The notes below the pieces were generated by a model. That model worked only from the letters and a program-made list of their open reading frames with translations, searched no databases and had not been told where the DNA came from. The position numbers and the translations under genes are program-made. Shown piece by piece: positions 1-48,744 of a DNA stretch of 48,744 nt (positions are counted from its first letter, which is position 1; each line of letters opens with the position of its first letter). Where the stretch lies: the IMG/VR virus record IMGVR_UViG_3300037587_000431, positions 1-48,744 of that record; one strand, written 5' to 3'. The stretch is from a virus.

Positions 1-127
1 AGAGCTAGACAGTCTGAAGCAGAGGAACTTGAAAAGCTTAATGAGTCTACAGAAGAACTCAAAAACACTAGCGAGCTTAAAGCAGAAGACTTTGAAATAG
101 TCGAACCTGAGAAAGGTACAGGCTCAA
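1..127. repeat. Left copy of 127-bp terminal identity (circular closure overlap)
   Basis: Bases 1-127 are identical to bases 48618-48744. Both copies lie inside the same open frame, which begins at 47991 and ends at 144. A genuine phage terminal repeat would more often lie between genes. A length of exactly 127 fits the overlap left by a de Bruijn assembler using k=127, so this is best read as the joint of a circular contig. A real terminal redundancy or circular permutation cannot be excluded. Confidence 0.95.
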
Positions 128-144
128 AAAAAGGTAAAAAATAA
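1..144 (+). CDS. 3' part of the gene that starts at 47991
   Basis: The frame is open from base 1 (codon phase set by the circular joint) to the TAA at 142-144. This segment encodes the Glu-rich C-terminal helix and the short basic tail of the protein described at 47991. The TAA shares one base with the ATG of the next gene at 144 (TAATG), the usual coupling seen throughout this arm. Count it as one gene with the 47991 entry. Confidence 0.85.
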   Translation, partial: RARQSEAEELEKLNESTEELKNTSELKAEDFEIVEPEKGTGSKKGKK

Positions 145-1169
145 TGGCGTTTCCATTTGTTTTTGAAAGTAACTTTGAAACAGGTGTAGCCCTTGATGAA
201 TGGGACTCTGAAACTGACACAGCCGCTCAGTTAGATATTGCTCATTATAAAGAGTTAGCCCGACTTCCTTACAGGAATGCAGCTCCCTCATCCGGGGCTT
301 TTTGTATGAGGCTTCAACTAACTGGTGGAACAGCCGATGCGTTTCTTCAGGAAGGAGATCTCAATATAGCCCTACCTGAGAATATGTTTTTCAAGTTTGA
401 TCTGTATTTCAGCGATGACTTCACCGGGACCGCTGACGACACCTTCCATCTTTTTGAGACTCAAGGTGCAGCTAATGCGATCCAACAGGTTCTTGGGGCA
501 AGGGTAGTAGCCACAACAGACGTTATAAACCTTGGGATAGGTAACGTAGCACCTACAAGTTTTGGAACTATCGACATCTCAAAAGGTGAGTGGTACACAT
601 GCGAACTTGATATCACCAACAATGCTGGTGCAGGCACGATAGATCTGTTTGTTACCAAAAGAGGTGACAAAGCTTCTGCCGGGGTTCACGCTACACAAGT
701 TGGAACACTTACCAATATCGCTGTAACTCATGGGGTCCTTGGCATTCAGAACCATCTTGCAACAACAACAGGGACTATGTTGATCGATAACTTCATTCAG
801 GATGATGCGAGAATCTTTCCAAAAGCGATTGTCAATAAAGAAGTGATACTGATGACCAAATCGGGGCATGTCTTTGTCGGCGCTGGCGAGGTAGATAATG
901 TTAGTCTTCTATCAGGCGCTGGAACAGACTGCGTATTGTCCATCTTTGATACTGATGAAGCTGATATTGACGATGCGAACAATATAAATGTAGAGCTGAA
1001 GAATACAGCCAATAACGAGATTGTCGATCCAGCTGGAACTCCTGTTAAACTTAGGAGAGGAGCATTTGTATCTATGTCAGGTACTACCCCTAGAGGTCTA
1101 GTTAAAGTTAAGCATGTTGATACTTTTGGATCTCTAGCAGCTATTCGTAGTCTAGGGAGAAAATCATGA
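144..1169 (+). CDS. Virion protein with predicted ConA/LamG-like jelly-roll domain
   Basis: 341 residues. Residues about 80-220 show the alternating pattern of a concanavalin A-like beta sandwich: a strand with FFKFDLYFSDDF, then GEWYTCELDITN with an aspartate-rich turn, then a closing strand with MLIDNFI. This pattern is common in phage and bacterial laminin G/ConA-like folds that bind sugars. The last 110 residues look like a separate small beta domain. It is the first gene of the tail block and overlaps the next gene by ATGA. A head or tail decoration with glycan affinity is plausible but inferred; the fold assignment comes from pattern reading only. Confidence 0.75.
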   Translation: MAFPFVFESNFETGVALDEWDSETDTAAQLDIAHYKELARLPYRNAAPSSGAFCMRLQLTGGTADAFLQEGDLNIALPENMFFKFDLYFSDDFTGTADDTFHLFETQGAANAIQQVLGARVVATTDVINLGIGNVAPTSFGTIDISKGEWYTCELDITNNAGAGTIDLFVTKRGDKASAGVHATQVGTLTNIAVTHGVLGIQNHLATTTGTMLIDNFIQDDARIFPKAIVNKEVILMTKSGHVFVGAGEVDNVSLLSGAGTDCVLSIFDTDEADIDDANNINVELKNTANNEIVDPAGTPVKLRRGAFVSMSGTTPRGLVKVKHVDTFGSLAAIRSLGRKS

Positions 1170-1687
1170 GTACTAAACAACATCATATGGATTCTCTAGC
1201 GGGGTTTAACGATTTAAAGCAAGTCTTAGATCTTATAAATAATTATGAGTCTTACACAACTCTGTTGAAAGAGTTGGAAGTTAAGTACAATGCTGCTGCT
1301 GATATAGTCGCCTTAGTAGGTCCGGCTGAAGAGATAATGTCAATGCATACATTATCTAAGATCGAAAAAGCAGAAGCTGATACGATCTTGAAAGGCGCTA
1401 GAACTGAGTATGACAATGCTATTAAAGAAGCTAAAGATAAAGCTAAAAAACTTCTTGGGGATGTCGCTGATCTGATCTCTACCAGAGAACAGACAATAAA
1501 TGACTCAAGCGAGAAGTTACATCTAAGAGCTAAAGAGCTTGCAAAATTAGGTGATGACCTCACTGCTCGGGAACTTGCACTGGTAGAGAGTGAGGAGCTT
1601 GTAAGCCAGCAAACTCTAAAAGTAACGTCAATGAGAAAAGAGCTTAAGACTAAACTTGACGAGATCAATGATAAGTTTAAAGTCTGA
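1166..1687 (+). CDS. Coiled-coil protein in tail/virion cluster
   Basis: 173 residues, almost entirely alpha-helical. From about residue 50 to 170 there are heptad-like repeats of Leu/Ala/Ile with many Lys and Glu, so a long coiled coil is expected. No signal peptide or membrane segment is seen. The start codon overlaps the previous stop (ATGA), and its stop overlaps the next ATG (TGATG), so it is translated with its neighbours. It may be a structural spacer, trimeric stalk or assembly factor. No specific family is recognised. Confidence 0.8.
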   Translation: MSTKQHHMDSLAGFNDLKQVLDLINNYESYTTLLKELEVKYNAAADIVALVGPAEEIMSMHTLSKIEKAEADTILKGARTEYDNAIKEAKDKAKKLLGDVADLISTREQTINDSSEKLHLRAKELAKLGDDLTARELALVESEELVSQQTLKVTSMRKELKTKLDEINDKFKV

Positions 1688-2388
1688 TGGCTGGCTACAC
1701 AAAACAAGATTTTGACACGCTCTACAGTATAAGACTCAGAATTTTAGATCTAGTAACAGGTAACTATAAAAGATCTAAAGTCAGACTTCACTACCATAGA
1801 GCAGTTATCAAAAGAGATTTCTCAGATCCGATGTGGGCTAAACTATGGCCCATTTTGAATATCAGGAACACTGACAGAGTAGTTATTGTAGGCGCTGGGT
1901 TTGGATGGGGTGTTGAGGCTCTGGTAGCTATGACCGGCTGTACTGCAATCGGTACTGACATATCTGATCATGTAGCAGCTACAAAAGATATTGATGAGAG
2001 ATCTGAGATAGAAGCCGCTATTATCGCAGCCGGTTTAGACCCTACAAAAGGGGATGGGCTTGAAGCTTTTAACACTGCCTACACCCCCGGCGCAAGAACT
2101 AAGTCCAATGTTCTCATTGAGGGGATGGGCACCAATAAAAGCAGAGTTAATATAAAGAAAGCTATTGGGAACTTAAATCCAACATGGGTTATAACCGAAG
2201 ATATGATAACTGATTTCACAGATCAAGAAGTACTTGACTTAGGCAATCTTGCCAGTAACTTCACTGATGCTAAGATTTGTCATGTTGTCAGAGAGAATTA
2301 CCCTCCCAATGCAAAGACCCTTGAAGAGTGGAACTTACTAACAGGAGCAACGATCATAGGACTTGGAAGTTTTAGGAGAGTGGGGTAA
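1687..2388 (+). CDS. Class I SAM-dependent methyltransferase-like protein
   Basis: 233 residues. Residues 66-75 read VIVGAGFGWG after a hydrophobic strand, matching the glycine-rich motif I of Rossmann-fold methyltransferases. GTDIS at 89-93 is a fair motif II with an acidic residue at the end of strand 2. Residues about 137-175 contain two further strand-like segments (VLIEGMG and WVITEDMI). The substrate is unknown. It sits between a coiled-coil gene and a sialidase-like propeller gene inside the virion block, coupled to both by one-base overlaps. It could modify a virion protein or a host component, or be a non-catalytic Rossmann protein. The motif reading is direct; catalytic activity is inferred. 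Confidence 0.72.
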   Translation: MAGYTKQDFDTLYSIRLRILDLVTGNYKRSKVRLHYHRAVIKRDFSDPMWAKLWPILNIRNTDRVVIVGAGFGWGVEALVAMTGCTAIGTDISDHVAATKDIDERSEIEAAIIAAGLDPTKGDGLEAFNTAYTPGARTKSNVLIEGMGTNKSRVNIKKAIGNLNPTWVITEDMITDFTDQEVLDLGNLASNFTDAKICHVVRENYPPNAKTLEEWNLLTGATIIGLGSFRRVG

Positions 2389-3638
2389 TGGCACTTCCTA
2401 CTACAATAGTTTCAGCTTCTCACTTCCCAGGTCATATACCTCCTTTTAAATCATCTACTGGAGACTTTTATAGTGTAGCGGGGCAAAGCGGGGCTAACAC
2501 AAGATTAGGTGTGTATAAAGCAACTGACCCCTCTGATTCTTGGACTGAGACAGATACTGCTGGTGACCCAGCTCAGCCAGCAATAGTGGCAAGCGCAGTG
2601 CAAAGCGGTGATGTAATTCACATAGCATGGTTTCTTGATAGTAATAATATTAGGTACTCTCAGTTTAACATGGCAACTGATAGTTGGGACATTACAGAAG
2701 AAACTATTGAAAATCCGGCTAATGCTCCGACTAACCCTTGGATCTCAATCGCTGTTGAGTCTACCGGAGTTCCGAAGGTTGTTTATGCGGGTGATACCGA
2801 TCAGGTTATGGGGGGTAAGAAGGAGAGGGTTGATGTAAATGTAAGGAACGGAGGAACTTGGGACGGTCCTGTTGTTCTAAGTGCCAATGATACTGCCGAC
2901 GAACACTACGGGAATCCGAATATTGTAAAGGCTTCTGATAGTGATGATATGCACATTACTTGGAGTTCAACAACAAACACCTCTGACCCGCCTACAGCAT
3001 GGTTTACTACAGAAACTAGAACTATAACAGCTGCTGATAGTCTGTCAACCTTAGATACTGATGTTGTAGATACTGCCAACACACTTTTAGGAATTCAAAA
3101 TGGGGTTTCCTTTGATGATAGTGGTACTGAAGTAATAAGGTTTGGGATGATTTTTTCTTCTGCCGGTATCAGAGGAGCAGCCCTTATGTTAAGTGATACT
3201 GGAACAGGAGGGAAGAGGTCAGTATTTGAAACAACAGCAACTGTAGAGTTTGCAAGCGCAATCTTTTCTCCCAAAGTTAACGGAGAAGTTGGGATAATTA
3301 CTGTTGCCGGTCCTGATTCTAACGGGGATCTCCATGTTCTCTGGTCGAACGCAGATGACTCAGACGATATCTATTACGCAACTTCGACTGATACAGGAGA
3401 TACTTGGTCAGCTGAAGCACAGGAACTTGATGCTGTAGCTTGTAACTTTATCTCAGCTAATATCTATGTTCGTGGGATAGATACAGTTCTTGCTTATGTT
3501 TATGATGACGGCGGGACTACTAAATACAATGAGAAAGTTATTATAGAAGGGGTGGCAGGAGATCCACAACCTATGATTATAAGATCGACAACTGTCCCGC
3601 ATACACGCCAATGGCACCCTAGAGGTTTGAGAAGATAA
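2388..3638 (+). CDS. Sialidase-like (Asp-box) beta-propeller virion protein
   Basis: 416 residues. Residues 333-340 read STDTGDTW, an exact match to the Asp-box pattern SxDxGxTW of BNR/sialidase propellers. Weaker blade-like segments such as MHITWSS and LHVLWSN recur through the protein. I see no clear arginine triad or other catalytic set, so a glycan-binding or structural propeller is more likely than an active sialidase. The last 18 residues end in WHPRGLRR and are nearly copied at the end of the next, 52-residue gene. The stop overlaps the next ATG. It is probably a tail or capsid appendage. Confidence 0.75.
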   Translation: MALPTTIVSASHFPGHIPPFKSSTGDFYSVAGQSGANTRLGVYKATDPSDSWTETDTAGDPAQPAIVASAVQSGDVIHIAWFLDSNNIRYSQFNMATDSWDITEETIENPANAPTNPWISIAVESTGVPKVVYAGDTDQVMGGKKERVDVNVRNGGTWDGPVVLSANDTADEHYGNPNIVKASDSDDMHITWSSTTNTSDPPTAWFTTETRTITAADSLSTLDTDVVDTANTLLGIQNGVSFDDSGTEVIRFGMIFSSAGIRGAALMLSDTGTGGKRSVFETTATVEFASAIFSPKVNGEVGIITVAGPDSNGDLHVLWSNADDSDDIYYATSTDTGDTWSAEAQELDAVACNFISANIYVRGIDTVLAYVYDDGGTTKYNEKVIIEGVAGDPQPMIIRSTTVPHTRQWHPRGLRR

Positions 3639-3796
3639 TGGCTCAGAAGACACAACTTTCAGTGATGGCAACACCGGGGAGGGTTCTAACCTTCGTAGCT
3701 AAAACCCCAGCCACACCTGAAGGTCAGCCTACATGGTTAAGAGCAACAACCATACCCTATATGAGATACTGGCACCCAAGAGGTTTGAGACAATAA
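3638..3796 (+). CDS. 52-residue mini-protein, paralogue of the gene at 6599
   Basis: The ATG overlaps the preceding TAA (TAATG). The N-terminus MAQKTQLSVM, followed by TPGRV and FVAK, is shared almost exactly with the 50-residue product at 6599-6751. The C-terminal 18 residues, ending WHPRGLRQ, closely match the end of the 416-residue protein just upstream. The gene therefore looks like a join of two modules, each present elsewhere in the cluster. The protein is basic with no membrane segment. The function is unknown; it may be a minor virion component or an assembly peptide. The DNA around both stop codons is also similar (GGCACCC.AGAGGTTTGAGA). Confidence 0.75.
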   Translation: MAQKTQLSVMATPGRVLTFVAKTPATPEGQPTWLRATTIPYMRYWHPRGLRQ

Positions 3797-3797
3797 A

Positions 3798-6599
3798 ATG
3801 GCTTCTACAGACGCAATCCCAATTCCCAAAAAGAATGTAGCTTATCGAGTTTCATTCCCTATTTTCGACGCAGACGGAGACCTTGTATCTGGTGCTGCGA
3901 CTCTTGATAGTGAGATCTCTAAAGATGGTGGCACATTCGCTGATGTAACAGCTGAAGCTACTGAGATAGCAACCTCTAGTGGGATGTACTTTTTAGACCT
4001 TACAGCTACTGAGATGGATGCAGACACAGTAGCTATTATTGTCAAAACTTCTACTGCGGGGGCTAAAACTACGCCTATCGTTCTATATCCTGAAGAGGCC
4101 GGTGACATCCGGTGTGACGTTACTCAGTTAGGAGGTGTGACACAATCGCTTACAGATCTTAAAGACTTCGCAGACGATGGGTATAATCCTGCTACCAACA
4201 AGGTTACAGGGGTGCTATTAGTCGATACGACTACTACTAACACAGATCTTGTAACAGCAGCTGTCATAGCTGACGCAGTGTTGAATGAAGACATGACAGC
4301 TCACCAGACTCAAGGATCTCTTGGACAAGCGATTGGAGATCCGGGGGCTGACGCAACAACTATTTATCAGTCGGTTGCTACTGATGCGGCGGGAGATAAT
4401 ATTGCTGTTGATATTGTAGCTGTGAAAGCAGAGACAGTTCTGATAGTAGCCGATACAAACGAACTTCAGACTGATGATATACCGGGGGCTATAGCAGCGC
4501 TCAATGATATTGCAGCTGGTGATGTATGGGCTGTTGATGCTACAACTCAACAGACTCAGGGAACATTCGGACAGGCGATTGGAGACCCTGTAGCTGACAC
4601 CACAACGATCTATCAGTCTGTAGCTACCGATGCGACAGGAGATAATGTAGCGGTCGATGTAGTGGCAATGAAAGCAGAGACAACACTTATTGTTGCTGAT
4701 ACCGATGAACTTCAGACTGATGATGTGCCTGGGCTAATAGCAGCTCTTAATGACCCTACTGCTGCTGTTATAGCTGATGCTGTATGGGACGAGGCTTTGT
4801 CAGGGCATGTAGCGGGAGGCTCTGCTGGTAAGACTCTTTTGAACGCTGCGGGATTTATTGTGGCAGATGGGACTGCTCAAGCAGGGGCAGCGAGTACGAT
4901 AACTTTAGAATCTGGGGAGTCAGCGACCGATGACTTCTTCAAATTTAACAGGATAGTCCTTGATGGAGGAACAGGAGTCGGACAAAGTAGGATAATCACT
5001 AAATATGTTGGGTCCACTAAGGTTGCGACCGTAGATGCTGCATGGTTCACGAATCCAGATGCTACAAGTACATATATTATTGAGCCAGCATCAGTCCATG
5101 CTGCAACCTCCATTGCTGGGTATCAAGACGGGGCCATCTGGATAGACACTGTAAATGGGGTTGCAGGTACTGTAGACTTTGTTAATGGAGTTGCCAATAA
5201 CCCAGTTCTTACGCTTGCAGATGCTCTGACTCTAGCAACAAGTCTGGGGCTTAGTAGATTCATAGTAGTCAATGGGTCTACCATAACTTTGACAGGAAAT
5301 AGTGATAATTTCACTTTCCTTGGGAGATCTTGGAATCTAGCTCTCGGAGGGCAGAGTATTGATGGGCTGTATGTTATCGGAGCAACCATAAGTGGTATAG
5401 GGACAGGGGCAACTCAACCGCCGAGATTTGAGATTTCTCTTGTAGGAACAAGTACACTCCCAGCTTGTGATATGCTTGACTGTTGCTTCACAGGAACTAT
5501 TACATCCAACCAAATTGGAGATTATGTGTGGCATAGTTGTCATTCAGCATCTTCTACTGCGGCACCCCCAATTTTTGATTTCGGAGCTGCTCTTGGAAAC
5601 ACCCATCTCCACTTGCGGAATTACGCTGGCAGTATGGATATAAGAAACATGGGACAGACAGGGACAGATGAGATGTCTATGGAAGGAGATGGAGAGCTTA
5701 TTATAAATGCAAACTGTATAGGAGGGACTGTTGAGCTTCGGGGGGCTATCGAACTCACAGACGGCGGTAGCGGCCAAACGATTACTCAAGATGCGAGATT
5801 GACAACTCCTAAGATTGCTGACGAAGTTTGGGATGAGGCGACAGCTGGGCATACAACATCAGGAACATTCGGAGAGCAATGTAAGACAGATATCGATGCG
5901 ATCCTTGTAGACACTACGTTAATAGTCGCTGACACCAACGAACTTCAGACGGATGATGTGCCTGGGCTGATTGCAGCGCTTAACGATATAGCAGCTGGTG
6001 ATGTATGGGCTGTTGACGCCACAACCCAGCAGACACAGGGGACGTTCGGACAGGCGATTGGAGACCCTGTAGCAGATACCACAACGATCTTTCAATCCGT
6101 TGCTACGGATGCGACAGGAGATAATATAGCAGTTGATGTTGTTGCTGTGAAAGCAGAGACAGTTCTGATAGTAGCCGATACAAACGAACTTCAAGTAGAT
6201 TGGACAGATGGTGGTCGTCTAGACTTGCTAATTGACGCCATACTGGACGATACTGGCACCTCAGGGGTTGTTTTGCAAGGGACCCCTAGCGTTAACACTG
6301 TTCAGATTGACAGCGTAGCAGTAGCCGCACAGGACCTTGCACTATCAGCTCAGACAATCGTTCAAGGAACTGTGGACACTACAGGGTTTGCATCTACCAC
6401 TACTGAGTTTGAGTCAGATGATATAACAGAGGCTACAGCTGATCACTATAATGGAAGAGTAGTGATATTCACTTCTGATATACTGCAAGATCAAGCGACT
6501 GATATAACAGATTACTCACTTGCAACAGGTAGAGGACACTTTACAGTGACAGCACTAACTGAGGCTCCACCTAACAACGCTACATTTGTGATAGTCTAA
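3798..6599 (+). CDS. Large repeat-containing tail/appendage protein
   Basis: 933 residues. The N-terminal ~100 residues look like a small beta-sandwich domain of phage appendage proteins (strands around VSFPIFDADGDLV and GMYFLDLTATEMDAD). It is followed by long Asp/Ala/Thr-rich repeats. The block with VADTNELQTDD, GDVWAVDATTQQTQGTFGQ and AIGDPVADTTTI occurs in the first third and again in the last third (DNA about 4510-4740 and 5985-6190), with a more diverged copy from about 4303. Between them, residues about 440-650 look like a beta-helix or adhesin-like region. Mini-genes flank it on both sides. It is probably a tail fibre or spike-like appendage, inferred from composition, size and position. 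Confidence 0.78.
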   Translation: MASTDAIPIPKKNVAYRVSFPIFDADGDLVSGAATLDSEISKDGGTFADVTAEATEIATSSGMYFLDLTATEMDADTVAIIVKTSTAGAKTTPIVLYPEEAGDIRCDVTQLGGVTQSLTDLKDFADDGYNPATNKVTGVLLVDTTTTNTDLVTAAVIADAVLNEDMTAHQTQGSLGQAIGDPGADATTIYQSVATDAAGDNIAVDIVAVKAETVLIVADTNELQTDDIPGAIAALNDIAAGDVWAVDATTQQTQGTFGQAIGDPVADTTTIYQSVATDATGDNVAVDVVAMKAETTLIVADTDELQTDDVPGLIAALNDPTAAVIADAVWDEALSGHVAGGSAGKTLLNAAGFIVADGTAQAGAASTITLESGESATDDFFKFNRIVLDGGTGVGQSRIITKYVGSTKVATVDAAWFTNPDATSTYIIEPASVHAATSIAGYQDGAIWIDTVNGVAGTVDFVNGVANNPVLTLADALTLATSLGLSRFIVVNGSTITLTGNSDNFTFLGRSWNLALGGQSIDGLYVIGATISGIGTGATQPPRFEISLVGTSTLPACDMLDCCFTGTITSNQIGDYVWHSCHSASSTAAPPIFDFGAALGNTHLHLRNYAGSMDIRNMGQTGTDEMSMEGDGELIINANCIGGTVELRGAIELTDGGSGQTITQDARLTTPKIADEVWDEATAGHTTSGTFGEQCKTDIDAILVDTTLIVADTNELQTDDVPGLIAALNDIAAGDVWAVDATTQQTQGTFGQAIGDPVADTTTIFQSVATDATGDNIAVDVVAVKAETVLIVADTNELQVDWTDGGRLDLLIDAILDDTGTSGVVLQGTPSVNTVQIDSVAVAAQDLALSAQTIVQGTVDTTGFASTTTEFESDDITEATADHYNGRVVIFTSDILQDQATDITDYSLATGRGHFTVTALTEAPPNNATFVIV

Positions 6600-6751
6600 T
6601 GGCACAAAAAACCCAGCTATCAGTAATGGGAACACCGGGAAGAGTACATGCTTTTGTTGCCAAGGGGGTTGCCCCTGCACCTACTGATGGAACAAGAAGA
6701 CAGCGACAAATGAAAGCTTTAATAAAATCTGGGAAGAGGAGAAAATGTTAA
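6599..6751 (+). CDS. 50-residue mini-protein, paralogue of the gene at 3638
   Basis: The ATG overlaps the previous stop (TAATG). The first 22 residues repeat the N-terminus of the 52-residue protein at 3638 with three substitutions (MAQKTQLSVM, then GTPGRV, FVAK). The C-terminal half is different: strongly basic, with RRQRQMKA and GKRRKC. The next ATG follows its TAA directly. The pair bracket the 933-residue gene. Function unknown; the basic tail could bind nucleic acid or an acidic surface. The conserved N-terminus suggests a shared docking site. Confidence 0.75.
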   Translation: MAQKTQLSVMGTPGRVHAFVAKGVAPAPTDGTRRQRQMKALIKSGKRRKC

Positions 6752-7771
6752 ATGAGTTCTACAACGCAATATACAGACTTCTCTGATCTCTATACTGGTT
6801 TGATGAATGCTGTTAAGTCTGATACGGGTCAGGCAGCAACTATTACCCAAGCTAAAAGATACATAAATATTGGGCTACAGGACATGCACCTTGGTTTCGG
6901 GGAAAAGTTCCCTTGGGCTGAGAGAAGAGCTGTTCTCATAACTCAGCCTGAATTTACAACTGGGACACTAACTGCTACAAAAGGATCGACTTCAATTGTA
7001 GGGGTAGGAACAACTTGGAATACTAACAACGATTTCTCAGTCGCTAATATGAGACTAGGCGGGAAGATCAGGATAAATGCAGGAACTGAGATCTATGAGA
7101 TAACAGCTGTAGCAAGCGACACTGGTGCAACTCTCGGGCATAAGTTTACTCAAGATACTGTAGCAGGAGCCTCTTATACTTACTTCGAAGATGAGTATGC
7201 GCTTGAACCTGATTTTCTACGTCCTATAGATCAGCAGCAGTTCTCCGATAATATCCCTATTGATATAATGGATAGACTTACCTTTAGAAGGAGATTCCTT
7301 AGAAACTATATCACTGGGAAGCCTGTTATAGCAACCTTTATAGATCTCCCTCCTAGTGGAAATACTACACTTGTGAGAAAGATTAAATTCCACAAGCCCC
7401 CTGATATTGCCTACAGTATTCCATACTCATATGTTACATCACAGCTTGTAGTGGCTGCTGATGGAACTGCTCAAACGTCTTTCAGTGTGGATACTGATGA
7501 GCCAATAGTTCCTTTTCACTATCGACACGCGATTCTTTTCCATGCTTTGTATCACTGGTATAGAGATAAGAAAGATGATGATAGATCACAAGAAGTGAAG
7601 CAAGAGTATAATGATCTAATCCTACGGATGACAGGGGATGTCGAGGTTGGTGCTAGTAGAATGAAGATAAGACCCTCAACAGGAATGTACAGAAGAAAAG
7701 CTAGGAGACCGTATAGAAGCGGAGCTAACCGTAAGTATGACTTTAACGGAGCTTTTGACAGGTTCGAATAA
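6752..7771 (+). CDS. Predicted podoviral head-to-tail adaptor (neck) protein
   Basis: 339 residues. The N-terminal helical region carries the pattern of podoviral adaptors: TQAKRYINIGLQDMHL near residue 32, then a beta domain (residues about 70-150), then a C-terminal helix with HALYHWYRDKKDDDRS. The C-terminal 40 residues are very basic (RRKARRPYRSG). The place just before the nozzle-like gene fits an adaptor that binds the portal and closes the head, like the SU10 adaptor, T7 gp11 or P22 gp4. The family assignment is from pattern and context, not a search. Confidence 0.68.
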   Translation: MSSTTQYTDFSDLYTGLMNAVKSDTGQAATITQAKRYINIGLQDMHLGFGEKFPWAERRAVLITQPEFTTGTLTATKGSTSIVGVGTTWNTNNDFSVANMRLGGKIRINAGTEIYEITAVASDTGATLGHKFTQDTVAGASYTYFEDEYALEPDFLRPIDQQQFSDNIPIDIMDRLTFRRRFLRNYITGKPVIATFIDLPPSGNTTLVRKIKFHKPPDIAYSIPYSYVTSQLVVAADGTAQTSFSVDTDEPIVPFHYRHAILFHALYHWYRDKKDDDRSQEVKQEYNDLILRMTGDVEVGASRMKIRPSTGMYRRKARRPYRSGANRKYDFNGAFDRFE

Positions 7772-9354
7772 TGACATCAAGACTGAAAGACATACGGCAT
7801 GTGTTCGCCGGGGGATTCGCAACTGACTTAGGGCCGGTGTCGGAAGCCCCTGTGGATGAGTTCGGGCGCGTAGCTATACCTTTCTTGACAGTTGCTGAAA
7901 ACGTCTTCTTTGAGCTTAGTGGAGGGCCTCACAAAATTGGAGGAGCTGTTAAGTTAAACTCTGTCACTGTTGAGTCAGGCCAAGAGATCAGAGGACTGTT
8001 CGACTACTGGAAGACAGGAACTTCAGGCTCCCCAGTTCAAAAAAGAGTTATCCACGCTGGGACAAAAATTTTAAAAGAGGACCTTGACGGAACTTTTGAC
8101 GATCTCTTTACTGGCCTGGAAGATGAGAAGATTCCTAGCTACGCAACCTTTGATGACATACTAATAATCTCAAGTGACTCTAATGTTGATGTCCCTAAAT
8201 CATGGGATCAAACTACAGCTCAAAACTTAGCCGGAACTCCTCCAAACTTCGCTTTCTCTACAACTCATAAAAACAGACATTGGGCTGCTGGTGTCGCCGC
8301 TACCCCATCTAGACTTTTCTTTAGTGTCTTGTTAGATCCTGAAGATTGGGTAGGCGCTGGGTCTGGGAGTATCGACATAGACCCAGATAACGGAGATGAG
8401 ATAACAGCTATCATAAGCCATAAAAATGAGCTGTGGGTATTTAAAGGACCGCACAAAGGGTCTATACATAGGATAACAGGATCAGCTCCTACAGGTGGGG
8501 ATGCGTTCGCTAGGAAGACATTTATCGAGGGGCTTGGGGCAGTCGCCCATAACAGCGTCTTTAGGTTCAGAGATGATATCGGATTCATATGGTCTGATGG
8601 GTCTATACATAGTCTGAATGCTACTGCAAACTTTGGGGATTTTAACGAAACTGCGCTGACAAGAAATATAAACATATTCATAAAAAACAATGTAGTCTTC
8701 TCTAGATTAAAACAAGCATGGGCTGTCAATGATGATCTAGCTGGACAAGTTCTAATATCTATGGCAATAACTGGGGCTACTACAAACAATATTATTTTAA
8801 TGATGGATTATAGATTTGAACCTGTTAGATGGGCTGTATGGAATGTATACACAGCATCTGCTTTGGCGATAGTTCTTGATCCTACCAATAGTGACTTACC
8901 AACTGTTATGGTCGGAGAGACTGATGGATTTGTCAGGAAAATAAATCAGTCGGATAGAAATATAGATACTACAACTGCTATAGCTGCAAGGTCAGTAACC
9001 CCGTTTCTTCACTATGGGCGTCCTTATGCTATGAAGACGATAGAAGCTATGGGAGTAGGGATAAACCCAAAAGGGGATTTTGACTTTACCTTTTCTTGGA
9101 AGACAGACCAGGGAGGGGCCAGCAGTGTTAACATAAATCAAGGCTCTAGTGGAGCACAACTTGGGTCCTTTACATTAGGGACCGATAAACTTGCTGGCGG
9201 AGAGTTCGTAGATAAGTTTGCTGATCTAGAAGAAGGGGGGGAGTTCAGATCAATACAGTATGAGCTGTCCAACCAAGGGCTAGACGAAGATTTGGAAGTT
9301 CACTCGATAACAACGATTCTTGGGGAAGACGCTGTAAGTACGGAGAACAATTGA
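7771..9354 (+). CDS. Predicted tail nozzle/hub beta-propeller protein
   Basis: 527 residues, rich in beta-strand patterns with recurring aromatic and Gly-Asp turns (ELWVFKGPHKGSIHRITG, IGFIWSDGSIHSL, VMVGETDGFVRKI). These look like propeller blades. Size and order (directly after the adaptor, before the fibre) match the nozzle proteins of short-tailed phages such as P22 gp10 and T7 gp12. It would form the tip of the short tail through which DNA leaves. No enzymatic motif is seen. The start codon overlaps the previous TAA. Confidence 0.66.
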   Translation: MTSRLKDIRHVFAGGFATDLGPVSEAPVDEFGRVAIPFLTVAENVFFELSGGPHKIGGAVKLNSVTVESGQEIRGLFDYWKTGTSGSPVQKRVIHAGTKILKEDLDGTFDDLFTGLEDEKIPSYATFDDILIISSDSNVDVPKSWDQTTAQNLAGTPPNFAFSTTHKNRHWAAGVAATPSRLFFSVLLDPEDWVGAGSGSIDIDPDNGDEITAIISHKNELWVFKGPHKGSIHRITGSAPTGGDAFARKTFIEGLGAVAHNSVFRFRDDIGFIWSDGSIHSLNATANFGDFNETALTRNINIFIKNNVVFSRLKQAWAVNDDLAGQVLISMAITGATTNNIILMMDYRFEPVRWAVWNVYTASALAIVLDPTNSDLPTVMVGETDGFVRKINQSDRNIDTTTAIAARSVTPFLHYGRPYAMKTIEAMGVGINPKGDFDFTFSWKTDQGGASSVNINQGSSGAQLGSFTLGTDKLAGGEFVDKFADLEEGGEFRSIQYELSNQGLDEDLEVHSITTILGEDAVSTENN

Positions 9355-9355
9355 T

Positions 9356-10747
9356 ATGGCTGTAAATCCGTTTAAAACATTCTCTGCTGGTGAGATACTG
9401 ACAGCAGCAGATCTTAATTCATCTATCACCCAGATAACATCTAACGGTGAGGATTTAGGCTGGCCTGCAACAAAAGCGAAAGACTTTGCCGGTCAGGAAT
9501 TAGTTCTAGATTCTGATGGTGACACATCTATTCACTCAAGTACCGATGATCAGATAGACTTCAAACTGAGTGGGACCGATATTGTAGCTTTTAAAACAGT
9601 TTCTTCTGCTGTTAACGGGTTTGTTTTTACAGGATCAGCAACTGGAAATGCTGTAGATATCGCAGCTGTAGGAACAGATACCGATATAAGCATCTCACTC
9701 ACAGCAAAAGGAGCTGGCACTATAACAGGGGTAGCTGTTAACGACTCTAACTGGTCGGGGACAGACCTAGCAGTTGCGAACGGAGGTACTGGGTCATCGA
9801 CTGCTGGTGCTGCTAGGACAGCTCTTGGTCTTGCTATTGGAACAGATATTCAGGCTCAAGATGCTGGGCTAGATGATATAGCAGCACTAGCAGTAACAAA
9901 CGGACTTTTCATCGTTGGAGATGGTTCAAATTGGGTAGCTGAATCAGCCTCTCCTGCTAGAGCAAGTTTAGGACTTGGGACTGCTGCCGTAGAAGCTGTT
10001 GGGGTAGCAAATGGAAATGTACCCCAGATGGACGCTACCGGATACCCAGCTGCTGATGGGTCTCAGATAACAGGACTCTCTCAAGGCTTCACTGGAATAC
10101 AAATCATCACAGCTACTGGGACCTATACACCGACTGCTGGAACTCTTCTTCACGCTGTTTACACTACAGGAGCTGGAGGTGGGTCAGGAGGCGCGGATCA
10201 GTCTGGAGCAACTGATGTTACAAGCGGTGGCGGGGGCGGTGGCGGAACATCTTTTAAGATATTCAACACTACTGAGATGGGGGCTACAGCCGCCGTAGCT
10301 ATAGGAACTGGCGGGGCTGCTGGAAGCGGCACTAATGGAACAGATGGATCAGTTGGAGGCAATACTACATTCAACCCTGTTGGAACAGGCGCAACTCTAA
10401 CTGGGAATGGAGGAGGAGGAGGCTTCGGCACCGGATCTAACAATTTTGATCTAGGGACCGGAGGGGGGAATGGGGGTACTGCAACAAATGGAGATATAGA
10501 CCTAAAAGGGTCTGATGGAGGCTCTGGGGCGGGAGCTGCATTTGCTGACATTATGACATCAGGCCAGGGGGGAGCTAGTTATTGGGGGGGTGGAGGAGAT
10601 GCCCAACAAGGGAATGTAGACTTCACCGGCACTGCTGGGGTATCTCATGGCTCTGGGGCTGGCGGTGCTGGTAACTTTGGGGATACTACCGGGACAGCTG
10701 GCGCAGCTGGCGCAGCTGGTGTTGTAGTTGTCTTCGAATACGCATAA
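9356..10747 (+). CDS. Tail fibre with C-terminal glycine-rich adhesin domain
   Basis: 463 residues. The N-terminus (GEILTAADLNSSITQI) is a common phage fibre attachment motif. Residues about 60-230 are repetitive beta-strand shaft sequence with TGSATGNAVDIAA and VANGGTGSSTAGAARTALGL, the latter found in many fibres. From about residue 250 the protein is a polyglycine-rich domain that begins with ITATGTYTPTAGT, as in glycine-rich tip adhesins of tail fibres. This is the best candidate for the receptor-binding protein. The next gene encodes a chaperone-like protein, the usual partner of such fibres. Confidence 0.82.
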   Translation: MAVNPFKTFSAGEILTAADLNSSITQITSNGEDLGWPATKAKDFAGQELVLDSDGDTSIHSSTDDQIDFKLSGTDIVAFKTVSSAVNGFVFTGSATGNAVDIAAVGTDTDISISLTAKGAGTITGVAVNDSNWSGTDLAVANGGTGSSTAGAARTALGLAIGTDIQAQDAGLDDIAALAVTNGLFIVGDGSNWVAESASPARASLGLGTAAVEAVGVANGNVPQMDATGYPAADGSQITGLSQGFTGIQIITATGTYTPTAGTLLHAVYTTGAGGGSGGADQSGATDVTSGGGGGGGTSFKIFNTTEMGATAAVAIGTGGAAGSGTNGTDGSVGGNTTFNPVGTGATLTGNGGGGGFGTGSNNFDLGTGGGNGGTATNGDIDLKGSDGGSGAGAAFADIMTSGQGGASYWGGGGDAQQGNVDFTGTAGVSHGSGAGGAGNFGDTTGTAGAAGAAGVVVVFEYA

Positions 10748-10756
10748 GGTGAGAGT

Positions 10757-11143
10757 ATGAACTATGCAGTAATTGAAGCAGGGAGAGTAGTTAATATAAT
10801 CGTAGTTGATAATATTGATGATATACCATCAGGGCTTCAGACAGAGTTAGTAACTTCAGTCAATGCTTATATTGGGCTTAGGTTTGATCCAGGCACAGGG
10901 TTTGAGCAACCTCCTGGCCCATCTATTGAAGATAAGCAAAGAGGTCTTAAATCTATTCGGGATAGATCATTATTGAGGGAGGTTGATAAGTGGCAGAAAA
11001 ACTTGGTGTGGAAAAACCTCACAGCAGCACAGAAAACTGAACTTGAAACTTATTGGTTAGCCCTACTTGACATAGAAAACAACCCAAAGTTTGCAGCTGA
11101 TCCAGATAACGTAGTATTCCCAACTAAACCTGTATGGATGTAA
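10757..11143 (+). CDS. Tail fibre assembly chaperone-like protein
   Basis: 128 residues. Residues 68-73 (RDRSLL), followed by a Trp-containing helix, then LTAAQKTELETYWLALLDIE and a C-terminal VFPTKPVWM, match the phage tail assembly chaperone pattern (RDxLLxxxDW, W..YRxxLRD, P..PxW; XkdW / Phage_tail_APC type). The N-terminus NYAVIEAGRVVNIIVVD is typical of the same proteins. It follows the fibre gene by 9 bases with an AGGTGAGAG ribosome site. The likely role is folding or trimerisation of the fibre. Confidence 0.78.
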   Translation: MNYAVIEAGRVVNIIVVDNIDDIPSGLQTELVTSVNAYIGLRFDPGTGFEQPPGPSIEDKQRGLKSIRDRSLLREVDKWQKNLVWKNLTAAQKTELETYWLALLDIENNPKFAADPDNVVFPTKPVWM

Positions 11144-11149
11144 TATAAT

Positions 11150-11554
11150 ATGAACCCTGTAACAGTAAGAATGGCAAAGAACGAAGAGGGAGACACAATA
11201 AAAGGATTCGCATTTGAAGTTGGCTTCGTTGATAAAGACATAGATTGGAGTAACATAGAGCCTTATTGGTTAGTTGCTGAGATGGAGGGGATGGTCATAG
11301 GGACTATTCAAGTATGTCCTTCCAGGCCGATAGGAAGATTGGAAGTGCTTTATGTGATACCTGAAGTTAAAGGCGAGCTGAGAAGAATTGCTGTGACTAT
11401 GCTATTAACAACAGGGATACAAACTTTGAGAGAGAATGGGGCACAGTTAGTCGGGGGGCTGGTAGACTTAGAGAATAAGTCCTTCCAGGAGTTTTTGGAG
11501 ACACGAGGCGCTGTTACAGCACTCACAGGTAAATTAATGATTTGGAGGATCTGA
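11150..11554 (+). CDS. GNAT-like acetyltransferase
   Basis: 134 residues. YWLVAEMEGMVIGTIQV, then RLEVLYVIPEVKGELRRIAVTMLLTTGIQTL and AQLVGGLVDLENKSFQEFLETRGAV, follow the GNAT order. A beta hairpin with the VIG turn is followed by the strand leading into the acetyl-CoA helix, then a strand with N.xS.xFxExxGF-like spacing. The canonical Q/RxxGxG/A loop is only partly visible (EVKGELRR), so cofactor binding is uncertain. Phages often carry such proteins next to fibre and ejection genes, perhaps for host or virion protein modification. The substrate is unknown. Confidence 0.68.
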   Translation: MNPVTVRMAKNEEGDTIKGFAFEVGFVDKDIDWSNIEPYWLVAEMEGMVIGTIQVCPSRPIGRLEVLYVIPEVKGELRRIAVTMLLTTGIQTLRENGAQLVGGLVDLENKSFQEFLETRGAVTALTGKLMIWRI

Positions 11555-11555
11555 T

Positions 11556-12392
11556 ATGTCAGGAGGAGGAGGATCGACAACAGTAGTTCAACCTGCTGAA
11601 CCCACCCCGCAAGAGATTGAACTTCAGCAAGCATCTCTTGACGTTGCGAGGGCGCAGCTGTCAGCTATTGAACAGCAATCAACTTTTCAGCAGCAGCAGT
11701 TTGAAGCTTTAGGGCCTCTTATTGAGCAACAAGTCCAGTTTGGAGAGGAGGCCGCTGCTAGAGCCGCTGAATTTGATCCTATTCAGAGAGAGTTGCTTGA
11801 TCTTGAGCTTGCAGCTATAAGGCAAGGCACAGCTGCGACTCCTGAACAACGTGCTTTGATTGGAGAGACTACAGAACTTGCTATTGCATCCGGTGAAGCT
11901 GACATAGAGAGGTTCACTGGAAGAGGCTTGGAACTCCTGAGAGAAGAGTTAGCACCTAGCTTAGGGCTACGTCCAACAGATACGCCTATACTTGACAGAG
12001 GAGCGAGAGTAGCTGAAGAGGGGGCGTTACAGCAAGGACAGTTAGTACGATCCTTACGAGGAATTCAGGCCCAAGCAGAGTTGAACTTTCCTCTAGCAGC
12101 TGGACAATTCCAATCGGCTAGAGTAGGGGCGCAGCAGAATATAAGTCAGGCTGCAATTCAATTTCAGAATCAGTTGAGACAGCAAGCGTTTCAAAACCGG
12201 CTCTCTCAGACAGCTCAAGTAGGTGGAGGAGGTCTTGGACTATCATCCATACCATTCTCAGGAGCAGGCACTTTAGCAGCGCTATCAGCTAATAGAGGGT
12301 CTACAACTACCCAGACCGGGGGAGGTGGAAGCTTCCTTGGTGGTGTAGGAGGGCTTCTTACAGGAGCTGGAACTTTGATAGGAGCGTTTTAA
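11556..12392 (+). CDS. Predicted DNA ejection (internal virion) protein, first of three
   Basis: 278 residues. It begins MSGGGGSTTVVQPAEPTPQEIELQQ, continues as a Gln/Ala/Glu-rich helical region, and ends in a Gly-rich hydrophobic tail (GGGGSFLGGVGGLLTGAGTLIGAF). Gln-rich helices plus a glycine-rich membrane-active end are typical of the small ejection proteins of podoviruses (roles like T7 gp14 or P22 gp7). It is the first of three consecutive large helical genes, matching the usual trio that builds a trans-envelope channel. Function is inferred from composition, order and size. Confidence 0.66.
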   Translation: MSGGGGSTTVVQPAEPTPQEIELQQASLDVARAQLSAIEQQSTFQQQQFEALGPLIEQQVQFGEEAAARAAEFDPIQRELLDLELAAIRQGTAATPEQRALIGETTELAIASGEADIERFTGRGLELLREELAPSLGLRPTDTPILDRGARVAEEGALQQGQLVRSLRGIQAQAELNFPLAAGQFQSARVGAQQNISQAAIQFQNQLRQQAFQNRLSQTAQVGGGGLGLSSIPFSGAGTLAALSANRGSTTTQTGGGGSFLGGVGGLLTGAGTLIGAF

Positions 12393-14375
12393 ATGCCCCA
12401 TAGACCGTTGCGCCCTGGCGAGGTTCATGACGAGTCAGATCTGAATTTAAGGTCTGATCAGACAGTTTTGAGTTTAAGATCTGAGACACCTACAAGCGCA
12501 GTTCCAGCGGCTCGCACTCCTATACGGTCAGTAAGAGATCTCGCACAAGGGTTCTCAAACCTACCTCTCTCAGACAAGTTGATTGGAATCGGCAATGTCA
12601 TATCATCTACAGTAGCAGGATTTGAGGGCAGACCTCTCCCGGCTGATCCTTTTGCTGGTAGAAGAGAGCAGGCGCTTAAAGTAAGACAGATCGAGCAGCA
12701 AGACGAGCTTATCAGACAGAGGATTTTTCAAGGTAATCTCGACCTCGCTCAAACTTTTCTAAAGTTCTCTAAGAACATCTCTCCAGAAAGAAGAGAGGAG
12801 TTCAAAAAAACTGTACTCCCTGAGATCCAAGCGAAAAGTCCAGAGCTTGCATTCCTTTTAGATATTGGGATAGATGACGAGTCTGTTGGGGAGGTACTTG
12901 AAAATTTCGGAGTCGATCCTAATAGTGCTTTTGCACAGCAATTAGAACAAGCCTTCGGGACTCCTGAAGGTATAGCTAAAGGTCTGGTCACAACTCAAGG
13001 ACAATCTCTTCTGAGGGGCGAGGCAGATAGAGTGCATCTCCCAACTCTTAATGAGCAGGCAAGGAGGATAGCACTAGACCCAGAAGCTAATATACCTGCT
13101 GACAAACTAAAGATAATTCAAAGTAGAAACAGCCCTGGCGGGAAGGAAATGACGGTCAGCGAACTAATGTCTATCATTCCCGATATTCTAATTGAAGGTA
13201 ATAAGCCTACCGGACCTGCTATTGAAGTACTCAGACGGCACCCAGAAGTTTTGACAAAGCAGGGACTTATTTCTGATGAGAGCGAGCAAAAGTTTAGAGA
13301 GTCACAACGTCTAAAGAAAATGGAGAAAAGCTTTGCAACTCCTCCTAAACCTTCTAAACCTACCGATGCTCAAATTAGTAGGGGGATCATCAAAAACGAT
13401 CTTCGTAGGAGATTAGGAGCGCTGGGAATAAATCTCTCTGATGGGGAGCTTAATGGACGCACTGAGTTTATAAGACAGACACAAGGAAAGTCAATTGACT
13501 CAGAGGGTAGACCTGTTGATGTTATGGAGCAAGTAGTGTTCAAAATATCTCAGTTGGAGAACCAGACAACTCAGTTTGAAGATAACCCAGCAGGTCAACT
13601 TGATGAAGGTGTTAGGGAAAAAGTTCTTTATCCCGGCTTACGCCCTTCTCAAGTTAAGAACGCAGTTCTTTTAGATATAGCACCGGGAGACCCATCTGCA
13701 TTTAGAATAGTTGAGAACGCATCTAAAGGATCTAACGAACTAGCAAAAGGAATTGAGAAAGCAAAAGTCACGGACTCTCATGGAGCATTGGACGTAATTG
13801 AAGACTCTATGAAGAAACTTCTAGGGGTGAGTAAAGACGGTAAACTAAATGTAGGGTCAGCTGACATCCCTGGATTCGGTCTAATTGTTGGTGGGTTAAA
13901 CCCAATATTTTTATCTGCTGAAGGCAAAATTTTAAGGCAGCAAGTTCAAGCATTGGCAAACATTGTACTTAAAGACCGATCAGGTGCAGCTGTAACCACA
14001 CCTGAATTTGAGAGATTCAAAAAAGAGTTTGGTACTGGTAGCAGTCTTAAAACAGAGGCAGAACTAATTGAGGGTTTGAGACTAGCAAGGATTGGTCTTG
14101 AGAAGCACAAAGCTTTACTTTATGCTGGAAGCTCTAATGACTCTGTGAGAGTCTACCAAGGAAGAGAAGGTGCGTTACTTCCTAAGAGCAATATCTTTCC
14201 CGAAGGGATTCAACAAAGTAATGTCCCAAGCCCTCCTAGAGTGAGAGGGATATCTGCAAGTGAAAATGTAAGGTCTGGGTTCGACCCATCTAAGCCCATA
14301 TCTGACGATGCAACTCAAGAAGAGATAGAGCTAACAATCGAGTATCTCAAAAGTATAGGTATAGGTATTGAATAA
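12393..14375 (+). CDS. Predicted DNA ejection (internal virion) protein, second of three
   Basis: 660 residues, mostly hydrophilic helix. A segment near residues 505-590 with GLNPIFLSAEGKILRQQ, RSGAAVTTPEFERF and a following helix resembles a region common in phage internal and ejection proteins (RSGAAxTxxExxRF). The N-terminal 100 residues are disordered-looking, with Arg and Pro. The ATG overlaps the previous TAA. No catalytic motif is seen, so I do not assign a transglycosylase. It would be packaged in the head and released during infection. Confidence 0.64.
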   Translation: MPHRPLRPGEVHDESDLNLRSDQTVLSLRSETPTSAVPAARTPIRSVRDLAQGFSNLPLSDKLIGIGNVISSTVAGFEGRPLPADPFAGRREQALKVRQIEQQDELIRQRIFQGNLDLAQTFLKFSKNISPERREEFKKTVLPEIQAKSPELAFLLDIGIDDESVGEVLENFGVDPNSAFAQQLEQAFGTPEGIAKGLVTTQGQSLLRGEADRVHLPTLNEQARRIALDPEANIPADKLKIIQSRNSPGGKEMTVSELMSIIPDILIEGNKPTGPAIEVLRRHPEVLTKQGLISDESEQKFRESQRLKKMEKSFATPPKPSKPTDAQISRGIIKNDLRRRLGALGINLSDGELNGRTEFIRQTQGKSIDSEGRPVDVMEQVVFKISQLENQTTQFEDNPAGQLDEGVREKVLYPGLRPSQVKNAVLLDIAPGDPSAFRIVENASKGSNELAKGIEKAKVTDSHGALDVIEDSMKKLLGVSKDGKLNVGSADIPGFGLIVGGLNPIFLSAEGKILRQQVQALANIVLKDRSGAAVTTPEFERFKKEFGTGSSLKTEAELIEGLRLARIGLEKHKALLYAGSSNDSVRVYQGREGALLPKSNIFPEGIQQSNVPSPPRVRGISASENVRSGFDPSKPISDDATQEEIELTIEYLKSIGIGIE

Positions 14376-16480
14376 TGGCGTCTATCGAAGAAGTTAAAAG
14401 ACTACAAGCAATTGCAGCTGTTAGAGAAGCTGAGAGAAAACTTGAGCTATCAACCAAGGTTACTAAGTCCAACTTTGCATTTCAAGGTAGGAAAGGATTT
14501 CAGTCTAGGATAGGCTCCCCTGACGAGAACCTAAAGCTTACTGGGGAGCAGTTAGAAACAATGGGCCGGGAGGCAACTATAATAGCGGGGTCGCAAACAG
14601 GCGCTGTTATAGGAGTCAACTTACCTCTACCTCCTAACATGAGAGCCTTGGCGGGGATTGCAGGTGCTGGGATTGGCGGCACCTTGGCAACATTCGGCTT
14701 CGACTTTGGCGGGGCTGTATTTGAAGGTCAGGACCTGGGAGATATCGATTTCGGGAATCTAACAGCCACTGCTCTATCAAGAGGCGGGGAGGAGTTGTTT
14801 TTTGAAGCTACAGGGCAGGGCCTTGTAAGAGGGTTTGATCTAGCCAAGGATACCCTCAAAACAAAATTTTTAATGTCTACAGATAATCAGAAACTAGCTA
14901 TGGATCTGCTCGATAGATCAGGAGATGGGTTGTCTCTAGGTCGAGCTACTGACAGTGCATTGCTAAAGTTTGTGGACGACTCTCTTCGATCTACTCCGGC
15001 AACATCTAAGTTATTCGACACCTTGGACATCGCAAACGAGACTGCATTTAGAAATTTGATAGATCAGGAGATAACTCACATAGCAGGGCAAGAGCTTTCC
15101 CAGTTGGCTCCTAACAGAGTAGGTATTCTAGCGATAGATGCTTTGAAAGGTGGGAGTACTTTGCTAAGTAGTATACTTGGAAGACACTATACAAAGCTTG
15201 ATGATCTTGTCCCACACGGTCTTGTACAGAGATCAGTCGAAGATAAGTTTGCTGGGGGAACAAAGACTTTATCAGAACTTGTACCTCCTGTTGATACAAC
15301 CAAAGCAGTTGAGTTTGCCAATGGAGAGTTAAACAACTCAGTCACTAAACGTATTGCTCAGACAGAAGAAGGAAAGAGAGTAATTGACGACCTATCAAGT
15401 TTGAAAGATAACCCTCGACTTTCTTTTTCGGATGCCCATAAACTTCGGTCTGACATCTTGGCACTGAAGAGAAGTGTCCCTCTCGATGCTGTCAACAGAG
15501 ATCAAGCAATACGACTTATCGACAAAGCCGATGGACTTGTAACAGAGGCTATGGATAGCGCTGTAACCCAGTTTGGGACACCTACAGCTAAACGGCATTT
15601 AGGGCTGTTAAACAAAGAGTGGAAGCAAAACAAAGAAACATTCAACAATGAGTTTATAGCAAAGATCTTTGGAAACAAGACTACTCCAAGTAAGATTGGA
15701 GATTGGATATTCGCTTCGGACGCACCCCCAGAGCGCATACAAGCTGTGTACAAAGCACTTGATAAAGCTCAAGGAACTAGTATACAAATTGCTAGAAGAG
15801 AGAAGACAGCCTCCAAAGGGCTGGGGTTCAGCACTCCTGTAGAGGTCGTAAATGCTGACGCAATAAAGAGGCGGCTTCAAGGCCAGTACTTCAGATCCAG
15901 GCTGACAATGGATACAGACCTTGTAGGTAACTCCGATCTATTTAAGATATTGGATAATAGATCTGCCAGAGATACTTTTGAAGCGGCCATCCCAGATAAA
16001 GAACATCAAGATGTTGTATTAGATTTGCTAAAAGCTGTTCGTATCTCCGGTGGGGATACTCTGACTACAGGAGGTAGGACAATCGCCGGTATACAGATGA
16101 CAAGAGCAGCTCTTGCTGTTGGTGGGGCCGCTGTTATCGGTACAGGGGCTCTTGCTGGTGGTTCTGCCGCACCTGAAGGCTCTGGAGCTGAAGGCGGTCT
16201 AGGGGGAGCTGTCCTGACTCTAGGAACTATAGTTATAGGCACCAGACAACTCTCCAAAATATTCACTAATCCAAAACTTGTAAGGAAGCTGGTGTCAGCC
16301 GCAAAAATTCCTGCTACTAGCCCGACTGCCGGATCTGTAATTGCTCGACTAAGTTCTGAGATAACTCAGTTTTTACAAGGAGACCTTGAACAAAAGAATC
16401 TGAGAAGCGAAGCTCACTTCTTTGACCCAGATTCTGTACCTCCTCTAAAAGAATCAAAAACAAATATAGGGAGACCTTAA
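14375..16480 (+). CDS. Predicted DNA ejection (internal virion) protein, third of three, with hydrophobic segments
   Basis: 701 residues. Two Gly/Ala-rich hydrophobic regions stand out: residues about 70-110 (around MRALAGIAGAGIGGTLATFGF) and about 570-625 (around LAVGGAAVIGTGALAGG and VLTLGTIVIGT). The rest is helical and charged. Soluble protein with internal membrane-inserting stretches fits the largest ejection protein of a short-tailed phage. It closes the virion gene series, and its stop abuts the small membrane protein at 16480. No lytic motif was found by eye. Confidence 0.62.
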   Translation: MASIEEVKRLQAIAAVREAERKLELSTKVTKSNFAFQGRKGFQSRIGSPDENLKLTGEQLETMGREATIIAGSQTGAVIGVNLPLPPNMRALAGIAGAGIGGTLATFGFDFGGAVFEGQDLGDIDFGNLTATALSRGGEELFFEATGQGLVRGFDLAKDTLKTKFLMSTDNQKLAMDLLDRSGDGLSLGRATDSALLKFVDDSLRSTPATSKLFDTLDIANETAFRNLIDQEITHIAGQELSQLAPNRVGILAIDALKGGSTLLSSILGRHYTKLDDLVPHGLVQRSVEDKFAGGTKTLSELVPPVDTTKAVEFANGELNNSVTKRIAQTEEGKRVIDDLSSLKDNPRLSFSDAHKLRSDILALKRSVPLDAVNRDQAIRLIDKADGLVTEAMDSAVTQFGTPTAKRHLGLLNKEWKQNKETFNNEFIAKIFGNKTTPSKIGDWIFASDAPPERIQAVYKALDKAQGTSIQIARREKTASKGLGFSTPVEVVNADAIKRRLQGQYFRSRLTMDTDLVGNSDLFKILDNRSARDTFEAAIPDKEHQDVVLDLLKAVRISGGDTLTTGGRTIAGIQMTRAALAVGGAAVIGTGALAGGSAAPEGSGAEGGLGGAVLTLGTIVIGTRQLSKIFTNPKLVRKLVSAAKIPATSPTAGSVIARLSSEITQFLQGDLEQKNLRSEAHFFDPDSVPPLKESKTNIGRP

Positions 16481-16722
16481 TGACAGAAGCAAACGAACTT
16501 CAAAACTTAATCCTCTATGGATTTTACCCTCTGTGTGCATTGATGATAACTATAACTTGTTTTTTGGTTGTCAGTAAATTAAGTAAGATCAAAGACGAAA
16601 TTAACGAAGTCAAAGGAGAACTTAAAAACATTGACAATAAGTTCAGTGTTTTCCAAGTCGATATAGTCGAAAGGTTGGCAGTAGTGGAGACAAAGGTACA
16701 TGAGAAAGATTCTAGGTGTTAA
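16480..16722 (+). CDS. Small membrane protein with coiled coil (possible spanin or holin)
   Basis: 80 residues. One strongly hydrophobic segment at about residues 9-28 (LILYGFYPLCALMITITCFL) is followed by a charged heptad-like coiled coil (residues about 32-75). An N-terminal anchor with an exported coiled coil is the plan of an inner-membrane spanin, but small holin-like proteins can look similar. It overlaps the hydrolase gene by 23 bases and the preceding ATG/TAA by one base. The endolysin is far away at 37952, so the lysis functions are split. Role uncertain. Confidence 0.7.
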   Translation: MTEANELQNLILYGFYPLCALMITITCFLVVSKLSKIKDEINEVKGELKNIDNKFSVFQVDIVERLAVVETKVHEKDSRC

Positions 16723-17323
16723 CGGCATAAGAACAGATGGGGCCACCAGTACAGATCTAATCCTGGGCAGACTGAGAAACCTTGGATGTTCGGTGGTGGA
16801 TGTTAAGCACCCAAAAGTCTCTCTTCTCGATGTTCCCTTCCTAAGATTCGACTACCTGAAACGCAGAGATGCTGCGATTATATTTGGCTGTATGGAGCAG
16901 GGGGACAACCTTATAGCGCACTCCTATGGATGTCTGAGATCATTGGAGGCTATGAAGCGAGGCGCTAAGTTCGGTACAGTCTTCTGGTTCGCTCCTGCTA
17001 TGGACGCTGACTTTGAGATACCAGAGGGAGGGTGTAAGAGACTTTTCGTCATCTACAATAAATACGATAAAGCGATATGGTGGGCCAAGTTACTTCTGCT
17101 GCATGACTTTGGAGAGATGGGTCGGGTAGGCTATCAAGGCCCACCAGACCCAAGGGTTGTTAATGTAGAGGATACATCAATCACTGACAAGAAAGCATGG
17201 AACCACAGCCACTATTTCAACGAGTACCACATGGCTAAGTGGGTGAAATTTGTCTATTCAAAGCTGTCTCCATATGAGAAACTAGAAGCCTCCTATCGTC
17301 TAAGCACTTGGCTGGTAATCTAA
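16700..17323 (+). CDS. Alpha/beta hydrolase-fold protein (lipase/esterase-like)
   Basis: 207 residues. AHSYG at 73-77, after a hydrophobic strand, is a nucleophile elbow of the AxSxG type. A triad can be proposed: Ser75, Asp123 (in YNKYD after strand LFVI) and His169 or His171 (WNHSHYF). VNGI near residue 8 fits the oxyanion region. No signal peptide is seen. It is the last gene of the rightward arm and overlaps the membrane protein gene upstream. It may attack host lipid or ester bonds during lysis or release, or act on a small molecule. The ATG at 16700 has an AAAGG just upstream. Confidence 0.72.
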   Translation: MRKILGVNGIRTDGATSTDLILGRLRNLGCSVVDVKHPKVSLLDVPFLRFDYLKRRDAAIIFGCMEQGDNLIAHSYGCLRSLEAMKRGAKFGTVFWFAPAMDADFEIPEGGCKRLFVIYNKYDKAIWWAKLLLLHDFGEMGRVGYQGPPDPRVVNVEDTSITDKKAWNHSHYFNEYHMAKWVKFVYSKLSPYEKLEASYRLSTWLVI

Positions 17324-17531
17324 CGTCCTTCAAAGCACCTAATAAGTGAGCTTTGACCAACCTCATAAGTGGTTCCCTTCTAGAGGCTGGGTCAAAGGTA
17401 TGGGCTTTCCAGTTCAGGTAAGTTTTTCTGCTTACCCTCAAGAGAACAGCGGCCATTTCGATACTTAGCTTACACTCCACTCTAAGCGCCTCTATCTCAT
17501 CGAACAGTTGGAGCGTTGTGGAGATATCCAT
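17235..17531 (-). CDS. Small helix-turn-helix protein
   Basis: 98 residues from the ATG at 17531, which follows the upstream stop by two bases and has GGGGAG eight bases before it. A TTG five codons earlier is a poorer start. LSIEMAAVLLRVSRKTYLNWKA (residues about 23-44) has the spacing of a helix-turn-helix. It is the last gene of the leftward arm, and its final 89 bases overlap the end of the convergent hydrolase gene. It could be a DNA-binding regulator; the target is unknown. Confidence 0.62.
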   Translation of the reverse strand: MDISTTLQLFDEIEALRVECKLSIEMAAVLLRVSRKTYLNWKAHTFDPASRREPLMRLVKAHLLGALKDVRLPAKCLDDRRLLVSHMETALNRQISPT

Positions 17532-17533
17532 AA

Positions 17534-18760
17534 TCACACTCCCCAATCACCTAGAATATCGTCTAACGGTCCTCCTACTGGGGCCTCCTCTGTCTGCTCA
17601 TATAAGGACGTAGCATCTGGGTTAACTTTGGTCCCGGCCTCATGATGCACAACCTCAGTAGTCTGCGATGTCTGTCCCTGTCCAGGCTGTTCAGGCTTGC
17701 CGCGCCCTCTCCTCCAAGTTACACCGTCAGCATTCTTTGTCGGCTTCAGAGTATGGTAGGCTGGGTCCCACCCTTCGCTACGTTCCTTAGCATAGGGGTC
17801 AGCCCTTTGTTGAGTTGTCTCAGTAGGCTGAGTCTGCATAACATCCTCTTGAGGCCCTTTAAGCCGCTCGACCTCTGCCAGCGCTTTTTCAAGTTCGCTA
17901 AGCTCTGGCGTACTGTTGGCTATAACACCATCGCCAGCCTTCATAGCATCGTCCATAGTTACCTGTTCCTGTTGACCCTGCTGCTCTTGATACTGCTTCA
18001 GCTGAGCAAAGGAGTCATCCTTCTGCTCTTCCTGTGCAGGAGTTGGGGTGTAGGTCACAGGCTCTGGGAGGTGCAGCATAGACGCGATGTCTTCCGACTT
18101 TGATCTGGCGATTGCTACCTGTCCCAGCTCTTGCTGTAAATAACCAGACGGCGCGAAGTCAACCTGTGGGAATTCGGAGTCCACAAAGAAGATCCGAGTT
18201 GCGATAGTTTCAACGCCAAGGTTATGCTTCTCAAGTTCCCGGCCATACTTGCTTAAAGCTTTGAGACTTGATGGAGGCACTTGGAAGATCCAGGGGTCGC
18301 CGTTTATCGCCTGAGGGAGGATCACAATAAGGCGCTTAACATCATTACACGCCTTGCCCTTAGTAGGGTTCCCCTGCTGATCGGTCGCTGTCCCCCAAGC
18401 GTTATTAGGACACTGGGCGCAGTTCGAACAGGCAGGATCGACTACCCAGCTGTCAGGCGCTACGCCGTTTGAGCTTGAGCAGTCTGGTGGGTCATCACTG
18501 TCCGGGTCATAAGCCTTTTCGAACCAAGACTTAGCGCAGAGTTTGCCGGGAGGGTCAGCGGCTAAGATAACCACTTCTATATTGACTCCCAAATCTAGCG
18601 CCTTTTCCTCACCTTCTTTCTTAAACCGGAACTGTTTGCCCCTAATGGAGATACGGGGATACGACTCCATCTGAGTTACAAGATCAGATCCTGTATCAGA
18701 TTGGTAGTCTTTCAGATAATCAGGGACTTGACCTAACCCTGTTGTAAGTTCGTTACTCAT
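17534..18760 (-). CDS. SSB-like phage protein with Cys-rich zinc motif and acidic tail
   Basis: 408 residues. Residues 112-120 read CSNCAQCPN, followed by AWGT and, about 20 residues on, GKACNDVKRL. This Cys cluster followed by a basic strand is typical of a phage family often annotated as single-stranded DNA-binding protein. The middle is Gln/Glu-rich and disordered-looking. The end, DDILGDWGV, is acidic and aromatic like the partner-binding tails of SSBs. It sits among helicase and nuclease genes. ATG at 18760 with GAGGAAATGAGCT before it. Function inferred from family resemblance and context. Confidence 0.66.
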   Translation of the reverse strand: MSNELTTGLGQVPDYLKDYQSDTGSDLVTQMESYPRISIRGKQFRFKKEGEEKALDLGVNIEVVILAADPPGKLCAKSWFEKAYDPDSDDPPDCSSSNGVAPDSWVVDPACSNCAQCPNNAWGTATDQQGNPTKGKACNDVKRLIVILPQAINGDPWIFQVPPSSLKALSKYGRELEKHNLGVETIATRIFFVDSEFPQVDFAPSGYLQQELGQVAIARSKSEDIASMLHLPEPVTYTPTPAQEEQKDDSFAQLKQYQEQQGQQEQVTMDDAMKAGDGVIANSTPELSELEKALAEVERLKGPQEDVMQTQPTETTQQRADPYAKERSEGWDPAYHTLKPTKNADGVTWRRGRGKPEQPGQGQTSQTTEVVHHEAGTKVNPDATSLYEQTEEAPVGGPLDDILGDWGV

Positions 18761-18763
18761 AGC

Positions 18764-19249
18764 TCATTTCCTCACTTGAATTACTTTTTCACTATCGTAC
18801 TTGCTTCCCGGTAGGACTCGTTTGTTATCCTCCAAGTATTTAATAGTATCCGCTTTTGAGATACCTTTAGAGATGTACTTAATATTGGAGTTGTTCATCA
18901 AACTATCAAGGTTTGTAATGTGCCCGTCCTTGTCTAATTTAGCTTTGGAGATTACGTCCTCCATAACAAACCTCATCGTGTCGTCCCACTCAGTAACTGA
19001 GACAAACTCTTTAAGGGAGTAAAACGCGGTCCCTATTCCTTTACACTTAAAATTTTCAAGGCCCTGCTCTTCTAGACGAGCAGCTAGTTCCAGGCCGATA
19101 AGCTCCATAGCTGCCTCAGCCTTATTTTTAAAGGCTTTAAAGTCTTCGTTCGCAACTTTTACCTGATCTCGTATTTTACGGTAGGAAGAAATAAGCTTTG
19201 GGGTAGGTGCTTTAGAGCGTACAGGGGTTGAGCTGGGTTCGGTAGGCAT
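18764..19249 (-). CDS. Unknown protein of the replication/recombination cluster
   Basis: 161 residues. A Pro/Ser-rich N-terminus is followed by a helical region (about 20-65) and a mixed alpha/beta C-terminus with GIGTAFYSLKEFVSVTEWD. No enzymatic motif is visible. It lies three bases upstream of the SSB-like gene in the transcription direction, and the pair are probably cotranslated. ATG at 19249 has AAGGAAG seven bases before it. It may be an accessory DNA-binding or recombination protein, but I do not recognise the family. Confidence 0.72.
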   Translation of the reverse strand: MPTEPSSTPVRSKAPTPKLISSYRKIRDQVKVANEDFKAFKNKAEAAMELIGLELAARLEEQGLENFKCKGIGTAFYSLKEFVSVTEWDDTMRFVMEDVISKAKLDKDGHITNLDSLMNNSNIKYISKGISKADTIKYLEDNKRVLPGSKYDSEKVIQVRK

Positions 19250-19291
19250 GGGGTTCTTCCTTATTTAACATAGCTTATTTAGTGTACTCAA

Positions 19292-20848
19292 CTACACCCT
19301 ACTTGTCAATAATTCCATCAGACTTCCCTGCATAATCTCCTTATTTTTAAGCTTCCGGTACACTATTCTCTCAATCGGTGAGCAAGTAAGGTGGAGAACT
19401 GTTTGCTTGTGGGTCTGACCTGCTCTGGTAATCCTTAAACTGGCTTGATCATAATCTTCATAGTCTTGGTTATGGGGAGGTCCCCACCAACAAACTGTGT
19501 GTGAGGCTGTTAAATCATTACCATGAGCTATCGATTTAGGGTGTGATATAATAACTTCTAAATCTCCCTCTTGAAAATCATGGAAGATCTCAGCTTTCTT
19601 ATAGGTGGACATCCCGCTTTTAATAGCTGCTATCTTACAGCTCTTGCTTAACTCCTCAAAGATCATGTTTCGGCACTCAACGAAAGGGGTGAACAATACT
19701 AGCTTTCTCCCTGATTCATCGAGAACATCCTTCAAGGCGTCCATCTTAGGCTTTACTGCGAATCTATGCGCTGTGCCTTCCTCTGTGTTAAGTATTATCC
19801 CAGCCGCTATTTGCAAGAGCTTACTTATTTTGACACCTTCATTCGCTGCTGTGACTGTCCCATCCTCAACCTCAACAACTAGCCGTTTGACCATATCATC
19901 ATAGGCAGTCTTTTGTTCCTTGGTCATAGGAACTTCTCTGGTCTCTGTTATCCTGGGGGGGAGGTCTAGGCACTCATCTCTTTTGAACCTTATGCAGTCG
20001 TTCTTGAGCAAGGAGTATATGTAGTTCTCCCACCCTGGCTTAGGCAACCACACATGATCTGTGAACTCGTGCATCACCTTGTCTCTAAACCGAGTAAACT
20101 TAGAGGGTATAGCCTTACACTTTATGAGCTGCGCTTGCGCCCATATATCTGTTGGTTTATTCGGCATAGGTCCACCAGACATTAGCCAAGTCTTCTTGTC
20201 CTTGACCGTGTTGAACAGCCCCTTGTATCGGTCACTCCCTTGCTTTCTGAACTGGCTAGACTCATCGACAATCACCAAACTAATATCATCCCTCTGCCTA
20301 AACACGTTGTCTTTGATGTAATAGGTCTCTGTTGATCTGTCCCAATCGATCATGGTTTTTATACCGTCATGGTTGATGATATAAAAGTCAGCGTCCTGAT
20401 CGAGCTTCTTAAACCTCGCTTGCCTGGACCCAGTTAGGATTTGGTACTTTCTATTTGGGAACGACTTAAAGATCTCTTTGCCCCATACCGACATAAGAGT
20501 GGATAGAGTGGAGGAGATAAGGACCTTATCCACTTGGCCTATCTTCATTAGATAGTCAGCAGCCCATAGAGCTGACAGAGTTTTGCATGTCCCTATCTCA
20601 TTGAGACAGAACGCCCTGTCTCTCTGGGAGAGGAAGTCAGATGTTATAATTTGGTGCGCAAACGGAGTTTCAAAACGAGAGGGGAAGTTATAGTTGGACC
20701 TTATCGGGCCTTCTATGTTTATTGCTTTGGACGCTAAGTACTGAAACGTCCTCATATCATAAGGCAGCACTGTGTACTGACCATGCCCTGTGATACCAAG
20801 ACGCTCGTTCTCGACAACGACAGCGTTTCTTTCAGGGACTACGAACAT
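19292..20848 (-). CDS. SNF2-type superfamily 2 helicase
   Basis: 518 residues. Motif I is NEIGTCKT at 83-90 (Cys where most relatives have Gly before Lys). Motif II is VDESS around 194-198. Motif III is MSGGPMPN near 223. The C-terminal RecA domain has LVLFTPFVECRNMIF, and motif VI is QASLRITRAGQ. Lengths and motifs match phage SNF2-like ATPases that remodel or translocate on DNA. The ATG overlaps the stop of the preceding gene (TAATG). The likely role is replication or recombination, working with the adjacent nuclease genes. Confidence 0.88.
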   Translation of the reverse strand: MFVVPERNAVVVENERLGITGHGQYTVLPYDMRTFQYLASKAINIEGPIRSNYNFPSRFETPFAHQIITSDFLSQRDRAFCLNEIGTCKTLSALWAADYLMKIGQVDKVLISSTLSTLMSVWGKEIFKSFPNRKYQILTGSRQARFKKLDQDADFYIINHDGIKTMIDWDRSTETYYIKDNVFRQRDDISLVIVDESSQFRKQGSDRYKGLFNTVKDKKTWLMSGGPMPNKPTDIWAQAQLIKCKAIPSKFTRFRDKVMHEFTDHVWLPKPGWENYIYSLLKNDCIRFKRDECLDLPPRITETREVPMTKEQKTAYDDMVKRLVVEVEDGTVTAANEGVKISKLLQIAAGIILNTEEGTAHRFAVKPKMDALKDVLDESGRKLVLFTPFVECRNMIFEELSKSCKIAAIKSGMSTYKKAEIFHDFQEGDLEVIISHPKSIAHGNDLTASHTVCWWGPPHNQDYEDYDQASLRITRAGQTHKQTVLHLTCSPIERIVYRKLKNKEIMQGSLMELLTSRV

Positions 20849-21132
20849 TAAGGAACTCCGTTCATAGCTTCGCGCTGCCTTCTGACATTCTCACTAAACT
20901 GTGGGCCGTCTGGGTACAACGACTCAGCCACTAGTCGTTCCAACTGGGCAAGAGATTCGATTACAAAGATATAATCCTCTAGTTGGAAGTATATAACAGA
21001 CTCAGCTTTAGACTTGTCCCCACTCGAACTGGGCTCTATTCTCATAATCCGTTCTGGGTTTACCAAGATTCCGTTGCAGCACTCCTTATTTTTCTCGTTA
21101 AAATAAACTTCTGTTAAACGTATGAGACTCAT
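20848..21132 (-). CDS. Small protein with FlbD-like beta pattern
   Basis: 94 residues. The order IRLTEVYF, ILVNPERIMRIEP, SVIYFQLEDYIFVIESLAQLERLV mirrors the small FlbD-like fold (LTxxxG, lNpxxIxxIE, TxixxxxGxxxxVxES). In phages such proteins are short and of unknown role; a link to flagella should not be assumed. It is coupled by ATGA and TAATG overlaps between the VRR-NUC and helicase genes, which suggests it works with them or regulates them. Confidence 0.72.
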   Translation of the reverse strand: MSLIRLTEVYFNEKNKECCNGILVNPERIMRIEPSSSGDKSKAESVIYFQLEDYIFVIESLAQLERLVAESLYPDGPQFSENVRRQREAMNGVP

Positions 21133-21461
21133 AACAAAGCCCTCAGTTGATCAAGTTTAGGTTCTACATCTTTAAGCCCGTAGACTGTGAAGTAAACTCC
21201 CTCTGCTTTTAAGATGTCCTTTTTCTTTTCTCTCTGACTGTCTGACATTCTCCCTTTCTCTGTCTTAGCTTCGATACCAACAAACAGCCCTATCTCCTCC
21301 CCAACCATATCTTGAGTTACTACGATAGGTAGGCAGACAATAAAATCAGGCGCTCCTCTCTTGCCAAACCTCGTCATAACCGGCATGTAAATAAAAGCTT
21401 TTGCGAACCATGTTTTAAACCACTTCTTAATTCTTTCTTTAACTCTACCTTCAGGGGTCAT
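21129..21461 (-). CDS. VRR-NUC domain nuclease
   Basis: 110 residues, the normal size for stand-alone phage VRR-NUC proteins. TPEGRVKERIKKWF at the N-terminus, GAPDFIVC with Asp39, then VGIEAKT with Glu64 and Lys66, and DSQREK with Gln76, give the PD-(D/E)xK core. Such enzymes cut branched or structured DNA. It is coupled to the gene on each side by four-base ATGA overlaps and lies just upstream of the FlbD-like and SNF2 helicase genes. Confidence 0.88.
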   Translation of the reverse strand: MTPEGRVKERIKKWFKTWFAKAFIYMPVMTRFGKRGAPDFIVCLPIVVTQDMVGEEIGLFVGIEAKTEKGRMSDSQREKKKDILKAEGVYFTVYGLKDVEPKLDQLRALL

Positions 21462-21625
21462 GCGATTAGTATCCTATTTACATAATAATCTTCAAGAACT
21501 GTTCTAGTTTTGACAGCGTATTCACGGGCTTTTAACCAAACATCTATACGAGTATCAGGTCTGTATTTAAACTTAAACCATAGTATTGCTGACCATAGTA
21601 ATATATCTAACTTATCTAATCTCAT
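21458..21625 (-). CDS. 55-residue unknown protein
   Basis: The ATG at 21625 overlaps the stop of the upstream gene (TGATG), and its TGA overlaps the VRR-NUC ATG (ATGA). The product begins MRLDKLDILLWSAILWFKF and is Leu/Trp-rich at the N-terminus, then basic and helical. The N-terminal hydrophobic stretch is short and interrupted by Asp and Lys, so a membrane anchor is uncertain. Tight coupling on both sides supports a real gene. Function unknown. Confidence 0.65.
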   Translation of the reverse strand: MRLDKLDILLWSAILWFKFKYRPDTRIDVWLKAREYAVKTRTVLEDYYVNRILIA

Positions 21626-21924
21626 CAGTGTATCGAGCCTAGGGGGGCTTCTTCCCCCGTTGCTTTTAGATATCTCAACTGAAACTCAAGCTCTTCTATT
21701 CTGGAAGTCAGTAATATGTTGTAGTCATTTATCTCAATTATGGTTCTACGCTGATCTTCTATGACCTGTCCTTGATCACGGATGATAACGGTCGCGGCAC
21801 TGGGCGGCTGTACAGGGACACCACTTACAATTAAAGGCGCTGGGACTAGGGGGCCACTCTCCTGAGTCTTGGCAGATTTGGATAAGCTCTGCTCGTTCTC
21901 TGAAGTCGTCCCAGATGTCGTCAT
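21625..21924 (-). CDS. Out-of-frame overlapping gene, coiled-coil C-terminus
   Basis: 99 residues from the ATG at 21924, which has a strong AGGAAAGGG just upstream. This start lies inside the Cas4-like nuclease gene in another frame, so the first ~50 codons are dual-coding (21776-21924). The N-terminal half is Ser/Thr/Pro-rich and looks shaped by the other frame. The second half, outside the overlap, is a helical coiled coil with IEDQRRTIIEIND and IEELEFQLRYLK. No other good start exists after the nuclease stop. The stop overlaps the next ATG. Function unknown. Confidence 0.58.
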   Translation of the reverse strand: MTTSGTTSENEQSLSKSAKTQESGPLVPAPLIVSGVPVQPPSAATVIIRDQGQVIEDQRRTIIEINDYNILLTSRIEELEFQLRYLKATGEEAPLGSIH

Positions 21925-22471
21925 ACCCTTTCCTCGAATAAGTCTTAGGAGTTTTGTCGTTTTGATCCATCCACACATAAGATGTACTCGCTGTCTCTAG
22001 CTCCGGGTGAAGTGCAAAAAGAATACCAGCTGTTAGTTTTAACTGGTCACTCTTAGGATAGACCTTCCCAGACTTCCAATCTATCGCCCAACCCTGAGGG
22101 GTCTTGACTCCCATAACGTCAATAACACACCGCACCCAAGCATCACTATCGAACCAACCTGTCTGCTTGAGATCGTATGTAAGGGCAATTTGCAGCTCTG
22201 TCCTTACCTCCCAGCCTTTATCTCTCCCGCCTCTTATAGCATCTACTATAGGCTTCATGTGAGGAATGTCTTGGTAGTCGCTAACCACAAATGGAGTTGG
22301 TGCTAGAACAGCGTTCTCTAATATCTTGTGCTTTCGCTTACCCTCCCTCATAGCCTCGTTTTCTATATACGGGCAGCGAGCTTGTTTCGGAGCGTAAAAT
22401 TTCCAGTAGCCTCGCAGCCTACAACCTTCAGCATCGCTAAGCCTACTCCACGACCACGCTATTCTGTTCAT
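21776..22471 (-). CDS. PD-(D/E)xK exonuclease, Cas4/AddB-like, with possible Fe-S cluster
   Basis: 231 residues. WSWSRLSDAEGCRLRGYWKF starts the protein with Cys17. RCVIDVMG (Asp118), IDWKSGK (Asp131, Lys133) and SDQLKLTA (Gln143) give the nuclease core of the PDDEXK_1 type. The C-terminus has Cys215, Cys218, Cys220 and Cys225. One N-terminal Cys plus three or more C-terminal Cys is the layout of the 4Fe-4S cluster in Cas4 and AddB, so such a cluster is likely but not proven. It probably resects DNA ends for recombination. The last 149 bases overlap another gene. Confidence 0.83.
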   Translation of the reverse strand: MNRIAWSWSRLSDAEGCRLRGYWKFYAPKQARCPYIENEAMREGKRKHKILENAVLAPTPFVVSDYQDIPHMKPIVDAIRGGRDKGWEVRTELQIALTYDLKQTGWFDSDAWVRCVIDVMGVKTPQGWAIDWKSGKVYPKSDQLKLTAGILFALHPELETASTSYVWMDQNDKTPKTYSRKGYDDIWDDFRERAELIQICQDSGEWPPSPSAFNCKWCPCTAAQCRDRYHP

Positions 22472-22472
22472 A

Positions 22473-22856
22473 TCACACCCACTTTCTTGCTAACCATTTT
22501 GCAGCTTGTTCCCTAGTTACAGGAGATACTTTGCCGATCTTATACTTCCCCTTTCTAGCACAACCCACCTCACTCATAGCCATACTTATATATGAAGTAG
22601 AGCAGTTGAACACCTTGCCTATATCTACCAATTTTATTTCTGGGTTATCTAGTGCATACCTAACAATCTTTCCGGCGTCAAGTTTTAAACTCGGATCTTC
22701 TACCATTGTTAGTCTAAGTTGCTGCTTTGTTTTCGCAACGCGGGATACGCAGCACCCAAACAGAGATGCTATCTCAGGTACAGTTAGCCTGTCTTGTTTT
22801 GGTAGGTCTGCGTTTTCAAAAAGAACTTCCTCCAAAGCTTTGATATCAGTTTCCAT
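22473..22856 (-). CDS. Double helix-turn-helix protein
   Basis: 127 residues from the ATG at 22856 (GGAGAAAGCTG before it); a TTG six codons upstream is less likely. Two similar segments have helix-turn-helix spacing: LTVPEIASLFGCCVSRVAKTK and IKLVDIGKVFNCSTSYISMAM. Each has the pattern of a small residue in the turn and a Ser-rich recognition helix. It could be a transcription regulator of the early arm or a recombination accessory protein. It overlaps the upstream zinc gene by 11 bases. Confidence 0.7.
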   Translation of the reverse strand: METDIKALEEVLFENADLPKQDRLTVPEIASLFGCCVSRVAKTKQQLRLTMVEDPSLKLDAGKIVRYALDNPEIKLVDIGKVFNCSTSYISMAMSEVGCARKGKYKIGKVSPVTREQAAKWLARKWV

Positions 22857-23049
22857 CAGCTTTCTCCGGTTCAAAATAAAACTTATGTTTGCAGTGCCTG
22901 CACTTCCATCTAGCCGGGATTTCTTCCATGTAGGTTATTAGTTGCACTTGAGGTGTACTGCATTCCGGGCAGAGAGGTAGGTGCTTACAAAGAAACTCAC
23001 GCCTAACAACTCGTTCCATTACTTCATCCCAAGTAGGTCGCCTAGCCAT
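22846..23049 (-). CDS. Small zinc-ribbon protein
   Basis: 67 residues. LCPEC and, 20 residues later, WKCRHC give a CxxC...CxxC zinc ribbon. The remainder is basic. ATG at 23049 follows AGGAGA. It is the third of three consecutive small Cys-rich genes directly downstream of the DNA polymerase gene, each overlapping the next by several bases. A nucleic-acid or protein-binding role is likely but unspecified. Confidence 0.72.
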   Translation of the reverse strand: MARRPTWDEVMERVVRREFLCKHLPLCPECSTPQVQLITYMEEIPARWKCRHCKHKFYFEPEKADGN

Positions 23050-23245
23050 CGGCTTTCTCTCCTAACAACCTTTGCTTCGCACAACACCATTCTATATAAC
23101 TGGATGGTGCTGTATAGTCAAACCGCTTTTTATAGTCTAACTCCTCCCTTCTACAGTAAGTACAGATATACTCGACTTGTTCCCTCCCTTTAACAATCGG
23201 CTCTTTCTTGCATCTATGCACTTGGCATCTAGGTATTGAATCCAT
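23042..23245 (-). CDS. Small zinc-binding protein, paralogue of the gene at 23229
   Basis: 67 residues. CQVHRC near the N-terminus and ICTYCRREEL give a CxxH...CxxC metal site. It aligns with the product of 23229-23438: same C-x2-H, then four residues, EP, about ten residues, CxxC, and EE. The two are probably tandem duplicates. A further CC pair is present near residue 53. ATG at 23245 has GGAGGG nine bases before it. Function unknown. Confidence 0.7.
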   Translation of the reverse strand: MDSIPRCQVHRCKKEPIVKGREQVEYICTYCRREELDYKKRFDYTAPSSYIEWCCAKQRLLGEKADG

Positions 23246-23438
23246 TGTTAAACACCCTCCATAAATGAGTCCATCTGGCTATCTTAACTGCTTTTGCAAG
23301 TTCAGCTGCTTTCATTTTTCTGTAGAAGTTAATTGCAAACTCTTCGGTCTCGCAGCCTCTACACACATAAACAGTCTTACCGTTTTGGCTTGTTGGTTCA
23401 AGTTTCTTTTTGTGTTTCTCGCAGAATAATAGGTTCAT
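23229..23438 (-). CDS. Small zinc-binding protein next to DNA polymerase
   Basis: 69 residues. FCEKH and YVCRGCETEE form a CxxH...CxxC site; the C-terminal half is a basic amphipathic helix. The ATG overlaps the polymerase stop (ATGA), so it is translationally coupled to the polymerase. It resembles the following gene product. It may be a small nucleic-acid-binding partner, but this is inferred from position and charge only. Confidence 0.7.
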   Translation of the reverse strand: MNLLFCEKHKKKLEPTSQNGKTVYVCRGCETEEFAINFYRKMKAAELAKAVKIARWTHLWRVFNNGFNT

Positions 23439-25330
23439 ATCCCCACCATCTCTCCCCAGTTAGGGCCGGTTGAGCCATCCCAAGGTATTGGGATACTAGG
23501 CACCCAGCCCCAAGCTTGTTCATAAGGTAAATTGTTTAAAGTGTGTCGTGCTTCCTGAAGTAGTTCTTTCTTACCTTGCAAGTCTGATGGAACATAGTCA
23601 AACAAAGCATCGTGCAGATCGAAACCAAAGATTAGTTCTGGATACTTCTTGGTTAGTATCGCCAGTGCTAACTCCTTCATATCCCCACCAGTGCCTTGAA
23701 CCCTTGTATTTATCGCGCTCTGCTCTGTTCCCCATCTTCTATCCCCACTCCAATAAACTAACTTGAACCGTCTACCACCTAGAGTCTCTACATACCCCTG
23801 CTCCTGGCCAAGCTTGATGGAATTGCTCCAAAACTTTTTAATCTCTTTGTAGGATCTATCGAAGGTATTGGAGAGGGATTTGGTCTCTAAGAAAGTTAAG
23901 TCCATTCCATAATCTACCCTACTTTTTATCCTCAGTGTTTTAATCCCTATCCTATAGAGCTTACTTAGATTTGTGAACTTGCCTTGATACCGAAAGCCTG
24001 TAGGTCCCGCTACTCTTTGGTTCCCTTCCCTGTAGAGCTTAAGGAAATTGTCAAAAGATATCCCAGCTATCCCAGCTCCTGTAAATGAGTGTATGTCATC
24101 ATCTGGTGGCGGTCTATTAAAAACATCTAGCATTGATGGGTCCTGAGATAGATCAGCTATTATTCGCATCTCTTGCCCTGCTGCATCAAACTCAACAAGA
24201 TCATAACCCTCTGGCGGGTTAATCAGTTTTCTCAGATTCTTCGGGCGGGGCCATTGGTGCAAGGCCATCCCGACAGGGAATTTCCTCAACACTTTCGATT
24301 GATAGGTCATCCTTCCCGTGTATGTAGAGAACAGTTTCGGACTCGGATGTAGAGTGTCCCCAGATTCTAGGTAAGCTCTTACTTTTAACGGTGATTCGAT
24401 AAATTTTGTCAGTTGCGTGTTCAGCTTCCGCCATGCTAAGATCTCCGTTGCTCTGTCATCTAAGTCTGCTAAGTAGGTCAGTGCTGCTTTCCCGCTGGAA
24501 GGTTGCCCTTCAGGAAATTTTTTAGAGGGGGGAGTTCTATGGTCATCGTTAACAGGTAGCCCCCACTGGTTGTACAGAATATCGCAAAGCTTCTGGGGAG
24601 ATCTCAGGAAGGGGGAAGGTCTCCAAAGCCCTGTGCTGGGGTCTTTACAGGTAAGCTCTAGTTTATCCTCTACCTCCTCCATCCCTTTTGTTATTTCCGG
24701 CTTCATCGACTGAGCCAAATCAACGTGCATGTTAACACCATTGACCCAGCTCTTAGCGACCGGCACTAAGCACGAGGCTTCTATAAGGGCGCTCTTCTGC
24801 TGCTGGGGGTTGAGCATAGGCCAAACCTGTTCGACTATAAAGACAGTTGCGAAAGCATCCATCTTGGCTCTACGCTCCCAGTATCGGTCATCCTTATGGT
24901 CCTCCTGCTCCTTCATCTTGATGAACGCAGCGGCCCAATCTTCGAATACCAGCTCTCGTACCCCATCAACTAGGCTCCAAGCAGGGATAGTCTCCTTGTA
25001 CTGGCCGTTTTCGAGCCACTTCCATAGGAGCATACCATCTACCCACTTAAAACGCTCTACGGGGAACCCAGCGGCGGAGAGACAGGCCAAATCAAATATG
25101 CCATTCCATGTAGCATAGAACGTCCCGGCCTGCTCTTGCTGTAGGTGAGTGGACAGCTCTTCGAAGTTGAATGCTTTGCTCTGACCGCTCCGTTTTGCCA
25201 TACCCACATGCGTTATCTTCACCTCCCCGGTTCTGATACGCCAGGGCTGAAGGGCATACTCATCATGCCCTTCTACTTGGGACTTGGTTTCTAGGTCTAG
25301 GCCGGTGAAGATCAACCCTCTATGCTCCAC
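23435..25330 (-). CDS. Family A DNA polymerase with 3'-5' exonuclease domain
   Basis: 631 residues from a GTG at 25330; a TTG at 25315 is an alternative and neither has a good ribosome site. Exonuclease residues are visible: Asp12 and Glu14 (LDLET), Asp80 (WNGIFD) and Asp158 (RRAKMD). Polymerase motif A is FDAAGQEMR with Asp382, Glu387 and Arg389. The O helix reads R447, K451, L455, Y459, so Leu stands at the position of E. coli Phe762. Motif C is LHDA (Asp574), with Ala where HDE is usual. It replicates the phage genome with the primase-helicase. Downstream genes are coupled by ATGA. Confidence 0.92.
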   Translation of the reverse strand: MEHRGLIFTGLDLETKSQVEGHDEYALQPWRIRTGEVKITHVGMAKRSGQSKAFNFEELSTHLQQEQAGTFYATWNGIFDLACLSAAGFPVERFKWVDGMLLWKWLENGQYKETIPAWSLVDGVRELVFEDWAAAFIKMKEQEDHKDDRYWERRAKMDAFATVFIVEQVWPMLNPQQQKSALIEASCLVPVAKSWVNGVNMHVDLAQSMKPEITKGMEEVEDKLELTCKDPSTGLWRPSPFLRSPQKLCDILYNQWGLPVNDDHRTPPSKKFPEGQPSSGKAALTYLADLDDRATEILAWRKLNTQLTKFIESPLKVRAYLESGDTLHPSPKLFSTYTGRMTYQSKVLRKFPVGMALHQWPRPKNLRKLINPPEGYDLVEFDAAGQEMRIIADLSQDPSMLDVFNRPPPDDDIHSFTGAGIAGISFDNFLKLYREGNQRVAGPTGFRYQGKFTNLSKLYRIGIKTLRIKSRVDYGMDLTFLETKSLSNTFDRSYKEIKKFWSNSIKLGQEQGYVETLGGRRFKLVYWSGDRRWGTEQSAINTRVQGTGGDMKELALAILTKKYPELIFGFDLHDALFDYVPSDLQGKKELLQEARHTLNNLPYEQAWGWVPSIPIPWDGSTGPNWGEMVGI

Positions 25331-25503
25331 TCATGTTTAGGATCTGGGACAAAAGCCATAACTACTCGCCAATCCCACCCGTCTCCACCATCGGAGACTC
25401 CATTAGGCAGATGGAAGACAGGTTCATTTACCTTAACCAGCCACCCACCAAACACCTTTGCTCTCGTATGCCAACTATCTATATCTTCAAAGTCAAGTTT
25501 CAT
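25312..25503 (-). CDS. 63-residue unknown protein upstream of DNA polymerase
   Basis: The product contains VFGGWLVKVNEP and DWRVVMAFVPDPKHEW, a pattern I have the impression of seeing in small phage proteins but cannot name. ATG at 25503 has GAGG eight bases before it within a leader sequence repeated at 25820. The end overlaps the polymerase start by 19 bases. No membrane segment or catalytic motif. Function unknown. Confidence 0.7.
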   Translation of the reverse strand: MKLDFEDIDSWHTRAKVFGGWLVKVNEPVFHLPNGVSDGGDGWDWRVVMAFVPDPKHEWSIEG

Positions 25504-25504
25504 C

Positions 25505-25529
25505 TCAAGTACCTCATAAATTCGAATTT
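25505..25529. repeat. 25-nt leader repeat, copy 1 (with palindrome AAATTCGAATTT)
   Basis: A 25-base sequence here recurs at 25820-25844 with a single mismatch. Read on the - strand it ends in ATGAGGTACTTGA just before the ATG at 25503, so it supplies the ribosome site. The part at 25518-25529 is a perfect 12-base palindrome. Copy 1 lies in a 45-base gap between genes, copy 2 at a gene boundary. It may be a duplicated leader or a binding site. Confidence 0.7.
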
Positions 25530-25548
25530 ACACTTGGGGTTGTGAAGT

Positions 25549-25818
25549 TCATTTCTTTTTGTTACCCATTACGTCAGCTACAAACTCATCTGACAGAGGC
25601 ATTATCTCTACCTGATCCAAATTAAGAGTAATTGAGCCTTCAGCTCCCCACCCAGTGTGCCGAAAAGCTCTGATGTAGGGTAGGTCAACAACTCGCACCT
25701 CAAAACAATCCCCTTTATATGAGTTATCGTTGCTGTGGAGCCACTGGACTACAGTAAAGAAATCCCCCTTCGCTATCTTGCAGTTTTGGACTATATCCCG
25801 TATCGAAGAATCACTCAT
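25549..25818 (-). CDS. 89-residue unknown protein
   Basis: Start chosen at the ATG at 25818, which overlaps the previous stop (ATGA) and has GAGGTACTTGAA before it; a TTG 16 codons earlier is less likely. The protein is a mixed alpha/beta domain with DCFEVRVVDLPYIRAFRHTGWGAEGSITLN split by turns, and a basic tail (GNKKK). No motif is recognised. It belongs to the early operon between the HNH gene and the polymerase leader gene. Confidence 0.68.
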   Translation of the reverse strand: MSDSSIRDIVQNCKIAKGDFFTVVQWLHSNDNSYKGDCFEVRVVDLPYIRAFRHTGWGAEGSITLNLDQVEIMPLSDEFVADVMGNKKK

Positions 25819-26171
25819 TTCAAGTACCTCATGAATTCGAATTTGTATTTCATATTGCGGCGACAATACTTCTTGTTGAGGTGGTACAGCTCCAACAGAT
25901 CCTGCTCTGTATACTCAGGCATATCAGGCCAGGAGAAATTCGCCTTGACATTATTCTCCTCTATAGGCATTAACTGGATGTTAGCCCACCAATGTAAACC
26001 ACAAACTAGGGGGGAGTTAAGAGGCACCATATGGTCTCCGCTCCAACACTCCTTAGTTAACTTATTAAGAACCCCCCTTTGTTGATATAACTTCATTAGT
26101 TTTAATCGGTCTATCTTCCCTACCCATTTAGGGATGGCCCTCGTTCGAGAGGTCTTGTATAAGTCCGACAT
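25815..26171 (-). CDS. HNH-type endonuclease
   Basis: 118 residues. GDHMVPL (the central His of the HNH beta hairpin) followed by LVCGLHWWANIQLMP and ENNVKAN fits the HNH consensus DHxxPL...VxGLHxxxNLQ...N..K of small phage nucleases. The protein has no other domain. It could be a free-standing homing-type nuclease or a host DNA-degrading enzyme. It lies between small membrane and unknown genes in the early operon. Confidence 0.78.
   Translation of the reverse strand: MSDLYKTSRTRAIPKWVGKIDRLKLMKLYQQRGVLNKLTKECWSGDHMVPLNSPLVCGLHWWANIQLMPIEENNVKANFSWPDMPEYTEQDLLELYHLNKKYCRRNMKYKFEFMRYLK
25820..25844. repeat. 25-nt leader repeat, copy 2
   Basis: Matches 25505-25529 with one mismatch. Here it covers the last codons of the HNH gene and places the GAGG ribosome site before the ATG at 25818. 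A shorter related string, ATGAGGTACTT, also precedes the gene at 44942 on the other arm. Confidence 0.7.
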
Positions 26172-26186
26172 AATCAGTCACCATTA

Positions 26187-26393
26187 CTAACTCCAACGCT
26201 GTAAAACTAAGGTGAGAATTGGAAGAAACAGCGCTCCCAATGCGAGGTATAGCACTCCAAGCCTCAAACAACTTTGGGCCGCTTGGTTTATACTCCCAGT
26301 TCTTATCAAAACAACTGTTGAGTATGTAGACAGCCCTACAAATACTAGGACAGCATAAACAAGTGCGAATATGGTTAATAGATCAAGGTTCAT
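26187..26393 (-). CDS. Two-helix small membrane protein
   Basis: 68 residues. Hydrophobic segments at about 4-29 (IFALVYAVLVFVGLSTYSTVV) and 42-64 (LGVLYLALGALFLPILTLVL) are separated by a short polar loop, so a hairpin in the inner membrane is expected. GGAGGTGATCC before the ATG at 26393 is a very strong ribosome site. Holins can have this plan, but its place in the early arm argues for another role, such as superinfection exclusion. Function unknown. Confidence 0.7.
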   Translation of the reverse strand: MNLDLLTIFALVYAVLVFVGLSTYSTVVLIRTGSINQAAQSCLRLGVLYLALGALFLPILTLVLQRWS

Positions 26394-26396
26394 GGA

Positions 26397-26669
26397 TCAC
26401 CTCCGAGTTATCTTATAGATGTTAAGCTCCCAGAGCTTAGTTAGCGAATAGGACTGAATACCGAGATAGATAATTGAGGGTTTGATAGCACCTTTTTTAA
26501 GAAGTAAGTCAAGAGTTACCTTGCGAACATTCTTGAACCTCCCGTTGAGCTTTTTTAAAACTCCCTTCCCATCCCCTCTTGTTGTATCAACAATCAAAGC
26601 ACCTCCTTTTTGCATCTCCCTCAAGATCTCACTTTGCTCCCTGGTGGCTACAAACCTATTGGCACTCAT
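26397..26669 (-). CDS. 90-residue basic unknown protein
   Basis: ATG at 26669 chosen (GAGGGG nine bases upstream); a GTG nine codons earlier overlaps the preceding gene. The sequence begins MSANRFVATREQSEILREM, then GGALIVDTTRGDGKGVLKKL, with a basic C-terminus. TRGDGKG resembles a loop but is not a true Walker motif. It may be a small DNA-binding protein. No family is recognised. Confidence 0.65.
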   Translation of the reverse strand: MSANRFVATREQSEILREMQKGGALIVDTTRGDGKGVLKKLNGRFKNVRKVTLDLLLKKGAIKPSIIYLGIQSYSLTKLWELNIYKITRR

Positions 26670-26671
26670 TT

Positions 26672-26959
26672 TTAAAGCCCCTCTAGTTCTTTGCACTCTA
26701 GGTAAGATACGCTCCCATCCTTGTTCTTAAATTCGATGAGCATACCGGCTGCGCACTGACTTTTGATTATCTCATCGTACTTATACATGGTGCTTAGAGT
26801 TTGCTGGTTTACAAAGTCCATGCAGTACTGAGAGATACGCTGATCAACATAGGGATACTTCTCTATCGGCGCTGGCTCGTCTGCAAGTACAGCATCAGTA
26901 ATGACGTACCCAAAGATAAACGATAATAAAGTGAGTAATATAAGATATACTGGCTTCAT
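26672..26959 (-). CDS. Small exported or membrane-anchored protein
   Basis: 95 residues from the ATG at 26959 (AAAGGTGG upstream). An N-terminal hydrophobic stretch (residues about 4-29, PVYLILLTLLSFIFGYVITD) with AVLA-DE after it fits a signal peptide with a possible cleavage site. The mature part has three Cys residues that could form disulphides. It probably acts in the periplasm or at the membrane. The role is unknown. Confidence 0.68.
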   Translation of the reverse strand: MKPVYLILLTLLSFIFGYVITDAVLADEPAPIEKYPYVDQRISQYCMDFVNQQTLSTMYKYDEIIKSQCAAGMLIEFKNKDGSVSYLECKELEGL

Positions 26960-27147
26960 AGTCCTAACCACCTTTTAGCTTGGGAATCGTTCGGATGATT
27001 GTGGAGGTGGGTCGTCACTCTCCGGTGCTTGTTCTTCGTCCAACGCTCCTCAGCGCGATACCGACACATTGATGGGGAGAGCGCACTTCGACCGTGCTTG
27101 CGATTATTTTTGGACGCCTTAGCGCCTTTCAATACTGGATCTGCCAT
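26956..27147 (-). CDS. 63-residue very basic protein
   Basis: Start at the ATG at 27147, preceded by AGGAGAAAACCC. The product is rich in Lys, Arg and His (RKHGRS, EERWTKNKHRRVTTHLHNH) and is likely to bind nucleic acid. It overlaps the next gene start by four bases (ATGA). No family recognised. Confidence 0.62.
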   Translation of the reverse strand: MADPVLKGAKASKNNRKHGRSALSPSMCRYRAEERWTKNKHRRVTTHLHNHPNDSQAKRWLGL

Positions 27148-27222
27148 GGGTTTTCTCCTATAATTTAATGATCCTCTCAAGTCCTTTTCGTGAGAGTCAG
27201 GTAAACTGAGTGGATTTCGGGC

Positions 27223-27411
27223 TTACTTAGGTAGGCCCTTTTTGTTCCACTTAGTAATGAACGCCTTTTGCTCCTTGGTAAGGTGTGTCTTATCCCTCTC
27301 CCTTACCCTGTGGCAGAAATAGCACTCGTGGACCTCCATGCACCATGCTCCGCTCTTGGGGCCTATCACTAGGTGCCGGTAACTAAAATTTCCGCATTTA
27401 CAAAGGTTCAC
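27223..27411 (-). CDS. Small zinc-binding protein (GTG start)
   Basis: 62 residues. CKC near the N-terminus and CYFCHRVRERDK with CxxCH form a metal site; a third Cys (AWCMEVHEC) may help. The GTG at 27411 overlaps the previous TGA (GTGA), with GAGGGG seven bases before it, and there is no ATG nearby. C-terminal half basic. Function unknown. Confidence 0.68.
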   Translation of the reverse strand: MNLCKCGNFSYRHLVIGPKSGAWCMEVHECYFCHRVRERDKTHLTKEQKAFITKWNKKGLPK

Positions 27412-27704
27412 AGTTCTACCCCTCTATGCGCTAAGACCAAAACTTTAACTATCGCAGTCTTAAGGTCGTTGTCGGATGCTTTTACCGATTGGCCTGGAAT
27501 CACCTCTACCTTAGCTACCCAGAGTTTTTTGAGCGAGTGAGGAGCGTCTAAGCGCGGGGCCATAAGGGATACTTTAAACCTCTCCATAAGGCGACCGATC
27601 AAAGGCCCTGTCTCAGTGTAATCCCATGATCCTCCCGTGGGTAGCAGATCTGGTTCCTCATATTCGAAGATAAGAGCAACAGCCCATCTATCGATAAGGT
27701 TCAT
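27408..27704 (-). CDS. 98-residue unknown protein
   Basis: ATG at 27704 overlaps the preceding TGA (TGATG). The sequence has WAVALIFEYEEPDLL near the start, then SWDYTETGPLIGRLMERFKV and a mixed alpha/beta end. No catalytic motif or membrane segment seen. It is part of a run of small coupled early genes. Function unknown. Confidence 0.65.
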   Translation of the reverse strand: MNLIDRWAVALIFEYEEPDLLPTGGSWDYTETGPLIGRLMERFKVSLMAPRLDAPHSLKKLWVAKVEVIPGQSVKASDNDLKTAIVKVLVLAHRGVEL

Positions 27705-27952
27705 CACTCTTTCCCTACGTTGCCATAGCGGACAAAAAGGAGTTTCTTGTTCCCTACGTTGCCATAGCGGACAAAAAGGAGTTTCTTGTAGGCTGTGAGA
27801 TAGTCAATAGTTGACTCCAGAACAAGAACGTCCTCTTTCTTGTTCTTATCCGCTACTCTCAAGGCTTCGTTATGCGAGCTGATAACATACTCAACACCGT
27901 GAATAATACACGCGATTTTTTCTTTCGCGGCTTTTTTCTCTCCGTGGTTCAT
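27704..27952 (-). CDS. 82-residue protein with duplicated C-terminal 13-residue unit
   Basis: ATG at 27952 with AGGAGGG upstream. The helical N-terminus is charged. The C-terminus contains two exact copies of KKLLFVRYGNVG, produced by a perfect 39-base tandem duplication (27711-27749, 27750-27788). The duplication keeps the frame. Without it the protein would be 69 residues. Function unknown. Confidence 0.66.
   Translation of the reverse strand: MNHGEKKAAKEKIACIIHGVEYVISSHNEALRVADKNKKEDVLVLESTIDYLTAYKKLLFVRYGNVGNKKLLFVRYGNVGKE
27711..27788. repeat. Perfect 39-bp tandem duplication
   Basis: The unit beginning TTCCCTACGTTGCCATAGCG occurs twice with no mismatch and no spacer, inside the coding region of the gene at 27704. 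Being 39 bases it adds 13 residues in frame. The lack of divergence suggests a recent slippage event. Confidence 0.95.
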
Positions 27953-27957
27953 TTTAT

Positions 27958-28647
27958 CTACCCTCCTAACATTTTCTTGGTTATGTCCATAGCTTTCTCG
28001 CCGTCATACTCTCTGGTATTGAAGACCTCAGCTGTGAGCTTACCTTGAAGTTTTTCGTTTAATAGATACTCACTGACAGCCTCCCGGCAATACTTAGAGA
28101 AGCCGACTCGATCAGCAAAAGTATCCCCGATCTTTTTTCTGTTGGCCACTTCAACTATCGGGACTTTGTGAAGGTCCTTTTCCTCCTCTTCGAACTCGTA
28201 CCCTGTCAAAGAAGGTTGTTGAGCAGGTCCTATACCCCTCCCATCACTAGCTACCATTCCTTTGTAGTAGATAAGATCTACTTTAAATACAATGGCACCG
28301 TCTTTAGGATCTTTGAATTTATCAACTACAATACCAGGGTTAAAATGGTTGAAGAGACCAAAAGGTTTGATGATTTTTCGCAGGACAACTATATCACCCA
28401 CGTTAATATCTAGTGCGCCCATCTCTTCCTCCTCTCTTATGAACCACTGATTGTTGTCAGCTAGATAAACCTCTACCAGTTTCTCCTCTTCCTCCCAAGG
28501 ATCGTCACCCCAATCTACATCATCATGGGCGTCCCACATAACAACACCATCTTCTACATATTGGATACTGAACGCTTTGTCAAAGAACTTATCTATTAGC
28601 TCCTCGTCCTGGGCAGCACCATAGGCCGGATCAATTCCCCACCCCAT
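27958..28647 (-). CDS. Acidic protein of unknown function
   Basis: 229 residues from the ATG at 28647, which overlaps the upstream TGA (TGATG) and has AGGAGG eight bases before it. Acidic stretches stand out (DDVDWGDDPWEEEEK, REEEEMG). The middle (LDINVGDIVVLRK, FNPGIVVDKF, DPKDGAIVFKVDLIYY) looks like a small beta-barrel that binds or mimics nucleic acid. A DNA-mimic or anti-defence role could be considered, but there is no direct evidence. No family recognised. Confidence 0.7.
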   Translation of the reverse strand: MGWGIDPAYGAAQDEELIDKFFDKAFSIQYVEDGVVMWDAHDDVDWGDDPWEEEEKLVEVYLADNNQWFIREEEEMGALDINVGDIVVLRKIIKPFGLFNHFNPGIVVDKFKDPKDGAIVFKVDLIYYKGMVASDGRGIGPAQQPSLTGYEFEEEEKDLHKVPIVEVANRKKIGDTFADRVGFSKYCREAVSEYLLNEKLQGKLTAEVFNTREYDGEKAMDITKKMLGG

Positions 28648-28853
28648 CACCAAAGCCTCCTGTACTTACTGTCGAAGTTTGTGATCTCTCTCATCCTGTC
28701 CGCTTTACTCATCTCCTGGCGGTACAGAGCCCCTATGAATGCCTCCCGCTTCTGATGGTACAGAAGCCATGTTGCTTGGCGGTTCTGGGTCCCTACTGGA
28801 TCTAGTGGGTTCTCCATACTCTTGAGCTGCGCTTGTAATTTCTTTGGGGTCAT
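28647..28853 (-). CDS. 68-residue unknown helical protein
   Basis: ATG at 28853 follows AAGGTG. Helical, basic, with KKLQAQLKSMENPLD and QATWLLYHQKREAFIGALYRQ. The stop overlaps the next gene start. No motif recognised; a small regulatory or binding protein is possible. Confidence 0.65.
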   Translation of the reverse strand: MTPKKLQAQLKSMENPLDPVGTQNRQATWLLYHQKREAFIGALYRQEMSKADRMREITNFDSKYRRLW

Positions 28854-28890
28854 CTGGGTTCACCTTATTAAAGCTAGTAAGTTAACTATA

Positions 28891-29202
28891 CTATTTCTTT
28901 CTGATATGTTCAATGGCTTTGTGATGCTCCGTGTCTGCTATGTCCGGCCACTCCCTGTGTTCGTTGATATGCTGCTTGAGAGCGATTTGGCGCGCTATAG
29001 CGTCTGGGCTATGCCCTACGCGCCAAGCACCGTCTAAGGCAAGGATAACGATGTCTATCCACTCCTCTATCCCCTCTGGGTTCTCCCTAAGCTCGATCAT
29101 CTCTTTAAGGATATGATCCATGATTCCTTCCGTGCGCTCCCCTGGTCCGAAGGTGTTGCTAGACCATTTCTTCTGCCGTTTGAGATGCTTAACTAGATTC
29201 AT
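28891..29202 (-). CDS. DUF550/MazG-like dNTP pyrophosphohydrolase
   Basis: 103 residues. WSSNTFGPGERTEGIMDHI, then KEMIELRENPEGIEEWIDIVILALDGAWR and the end with DTEHHKAIEHIRKK, match the DUF550 (dATP/dGTP diphosphohydrolase-like) phage family, with the metal-binding ExxE...ExxD acids on two helices. Known relatives hydrolyse dNTPs and can alter the nucleotide pool or support base substitution. The overlap with the next gene is 14 bases. Enzyme activity is inferred from the family. Confidence 0.85.
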   Translation of the reverse strand: MNLVKHLKRQKKWSSNTFGPGERTEGIMDHILKEMIELRENPEGIEEWIDIVILALDGAWRVGHSPDAIARQIALKQHINEHREWPDIADTEHHKAIEHIRKK

Positions 29203-29404
29203 TCGAAACCTCGCTATAAGCCCACCAAATTATTGAAGCAGCGTCAAATACGACCCTACCTTGCAAGTCTTTAAACCCCTGGTTCTTCCCTGAAAACACT
29301 GCGTACCCAAGATTAGGTGGTCTACTTATTGCCGGGACAAATACTATTCTTTTGTACTCATCCGGCTTATCGACAGGGGATTTACTCCACACTGTTAATG
29401 GCAT
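29189..29404 (-). CDS. 71-residue unknown protein
   Basis: ATG at 29404 overlaps the previous stop (TGATG) and follows GGGAGGGG. The product contains KRIVFVPAISRPPNLGYAVFSG and ASIIWWAYSE, a small beta-rich pattern. No family recognised. It is coupled to the DUF550 gene downstream, so it may be part of a nucleotide-related pair. Confidence 0.65.
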   Translation of the reverse strand: MPLTVWSKSPVDKPDEYKRIVFVPAISRPPNLGYAVFSGKNQGFKDLQGRVVFDAASIIWWAYSEVSNESS

Positions 29405-29577
29405 CAAAGCCCCTCCCTTTCTTTCTCTAATAGATAATTACTCCAGCGGGTTTTAAGTACCTCGTTCGGGACCATAAAAGTCATATCGTCTATCAAATAG
29501 CTTACAAGCTCTTCAAGCAACTCGATCTTTACTGCGGAATCTGTAGCCATACTTTCAAGCTCTTCAGGGTTCATCAT
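29404..29577 (-). CDS. 57-residue acidic helical protein
   Basis: ATG at 29577 (a second ATG follows directly) with AGGAGAAAAGAAA upstream. The product, MMNPEELESMATDS followed by IELLEELVSYLIDDMTF, is acidic and helical. The TGA overlaps the next ATG. The strong ribosome site and coupling support a real gene. Function unknown. Confidence 0.62.
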   Translation of the reverse strand: MMNPEELESMATDSAVKIELLEELVSYLIDDMTFMVPNEVLKTRWSNYLLEKEREGL

Positions 29578-29589
29578 TTTCTTTTCTCC

Positions 29590-29679
29590 TCAGTCGCTAG
29601 TTAGTACGACCTCTCCTTTAAATGGTTTTGCTTTATTGCAATCCCAACTGGTTAGATAGGTTCCAACTGTGTAGTACAT
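29590..29679 (-). CDS. Possible 29-residue micro-ORF
   Basis: ATG at 29679 opens MYYTVGTYLTSWD and ends at TGA 29592-29590, just before the ribosome site of the 29577 gene. The upstream site is weak (TAGGT). It fills an otherwise empty 110-base gap in a tightly packed operon, which is the main support. Low confidence. Confidence 0.3.
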   Translation of the reverse strand: MYYTVGTYLTSWDCNKAKPFKGEVVLTSD

Positions 29680-29690
29680 ACAGCGATTAC

Positions 29691-29882
29691 CTATTTATCC
29701 ATTTTTACATGTACAACCATGCCCTGGCCCACCTTGTCAAAGAAAACTATGTATTTATCGAACTCCAGCAGACAAGGGTACGAGTGCAGAGCTTCAGTTG
29801 GGGATCTTCTAACTTCTGATTTAATCATTTTCTTTTCCTCATGGGTTTTGTGTTCTGCTACGAAAAAGTCATTGGCCCACAT
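29691..29882 (-). CDS. 63-residue (or 45-residue) unknown protein
   Basis: ATG at 29882 overlaps the upstream stop (TAATG) with GAGAGAGG before it. A second ATG at 29828 has GAGGAAAAGAAA before it and would give a 45-residue product; either could be used. The C-terminal part, LLEFDKYIVFFDKVGQGMVVHV, is beta-rich. Function unknown. Confidence 0.55.
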   Translation of the reverse strand: MWANDFFVAEHKTHEEKKMIKSEVRRSPTEALHSYPCLLEFDKYIVFFDKVGQGMVVHVKMDK

Positions 29883-30160
29883 TATCCTCTCTCTCTCACC
29901 TCTTTAGCTACTCGCTCAAAACATCCTTTAGTGTCTACTCTATGGGGAAAGTAAATCCCGCAAAAAGGATTATGACAAACTTCTGCTTTATCAAAAGGAC
30001 CTTTTCTGATCCTATATTTGTCAGGTCTCATCAATCCTTCGCATCCTATCATATGGCATTTAGGAAGTCTTAAATAACAGTCAGGATGTTTGCTCAAAAT
30101 TCTCCGCGCTCTGCATTTACTGCATCGACACTGAGTTCTTTTATTAAGTGTTATCCTCAC
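29882..30160 (-). CDS. Cys/His-rich zinc-binding phage protein (GTG start)
   Basis: 92 residues from a GTG at 30160 with AGGAGG upstream; it overlaps the primase gene by 17 bases. Two metal sites are visible: CRCSKC at the N-terminus with a later CHMIGC, and CHNPFCGIYFPHRVDTKGC near the end. The order, with PDKYR between, is one I associate with a common uncharacterised phage zinc protein. It is the first gene downstream of the primase-helicase, so a role in replication is possible. Confidence 0.72.
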   Translation of the reverse strand: MRITLNKRTQCRCSKCRARRILSKHPDCYLRLPKCHMIGCEGLMRPDKYRIRKGPFDKAEVCHNPFCGIYFPHRVDTKGCFERVAKEVRERG

Positions 30161-32438
30161 CTCTAACCTCCTGAACGCTTGGCGCTTGGCGTCCCATACT
30201 GAACAGCCATACTCTCTTGAACTCCTCAGCTATGGCGCTGGGATTGGCCTGTAGCCATGTGTCTGTGTTACGCACACTGCGCAGGCGATAACGCTTGTTT
30301 GTATTGGTCTCTGATAGGTTAACACGATAACGGTCTTGGGCCAAAGAGTTTGTAAATTTTGTATACACTCTCCGAACTTGGTAGGCGTCTGCCCTACTGA
30401 GTCTATCTATATCAAGCTGCTGTTTGACGAAACTTTCAACAACCTGAGAATCTACAATATCTCCCTGGAATGGGCCTACATGGTCATCTATGGAGTCAGA
30501 TATAAGCTGTTCAATATTACTCATCGAGGCGTCAACCATAGCTTTCTTGGCTTTCGTCATAGGTGGGGGTTCGGCGTACTTAAATTGGGAGATATCCCGT
30601 TGCCTCATGTAAAGCTCTAAGTGGGCGGGGCCATCTGTTTCCAACCATTCGAAAAGATCTGTATAATACTGGGCTTCGCGCTGGGCGGCTTCGATCTGGT
30701 AAACCCAGAAGCGCCGGTCGTTGTCTTCTATGTTAACCGCATCGAAGTAGTTGGAGAACGCTATAAAGTTCGAGAAGACGTACTCCATACCCTTGCCGCC
30801 GTACTTGTGGTTAATGTTAAGATAGGATTCGGTCATCTGGGAGGAGAGGAGTTGTGCTATGTCCGCATTCATAGCCTTTTTAATGTCGTCTAAACAAACT
30901 AGGGTTGTTCCTGATAAATACTCATTGTACTGACTGCTCTTTTCTAGATCAGTCAGCGTGATGAGAGAGCAGTTGTGAGAACCAAGTATTTTTCGAAGTG
31001 CTTTGTAGAGCCATCCTTTACCGACACCGGGAGTAGATACAAGGAGAGGCGACCACGGGATACGTTTATCAGGCTTCTGTACAGTAGTGGCGAACCAATC
31101 CAATAGCCTATTTCTCGGTTCTTCGTCTGGAAAAAGATATTTAATGTGGTTAAGGAAAACGGCAATTTTATCATGGGAAACCTCTTTGGGTACTAGCAGA
31201 TCAGATCCGGTATAAGTGTTGAAGAACGATTCTTTCTTGTGTTGGGTTATGCGCTCCGCACTAGGCCAATAGATAGTGTCCCTCACCGTTTGTCTGCCTT
31301 TATGCACTAGCCACACAGTAGGCAGTTGTTTTTTGTTTACCCATACATTCTTGTAGCTGTTCTTAAACTCATCCAAGGTAAGGACGGCATAGTTCGGATG
31401 TTTATTTAGGTCAGCTACTCGGTTGCGGGACTCTATAAAGACGAACCGGGAGAGGGCTTTTTGCATCGAGTCCACTTCGTGACTAGGCACTTGGACGACT
31501 GCTCTTGTGGCAGGCTGGACAAGCTGTGTCCAGTTATCGTCTGGGTTGCCTCCGGGTTTGTACTCTCTAAATGCTCTCTCCAACTTTGCGGTACAGTCCT
31601 CCAGACTAATAGGGTCACTAGCAACAGGCTCAAGACGAGAATGAAGCTCCCGCATAAGAATCTTACAGTGTTCAAGGGCGTACCCACGCTCTCGCCAAGA
31701 ACAGGCATATCTAAATACTGTATCGTCCCGTCCTCCTGCGGGTATTTGGTCTGGGAACTCGGAGTATTTAGAGGGGGTGGTGTCTGTAATAAGCGACTGC
31801 GTAACGTTGGCCACTGCCGTTCCAGTATTTCCTCGTTCGGGGGATCTGCCGGTACTTTCATCTTTTCGCCTCTTTATTGTTTCGAACAGGTGTAATGGAA
31901 GATCTGCAATAGGCAGACTCTTTAGTATCCTGTACGTTTTTTGCTGTCTCCATGAGCCTGGGCCTACAACGTACCCGCCGTTGGCTCTTATATCTACCCC
32001 TGGTAATCCAGTGAGGGGGATACCATCGTGTTTGACACTTGTGCGGGTTCTTATATCAAGTCGTTCGATAGTCTCTTCATCTGTCCAGTAGTACAGGTGG
32101 AGGCCATTATTGCAGGATTGGACAGTGAATGTAGGGGGGAGGTATTCTTTAATAGTTTTGAAAGTTTCTAGGCCAGGGCTGTTCTTGTGTTCTGGTGAGT
32201 CAAAGTCGAGAATTACCAGAGATCTGCCGGTTAGCGGGTTAAGGCCAGCGGCGACACCAATGTTATACGGGGTGCGCTTATTCCAATACTTAAGGTGGGC
32301 TGTGAGGTCTTGAGAGGCCAGCTGCGGGTATTTCTTAATAGCCGGTAGGTTGCCATTGGTGATGATTGGAAAGAGGCGCAGGTTTAATGTGGTGAGGTAC
32401 TGGGCGTATTCCAATATGGTGTGGGGTGTGTCATTCAT
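30144..32438 (-). CDS. Bifunctional primase-polymerase / DUF5906-type helicase
   Basis: 764 residues. N-terminal prim-pol (AEP) domain: LVILDFDSPE with Asp78 and Asp80, GLHLYY at 112-117 with the catalytic His, and GVDIRANGGYVVGPGS at 147-162. C-terminal ATPase: Walker A STPGVGKG at 468-475, Walker B LVCLDDIK at 513-520, and FSNYFDAVNIEDNDRRFW typical of DUF5906 helicases. The protein would prime and unwind DNA at the origin. The iteron region lies directly upstream of its start. ATG at 32438 with a weak GAG site. No separate primase or replicative helicase exists in the genome. Confidence 0.9.
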   Translation of the reverse strand: MNDTPHTILEYAQYLTTLNLRLFPIITNGNLPAIKKYPQLASQDLTAHLKYWNKRTPYNIGVAAGLNPLTGRSLVILDFDSPEHKNSPGLETFKTIKEYLPPTFTVQSCNNGLHLYYWTDEETIERLDIRTRTSVKHDGIPLTGLPGVDIRANGGYVVGPGSWRQQKTYRILKSLPIADLPLHLFETIKRRKDESTGRSPERGNTGTAVANVTQSLITDTTPSKYSEFPDQIPAGGRDDTVFRYACSWRERGYALEHCKILMRELHSRLEPVASDPISLEDCTAKLERAFREYKPGGNPDDNWTQLVQPATRAVVQVPSHEVDSMQKALSRFVFIESRNRVADLNKHPNYAVLTLDEFKNSYKNVWVNKKQLPTVWLVHKGRQTVRDTIYWPSAERITQHKKESFFNTYTGSDLLVPKEVSHDKIAVFLNHIKYLFPDEEPRNRLLDWFATTVQKPDKRIPWSPLLVSTPGVGKGWLYKALRKILGSHNCSLITLTDLEKSSQYNEYLSGTTLVCLDDIKKAMNADIAQLLSSQMTESYLNINHKYGGKGMEYVFSNFIAFSNYFDAVNIEDNDRRFWVYQIEAAQREAQYYTDLFEWLETDGPAHLELYMRQRDISQFKYAEPPPMTKAKKAMVDASMSNIEQLISDSIDDHVGPFQGDIVDSQVVESFVKQQLDIDRLSRADAYQVRRVYTKFTNSLAQDRYRVNLSETNTNKRYRLRSVRNTDTWLQANPSAIAEEFKRVWLFSMGRQAPSVQEVRGEDNT

Positions 32439-32481
32439 AGTTTCTCACTGTAGGCAGGAGATTTAGCTTGGATCTTGGAGC

Positions 32482-32566
32482 GGGGCGCTGAGCGCTTGGC
32501 CTACTTGGTCCCAATCTGCCGGAGAGGTAATCGAACCGGGAGGAAACCAACAAGGCTCAGCGCCCC
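32482..32566. repeat. 12-bp inverted repeat with internal smaller pairings
   Basis: GGGGCGCTGAGC at 32482-32493 and its perfect complement GCTCAGCGCCCC at 32555-32566 enclose 61 bases. The pairing extends past one bulged G with CTTG/CAAG, then TTGG (32505-32508) with CCAA (32547-32550) and a CCGG self-match. It lies 44 bases upstream of the primase start. It could be a structured leader RNA of the primase transcript, a replication-origin hairpin or an attenuator. No T-run follows on either strand. Confidence 0.75.
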
Positions 32567-32634
32567 TGAGATGTAGATTATAGCATAAAAGGGAGAAGTG
32601 CAAGGGGCTAAGGGCTTGGGACTAGGTGGGCCAA

Positions 32635-33060
32635 GGTTGGGACAGTAGGTAGGGACAGCTGTAGATACCATAAACACTGGGCTGTTGCGGGTTGTCCCAG
32701 TTGGGTTACACTATCTATAAATATAGATATTAGTGCATTAGTGGTATAGAGGGGTAGGACAAGGGGTAGAGAGAGGTATAGGGGTGCTAGAATGGGGAGG
32801 TGGGACAAGCTGGGACAGGCGAGCTGGGACAGGGGTTAAGTGTTTGAGATGTATAGGGGAAAGAGGTGGGTCACAGTAGGGCTTGGAGCTGGGACAGAGA
32901 GGAGGAAATAAGGGTAATTAAGAGGAAATAAGAGGTGGGAGGAGCTTAAATAAGGGAATAGGAAATACTGAGGGCTTAAATAAGGAAATAGGAAAATACT
33001 GAGGGCTTAAATAAGGAAATAAGAGGTTAGCTTAAATAAGATAGGCGCTTAAATAAGCTA
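32635..33060. repeat. Iteron-rich AT/G-rich region, candidate replication origin
   Basis: No gene is visible here. GCTTAAATAAG occurs five times (32944, 32974, 33005, 33030, 33047). Two of these sit in 28-base perfect direct repeats at 32963-32990 and 32994-33021. GCTGGGACAG occurs three times (32809, 32823, 32888). TATCTAT/ATAGATA (32712-32718, 32723-32729) forms an AT-rich hairpin. Direct repeats beside an AT-rich segment and a primase gene are the hallmark of an iteron origin. Function is inferred. Confidence 0.6.
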
Positions 33061-33080
33061 ATTAAGGATTTTAAGAGTGC

Positions 33081-33302
33081 TTATTTTTTAGAGTAGTTGG
33101 TAGTGACTAAGCGAAAATGGGCTTTGCACTTGGGGCATGGGAGTAGATAATGGGGCGCTGGGTGTATGTGGGACTCCAGATACAAGGTATCGCACATGCA
33201 GTTATATTGATAGATAATTGGGAAGTTATAGATAGTTCCTCTGAAAAGTGAGATCTTAATGGGAGGGATGGTGTTAACTGGAATGTTGAGTAACCGGCAC
33301 AT
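33081..33302 (-). CDS. 73-residue zinc-ribbon-like protein
   Basis: ATG at 33302 with AAAGGTGG seven bases upstream; a GTG three codons before is weaker. The end YLLPCPKCKAHFRL and an earlier CMCDTLYLESHIH give Cys/His metal ligands (CxC...CxxC). The first half is beta-rich. It is the gene nearest the candidate origin on its upstream side. Function unknown. Confidence 0.7.
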   Translation of the reverse strand: MCRLLNIPVNTIPPIKISLFRGTIYNFPIIYQYNCMCDTLYLESHIHPAPHYLLPCPKCKAHFRLVTTNYSKK

Positions 33303-33355
33303 TGTAACCACCTTTAAAGACTGATGGGTATAATAGGGTTTATTGGTTTGGTTGT

Positions 33356-33472
33356 TTAGAGTTGGTAGGTGCCGTCCTTGGCCTTATGTTCCGTGATTTG
33401 TACAGTTGTCTCTGTATCAGTGTCCGTACGAGTGTGGGGGGTTTAGTAGGTAGAATCTCGAATCTGGGTCAT
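33356..33472 (-). pseudogene. Stop-interrupted micro-ORF with a strong ribosome site
   Basis: ATG at 33472 has AAAGGAGG seven bases upstream, one of the best sites in the window. It reads MTQIRDSTY then TAA (33445-33443), but the same frame continues as protein-like sequence (TDTDTETTVQITEHKAKDG) to a second TAA at 33358-33356. It may be a decayed short gene, a readthrough case, or a leader peptide. TAA is used as a normal stop elsewhere, so recoding of the code is not supported. Confidence 0.35.
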
Positions 33473-33515
33473 CGGTTGACCTCCTTTGGTTATCGGCGGG
33501 TGTAACTTAATAGGG

Positions 33516-33752
33516 TTAAGACTTCAGATGTTTGCTAAGTTTGATGAGGAATTGCGCTTTTTCAAACTCTCCGGCCTCTATCATGTTGGTTTGCTTTTCT
33601 TTGAGAGTATTGATGCAACGTGTTTTTGTTGCCTTCGGCATAGTTGACATGAGAATATCAACGGCGAGCTTGGTTTGAGTGGACAGCCCTTCCGCTTCAG
33701 GGTTGACAGCTTCAGGAGTATTGATAGGGGTATAAGCTTTTTTGGCGGTCAT
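33516..33752 (-). CDS. 78-residue helical unknown protein
   Basis: ATG at 33752 chosen (AAAGGAAC upstream); a TTG 21 codons earlier is unlikely. The N-terminus is Pro/Thr-rich; the rest, with TKLAVDILMSTMPKATKTRC and FEKAQFLIKLSKHLKS, is helical and basic. Function unknown. Confidence 0.62.
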   Translation of the reverse strand: MTAKKAYTPINTPEAVNPEAEGLSTQTKLAVDILMSTMPKATKTRCINTLKEKQTNMIEAGEFEKAQFLIKLSKHLKS

Positions 33753-33832
33753 GGGATAGTTCCTTTCTTTTGGTAGGTAGGATAGGGTTGCTTGAGTTAC
33801 AAGTATTTCAGACAACCCTCAAAAAGTCAATG

Positions 33833-34036
33833 TTAGTGGTGCTTCTTACAGTTTTTGGCGTGATCCCCCGCATCAGCACTATTATCCCAACCTTCGTAAT
33901 GCTTAGAGGTATCAACGCCAGGGCCTCTAACATGCCACTTTACATGAGGAGGCTTGCCTTTACCGAAAACAGTGAAAGGGGCGTGATTCTCAATTGGAGT
34001 GCAATGTTTGCAACAATCACATGTTTTCTGTTTCAT
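33833..34036 (-). CDS. Small Cys/His-rich protein
   Basis: 67 residues. CDCCKHC at the N-terminus and CKKHH at the end, with several His between, suggest zinc binding. ATG at 34036 with GAGGTAATACT upstream. Basic. Function unknown; one of many small metal-binding proteins in this arm. Confidence 0.68.
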   Translation of the reverse strand: MKQKTCDCCKHCTPIENHAPFTVFGKGKPPHVKWHVRGPGVDTSKHYEGWDNSADAGDHAKNCKKHH

Positions 34037-34040
34037 AGTA

Positions 34041-34280
34041 TTACCTCAACTGTTTCATATCTTCTTTAGTGATCCAACTATCTTTATTGTACGCATCAAC
34101 TAGCTTACAAGCGTAATTATTGTTGTATTGTGCGTATTGAGTTGTCATCACACCACTGTAGAATTCAGACATTAGAAAGCGTTCTAACCTCTCGACTGTA
34201 TGCCATTGCAAAGGAGGGAGAACTTCTAAAGCCTCCCAAAACTCTGTTTCTGTTATCTTATGTAAGGTCTCACTATTCAT
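34041..34280 (-). CDS. 79-residue unknown protein coupled to RadC-like gene
   Basis: ATG at 34280 overlaps the RadC-like stop (TAATG) and has GAGGATGGATCTA before it; an ATG three codons earlier lacks spacing. MNSETLHKITETEFWEALEVL and FLMSEFYSG suggest a helical protein. Function unknown; the coupling implies a link with the RadC-like protein. Confidence 0.65.
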   Translation of the reverse strand: MNSETLHKITETEFWEALEVLPPLQWHTVERLERFLMSEFYSGVMTTQYAQYNNNYACKLVDAYNKDSWITKEDMKQLR

Positions 34281-34756
34281 TAGATCCATCCTCTTTCAAC
34301 AAAACTAGTTACAGTCTCACCAACAACTAAATGATCTAGAACCCGAACATCAATGAGTTCTAAAGAACTCTTTAATCTATCTGTAACCTCTATATCGGCC
34401 TGTGATGGTTCCGAAGCACCTGAAGGGTGATTATGCGAGAATATCACAGCGGCGGCGTTCAATACTAGCGCTCTTTTAACTACCTCACGAGGGTACACAG
34501 AAGCGGCGTTAATGGTCCCTCTGAATGGGGTCTCAAAGCTTAGTACGCGGTTTTCGCTGTTCAAGTAGATAACACTAAAAACTTCATGCTCTAAACTGCC
34601 TATCTTTAGTTTTAAGTAGTCCCTTACTAGGGTTGGAGAGGTTAGTAACGCACCTTTCCTAAACTGCCTGTTTAAGTTAGCTATAGCCGCTGCGGTTATC
34701 TCAGTTGCCAATGCGGGTCTGTATGTACCGTCACTCTCTCGAATAAACATGGGCAT
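34280..34756 (-). CDS. radC: RadC-family JAB/MPN domain protein
   Basis: 158 residues. SHNHPSGASEPSQAD at 107-121 is the JAMM motif HxHPxGxxxPSxxD, with His108, His110 and Asp121. The segment before it, EVVKRALVLNAAAVIF, is the usual RadC strand. Only the JAB domain is present; the HhH part of bacterial RadC is absent, as in plasmid and phage copies. ATG at 34756 or, with better spacing from GGAG, at 34750. The biochemical role of RadC is unsettled; proposals include DNA repair and hydrolysis of a modified substrate. Confidence 0.9.
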   Translation of the reverse strand: MPMFIRESDGTYRPALATEITAAAIANLNRQFRKGALLTSPTLVRDYLKLKIGSLEHEVFSVIYLNSENRVLSFETPFRGTINAASVYPREVVKRALVLNAAAVIFSHNHPSGASEPSQADIEVTDRLKSSLELIDVRVLDHLVVGETVTSFVERGWI

Positions 34757-34794
34757 TACTCCAAAAGAAAAGCCGTCCTTGGCCTAGTTGTTGG

Positions 34795-35874
34795 TTAAGC
34801 CGCAACAGCTATCTTCTCCCACTGCGACTGATTGAGATTTAACAGCATACCACCAATTGATTCAAGGTCGCTTGCACGATCATAACTATCATTATCATTT
34901 GCAAGCGCTGTGATTGAATTGACAAACCCCCACTGGGTGATGTCACTATCCTTAATTAAGTTGGTTAACATGCCGGACTGTTCAGCCTCGCTCAAACCAT
35001 AAGCTTTGCCTAGCACTTCAATAGTCTGCTCGACATCTGATGATTCGGCGGTGTTACTGCTCGCCTGCATCTTATGAAGGACATACTCAAAGATAGAACC
35101 ATCAGCCATCGCGTTAATGGTATCCTTAATTTCCAGTTGTAACGCTTTTGTTTCGGCTGCAATGGTTTCATCTGATGGAATAACGAACCCTGGTAAGTCA
35201 CCAATCTTTGCACCAATGTGGCGGCGTTTGATATTCATGTCCTTATCATTCATAGGCACGGTCATCCCATTGGTGCAGACAAGGCGATAAACAAAGGGCT
35301 TGATCTCAAACGAACCCAGACCCACCTCGCTATTGGTTATGATCACCCCAGCTTGAACAAGGTCATTAACCTTAACCTCGCCTTGCAGTCGTGGGAACAA
35401 CGCTTTTATATACATCCGAGACGGTGTGATGTTCGAGCTTGCAACTTGTATTTCCTGTCCAGACTCCATCAGTGCCTGATAAGCAGAACCGGCAATCAAA
35501 TCATGATCAATACGCTTGTATCGATCACTCAAGAATGCCCGTGCGGTTCCATCAAGTGTACGAATCATCCGGCGTTCAGGTTCGCGCTCTAACAGTTCGT
35601 TTACAGTGTATTGAAGGATGTCCGGGTGATTGGTCCTCATACGATCATAGAACCGGCCAGGGACTTTCAAGCGAGCGGCGAGTTGATTATGCATATGGTT
35701 ACCTATTTCAAAGTACTCATGTCCAACTTTAACACTGTTAATAGGTGGGTTAATATCATCACCATTAGAGACTGATATAGATATGTCCTTAGTATCTGCG
35801 ATCATGTCCTTTTTAGCTGACTTTTGACGATCAAGTTCAGCACCTAGTTCTTGTAAGCTTTTACCTTGTAACAT
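34795..35874 (-). CDS. DUF932 protein (phage/plasmid family)
   Basis: 359 residues. RTLDGTARAFLSDRYKRIDHD, FEIKPFVYRLVCTNGMTVP and the C-terminal helices match the DUF932 family found in phages and conjugative plasmids, often next to radC, as here. The function of DUF932 is not established; nucleic-acid handling or anti-defence has been suggested from context. ATG at 35874 with AGAGGAATACACC. The pair DUF932-radC is a candidate transferred cassette. Confidence 0.9.
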   Translation of the reverse strand: MLQGKSLQELGAELDRQKSAKKDMIADTKDISISVSNGDDINPPINSVKVGHEYFEIGNHMHNQLAARLKVPGRFYDRMRTNHPDILQYTVNELLEREPERRMIRTLDGTARAFLSDRYKRIDHDLIAGSAYQALMESGQEIQVASSNITPSRMYIKALFPRLQGEVKVNDLVQAGVIITNSEVGLGSFEIKPFVYRLVCTNGMTVPMNDKDMNIKRRHIGAKIGDLPGFVIPSDETIAAETKALQLEIKDTINAMADGSIFEYVLHKMQASSNTAESSDVEQTIEVLGKAYGLSEAEQSGMLTNLIKDSDITQWGFVNSITALANDNDSYDRASDLESIGGMLLNLNQSQWEKIAVAA

Positions 35875-35902
35875 GGTGTATTCCTCTTAGTTATAGGGGT
35901 GC

Positions 35903-35917
35903 ATAACTATATGTTAT
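35903..35917. promoter_or_regulatory. Candidate operator (15-bp imperfect palindrome) before DUF932
   Basis: ATAACTATATGTTAT has ATAAC/GTTAT arms around an AT-rich centre, 29 bases upstream of the DUF932 start. The gap 35875-35961 is one of few in the early arm. A T-rich run (TTTTTT on the - strand) precedes it. A repressor site or promoter is possible; I cannot identify a -35. Confidence 0.3.
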
Positions 35918-35961
35918 ACACTTGAAAAAACCGGTCGTGCCAAGTGCCTCGCCTCCTACTC

Positions 35962-36156
35962 TCACAAATAGTAAATAACACTGGCTGGTTTAACGTTCTC
36001 AGGATAATAGTGGTGTGTGGTCGGCGAAGTGGAGTTGATTCGATTGATAAGCACTTGGGTATAGCTATCAATCACATGCTTAGCGCCTAGCCCAATGCCT
36101 AAGGCAACCAACGCAATTAAGATAACGTACACTACGGGTCTAATGTTCATGCTCAT
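35962..36156 (-). CDS. Small membrane-anchored protein
   Basis: 64 residues. One hydrophobic segment at about 8-27 (VVYVILIALVALGIGLGA) then a polar tail with HHYYPENVKPAS. AAGGAG precedes ATGs at 36156 and 36150. An early-expressed membrane protein might act against superinfection or on host envelope functions; this is speculation. No family recognised. Confidence 0.65.
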   Translation of the reverse strand: MSMNIRPVVYVILIALVALGIGLGAKHVIDSYTQVLINRINSTSPTTHHYYPENVKPASVIYYL

Positions 36157-36163
36157 GCACTCC

Positions 36164-36367
36164 TTATATATCGGACAACCACTCAGAGGTTCTAAACTCT
36201 CTGTCGGGGTAGTTAAATTGGAAGTATTCTAGGTCTTGTTGTCTCAAAGCTTTATGCTTTGATTTAGTGGTTACAATGTTATGGTCGTTCGTACAGAATA
36301 CATAGATCCATCTGTTTGTGGGGGAACCTTCAGAGTCAAGCAATCTTAGCTGTAGGCGTTTCATCAT
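36164..36367 (-). CDS. First gene of the leftward arm, 67-residue unknown protein
   Basis: ATG at 36367 (second ATG follows) with GAGAGG five bases upstream. Basic, with LRLLDSEGSPTNRWIYVF and KHKALRQQDLEYFQF. It lies directly behind the candidate leftward promoter (36407-36435), so it would be made first after infection; such genes are often host take-over factors. The function is unknown. Confidence 0.66.
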   Translation of the reverse strand: MMKRLQLRLLDSEGSPTNRWIYVFCTNDHNIVTTKSKHKALRQQDLEYFQFNYPDREFRTSEWLSDI

Positions 36368-36406
36368 CTTATCCTCTCGGTTGCGCCGTCTTTATTACCT
36401 AGTTCT

Positions 36407-36435
36407 AGTATACCTAACTTCACCATACTTATCCA
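36407..36435 (-). promoter_or_regulatory. Candidate sigma70-type promoter for the leftward (early) arm
   Basis: On the - strand TGGATA (36435-36430) and TATACT (36412-36407) are 17 bases apart: 4 of 6 matches to the -35 and 5 of 6 to the -10. Transcription would begin near 36400 and reach the ATG at 36367. No promoter of comparable quality was found by eye for the other arm. Confidence 0.42.
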
Positions 36436-37044
36436 CCCTATTGAAGGGGGTAAGCACCTATATAAAGCAGCAAGAAGGGGAGGGGAGTACAAGCAAGCGG
36501 CGTGCTCAGTGCCAAGCGCTCGGTGTACCAGGGTGCGAGACATGATAGCCTAGCTGCTCAGTGCTTAGGGTCCAGGCTGGCGAGGGTCGGGAGGCTAGGC
36601 ACTAGGGCAATCGGCACCACTCCCCCCGGTGGGGTTGGGGGTGAGGGGTCCCGCGCACCAAGCGCTTAGTATTTTAAAATTTTTAACTATATTAGAACTT
36701 GCTTATACTCCTTATTTGTGATAAGCTCCAATCATGGGGCGCTTCGCGCCTAGCGCTGGTTTTTCATGGGTTCTTCCACCGCTCTACGTTTAGCGTCCCA
36801 TCTTGACTAGGAGTTAAGAAAATCCGTTGGAGCCTAGCTTGGCTGTTTGGTCTGATGTATACCAGTGCGGTAAAATACCTCCTTGTACGGCGAAAGAACC
36901 CACCGATCAACTGGTTTAGGCGTTGAAAACCAGGGGCCAGAAACGAACGCCCATCCCCCGTGAGAGTCGGGGGAGCCACCCATGAGAATTTTCGTTCAGC
37001 CAACACCCAAAAAGCTGGATCGTAGCAATAAATGCGGGTACTAA
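36436..37044. other. Divergent intergenic region, structured and GC-rich with an AT-rich island
   Basis: About 600 bases without a convincing gene. Contents: a 9-bp hairpin at 36560-36568/36595-36603 (AGTGC..TAG arms, one G-U pair), G-runs at 36631-36648, CCAAGCGCT at 36512 and 36658, an AT-rich island at 36668-36720, a GGGGCGC/GCGCC-like hairpin near 36738, and CCCCCG/CGGGGG at 36955-36973. It separates the two arms and lies just before the small terminase gene. Promoters, a packaging site and a noncoding RNA are all possible. Confidence 0.6.
36764..37006 (-). CDS. Doubtful 80-residue frame in the divergent region
   Basis: A GTG at 37006 opens 80 codons with a basic, protein-like product (FFRRTRRYFTALVYIRP, LTPSQDGTLNVERWK). 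There is no ribosome site at the GTG, and the frame spans a strong hairpin (36955-36973). It may be a real divergently placed gene using an unusual start, or chance. Low confidence. Confidence 0.25.
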   Translation of the reverse strand: MLAERKFSWVAPPTLTGDGRSFLAPGFQRLNQLIGGFFRRTRRYFTALVYIRPNSQARLQRIFLTPSQDGTLNVERWKNP

Positions 37045-37761
37045 ATGAAAGAACTCACCGCCAAACAGCTCCAAGCCTGTAAGCTGGTAGATACCGGCAT
37101 TTCTATAAATGAGGCTGCTAGGCGTCTAGGCCAATCTTACCAAGCTGTCAGAGATAAAATTAGCGCAGCCCATAATAAATTAGGGGATGCCCTACTTATA
37201 GAGATGTTCCCGCTACTGGCGAAGGCACTTAAAATTACTGAGCCAAAGTTTGGTGGTCAACCGCAATTGTACGTTACCAAGTCTCTGATGAGTGACGGCG
37301 ACCCAGATCACCCGCAATCTACCTCTCCTGCAAATCAAAGCCCTAAACGTGGCCCTGGCCGACCTCCCAATGATCCAGCTCTCCCCTCAGCTGCTACAGC
37401 TAAAATTAGCGCTCTTAAGGCGATGAAAGATCGAATGTCAGTTGTTCAGCGTAAAATAGAGGTCATTACCGAGACAGATATTGACGATGACCAACTAAGG
37501 GAGCAGGTACGCAAAAAGGTGGCTATTATCTTGGCGTGTATGGACGACTACGCACTAAGCCACGCTAAGCTCTCGGAACTAAGCACAGCGTTCAAAGGTC
37601 TATTTGAGGCAAAACAGTTGCTAGATGGTAAACCAACACAAATTTTAGACAGTTCAGAGAGGGCGTCCCTGGCTGAGCTTATGCCGAAACTGTTCAAAGA
37701 AGCGAAACGCAGAGGGATAAACCTAGAAAAGGCGGTTAAGGGCGAGGTGATAGAGCAATGA
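37045..37761 (+). CDS. Predicted small terminase subunit
   Basis: 238 residues. The N-terminal LTAKQLQACKLVDTGISINEAARRLGQSYQAVRDKI is a helix-turn-helix of the type used by small terminases to bind the packaging site. A KRGPGRPPN segment (near residue 100) is AT-hook-like. The C-terminal half is helical, with KLFKEAKRRGINLEKAV. It is the first gene of the late arm and shortly upstream of the large terminase. Recognition of the pac site is inferred. Confidence 0.68.
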   Translation: MKELTAKQLQACKLVDTGISINEAARRLGQSYQAVRDKISAAHNKLGDALLIEMFPLLAKALKITEPKFGGQPQLYVTKSLMSDGDPDHPQSTSPANQSPKRGPGRPPNDPALPSAATAKISALKAMKDRMSVVQRKIEVITETDIDDDQLREQVRKKVAIILACMDDYALSHAKLSELSTAFKGLFEAKQLLDGKPTQILDSSERASLAELMPKLFKEAKRRGINLEKAVKGEVIEQ

Positions 37762-37952
37762 CTTTAGAGCAGTTAAGAGTAAGGAGACTTAATAAAATGT
37801 CTGTACAAGAACTAGATTCTTTGAATGTTAAATTAGTTGGAAAAGGACCGAATTGGTTGACAGGAGAAAGAATGTTAGTGTGTGGGGTTATAGGGCAAAA
37901 ATTATCAAAACTTTTTCAAGATAGAAACGAGTGGTATTTAGGAGACCAGTAA
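37758..37952 (+). CDS. 64-residue unknown protein
   Basis: ATG overlaps the small terminase TGA (ATGA). Basic helical product with LEQLRVRRLNKMSVQELDSLN and WLTGERMLV. TAA overlaps the amidase ATG (TAATG). Coupling on both sides supports it. Function unknown. Confidence 0.65.
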   Translation: MTLEQLRVRRLNKMSVQELDSLNVKLVGKGPNWLTGERMLVCGVIGQKLSKLFQDRNEWYLGDQ

Positions 37953-38401
37953 TGAAAGAGTTTAAAGTACCTGTGAAGCGGTGTTTTATACACTGTTCCG
38001 CTACTCCTCCAAGTGCGGACATCGGAGATGATGAGATAAAGAGTTGGCACAAAGCTAAAGGATGGCTTGATATTGGATACCATGTAGTTATCCGCCGTGA
38101 TGGGACAGTTGAGTATGGGCGCGCTTTTGATGAAATAGGCGCTCATGTTAAAGGACATAACAATGACAGTATTGGAGTCTGTCTAGTCGGAGGAGTTATG
38201 GAGTCAAACGTCTACAAGGCGGAGAATAACTTCACCGATAGGCAATGGCGCTCACTAAGACGAGTCTCTTACGCTATACAGGTGCTGTTCTGTGGTATCG
38301 AGTTCTACGGTCATTATGAGGTTGATCCGAACAGGGAGTGCCCTTCGTTCGATATGGACAAGTGGAGAGATCTTAACAATCTTAGGAACCGGGATGACTG
38401 A
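37952..38401 (+). CDS. N-acetylmuramoyl-L-alanine amidase (T7 lysozyme-like endolysin)
   Basis: 149 residues, close to the 151 of T7 lysozyme. IHCSATPPS (His14), DIGYHVVIRRDGTVEYGR (Tyr43), GHY (His121) and RECPSFD (Cys130) give the amidase_2 zinc ligands and active site at nearly T7 spacing; Arg128 stands where T7 has Lys128. It cleaves the amide bond between muramic acid and the peptide to lyse the host. Start set at ATG 37952 with AGGAGA; a GTG at 37931 would add seven residues. No signal peptide, so a holin is needed. Confidence 0.9.
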   Translation: MKEFKVPVKRCFIHCSATPPSADIGDDEIKSWHKAKGWLDIGYHVVIRRDGTVEYGRAFDEIGAHVKGHNNDSIGVCLVGGVMESNVYKAENNFTDRQWRSLRRVSYAIQVLFCGIEFYGHYEVDPNRECPSFDMDKWRDLNNLRNRDD

Positions 38402-40064
38402 CAGATACTCCAAATCAGTCGGTGAACTGAATGGCATGTCAAAACAGGAGTTTGAGGAGCTGTTTAGGGATGTTCTCAAGACTAATGACCAAGATGTTAT
38501 GGAGAATCAGCTTCTTTACTATAAACCTGTGTCTGAAAAAGCTGAGTCAGTCCATTTCTCTAAGGCTGATATAGTCGGGATTGGGGGAGGTAACGGATCG
38601 TCAAAAACAGAGACTTCTGTGGTAGAGATGATAATGTGTGCCACCGGCATATTTCCAGAGGATTTGAAAGAAAGGTTAGGGGAGAAACTAATAAGGGAGA
38701 AGTGCCAAGGACCTATGAAATGTCGGATAATCGTAAAGAGCTTGAAAAACCAGTTAGACACAATAATGCTGAACAAGATGAAATGGTGGAAGTGGACAGG
38801 ACTTCTACCTGAAGGTGGTGATAAAGGACATTGGGGCTGGGTGCCAAGAACTGCGTTGATAGACGGCTCATGGGACAAATCATGGATAGCCGGTAAGTAC
38901 ATGCTTGAATTTCACTGTAGGGACCCCTACACAGAGGAGGTTATAGGCACCTCTTGGATACAATTCATGTCCTCAGACCAAGAAGCGCTGGCGATGGCTG
39001 GTAACGACCTCCAAATGGTCATTATGGATGAGCCTTCAACTCTGGCGATCTGGCGTGAAAATCAAGCGCGGGTCATGCGGGGCCGGGGGAGGATCTTCCT
39101 CCCTATGACTTGGCCCGACGATCCTAGCATCCCTGTTGATTGGATCTTTGACGAGATATACGACAAAGCAGATAAAGACGATGATATAGATTGGATAGAA
39201 CTAAGCACTTTTGACAACCCTCACCTAGATATGGAATCAGTCAGTAAGGGGGCTAAAAGGGTATCTAAGGAACTTCGTCAGATTCGGTATGAAGGTAAGC
39301 CGATGCGGTTCAGCAATCTTATCCACCCTCTCTTTACAGATGTCGATGCTCACTGGTGTTTTGAGTGCCAAGGGGAAGAGTCCGTACTAATGACTGACCC
39401 TCCTATTTGTGCTAAGTGTAGAAGTTTACACATTGTCACATACAATCATGTTAAAGATTTTGAGGTCCAGATAGGCTGGCCTAGTGTGTTTCTCATCGAC
39501 CCCCACCCGCGCAAGCCTCATATGTGGTCCTGGGTGATGGTCGATCCTAACGATGATCTGTGGCAGATCCAAGAAGGTGAGCTTCCCTTAGAGCCTTGTG
39601 ACGTAGCTGAAGCTGTGTTTGAGATGGAGGAGAAGATGGGCCTTAACATAGCTATGCGCTTGATGGACCCCAACATGGGCGCTACAGTATCAGGTACTAG
39701 GAGAGACATTACTTGGCAGGATGAGTTTTCTTCTTGTGGGTTAGCCTGCGAACTGGCAGATGATGGGGCTGTGGGTCGGTCAGGGGTGAACGAGCGATTA
39801 AGACCTGATATCGATACATACGCTCCGAGACTCCACATCCACGAAAGGTGTAAAAATACGATCTATCAAATGAAGCGCTATGCTTGGGATGAGCACAGAC
39901 TAACAGCTGAGAAAGACGTAAAGCAGGTTCCTAAGCCGAAATACGATGACTTTCCAACACTTTTAAAGTATCTTATGAACTCGAAACCCATATTCAGGAG
40001 CTTAAGTCCTGATGGATCTCCGGTTATCCATACACGAATTTCAAAGAAAAAGGTAAGAAGATGA
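38394..40064 (+). CDS. terL: Terminase large subunit with internal zinc ribbon
   Basis: 556 residues from ATG 38394 (TTAGGA upstream, overlapping the amidase end). ATPase: Walker A GGGNGSSKT at 64-72 and Walker B VIMDEP at 209-214. A CxxC...CxxC zinc ribbon (Cys322, 325, 339, 342) lies between the ATPase and the nuclease. Nuclease acids: Asp369 (LIDPH), Asp425 (LMDPN) and Asp518/519 (YDDF). It packages and cuts DNA at the portal. The ribbon is an addition not found in the best-known terminases. Confidence 0.93.
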   Translation: MTDRYSKSVGELNGMSKQEFEELFRDVLKTNDQDVMENQLLYYKPVSEKAESVHFSKADIVGIGGGNGSSKTETSVVEMIMCATGIFPEDLKERLGEKLIREKCQGPMKCRIIVKSLKNQLDTIMLNKMKWWKWTGLLPEGGDKGHWGWVPRTALIDGSWDKSWIAGKYMLEFHCRDPYTEEVIGTSWIQFMSSDQEALAMAGNDLQMVIMDEPSTLAIWRENQARVMRGRGRIFLPMTWPDDPSIPVDWIFDEIYDKADKDDDIDWIELSTFDNPHLDMESVSKGAKRVSKELRQIRYEGKPMRFSNLIHPLFTDVDAHWCFECQGEESVLMTDPPICAKCRSLHIVTYNHVKDFEVQIGWPSVFLIDPHPRKPHMWSWVMVDPNDDLWQIQEGELPLEPCDVAEAVFEMEEKMGLNIAMRLMDPNMGATVSGTRRDITWQDEFSSCGLACELADDGAVGRSGVNERLRPDIDTYAPRLHIHERCKNTIYQMKRYAWDEHRLTAEKDVKQVPKPKYDDFPTLLKYLMNSKPIFRSLSPDGSPVIHTRISKKKVRR

Positions 40065-40453
40065 CTTTAATGCAGAACGAGATAAATCACTGGCTCAAGT
40101 CCATAGAGAAGAGGTTCGAACTTGGAACCCCTGGTAACTGTAGCACGACATTGTATGGGGATAAGTTTGTAGAACTAGTTGGAATGAAGGACGGGAAATA
40201 TTTGTTGGAAGAGCATTTAAACAGGCACTGCACACATTTCAAGACTCCTAGAGAAGCTTTAGATGCGCTGATAACTTCGTTCAGTGTTTACAGTGAAGGA
40301 AAGAAAAATAAGTTGTTCTGGAGGATACTACCTGAGATAAATATGGATGATCACAAAGACTTTGATTCTCTATCTGAAACATGCGGGGAGCATCTAGCAC
40401 CTACTGATTATATAGGATATATGAGATTATTTATTCAGGAGAAGTTTGAATGA
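40061..40453 (+). CDS. 130-residue unknown protein after terminase
   Basis: ATG overlaps the terminase stop (ATGA). Helical with NEINHWLKSIEKRFEL, one Cys-His stretch (HLNRHCTHFK) and an acidic C-terminus. No domain recognised. It lies in the packaging-to-portal interval. Confidence 0.72.
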   Translation: MTLMQNEINHWLKSIEKRFELGTPGNCSTTLYGDKFVELVGMKDGKYLLEEHLNRHCTHFKTPREALDALITSFSVYSEGKKNKLFWRILPEINMDDHKDFDSLSETCGEHLAPTDYIGYMRLFIQEKFE

Positions 40454-40695
40454 GCCAATCAATAACGTGTGACGGCGGGTGCGGGTGTACATCCCCTAAC
40501 GCTAGTGATTTTAAACGATGCAGGAGAGGACTTATCAGAGAGTACTGTCCTGAATGTGCTGGTGTGGTTGATCTATACTTAGCTGAAGTCGATAAAGAGC
40601 AAGAAAAAGCTCAAGAGGCATGGGGAAAAGTCAAAACTAGACTATCCAAGAAGTATAAGAAACTACTCCCCAACGGCGACTTTCCGTATGAATAA
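40450..40695 (+). CDS. 81-residue zinc-ribbon protein
   Basis: CDGGCGC near the start and YCPEC at about 33-37 give a metal site; the rest is a charged helix ending in NGDFPYE. Coupled to its neighbours by ATGA and an eight-base overlap. Function unknown; two zinc proteins in a row precede the portal. Confidence 0.72.
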   Translation: MSQSITCDGGCGCTSPNASDFKRCRRGLIREYCPECAGVVDLYLAEVDKEQEKAQEAWGKVKTRLSKKYKKLLPNGDFPYE

Positions 40696-41107
40696 TATTA
40701 AGCAGGCTGGGTGCTGCTCTCTATGTGACAAGGAAGTTTTTGAAATAATCAGCTGGCTTCCCAATGACCACCCCTTTGCTGGGAGGGTTGCGAAAGTAGG
40801 TAAGCCTCTAGAGGATGCGGTAAGAGTTAGTTTGCTAACAGATTGTGGGGATCAAGTATCTGCCACTCTCTGTGAGGGTTGTGCCTCCAAGGTGCAAGAA
40901 CAGTTCTCTAGATTGTGGGATAGAATAGTAGAGGGCTGGGAGTTCGAAGTCTCAGACGAGTTCCACATCATAATGAATAAGAAGATACTTAACCCTAAAC
41001 AAAAAGAACAGCAAGCCAAGTGGTTAGACGGTATGAGAAAATCGTTTATCCTAGAAGTTCTATACAGAGAAAAGTGGACGGAGATTTATAATGGTCGATA
41101 CAGCTAA
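40688..41107 (+). CDS. 139-residue zinc-binding protein before portal
   Basis: CCSLCDKE near residue 9 and TLCEGCASK near 61 form a CxxC...CxxC zinc site. The C-terminal half is helical (PKQKEQQAKWLDGM). It overlaps the portal start by 17 bases. A role in packaging or head assembly is possible. Not recognised. Confidence 0.72.
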   Translation: MNNIKQAGCCSLCDKEVFEIISWLPNDHPFAGRVAKVGKPLEDAVRVSLLTDCGDQVSATLCEGCASKVQEQFSRLWDRIVEGWEFEVSDEFHIIMNKKILNPKQKEQQAKWLDGMRKSFILEVLYREKWTEIYNGRYS

Positions 41108-43424
41108 ACTCCAAGAAGATTTCGGCATACAGCGAAAAAGACCTAGAAGATCTAGTTTTACTTTCGACAAAGAAGATATCGCCAGCAGAGTTATAAAGTT
41201 CTTTGATACCGATATAACTGAGCGGCAAACCTTCATGGATGACAGACTTCAGCGATATGCGAAGTACCGAATGTGGACAGAGCGGAACTCCCTCCCTTGG
41301 GAGGATGCAAGCGATATAGCCATACCAGATATGACCAGCGACTCGCTCAGACTTCAAGATACTCTCCACAACTCGATAATGAGTTTTGACCTACCTATAT
41401 CCTCCAAAGCTTCGAACAAAGAGGAGGAGGAGAAAGAGTCCACTGTGGACAACCTCATCAAGCACCAACTGTTCATTGATATGAATGGAGAGGTTATGGT
41501 AGGTGAGTTGGCCGAGACATTTGTAAATGATGGCGTGTTTACAGTGTTCATCCCTTGGATACGGGAGGACAGAGAGGTATCAGACGAGAGAATTCACCCA
41601 CCAATTCCTAAAGACGTAATCCCCAGAGACTATTTTGCTGGGATTATACAACTAGAGTTTCCAAATGCTCTTGACATTAAAGAGGAAGAGGGGAGCTGGG
41701 ATTGGACTGTTATCGCAAAAGACGGGGAGAAGAATGAAATATCTTTTTTCACCTCCCCTGATGATAAAGTGCAGATGACAATACTGAAAAATGCGAGAGT
41801 CTTCGATGGTCCTAGACCAATGGTTAAGGATATTGATGAAGTCCTTCACCCCTGGCGCGCAGAGAACTTGCAAATGCCAAGCCCTTCGAACCCTGGCGGC
41901 AGTTCTCATGTCATCCTCATCGACTACCCAAGTATCGATGAGCTAAAGCGGCTCAAAAAGAGCGGGTTCTATGATCAGATAACAGATGAAGAGCTTGAGA
42001 TATTGGAGAACACACCTCAAGATCGTGACAACCAAGAGATGAAGGATCAGAAAGACGACTTTCAAGGGACATCAACTCCCTCATCTAAAAGTGGGGAAGC
42101 TGTATCTCACAGGACTTTAACACGGTTGATGTGTTTTGATACTTTCGATATCGACAACGATGGTTTAGACGAGGATGTTATCTGGTGGGTCATAAAAGAG
42201 ACTAAGACAGTCTTAAAAGCAAAAATTTTAACTGAGATGTACCCTTCCAATCCTCCTCGTCGTCCTTTTGCAGAAGCATCATTGATACCAGTTAAAGGTA
42301 GAAGATTGGGGATATCCTATCTTGAACTGATTGAAGGTCTACATGATATCAAGAAGGAAACTCTTGACCAAATGGCAGACGCAGGAACAATCACTAACTC
42401 CCCATTCTTTTTCTATAAGTCAACAAGTCTCCAAAAGCCAGAGATTCTTACATTAGCGCCGGGAGATGGGTATCCTCTAGCAGACCCTAAGAATGATGTC
42501 CAGTTTCCTAACATACAGAATAACGGGCAGTCCTTTGGGCTTAATATGATCACTCTGTTAACCCAGATGGAAGAGCGGCTTACTATGATCGGAGATCTCC
42601 AAGCTGGTAGAATACCAGCCGGGAAGTCCTCAGCTCTAAGAACTCAAGGGGGGATAAATGCTCTCCTTGGTCAAGCTGAGGCGAGACCTGAGAGGATTCT
42701 TAGAAGATTCTTCAACGGTTTTACAGAGATCTGGTATCAAGTCCATGAGTTGAATCAACGCTTCCTACCCAAGAAAAAGCAGATACAGATAACTGCGAAC
42801 TTGAAGCAGGGAGAGGACCCGTACCAAGAGCTTACAGATGCTTCTGAGATCCAAGGGCGGTTTAGGTTTAAGTTCAGTGCGAACGTATTGAATGTCTCCA
42901 AAGCTAACATCCAGGCTGCTATGTCAAACATAATGGCAGTGACAGTCTCTGAGATTATGATACAGCTAGGCATATCAACGCCAGATACTATCTTTAGGCA
43001 AGTATCGAAGTTTGTTGAGGCTTGGGGCCAAGATCCTAATACTATGCTCAACCCACCAACTCCTCAAGCTAACTCCCAAATGATACAAGCTGAGGAGGCA
43101 ATCATCTCCATCATGAATGGTGTGTTGCCTGATGGAGTCCCGGTAGAGGGATTTATAGGGCATTTAGGCAAACTTCAAGCATTTATGCAAAGCGAACAAT
43201 TTGTGTTCTTAGAGGGTGAAAGTATTAGAATATTCAATGTTTATCTAGAGCAGATAGCGCTGGGAGCGCAGCAAGAGGCAGCTCAGCAACAGCTTGTTGA
43301 AGCAGCGCGTAACTTCCAAGCTGCTAGTAAGGGAGGAGAGCAAGGCGGGGAGGCTCCTAGTATGGGGAACCCAACACTTAATGACAACGAACTTATTGAT
43401 AGGACCCTAACCAATGCAAGATAA
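41091..43424 (+). CDS. Portal protein
   Basis: 777 residues, in the range of large podoviral portals (P22 about 725). The N-terminal RMWTERNSLPWEDASDIAIPDMT and the central GKSSALRTQGGINALLGQAEARPERILRRF are typical of portals with a helical barrel and crown, as is the Gln-rich C-terminal helix. It sits after terminase and before scaffold, the classic position. The ring of 12 subunits at one vertex joins packaging motor and tail. Confidence 0.86.
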   Translation: MVDTAKLQEDFGIQRKRPRRSSFTFDKEDIASRVIKFFDTDITERQTFMDDRLQRYAKYRMWTERNSLPWEDASDIAIPDMTSDSLRLQDTLHNSIMSFDLPISSKASNKEEEEKESTVDNLIKHQLFIDMNGEVMVGELAETFVNDGVFTVFIPWIREDREVSDERIHPPIPKDVIPRDYFAGIIQLEFPNALDIKEEEGSWDWTVIAKDGEKNEISFFTSPDDKVQMTILKNARVFDGPRPMVKDIDEVLHPWRAENLQMPSPSNPGGSSHVILIDYPSIDELKRLKKSGFYDQITDEELEILENTPQDRDNQEMKDQKDDFQGTSTPSSKSGEAVSHRTLTRLMCFDTFDIDNDGLDEDVIWWVIKETKTVLKAKILTEMYPSNPPRRPFAEASLIPVKGRRLGISYLELIEGLHDIKKETLDQMADAGTITNSPFFFYKSTSLQKPEILTLAPGDGYPLADPKNDVQFPNIQNNGQSFGLNMITLLTQMEERLTMIGDLQAGRIPAGKSSALRTQGGINALLGQAEARPERILRRFFNGFTEIWYQVHELNQRFLPKKKQIQITANLKQGEDPYQELTDASEIQGRFRFKFSANVLNVSKANIQAAMSNIMAVTVSEIMIQLGISTPDTIFRQVSKFVEAWGQDPNTMLNPPTPQANSQMIQAEEAIISIMNGVLPDGVPVEGFIGHLGKLQAFMQSEQFVFLEGESIRIFNVYLEQIALGAQQEAAQQQLVEAARNFQAASKGGEQGGEAPSMGNPTLNDNELIDRTLTNAR

Positions 43425-43824
43425 GAGAGATTATATGGAGCTGGCTGAGACTAGGTCAGCCCCTTCTAGAGAGCGTCAGAGGTTCAACACTGAGAATCTA
43501 AAGCAGGCAAGTGTAAAAGCTACTGCTTTAGTACACTCAACTGAGTGGGATACATATCTATCGCATATCCAAGGGTTTCTGAACCGGCTGATAGAAATGG
43601 ATAAGATTGCAGTAGCAAAACTTAAGTCATCTAGTCTCGTTAAATATGAAGATATGATGGAGTGCAAGATGTTCATACGAGAGACAGAAGCTATCATAGG
43701 CTGTCTTGAGCAGATAATGCAGCTTCCTTATGCTATAATCCATGATAGATCATTACTGGGAGATATAACATCAAAAATACCGATTCCCAAGTTACCGGAA
43801 AAGTTTCTAAAAACCCTTGTTTGA
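43414..43824 (+). CDS. 136-residue helical protein between portal and scaffold
   Basis: It overlaps the portal end by 11 bases. Start at ATG 43414 or, with a nearer GAGAG site, ATG 43435. Helical with ECKMFIRETEAIIGCLEQIMQL and ending IPIPKLPEKFLKTLV. No recognised domain; perhaps a head assembly factor. Confidence 0.7.
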   Translation: MQDKRDYMELAETRSAPSRERQRFNTENLKQASVKATALVHSTEWDTYLSHIQGFLNRLIEMDKIAVAKLKSSSLVKYEDMMECKMFIRETEAIIGCLEQIMQLPYAIIHDRSLLGDITSKIPIPKLPEKFLKTLV

Positions 43825-43863
43825 TAAGTGTAATAGTCAATCACTAAGACTGAGGAAGTTAAG

Positions 43864-44643
43864 ATGGGTGAGAATAACGAGTCAATTCTTGAAGAAGATG
43901 ACAACACAATGAAAGTCAAAAAAGATGGTTCTTGGATTCCGAGAGACCGTTTGAATGAAGCTGTTGGAAAAGTCAAAGGAGAGCTTGAAACTTCTCAGGC
44001 TGAGAATATCCGATTGGCAGAGCAGATCAGAATTATGGGAGAGGCCCCAACTCAACAGCCAGCACAGCAAAAAGCTGAGAAAGTATACAGTTTAGCGGAA
44101 CTTCGTACAGCTGTTGAAAATAGCACTATCTCTCAACCAACAGCTGACCAGATATGGGAGGGACAGCAGAGGTCTGAGATGAATGCAACAATTCAAAGTG
44201 CGATGAAGGACTTCTCTGTTGAGACCACTGCAAATCAAACTGTTCAGTCTCAGATAAAAGATTATGTTGATCTCCTACCCGATATGAATAAGACTGACAC
44301 TAAAGATCGGGGAAAACTTCAAGCTGCATATAACCATCTAACAGGTGTTCTGGGGCTTCCGAAGGAGAACTCCTTAGAAGATAGAAAGATCCAACTGTTA
44401 GCTATGAATGAAGCCTTTGGACCTATTGAAGCTGTTAGAAACGCCAAGTCTTCCCTTACAAATGAGAACAGAGAATCCCATCAAGAACAATTAGGGAACC
44501 AAGGGGGGGATGGGGGATCAGATGAAAAGATTCCAAAAGGTTTGACAGATGGGCAAAAGAGGCACTATAGTAGGCAAATAGAGAACGGACTCTATAAGGA
44601 TTGGGATGCTGTCACGGAGGAACTTAAGTTTGCAAAGAAATAA
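43864..44643 (+). CDS. Predicted scaffolding protein
   Basis: 259 residues, highly charged and helical, with Gln-rich middle (EAPTQQPAQQKAEK) and a C-terminal helical tail (GQKRHYSRQIENGLYKDWD). Short, acidic-then-basic, helical proteins just upstream of the major capsid gene are usually scaffolds. No protease motif. Spacing of about 40 bases from the portal-side gene. Confidence 0.7.
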   Translation: MGENNESILEEDDNTMKVKKDGSWIPRDRLNEAVGKVKGELETSQAENIRLAEQIRIMGEAPTQQPAQQKAEKVYSLAELRTAVENSTISQPTADQIWEGQQRSEMNATIQSAMKDFSVETTANQTVQSQIKDYVDLLPDMNKTDTKDRGKLQAAYNHLTGVLGLPKENSLEDRKIQLLAMNEAFGPIEAVRNAKSSLTNENRESHQEQLGNQGGDGGSDEKIPKGLTDGQKRHYSRQIENGLYKDWDAVTEELKFAKK

Positions 44644-44926
44644 ACTGCATCCAGGCAAGAAAGCTAGATTATCTCATGGCGCTTGGGTTACAGACCTAGC
44701 AGAGTTAAGGAAGTCAATTCTACTCTGCGCACACTGTAGCAGCAAGTTTGATCATAAGAAGTACCTGTACTATAAACAGAGAGAATTTCCCTACGCACTG
44801 GGTAAGTGTGATGGTTGTGACTCCTTCGGAAAATGTAACTTTTATCTGCATTGGTCTGAAGTAAAAAAATGTTGGACGATAGAGCAGAAACACAACGATA
44901 GTTTTAGGGATGACTACTCATTTTAG
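44630..44926 (+). CDS. Zinc-binding protein between scaffold and capsid genes
   Basis: About 98 residues from a TTG at 44630 with GGAGG seven bases before it; an ATG at 44606 inside the scaffold gene (AAGGA upstream) would give 106. CAHCSSKFDHKKY and GKCDGCDSFGKC show a CxxC...CxxC site. A metal protein inside the capsid cluster is unusual. Function unknown. Confidence 0.66.
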   Translation: MQRNKLHPGKKARLSHGAWVTDLAELRKSILLCAHCSSKFDHKKYLYYKQREFPYALGKCDGCDSFGKCNFYLHWSEVKKCWTIEQKHNDSFRDDYSF

Positions 44927-44941
44927 CATGAGGTACTTATT

Positions 44942-45658
44942 ATGCAGCTCTCAGGGCTTTTAGCAGGCAATGCGCCTCTTATACGAAGATTCCAAATCGG
45001 TGAAGCTATGGCTACCGCTGGCGTCCCAGTTGTTGTCGGGGGTGCGGGTAATGCAGGCGTTGTGCTTGCAGCCACTACTACCGCTTCAGATCTAGTCGGG
45101 ATCACTACGGACAGTCAGGCGACTCTAGTTACAGCGCAACAAACAGATAATTCGGACCCAGAACGTGCGGTCTCCGTTATCATCAACCCAGATATGATCC
45201 TCAAAGCGATACTCTCAGGTGGGGCGGCTGCTAACACAGCTCTAACTACAGGAACTGTTGATACAGCCTCTACAACAGGCTTGGATGTCAACACTGAGAT
45301 CAACTATACAAACTTCGATGAGGGCGCGATCTTCGGACATTCCGGCGCTAACGCAGGGGTCCTAAGAAAAATCACAGTCGGTGATGCTACAGACGCTTCT
45401 GTTACAGTCGCCTTTCCTGTTGATATCGCTGTTGGGGATGTATTTGTTCACGTTCCTTTCATACCTGGAGAAAATCAGTTTGTTCAGCTGACTACCAATC
45501 TGGATCAAGTTGACGCAAGTGCGACTGTTGATACAGACAACAACAATTTCAGAGTTTTTGAACTTCTTATGAAGGACGCCTCTGAAGATGGGACAACTTC
45601 TAGCCATGTTCTATTGATACCTTTCGATAGCATCTGGGCTGGTGGTGGTAGTATCTAA
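44942..45658 (+). CDS. Predicted capsid decoration or second head protein
   Basis: 238 residues, Ala/Thr/Val/Gly-rich beta pattern (VPVVVGGAGNAGVVLAATT, DASVTVAFPVDIAVGDVFVHV). Position between scaffold and major capsid gene and composition suggest a decoration or cement protein. A GAGGTACTT ribosome site precedes the ATG. Function inferred from place. Confidence 0.66.
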   Translation: MQLSGLLAGNAPLIRRFQIGEAMATAGVPVVVGGAGNAGVVLAATTTASDLVGITTDSQATLVTAQQTDNSDPERAVSVIINPDMILKAILSGGAAANTALTTGTVDTASTTGLDVNTEINYTNFDEGAIFGHSGANAGVLRKITVGDATDASVTVAFPVDIAVGDVFVHVPFIPGENQFVQLTTNLDQVDASATVDTDNNNFRVFELLMKDASEDGTTSSHVLLIPFDSIWAGGGSI

Positions 45659-45673
45659 TTAGAGGGTTTTATC

Positions 45674-46591
45674 ATGACCGTACCGCATACGTCAGTCAAT
45701 TTTGGGGATCTCTTAGATCCTAGATTCCAGAAGATATTCACAGAACAGTTCAAAGAACTGCCTGATATGCTTCCTTCGTTGTATCAATTCCCGCCTACCA
45801 ATGGCCGGAATAACATGACTTGGAGCGAGGTTGGCACAATTGCCGATTTCGAGCAGCTTTCAGGGTCTGTGAGTTACAACTCGCAAAATCAGGGGTTTGA
45901 TGTAACATCAACACCTTTGGAATTCACTAACGGCATTCAAGTAGAACGCAGACTGTTCGATGATGATCAGTATCACATCATGGATCAGCGCCCAAGCGAG
46001 CTGGCGATATCCGCTGCTCGGACTAGGCAGAAGCATGGGGCACGTATGTTCAACAATGCGTTCTCTGTTGATACGCTGTTCTACAGCAACTCAGAGGGTG
46101 TAGCACTGTCCTCTGACAGCCACATCACTACTTCCGGCGCTTCTACTGCCAATGGGTTCGACAATCTAGGTACTGCCGCTCTAACAGCTACTGCTGTTGC
46201 CGCTGCTCGTATCCAGATGCGAGGATTCAGAGGCGATCAGGCAGAAAGGATCTCTATCATGCCTGACGAGCTTTGGCATCCAACCGATCTTTACGAAGAA
46301 GCTTTTGAGATTATCGCTTCCTCAGGAAAGGTTGACACAGCCAATAACAACCGGAACGTCCACGAAGGGAAGTACACTGCGATAGAGTGGGAATACCTCA
46401 CAGATGCGAACAACTGGTTCTTGGTTGACTCTGTAATGAGAAAACGTCAAGTCCATTGGGTTGATCGTATTTCGCTTGAGTTCGCAATGGCGGAGGATTT
46501 CGATACCTTTATTGCCAAATGGAGAGCATACATGCGTTATTCATTAGCGCATACCAACTGGCGTTGGGTGATGGGTCATCAAGTATCGTAA
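45674..46591 (+). CDS. Major capsid protein (HK97/Mu gpT-like)
   Basis: 305 residues. FTEQFKELPDMLPSLYQF near the N-terminus and ERRLFDDDQYHIMDQRPSELA, then PDELWHPTDLYEEAFEII and AMAEDFDTFIAKWRAYMRYS, match Mu gpT-type capsid proteins with the HK97 fold. It sits after the scaffold and decoration genes and has a strong AGAGGG leader. It should be the most abundant virion protein. Confidence 0.87.
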   Translation: MTVPHTSVNFGDLLDPRFQKIFTEQFKELPDMLPSLYQFPPTNGRNNMTWSEVGTIADFEQLSGSVSYNSQNQGFDVTSTPLEFTNGIQVERRLFDDDQYHIMDQRPSELAISAARTRQKHGARMFNNAFSVDTLFYSNSEGVALSSDSHITTSGASTANGFDNLGTAALTATAVAAARIQMRGFRGDQAERISIMPDELWHPTDLYEEAFEIIASSGKVDTANNNRNVHEGKYTAIEWEYLTDANNWFLVDSVMRKRQVHWVDRISLEFAMAEDFDTFIAKWRAYMRYSLAHTNWRWVMGHQVS

Positions 46592-46660
46592 AGTCGTAGT
46601 ATCGGGTTGGGAACGCGCAACCGTCAGGTAATGACTTAATAGTGTTAAGAGGAAAAGAGA

Positions 46661-47599
46661 ATGGCTTTTTTAACTAAATACGGCACGATCTGGGGGGCGA
46701 TTCCTCAGACTGCCGGGAGTGTGTTTTGGGTAGCTCCCTCAGATGGGTACACAGTCGATGGTCGCGCCTATCGTGCGAGTGATAATAATGATGGGCTATC
46801 TCCCGAACGGGCGCTAAGAACGATTGACAGGGCCTGGAATCTAGTGGATGCAAATGCGGGTGATGTAATTCTACTGATTCCCAACGGAGCATCAGCGGGT
46901 CACATTGTTACTGGATCTTCAGTAGCTGCTGATATTGCCGGTGTGTCAATGTTTGGGCTTCCTTCTGGTCGTGGGAACAGACTTCGTAACCGGACTTCAG
47001 TAACAACTACTGTTACCGGGGATGAGATTATCAATGTCACAGCTGCTGATATCGAGTTTGGTTATTTCGATATTATCCCTATCACAGCTTCTGATGGCAT
47101 CGATCTGACAGCCGCCGCTGATGGGTTTTATATGCATAACTTCAAGATCGATATGGCAACTCCTGCTGTTAGTACCAGCACTGTTGGCATTACTATGGCG
47201 GCTGCTGAAGATATACTCATAGAAGACTTTTCAGTTATCTGTGATGGGGCGCAGGGGAACGCTATTGTGGCTACCGCTGCGATTGATTCTCAGATCCGCA
47301 ATGGGACTATGTTGCAGTCAGCTGGAACCTGGGCGTCAGCTATTCTTTGTGGGGCTGCAACAACCCAGCTTCATATAGACCACGTTGATTTCTTACCTGC
47401 TAATGCTACGTTGACAGATGGTATTAACGGTACAGGAGCTACCATTGCTTCCGGTGTTCTCATTACAAGGTGCTTGTTTGCAGACTCTGTAGGGACTGCT
47501 GTTGGGAACTTCGGCGCAGGGGAAGCAGAACTTGCTGAGAACTTCCAACTCGGTGTCGGGTCCACAGACGGTGGCGTACTTATCACTGCAATTTCATAA
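46661..47599 (+). CDS. Parallel beta-helix protein (head fibre or spike)
   Basis: 312 residues. YRASDNNDGLSPERALRTID, then GDVILLIPNG, is the start of a right-handed beta-helix (DUF1565-like), followed by rungs with ADIEFGYFDIIPITASDG and ADGFYMHNFKID. Being next to the capsid gene rather than the tail genes, it may be a capsid fibre or a minor decoration that binds surface glycans. The 69 bases before it hold only a weak GGTTG/CAACC hairpin. Confidence 0.74.
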   Translation: MAFLTKYGTIWGAIPQTAGSVFWVAPSDGYTVDGRAYRASDNNDGLSPERALRTIDRAWNLVDANAGDVILLIPNGASAGHIVTGSSVAADIAGVSMFGLPSGRGNRLRNRTSVTTTVTGDEIINVTAADIEFGYFDIIPITASDGIDLTAAADGFYMHNFKIDMATPAVSTSTVGITMAAAEDILIEDFSVICDGAQGNAIVATAAIDSQIRNGTMLQSAGTWASAILCGAATTQLHIDHVDFLPANATLTDGINGTGATIASGVLITRCLFADSVGTAVGNFGAGEAELAENFQLGVGSTDGGVLITAIS

Positions 47600-47609
47600 G
47601 GGTAATTGA

Positions 47610-47783
47610 ATGAAGTTTACGATTGAAGTTTGTGGGCATACTCCTAAACAAAAAGTTATGATTGAAAGGATGGTTAAGGAGTTTGTGAACGATCTACCAG
47701 AAAGGATTTCAATTAGTCTTGTTAAGTTTGAAGTAGTTGGAGGCAAGAAAGATGGCAAACAAATTTCACGCAAAAAAGAATAG
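47610..47783 (+). CDS. 57-residue unknown protein
   Basis: ATG at 47610 follows the beta-helix gene by ten bases with a weak AGGGTAATTGA. Product MKFTIEVCGHTPKQKVM then RISISLVKFEVVGG, ending basic; it looks like a small alpha/beta fold. It overlaps the next gene by 32 bases in another frame. Function unknown. Confidence 0.6.
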   Translation: MKFTIEVCGHTPKQKVMIERMVKEFVNDLPERISISLVKFEVVGGKKDGKQISRKKE

Positions 47784-47937
47784 TATCAAGCCTCCTTCTA
47801 CCGGCGAGTCCGGCGTGAGAAAGGATAAAGTTGACGAGAAGACTGCAAACTGGCCTGGACTCCCCGGCAAAAGCGGTCCTAATCGTACAAACGGTGTTAG
47901 AAAAGTGAAGACTCATGCAAAGTCTGACGGTGTCTAA
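47752..47937 (+). CDS. 61-residue basic protein before the terminator
   Basis: ATG at 47752 with GGAGGCAAGAAAG upstream; a TTG at 47737 would add five residues. Lys/Pro/Ser-rich (MANKFHAKKNSIKPPST, GVRKVKTHAK), probably disordered. It precedes the terminator by nine bases. Function unknown; perhaps a capsid-associated basic peptide. Confidence 0.62.
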   Translation: MANKFHAKKNSIKPPSTGESGVRKDKVDEKTANWPGLPGKSGPNRTNGVRKVKTHAKSDGV

Positions 47938-47946
47938 CAAATATGC

Positions 47947-47978
47947 GAGAGGTTCTTAAGGACCTCTCTTGATTTTTT
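47947..47978 (+). terminator. Rho-independent terminator after the capsid module
   Basis: GAGAGGTTC (47947-47955), loop TTAA, GGACCTCTC (47960-47968) form a 9-bp stem with one G-U pair, followed by TTGATTTTTT. It lies 9 bases after the preceding stop and 13 before the next ATG, so it probably tunes expression of the tail genes relative to the capsid genes. Confidence 0.85.
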
Positions 47979-47990
47979 GAGGCAATAAAA

Positions 47991-48744
47991 ATGAACCTGT
48001 TAAGACCAGAACAAGTTAAAGAACTCGATCAGGAGGAAGGGCATACTAAATACATGCTGAAGCAGCCTGATACAGATAAAGGCACTCTGAACAAGCAGCT
48101 CCATAGAATCCAGAAGATGCGGGTTGATCAATCGCCTCCAACTGTTGACGGCGCGCAGATGGATAAGCTCATTGTAAGAAATGAAGACCTTTTAGGTAAA
48201 ATTCTTCAGGGGATGCCCTCTCAAGAAGAGATGAGAAAAGCCCCTCCCGGTTCTGTAAGTAAACACATTGCCTGGGAGAAGCGGAACAAGAAGGCTATTG
48301 TTGAGTGGAAGAATAACCAGCTTACTATCAACAAAGGAAGTGAGTCTAACGACATTGCAAACTTGGAACTTCACAGACCTGTCAAGTCTACTCTCAGTAT
48401 GGACAACGCTCTGATCCCTGGTAAGCAGTACCATATGCCTGATGGACCTCTAACCTTACACAATATTATGGCTGATGGGGATAAGGAGCAGTTAGAAGGT
48501 ACAAGGTTAGACCTCATCCAACAAGCACTTGATAATGATGATGAGAAGCTTGCGAGGTTTATTGGTGTTGACCTACAAGCTTTGAAAGACAAATTAGCGA
48601 AAGATTCTGAAGCGATCAGAGCTAGACAGTCTGAAGCAGAGGAACTTGAAAAGCTTAATGAGTCTACAGAAGAACTCAAAAACACTAGCGAGCTTAAAGC
48701 AGAAGACTTTGAAATAGTCGAACCTGAGAAAGGTACAGGCTCAA
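47991..48744 (+). CDS. Virion-region protein of unknown function, 5' part (continues at base 1)
   Basis: An ATG at 47991 opens a frame with no stop to the end of the window. It continues at base 1 and ends with TAA at 142-144 after circular joining, giving about 256 residues. The protein is hydrophilic and charged, with a C-terminal Glu/Lys-rich helical stretch likely to form a coiled coil and a basic tail ending in Lys residues. It follows the terminator at 47947-47978 and precedes the ConA-like gene, so it lies between the capsid and tail modules. I do not recognise a family. A structural or assembly role is inferred from position only. Confidence 0.85.
   Translation, partial: MNLLRPEQVKELDQEEGHTKYMLKQPDTDKGTLNKQLHRIQKMRVDQSPPTVDGAQMDKLIVRNEDLLGKILQGMPSQEEMRKAPPGSVSKHIAWEKRNKKAIVEWKNNQLTINKGSESNDIANLELHRPVKSTLSMDNALIPGKQYHMPDGPLTLHNIMADGDKEQLEGTRLDLIQQALDNDDEKLARFIGVDLQALKDKLAKDSEAIRARQSEAEELEKLNESTEELKNTSELKAEDFEIVEPEKGTGS
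48618..48744. repeat. Right copy of 127-bp terminal identity (circular closure overlap)
   Basis: Second copy of the sequence at 1-127. Joining base 48617 to base 1 keeps the reading frame of the gene starting at 47991, which supports circular closure. The unique genome length is therefore about 48,617 bp. Confidence 0.95.

Follow-up and report, generated by a model that had tools for sequence, protein, structure and literature searches.

The window analysed here is the whole 48,744-nt stretch of DNA, a 48.7-kb virus record that looks complete. A perfect 127-bp repeat occupies both ends (positions 1-127 and 48618-48744). Because 127 is the largest k-mer in common use among metagenome assemblers, the repeat probably reflects the joining of a circular or permuted genome by assembly rather than biological ends. 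The locus of interest is a non-coding gap that is bounded in the ORF lists by the ATG of a primase-helicase gene (32438) and the stop codon of a small ORF (33081) (Table 1). The helicase part of the primase-helicase matches the NrS-1 primase (6k9c/6k9e; E 1e-18), which is the best solved-structure match, and the Prim-Pol part matches pRN1 ORF904 (1rni; E 4e-5). A match to the P4 primase C-terminal model (TIGR01613, NCBIfam) is weak and falls below the cut-off (20.3 versus 108.7 bits). The C-terminal ~125 residues are modelled in the order helix-helix-helix-strand-strand with low confidence (pLDDT 42; 32 in the other model), and by this order of secondary-structure elements the region could form a winged helix. 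The AlphaFold models were built from two-sequence alignments and were too poor for fold searches. The small ORF on the other side of the gap may encode a zinc-ribbon protein, and no candidate for a regulator was detected next to the gap. The phage also encodes a family A DNA polymerase (23435-25330), and its terminase genes are located ~5 kb from the gap. In L010 (6428-8690), the homologue of this polymerase occupies two ORFs, and ~350 bp separate the matching parts, as an intron, an insertion or a frameshift would produce. Elsewhere in the window, a perfect 39-bp tandem duplication (27711-27788) forms a 13-codon repeat inside a small minus-strand ORF (27704-27952).

The boxes, the 28-bp repeat and the hairpin that the first-pass annotation had described in a ~640-base gap before the primase-helicase gene are all present where it had placed them, and the gap measures 642 bp. 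In a scan for 9-mers found at least three times per 300 bp on either strand, the gap scores 15, and the rest of the genome and shuffled genomes score 1 at most; the score and its threshold were chosen post hoc, with the finding already in view. Both the G skew (0.69) and the purine bias reach their genome maximum in the gap. The gap also contains the only perfect inverted repeat of at least 12 bp with a loop of up to 90 nt in the genome. When 20-bp inverted pairs are sought within 150 bp at a minimum of 17 matches, the genome yields one, again in the gap, and eight shuffled genomes yield none. Composition-matched shuffles of the gap occasionally reach five copies of some 10-mer (3 of 1000) because the gap is compositionally simple. 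Rfam and tRNA scans returned nothing real.

The central part of the gap is organized around a (T/A)GGGAC core. Three exact GCTGGGACAG boxes (32809, 32823 and 32888) belong to a wider set of nine (T/A)GGGAC sites, which includes those in the arms of an inverted repeat. Five of the nine are found to the left and four to the right of the gap's most AT-rich 40 bp. The TGGGACA word occurs six times in the gap, against a maximum of two in 1000 gap shuffles, and a variant, TAGGACA, is observed at 32755. The AT-rich segment accommodates a 7-bp hairpin, TATCTAT-AAAT-ATAGATA (32712-32729; arms 32712-32718 and 32723-32729), and positions 32705-32734 rank fourth among the weakest 30-bp duplex segments genome-wide.

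A second array consists of five exact GCTTAAATAAG boxes (32944, 32974, 33005, 33030 and 33047), all on the plus strand with start spacings of 30, 31, 25 and 17 bp. No exact copy is found elsewhere in the genome, and with up to one mismatch, the genome contains six sites versus 1.4 expected. The box is near-palindromic, CTTA(AA)TAAG, and the array spans 114 bp on a strongly purine-biased strand with weak AT-tract phasing. The array is probably an accessory part that aids unwinding as AT-rich DNA or provides sites for a second protein. The first-pass annotation had put this array first; all of its boxes are real, but the set most similar to known origin iterons is that of the (T/A)GGGAC sites around the AT hairpin. 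Seven IMG/VR contigs that carry three CTTAAATAAG copies in a row were rejected as relatives; in six, unrelated genes are preceded by tandem 17-bp units (TTTGCCTTAAATAAGTA), and the seventh has 38-bp units. In L004-L009, which are AT-rich phages, tandem arrays of the 17-bp TTTGCCTTAAATAAGTA vary in length and directly precede a TTGACATATAATG-like promoter sequence and small unrelated genes, and they are possibly operator arrays.

At the primase end of the gap, the mRNA of the primase gene is expected to start near 32570. Each arm of the inverted repeat contains TTGGGAC, and the arms flank the predicted promoter. The stem-loop at the expected 5' end of the mRNA has a 61-nt span between its arms and folds well in both forms (z values of -3.5 as RNA and -3.7 as DNA).

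Table 1. Features in and around the gap upstream of the primase-helicase gene.
Feature	Coordinates	Strand	Remarks
Primase-helicase, candidate initiator	30144-32438	-	764 aa; Pfam Prim-Pol, PriCT_1 and DUF5906
Candidate origin and promoter region (non-coding gap)	32439-33080	.	642 bp; ORF lists, top repeat cluster, G skew, purine bias
Stem-loop	32482-32566	-	85 nt; 12-bp perfect outer stem; expected 5' end of primase mRNA
Inverted repeat, candidate autoregulatory operator	32495-32635	.	arms 32495-32514 and 32616-32635; 17/20 match
Left iteron set, core (T/A)GGGAC	32508-32699		32508(-), 32617(+), 32638(+), 32651(+), 32694(-)
Predicted extended -10 promoter of primase gene	32577-32585	-	TGCTATAAT; read by eye from sequence; -35 poor
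Candidate melting site	32701-32740	.	gap's most AT-rich 40 bp (75%); contains 7-bp hairpin
Right iteron set, TGGGACA(A/G)	32801-32897	+	32801, 32811, 32825, 32890
Second array, five GCTTAAATAAG boxes	32944-33057	+	candidate accessory iterons or AT-rich unwinding repeats
Perfect direct repeat, 28 bp	32963-33021	+	32963-32990 = 32994-33021; one GCTTAAATAAG box per copy
Small ORF bounding the gap	33081-33311	-	76 aa; cysteine pairs; weak Pfam matches only, below cut-off

When viral and bacterial collections were searched for the primase with one sequence or a two-sequence alignment, a single useful relative emerged, contig IMGVR_UViG_3300037751_000148 (L012; hereafter G003), and no close relative was found. 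G003 shares 66% identity with the window in TerL, 48% in DUF932, 47% in RadC and 34% in the primase, and it has the same gene neighbourhood except that DUF932 and RadC are swapped. At 34% identity G003 is not close, and none of the window's boxes recur in it: CTTAAATAAG has no exact copy and one single-mismatch site elsewhere in the record. The gap of G003 between DUF932 and the small gene upstream of the primase instead contains ten copies of TGATGCA in both orientations, six to the left and four to the right of an AT-rich segment with an (AT)11 tract. Nine of the 12 TGATGCAG sites in the G003 record are located in or near the primase gene and this gap, and eight are clustered within 274 bp of the gap. 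The same gap comprises the strongest repeat cluster, the weakest 30-bp duplex and the only inverted pair with at least 17 of 20 matches in G003. It contains no equivalent of the window's stem-loop, just one built of iterons.

The strand composition of G003 also changes at this place. The cumulative skew minimum lies at 6034, ~1 kb from the cluster, and the third-position GC skew of minus-strand genes shifts from -0.18, -0.01 and -0.13 on one side to +0.29 and +0.32 on the other with gene direction unchanged. In the window, the switch is less clean than in G003; the minimum of the cumulative detrended skew falls 2 kb left of the iterons, at ~30.6 kb, and the third-position skew to the right of the gap is approximately zero, not positive. 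The TerL relatives G004-G006 gave no primase match and contain no comparable array except for one cluster in G006. This cluster (21175-21475; CTAGTTATA and CTAGAGTAA) is strong and non-coding and could be another origin. TerL itself is interrupted in some relatives: in-frame insertions near residues 101-111, with weak Hint/intein model matches, are found in L036 (494-2701; L012 terminase) and L023 (494-3178). The L023 insertion also matches a LAGLIDADG endonuclease, and TerL of the window lacks such an insertion. In L016 (12078-15323), the portal gene match is broken by ~980 bp near residues 70-74, perhaps through an inserted element.

The association between repeats and primase was evaluated in a phylogenetically unbalanced sample of 18 phages, including the window and G003, whose primases match the window's family. 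A non-coding repeat cluster with a score of at least 5 occurs within 700 bp of the primase gene in seven of the 18 phages, compared with three of 202 control genes (other genes of at least 250 aa); one of the three positive controls is G003 DUF932, which touches the primase-gap cluster of G003. The repeat of PW916 is Glu-rich and probably coding and was rejected as iterons, which leaves six of 18. Without the window and G003, the proportions are 5/16 and 2/166 (p 5e-5), or 4/16 when PW916 is also removed. Repeat peaks near the primases of R16L, AXL3 and the MAG contig L084 were discarded as coding or probably coding. By the score used, approximately two-thirds of the sampled primase genes (RDJL3, HHU4, Scuro, KPP23, Jess A and others) have no such cluster nearby, and Jess A, a Rauchvirus according to its record, has no inverted repeat of the window's stem-loop type near its primase.

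The iteron words are unrelated to each other: GGTGAC in Escherichia coli phage 611R5, AAAGTGC in Serratia phage Scapp, CCCGGGTC in Nostoc phage Nsp-JY18, AACTA(G/C)GA in Achromobacter phage AXY1 and GTTACA in Salmonella phage Chi, whose cluster is below the threshold and is separated from the primase gene by one small HTH gene. The most AT-rich 40 bp are found between iteron copies in Chi, Scapp, AXY1 and Nsp-JY18. In 611R5, they lie outside the iterons, and the interval between its two iteron groups is AT-rich by eye. The cluster is located 3' of the primase gene in these five phages and 5' in the window and G003. Direct homology of the iteron sites is not demonstrable because the iteron sequences are not conserved.

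Several known origins resemble the gap in part. Iteron plasmids of the RK2, F and P1 type combine direct iterons, adjoining AT-rich repeats and inverted partial iterons at the initiator promoter, and the window exhibits all three; however, no RepA/TrfA-type initiator was found among the genes scanned, and the gap contains no DnaA box (TTWTNCACA, up to one mismatch). A likeness in layout is also provided by phage satellites. PICI origins always contain two iteron sets that flank an AT-rich region (PMC6092414), and two helicases, Rep of SaPI and Cch2 of SCCmec, use their C-terminal domain to bind iterons adjoining their own genes (PMC7581432). As in the window, the iteron sets of the SaPI/PICI pri-rep-ori module flank the AT-rich region beside a primase-helicase gene, and the words vary by element (PMC6092414, PMC7581432). 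The SaPI/PICI cluster is immediately 3' of the initiator gene, whereas that of the window is 5', as in G003. Moreover, the window represents no satellite but a tailed phage of 48.7 kb that encodes a DNA polymerase of its own, and it has an additional GCTTAAATAAG array, a promoter-flanking inverted repeat and a leader stem-loop. In P4, a single protein, alpha, likewise combines primase and helicase; it recognizes origin repeats via a winged helix (PMC4234260). The P4 alpha primase is of the Toprim type, in contrast to the archaeo-eukaryotic Prim-Pol of the window, whose protein fails the P4-family C-terminal model. pRN1 ORF904 and phage BIP-1 share with the window a Prim-Pol and helicase replication protein and a stem-loop near its gene; pRN1 requires its stem-loop, which has a stem of 21 nt and a loop of 58 nt, and BIP-1 has been proposed to carry a similar structure (PMC4234260). 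However, pRN1 has no iterons and its stem-loop lies 3' of the gene, whereas iterons dominate in the window and the stem-loop is 5'. NrS-1 uses an 8-nt priming site present twice, without an iteron cluster (PMC7102993), with GTG(A/G) as its priming motif (PMC8718748). Its protein matches that of the window over the helicase part, but GTG(A/G) is not enriched in the window's gap, and the idea that the iterons are GTG priming sites of the NrS-1/pRN1 kind was dropped on this ground.

Taken together, the gap is probably the replication origin of the phage, an iteron origin opened by a self-loading primase-helicase with an organization similar to those of SaPIs/PICIs and P4. The first-pass annotation had already suggested a candidate replication origin, and the comparative evidence strengthens this proposal: different iterons surround an AT tract at the same place in G003, clusters are far more frequent beside primases than beside controls, and the skew switches in G003. 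A self-loading initiator at the gap is the most economical reading because the PICI layout and the iteron binding of SaPI Rep and Cch2 are published. What is directly seen comprises the repeats and where they lie, the protein's domains and the recurrence of the layout beside related genes in other phages; from these observations we infer origin firing at the gap along with the following steps. The Prim-Pol/DUF5906 protein or its oligomer would recognize the (T/A)GGGAC iterons on both sides of the AT-rich hairpin, assemble a ring helicase there, melt the AT-rich core and prime synthesis, and the family A DNA polymerase would extend the primed strand. The initiator may also repress its own gene, in the manner of iteron-plasmid Rep proteins, as judged from the inverted TTGGGAC repeats on either side of the extended -10 promoter.

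Some observations fit the origin reading poorly. The skew minimum of the window is displaced from the iterons and its third-position skew is close to zero to the right of the gap; most sampled primase genes lack a cluster; the gap is 5' of the gene, versus 3' in PICIs, SaPIs and most sampled phages; the AT-rich segment of 611R5 is outside its iterons; and the C-terminal winged-helix models are of low confidence. In an unlikely alternative, replication does not start here at all, and a regulator of the early operon uses the CTTA(AA)TAAG boxes and the inverted TTGGGAC pair as its operators. The near-palindromic form of GCTTAAATAAG, the position of the promoter between the inverted arms and the arrays of 17-bp units with the same CTTAAATAAG core that immediately precede promoter-like sequence in unrelated AT-rich phages are consistent with such transcription control. 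However, GCTTAAATAAG precedes the only good promoter by 360-480 bp, a regulator gene is not found beside the gap, and operators would leave unexplained both the iterons around the AT-rich core and their recurrence, with unrelated sequences, beside related primases.

Less likely again is assembly of the Prim-Pol/SF3-type protein at the stem-loop, as in pRN1, with the repeats as auxiliary elements. ORF904 is a sequence relative with a stem-loop requirement of its own, and the window contains no second stem-loop of the kind seen in the gap, which itself has a good fold as DNA. Its position, however, is where the 5' end of an mRNA is expected, which makes a leader hairpin an ordinary alternative, and neither G003 nor the surroundings of the Jess A primase contain an equivalent. 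Repeat arrays also occur generally in pac and parS regions, and the terminase genes are only ~5 kb away, but a packaging start, a partition site or another DNA site with no role in initiation is very improbable: no partition protein was detected among the genes scanned, and the cluster accompanies the primase gene across phages that differ in their packaging genes.

The repeat sequences of the gap are unfamiliar, but the layout of the candidate origin is itself known from phage satellites. As a tentative and rather doubtful extension, tailed phages with Prim-Pol/DUF5906 proteins might share a satellite-like origin module in which word turnover between lineages is almost complete and initiators and iterons co-evolve as incompatible pairs; the window would then have gained a second array of five GCTTAAATAAG boxes that is read by a second protein or another domain of the initiator. 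The candidate origin reading gives a lineage with no cultured phages a concrete origin and connects that lineage with other phages that share its replicase. Should the reading be correct, the iteron-AT-iteron layout, which was described as special to PICIs (PMC6092414), also serves autonomous tailed phages, and origins would be predictable from a repeat cluster beside a Prim-Pol/DUF5906 gene despite the lineage-specific sequence of the iterons.
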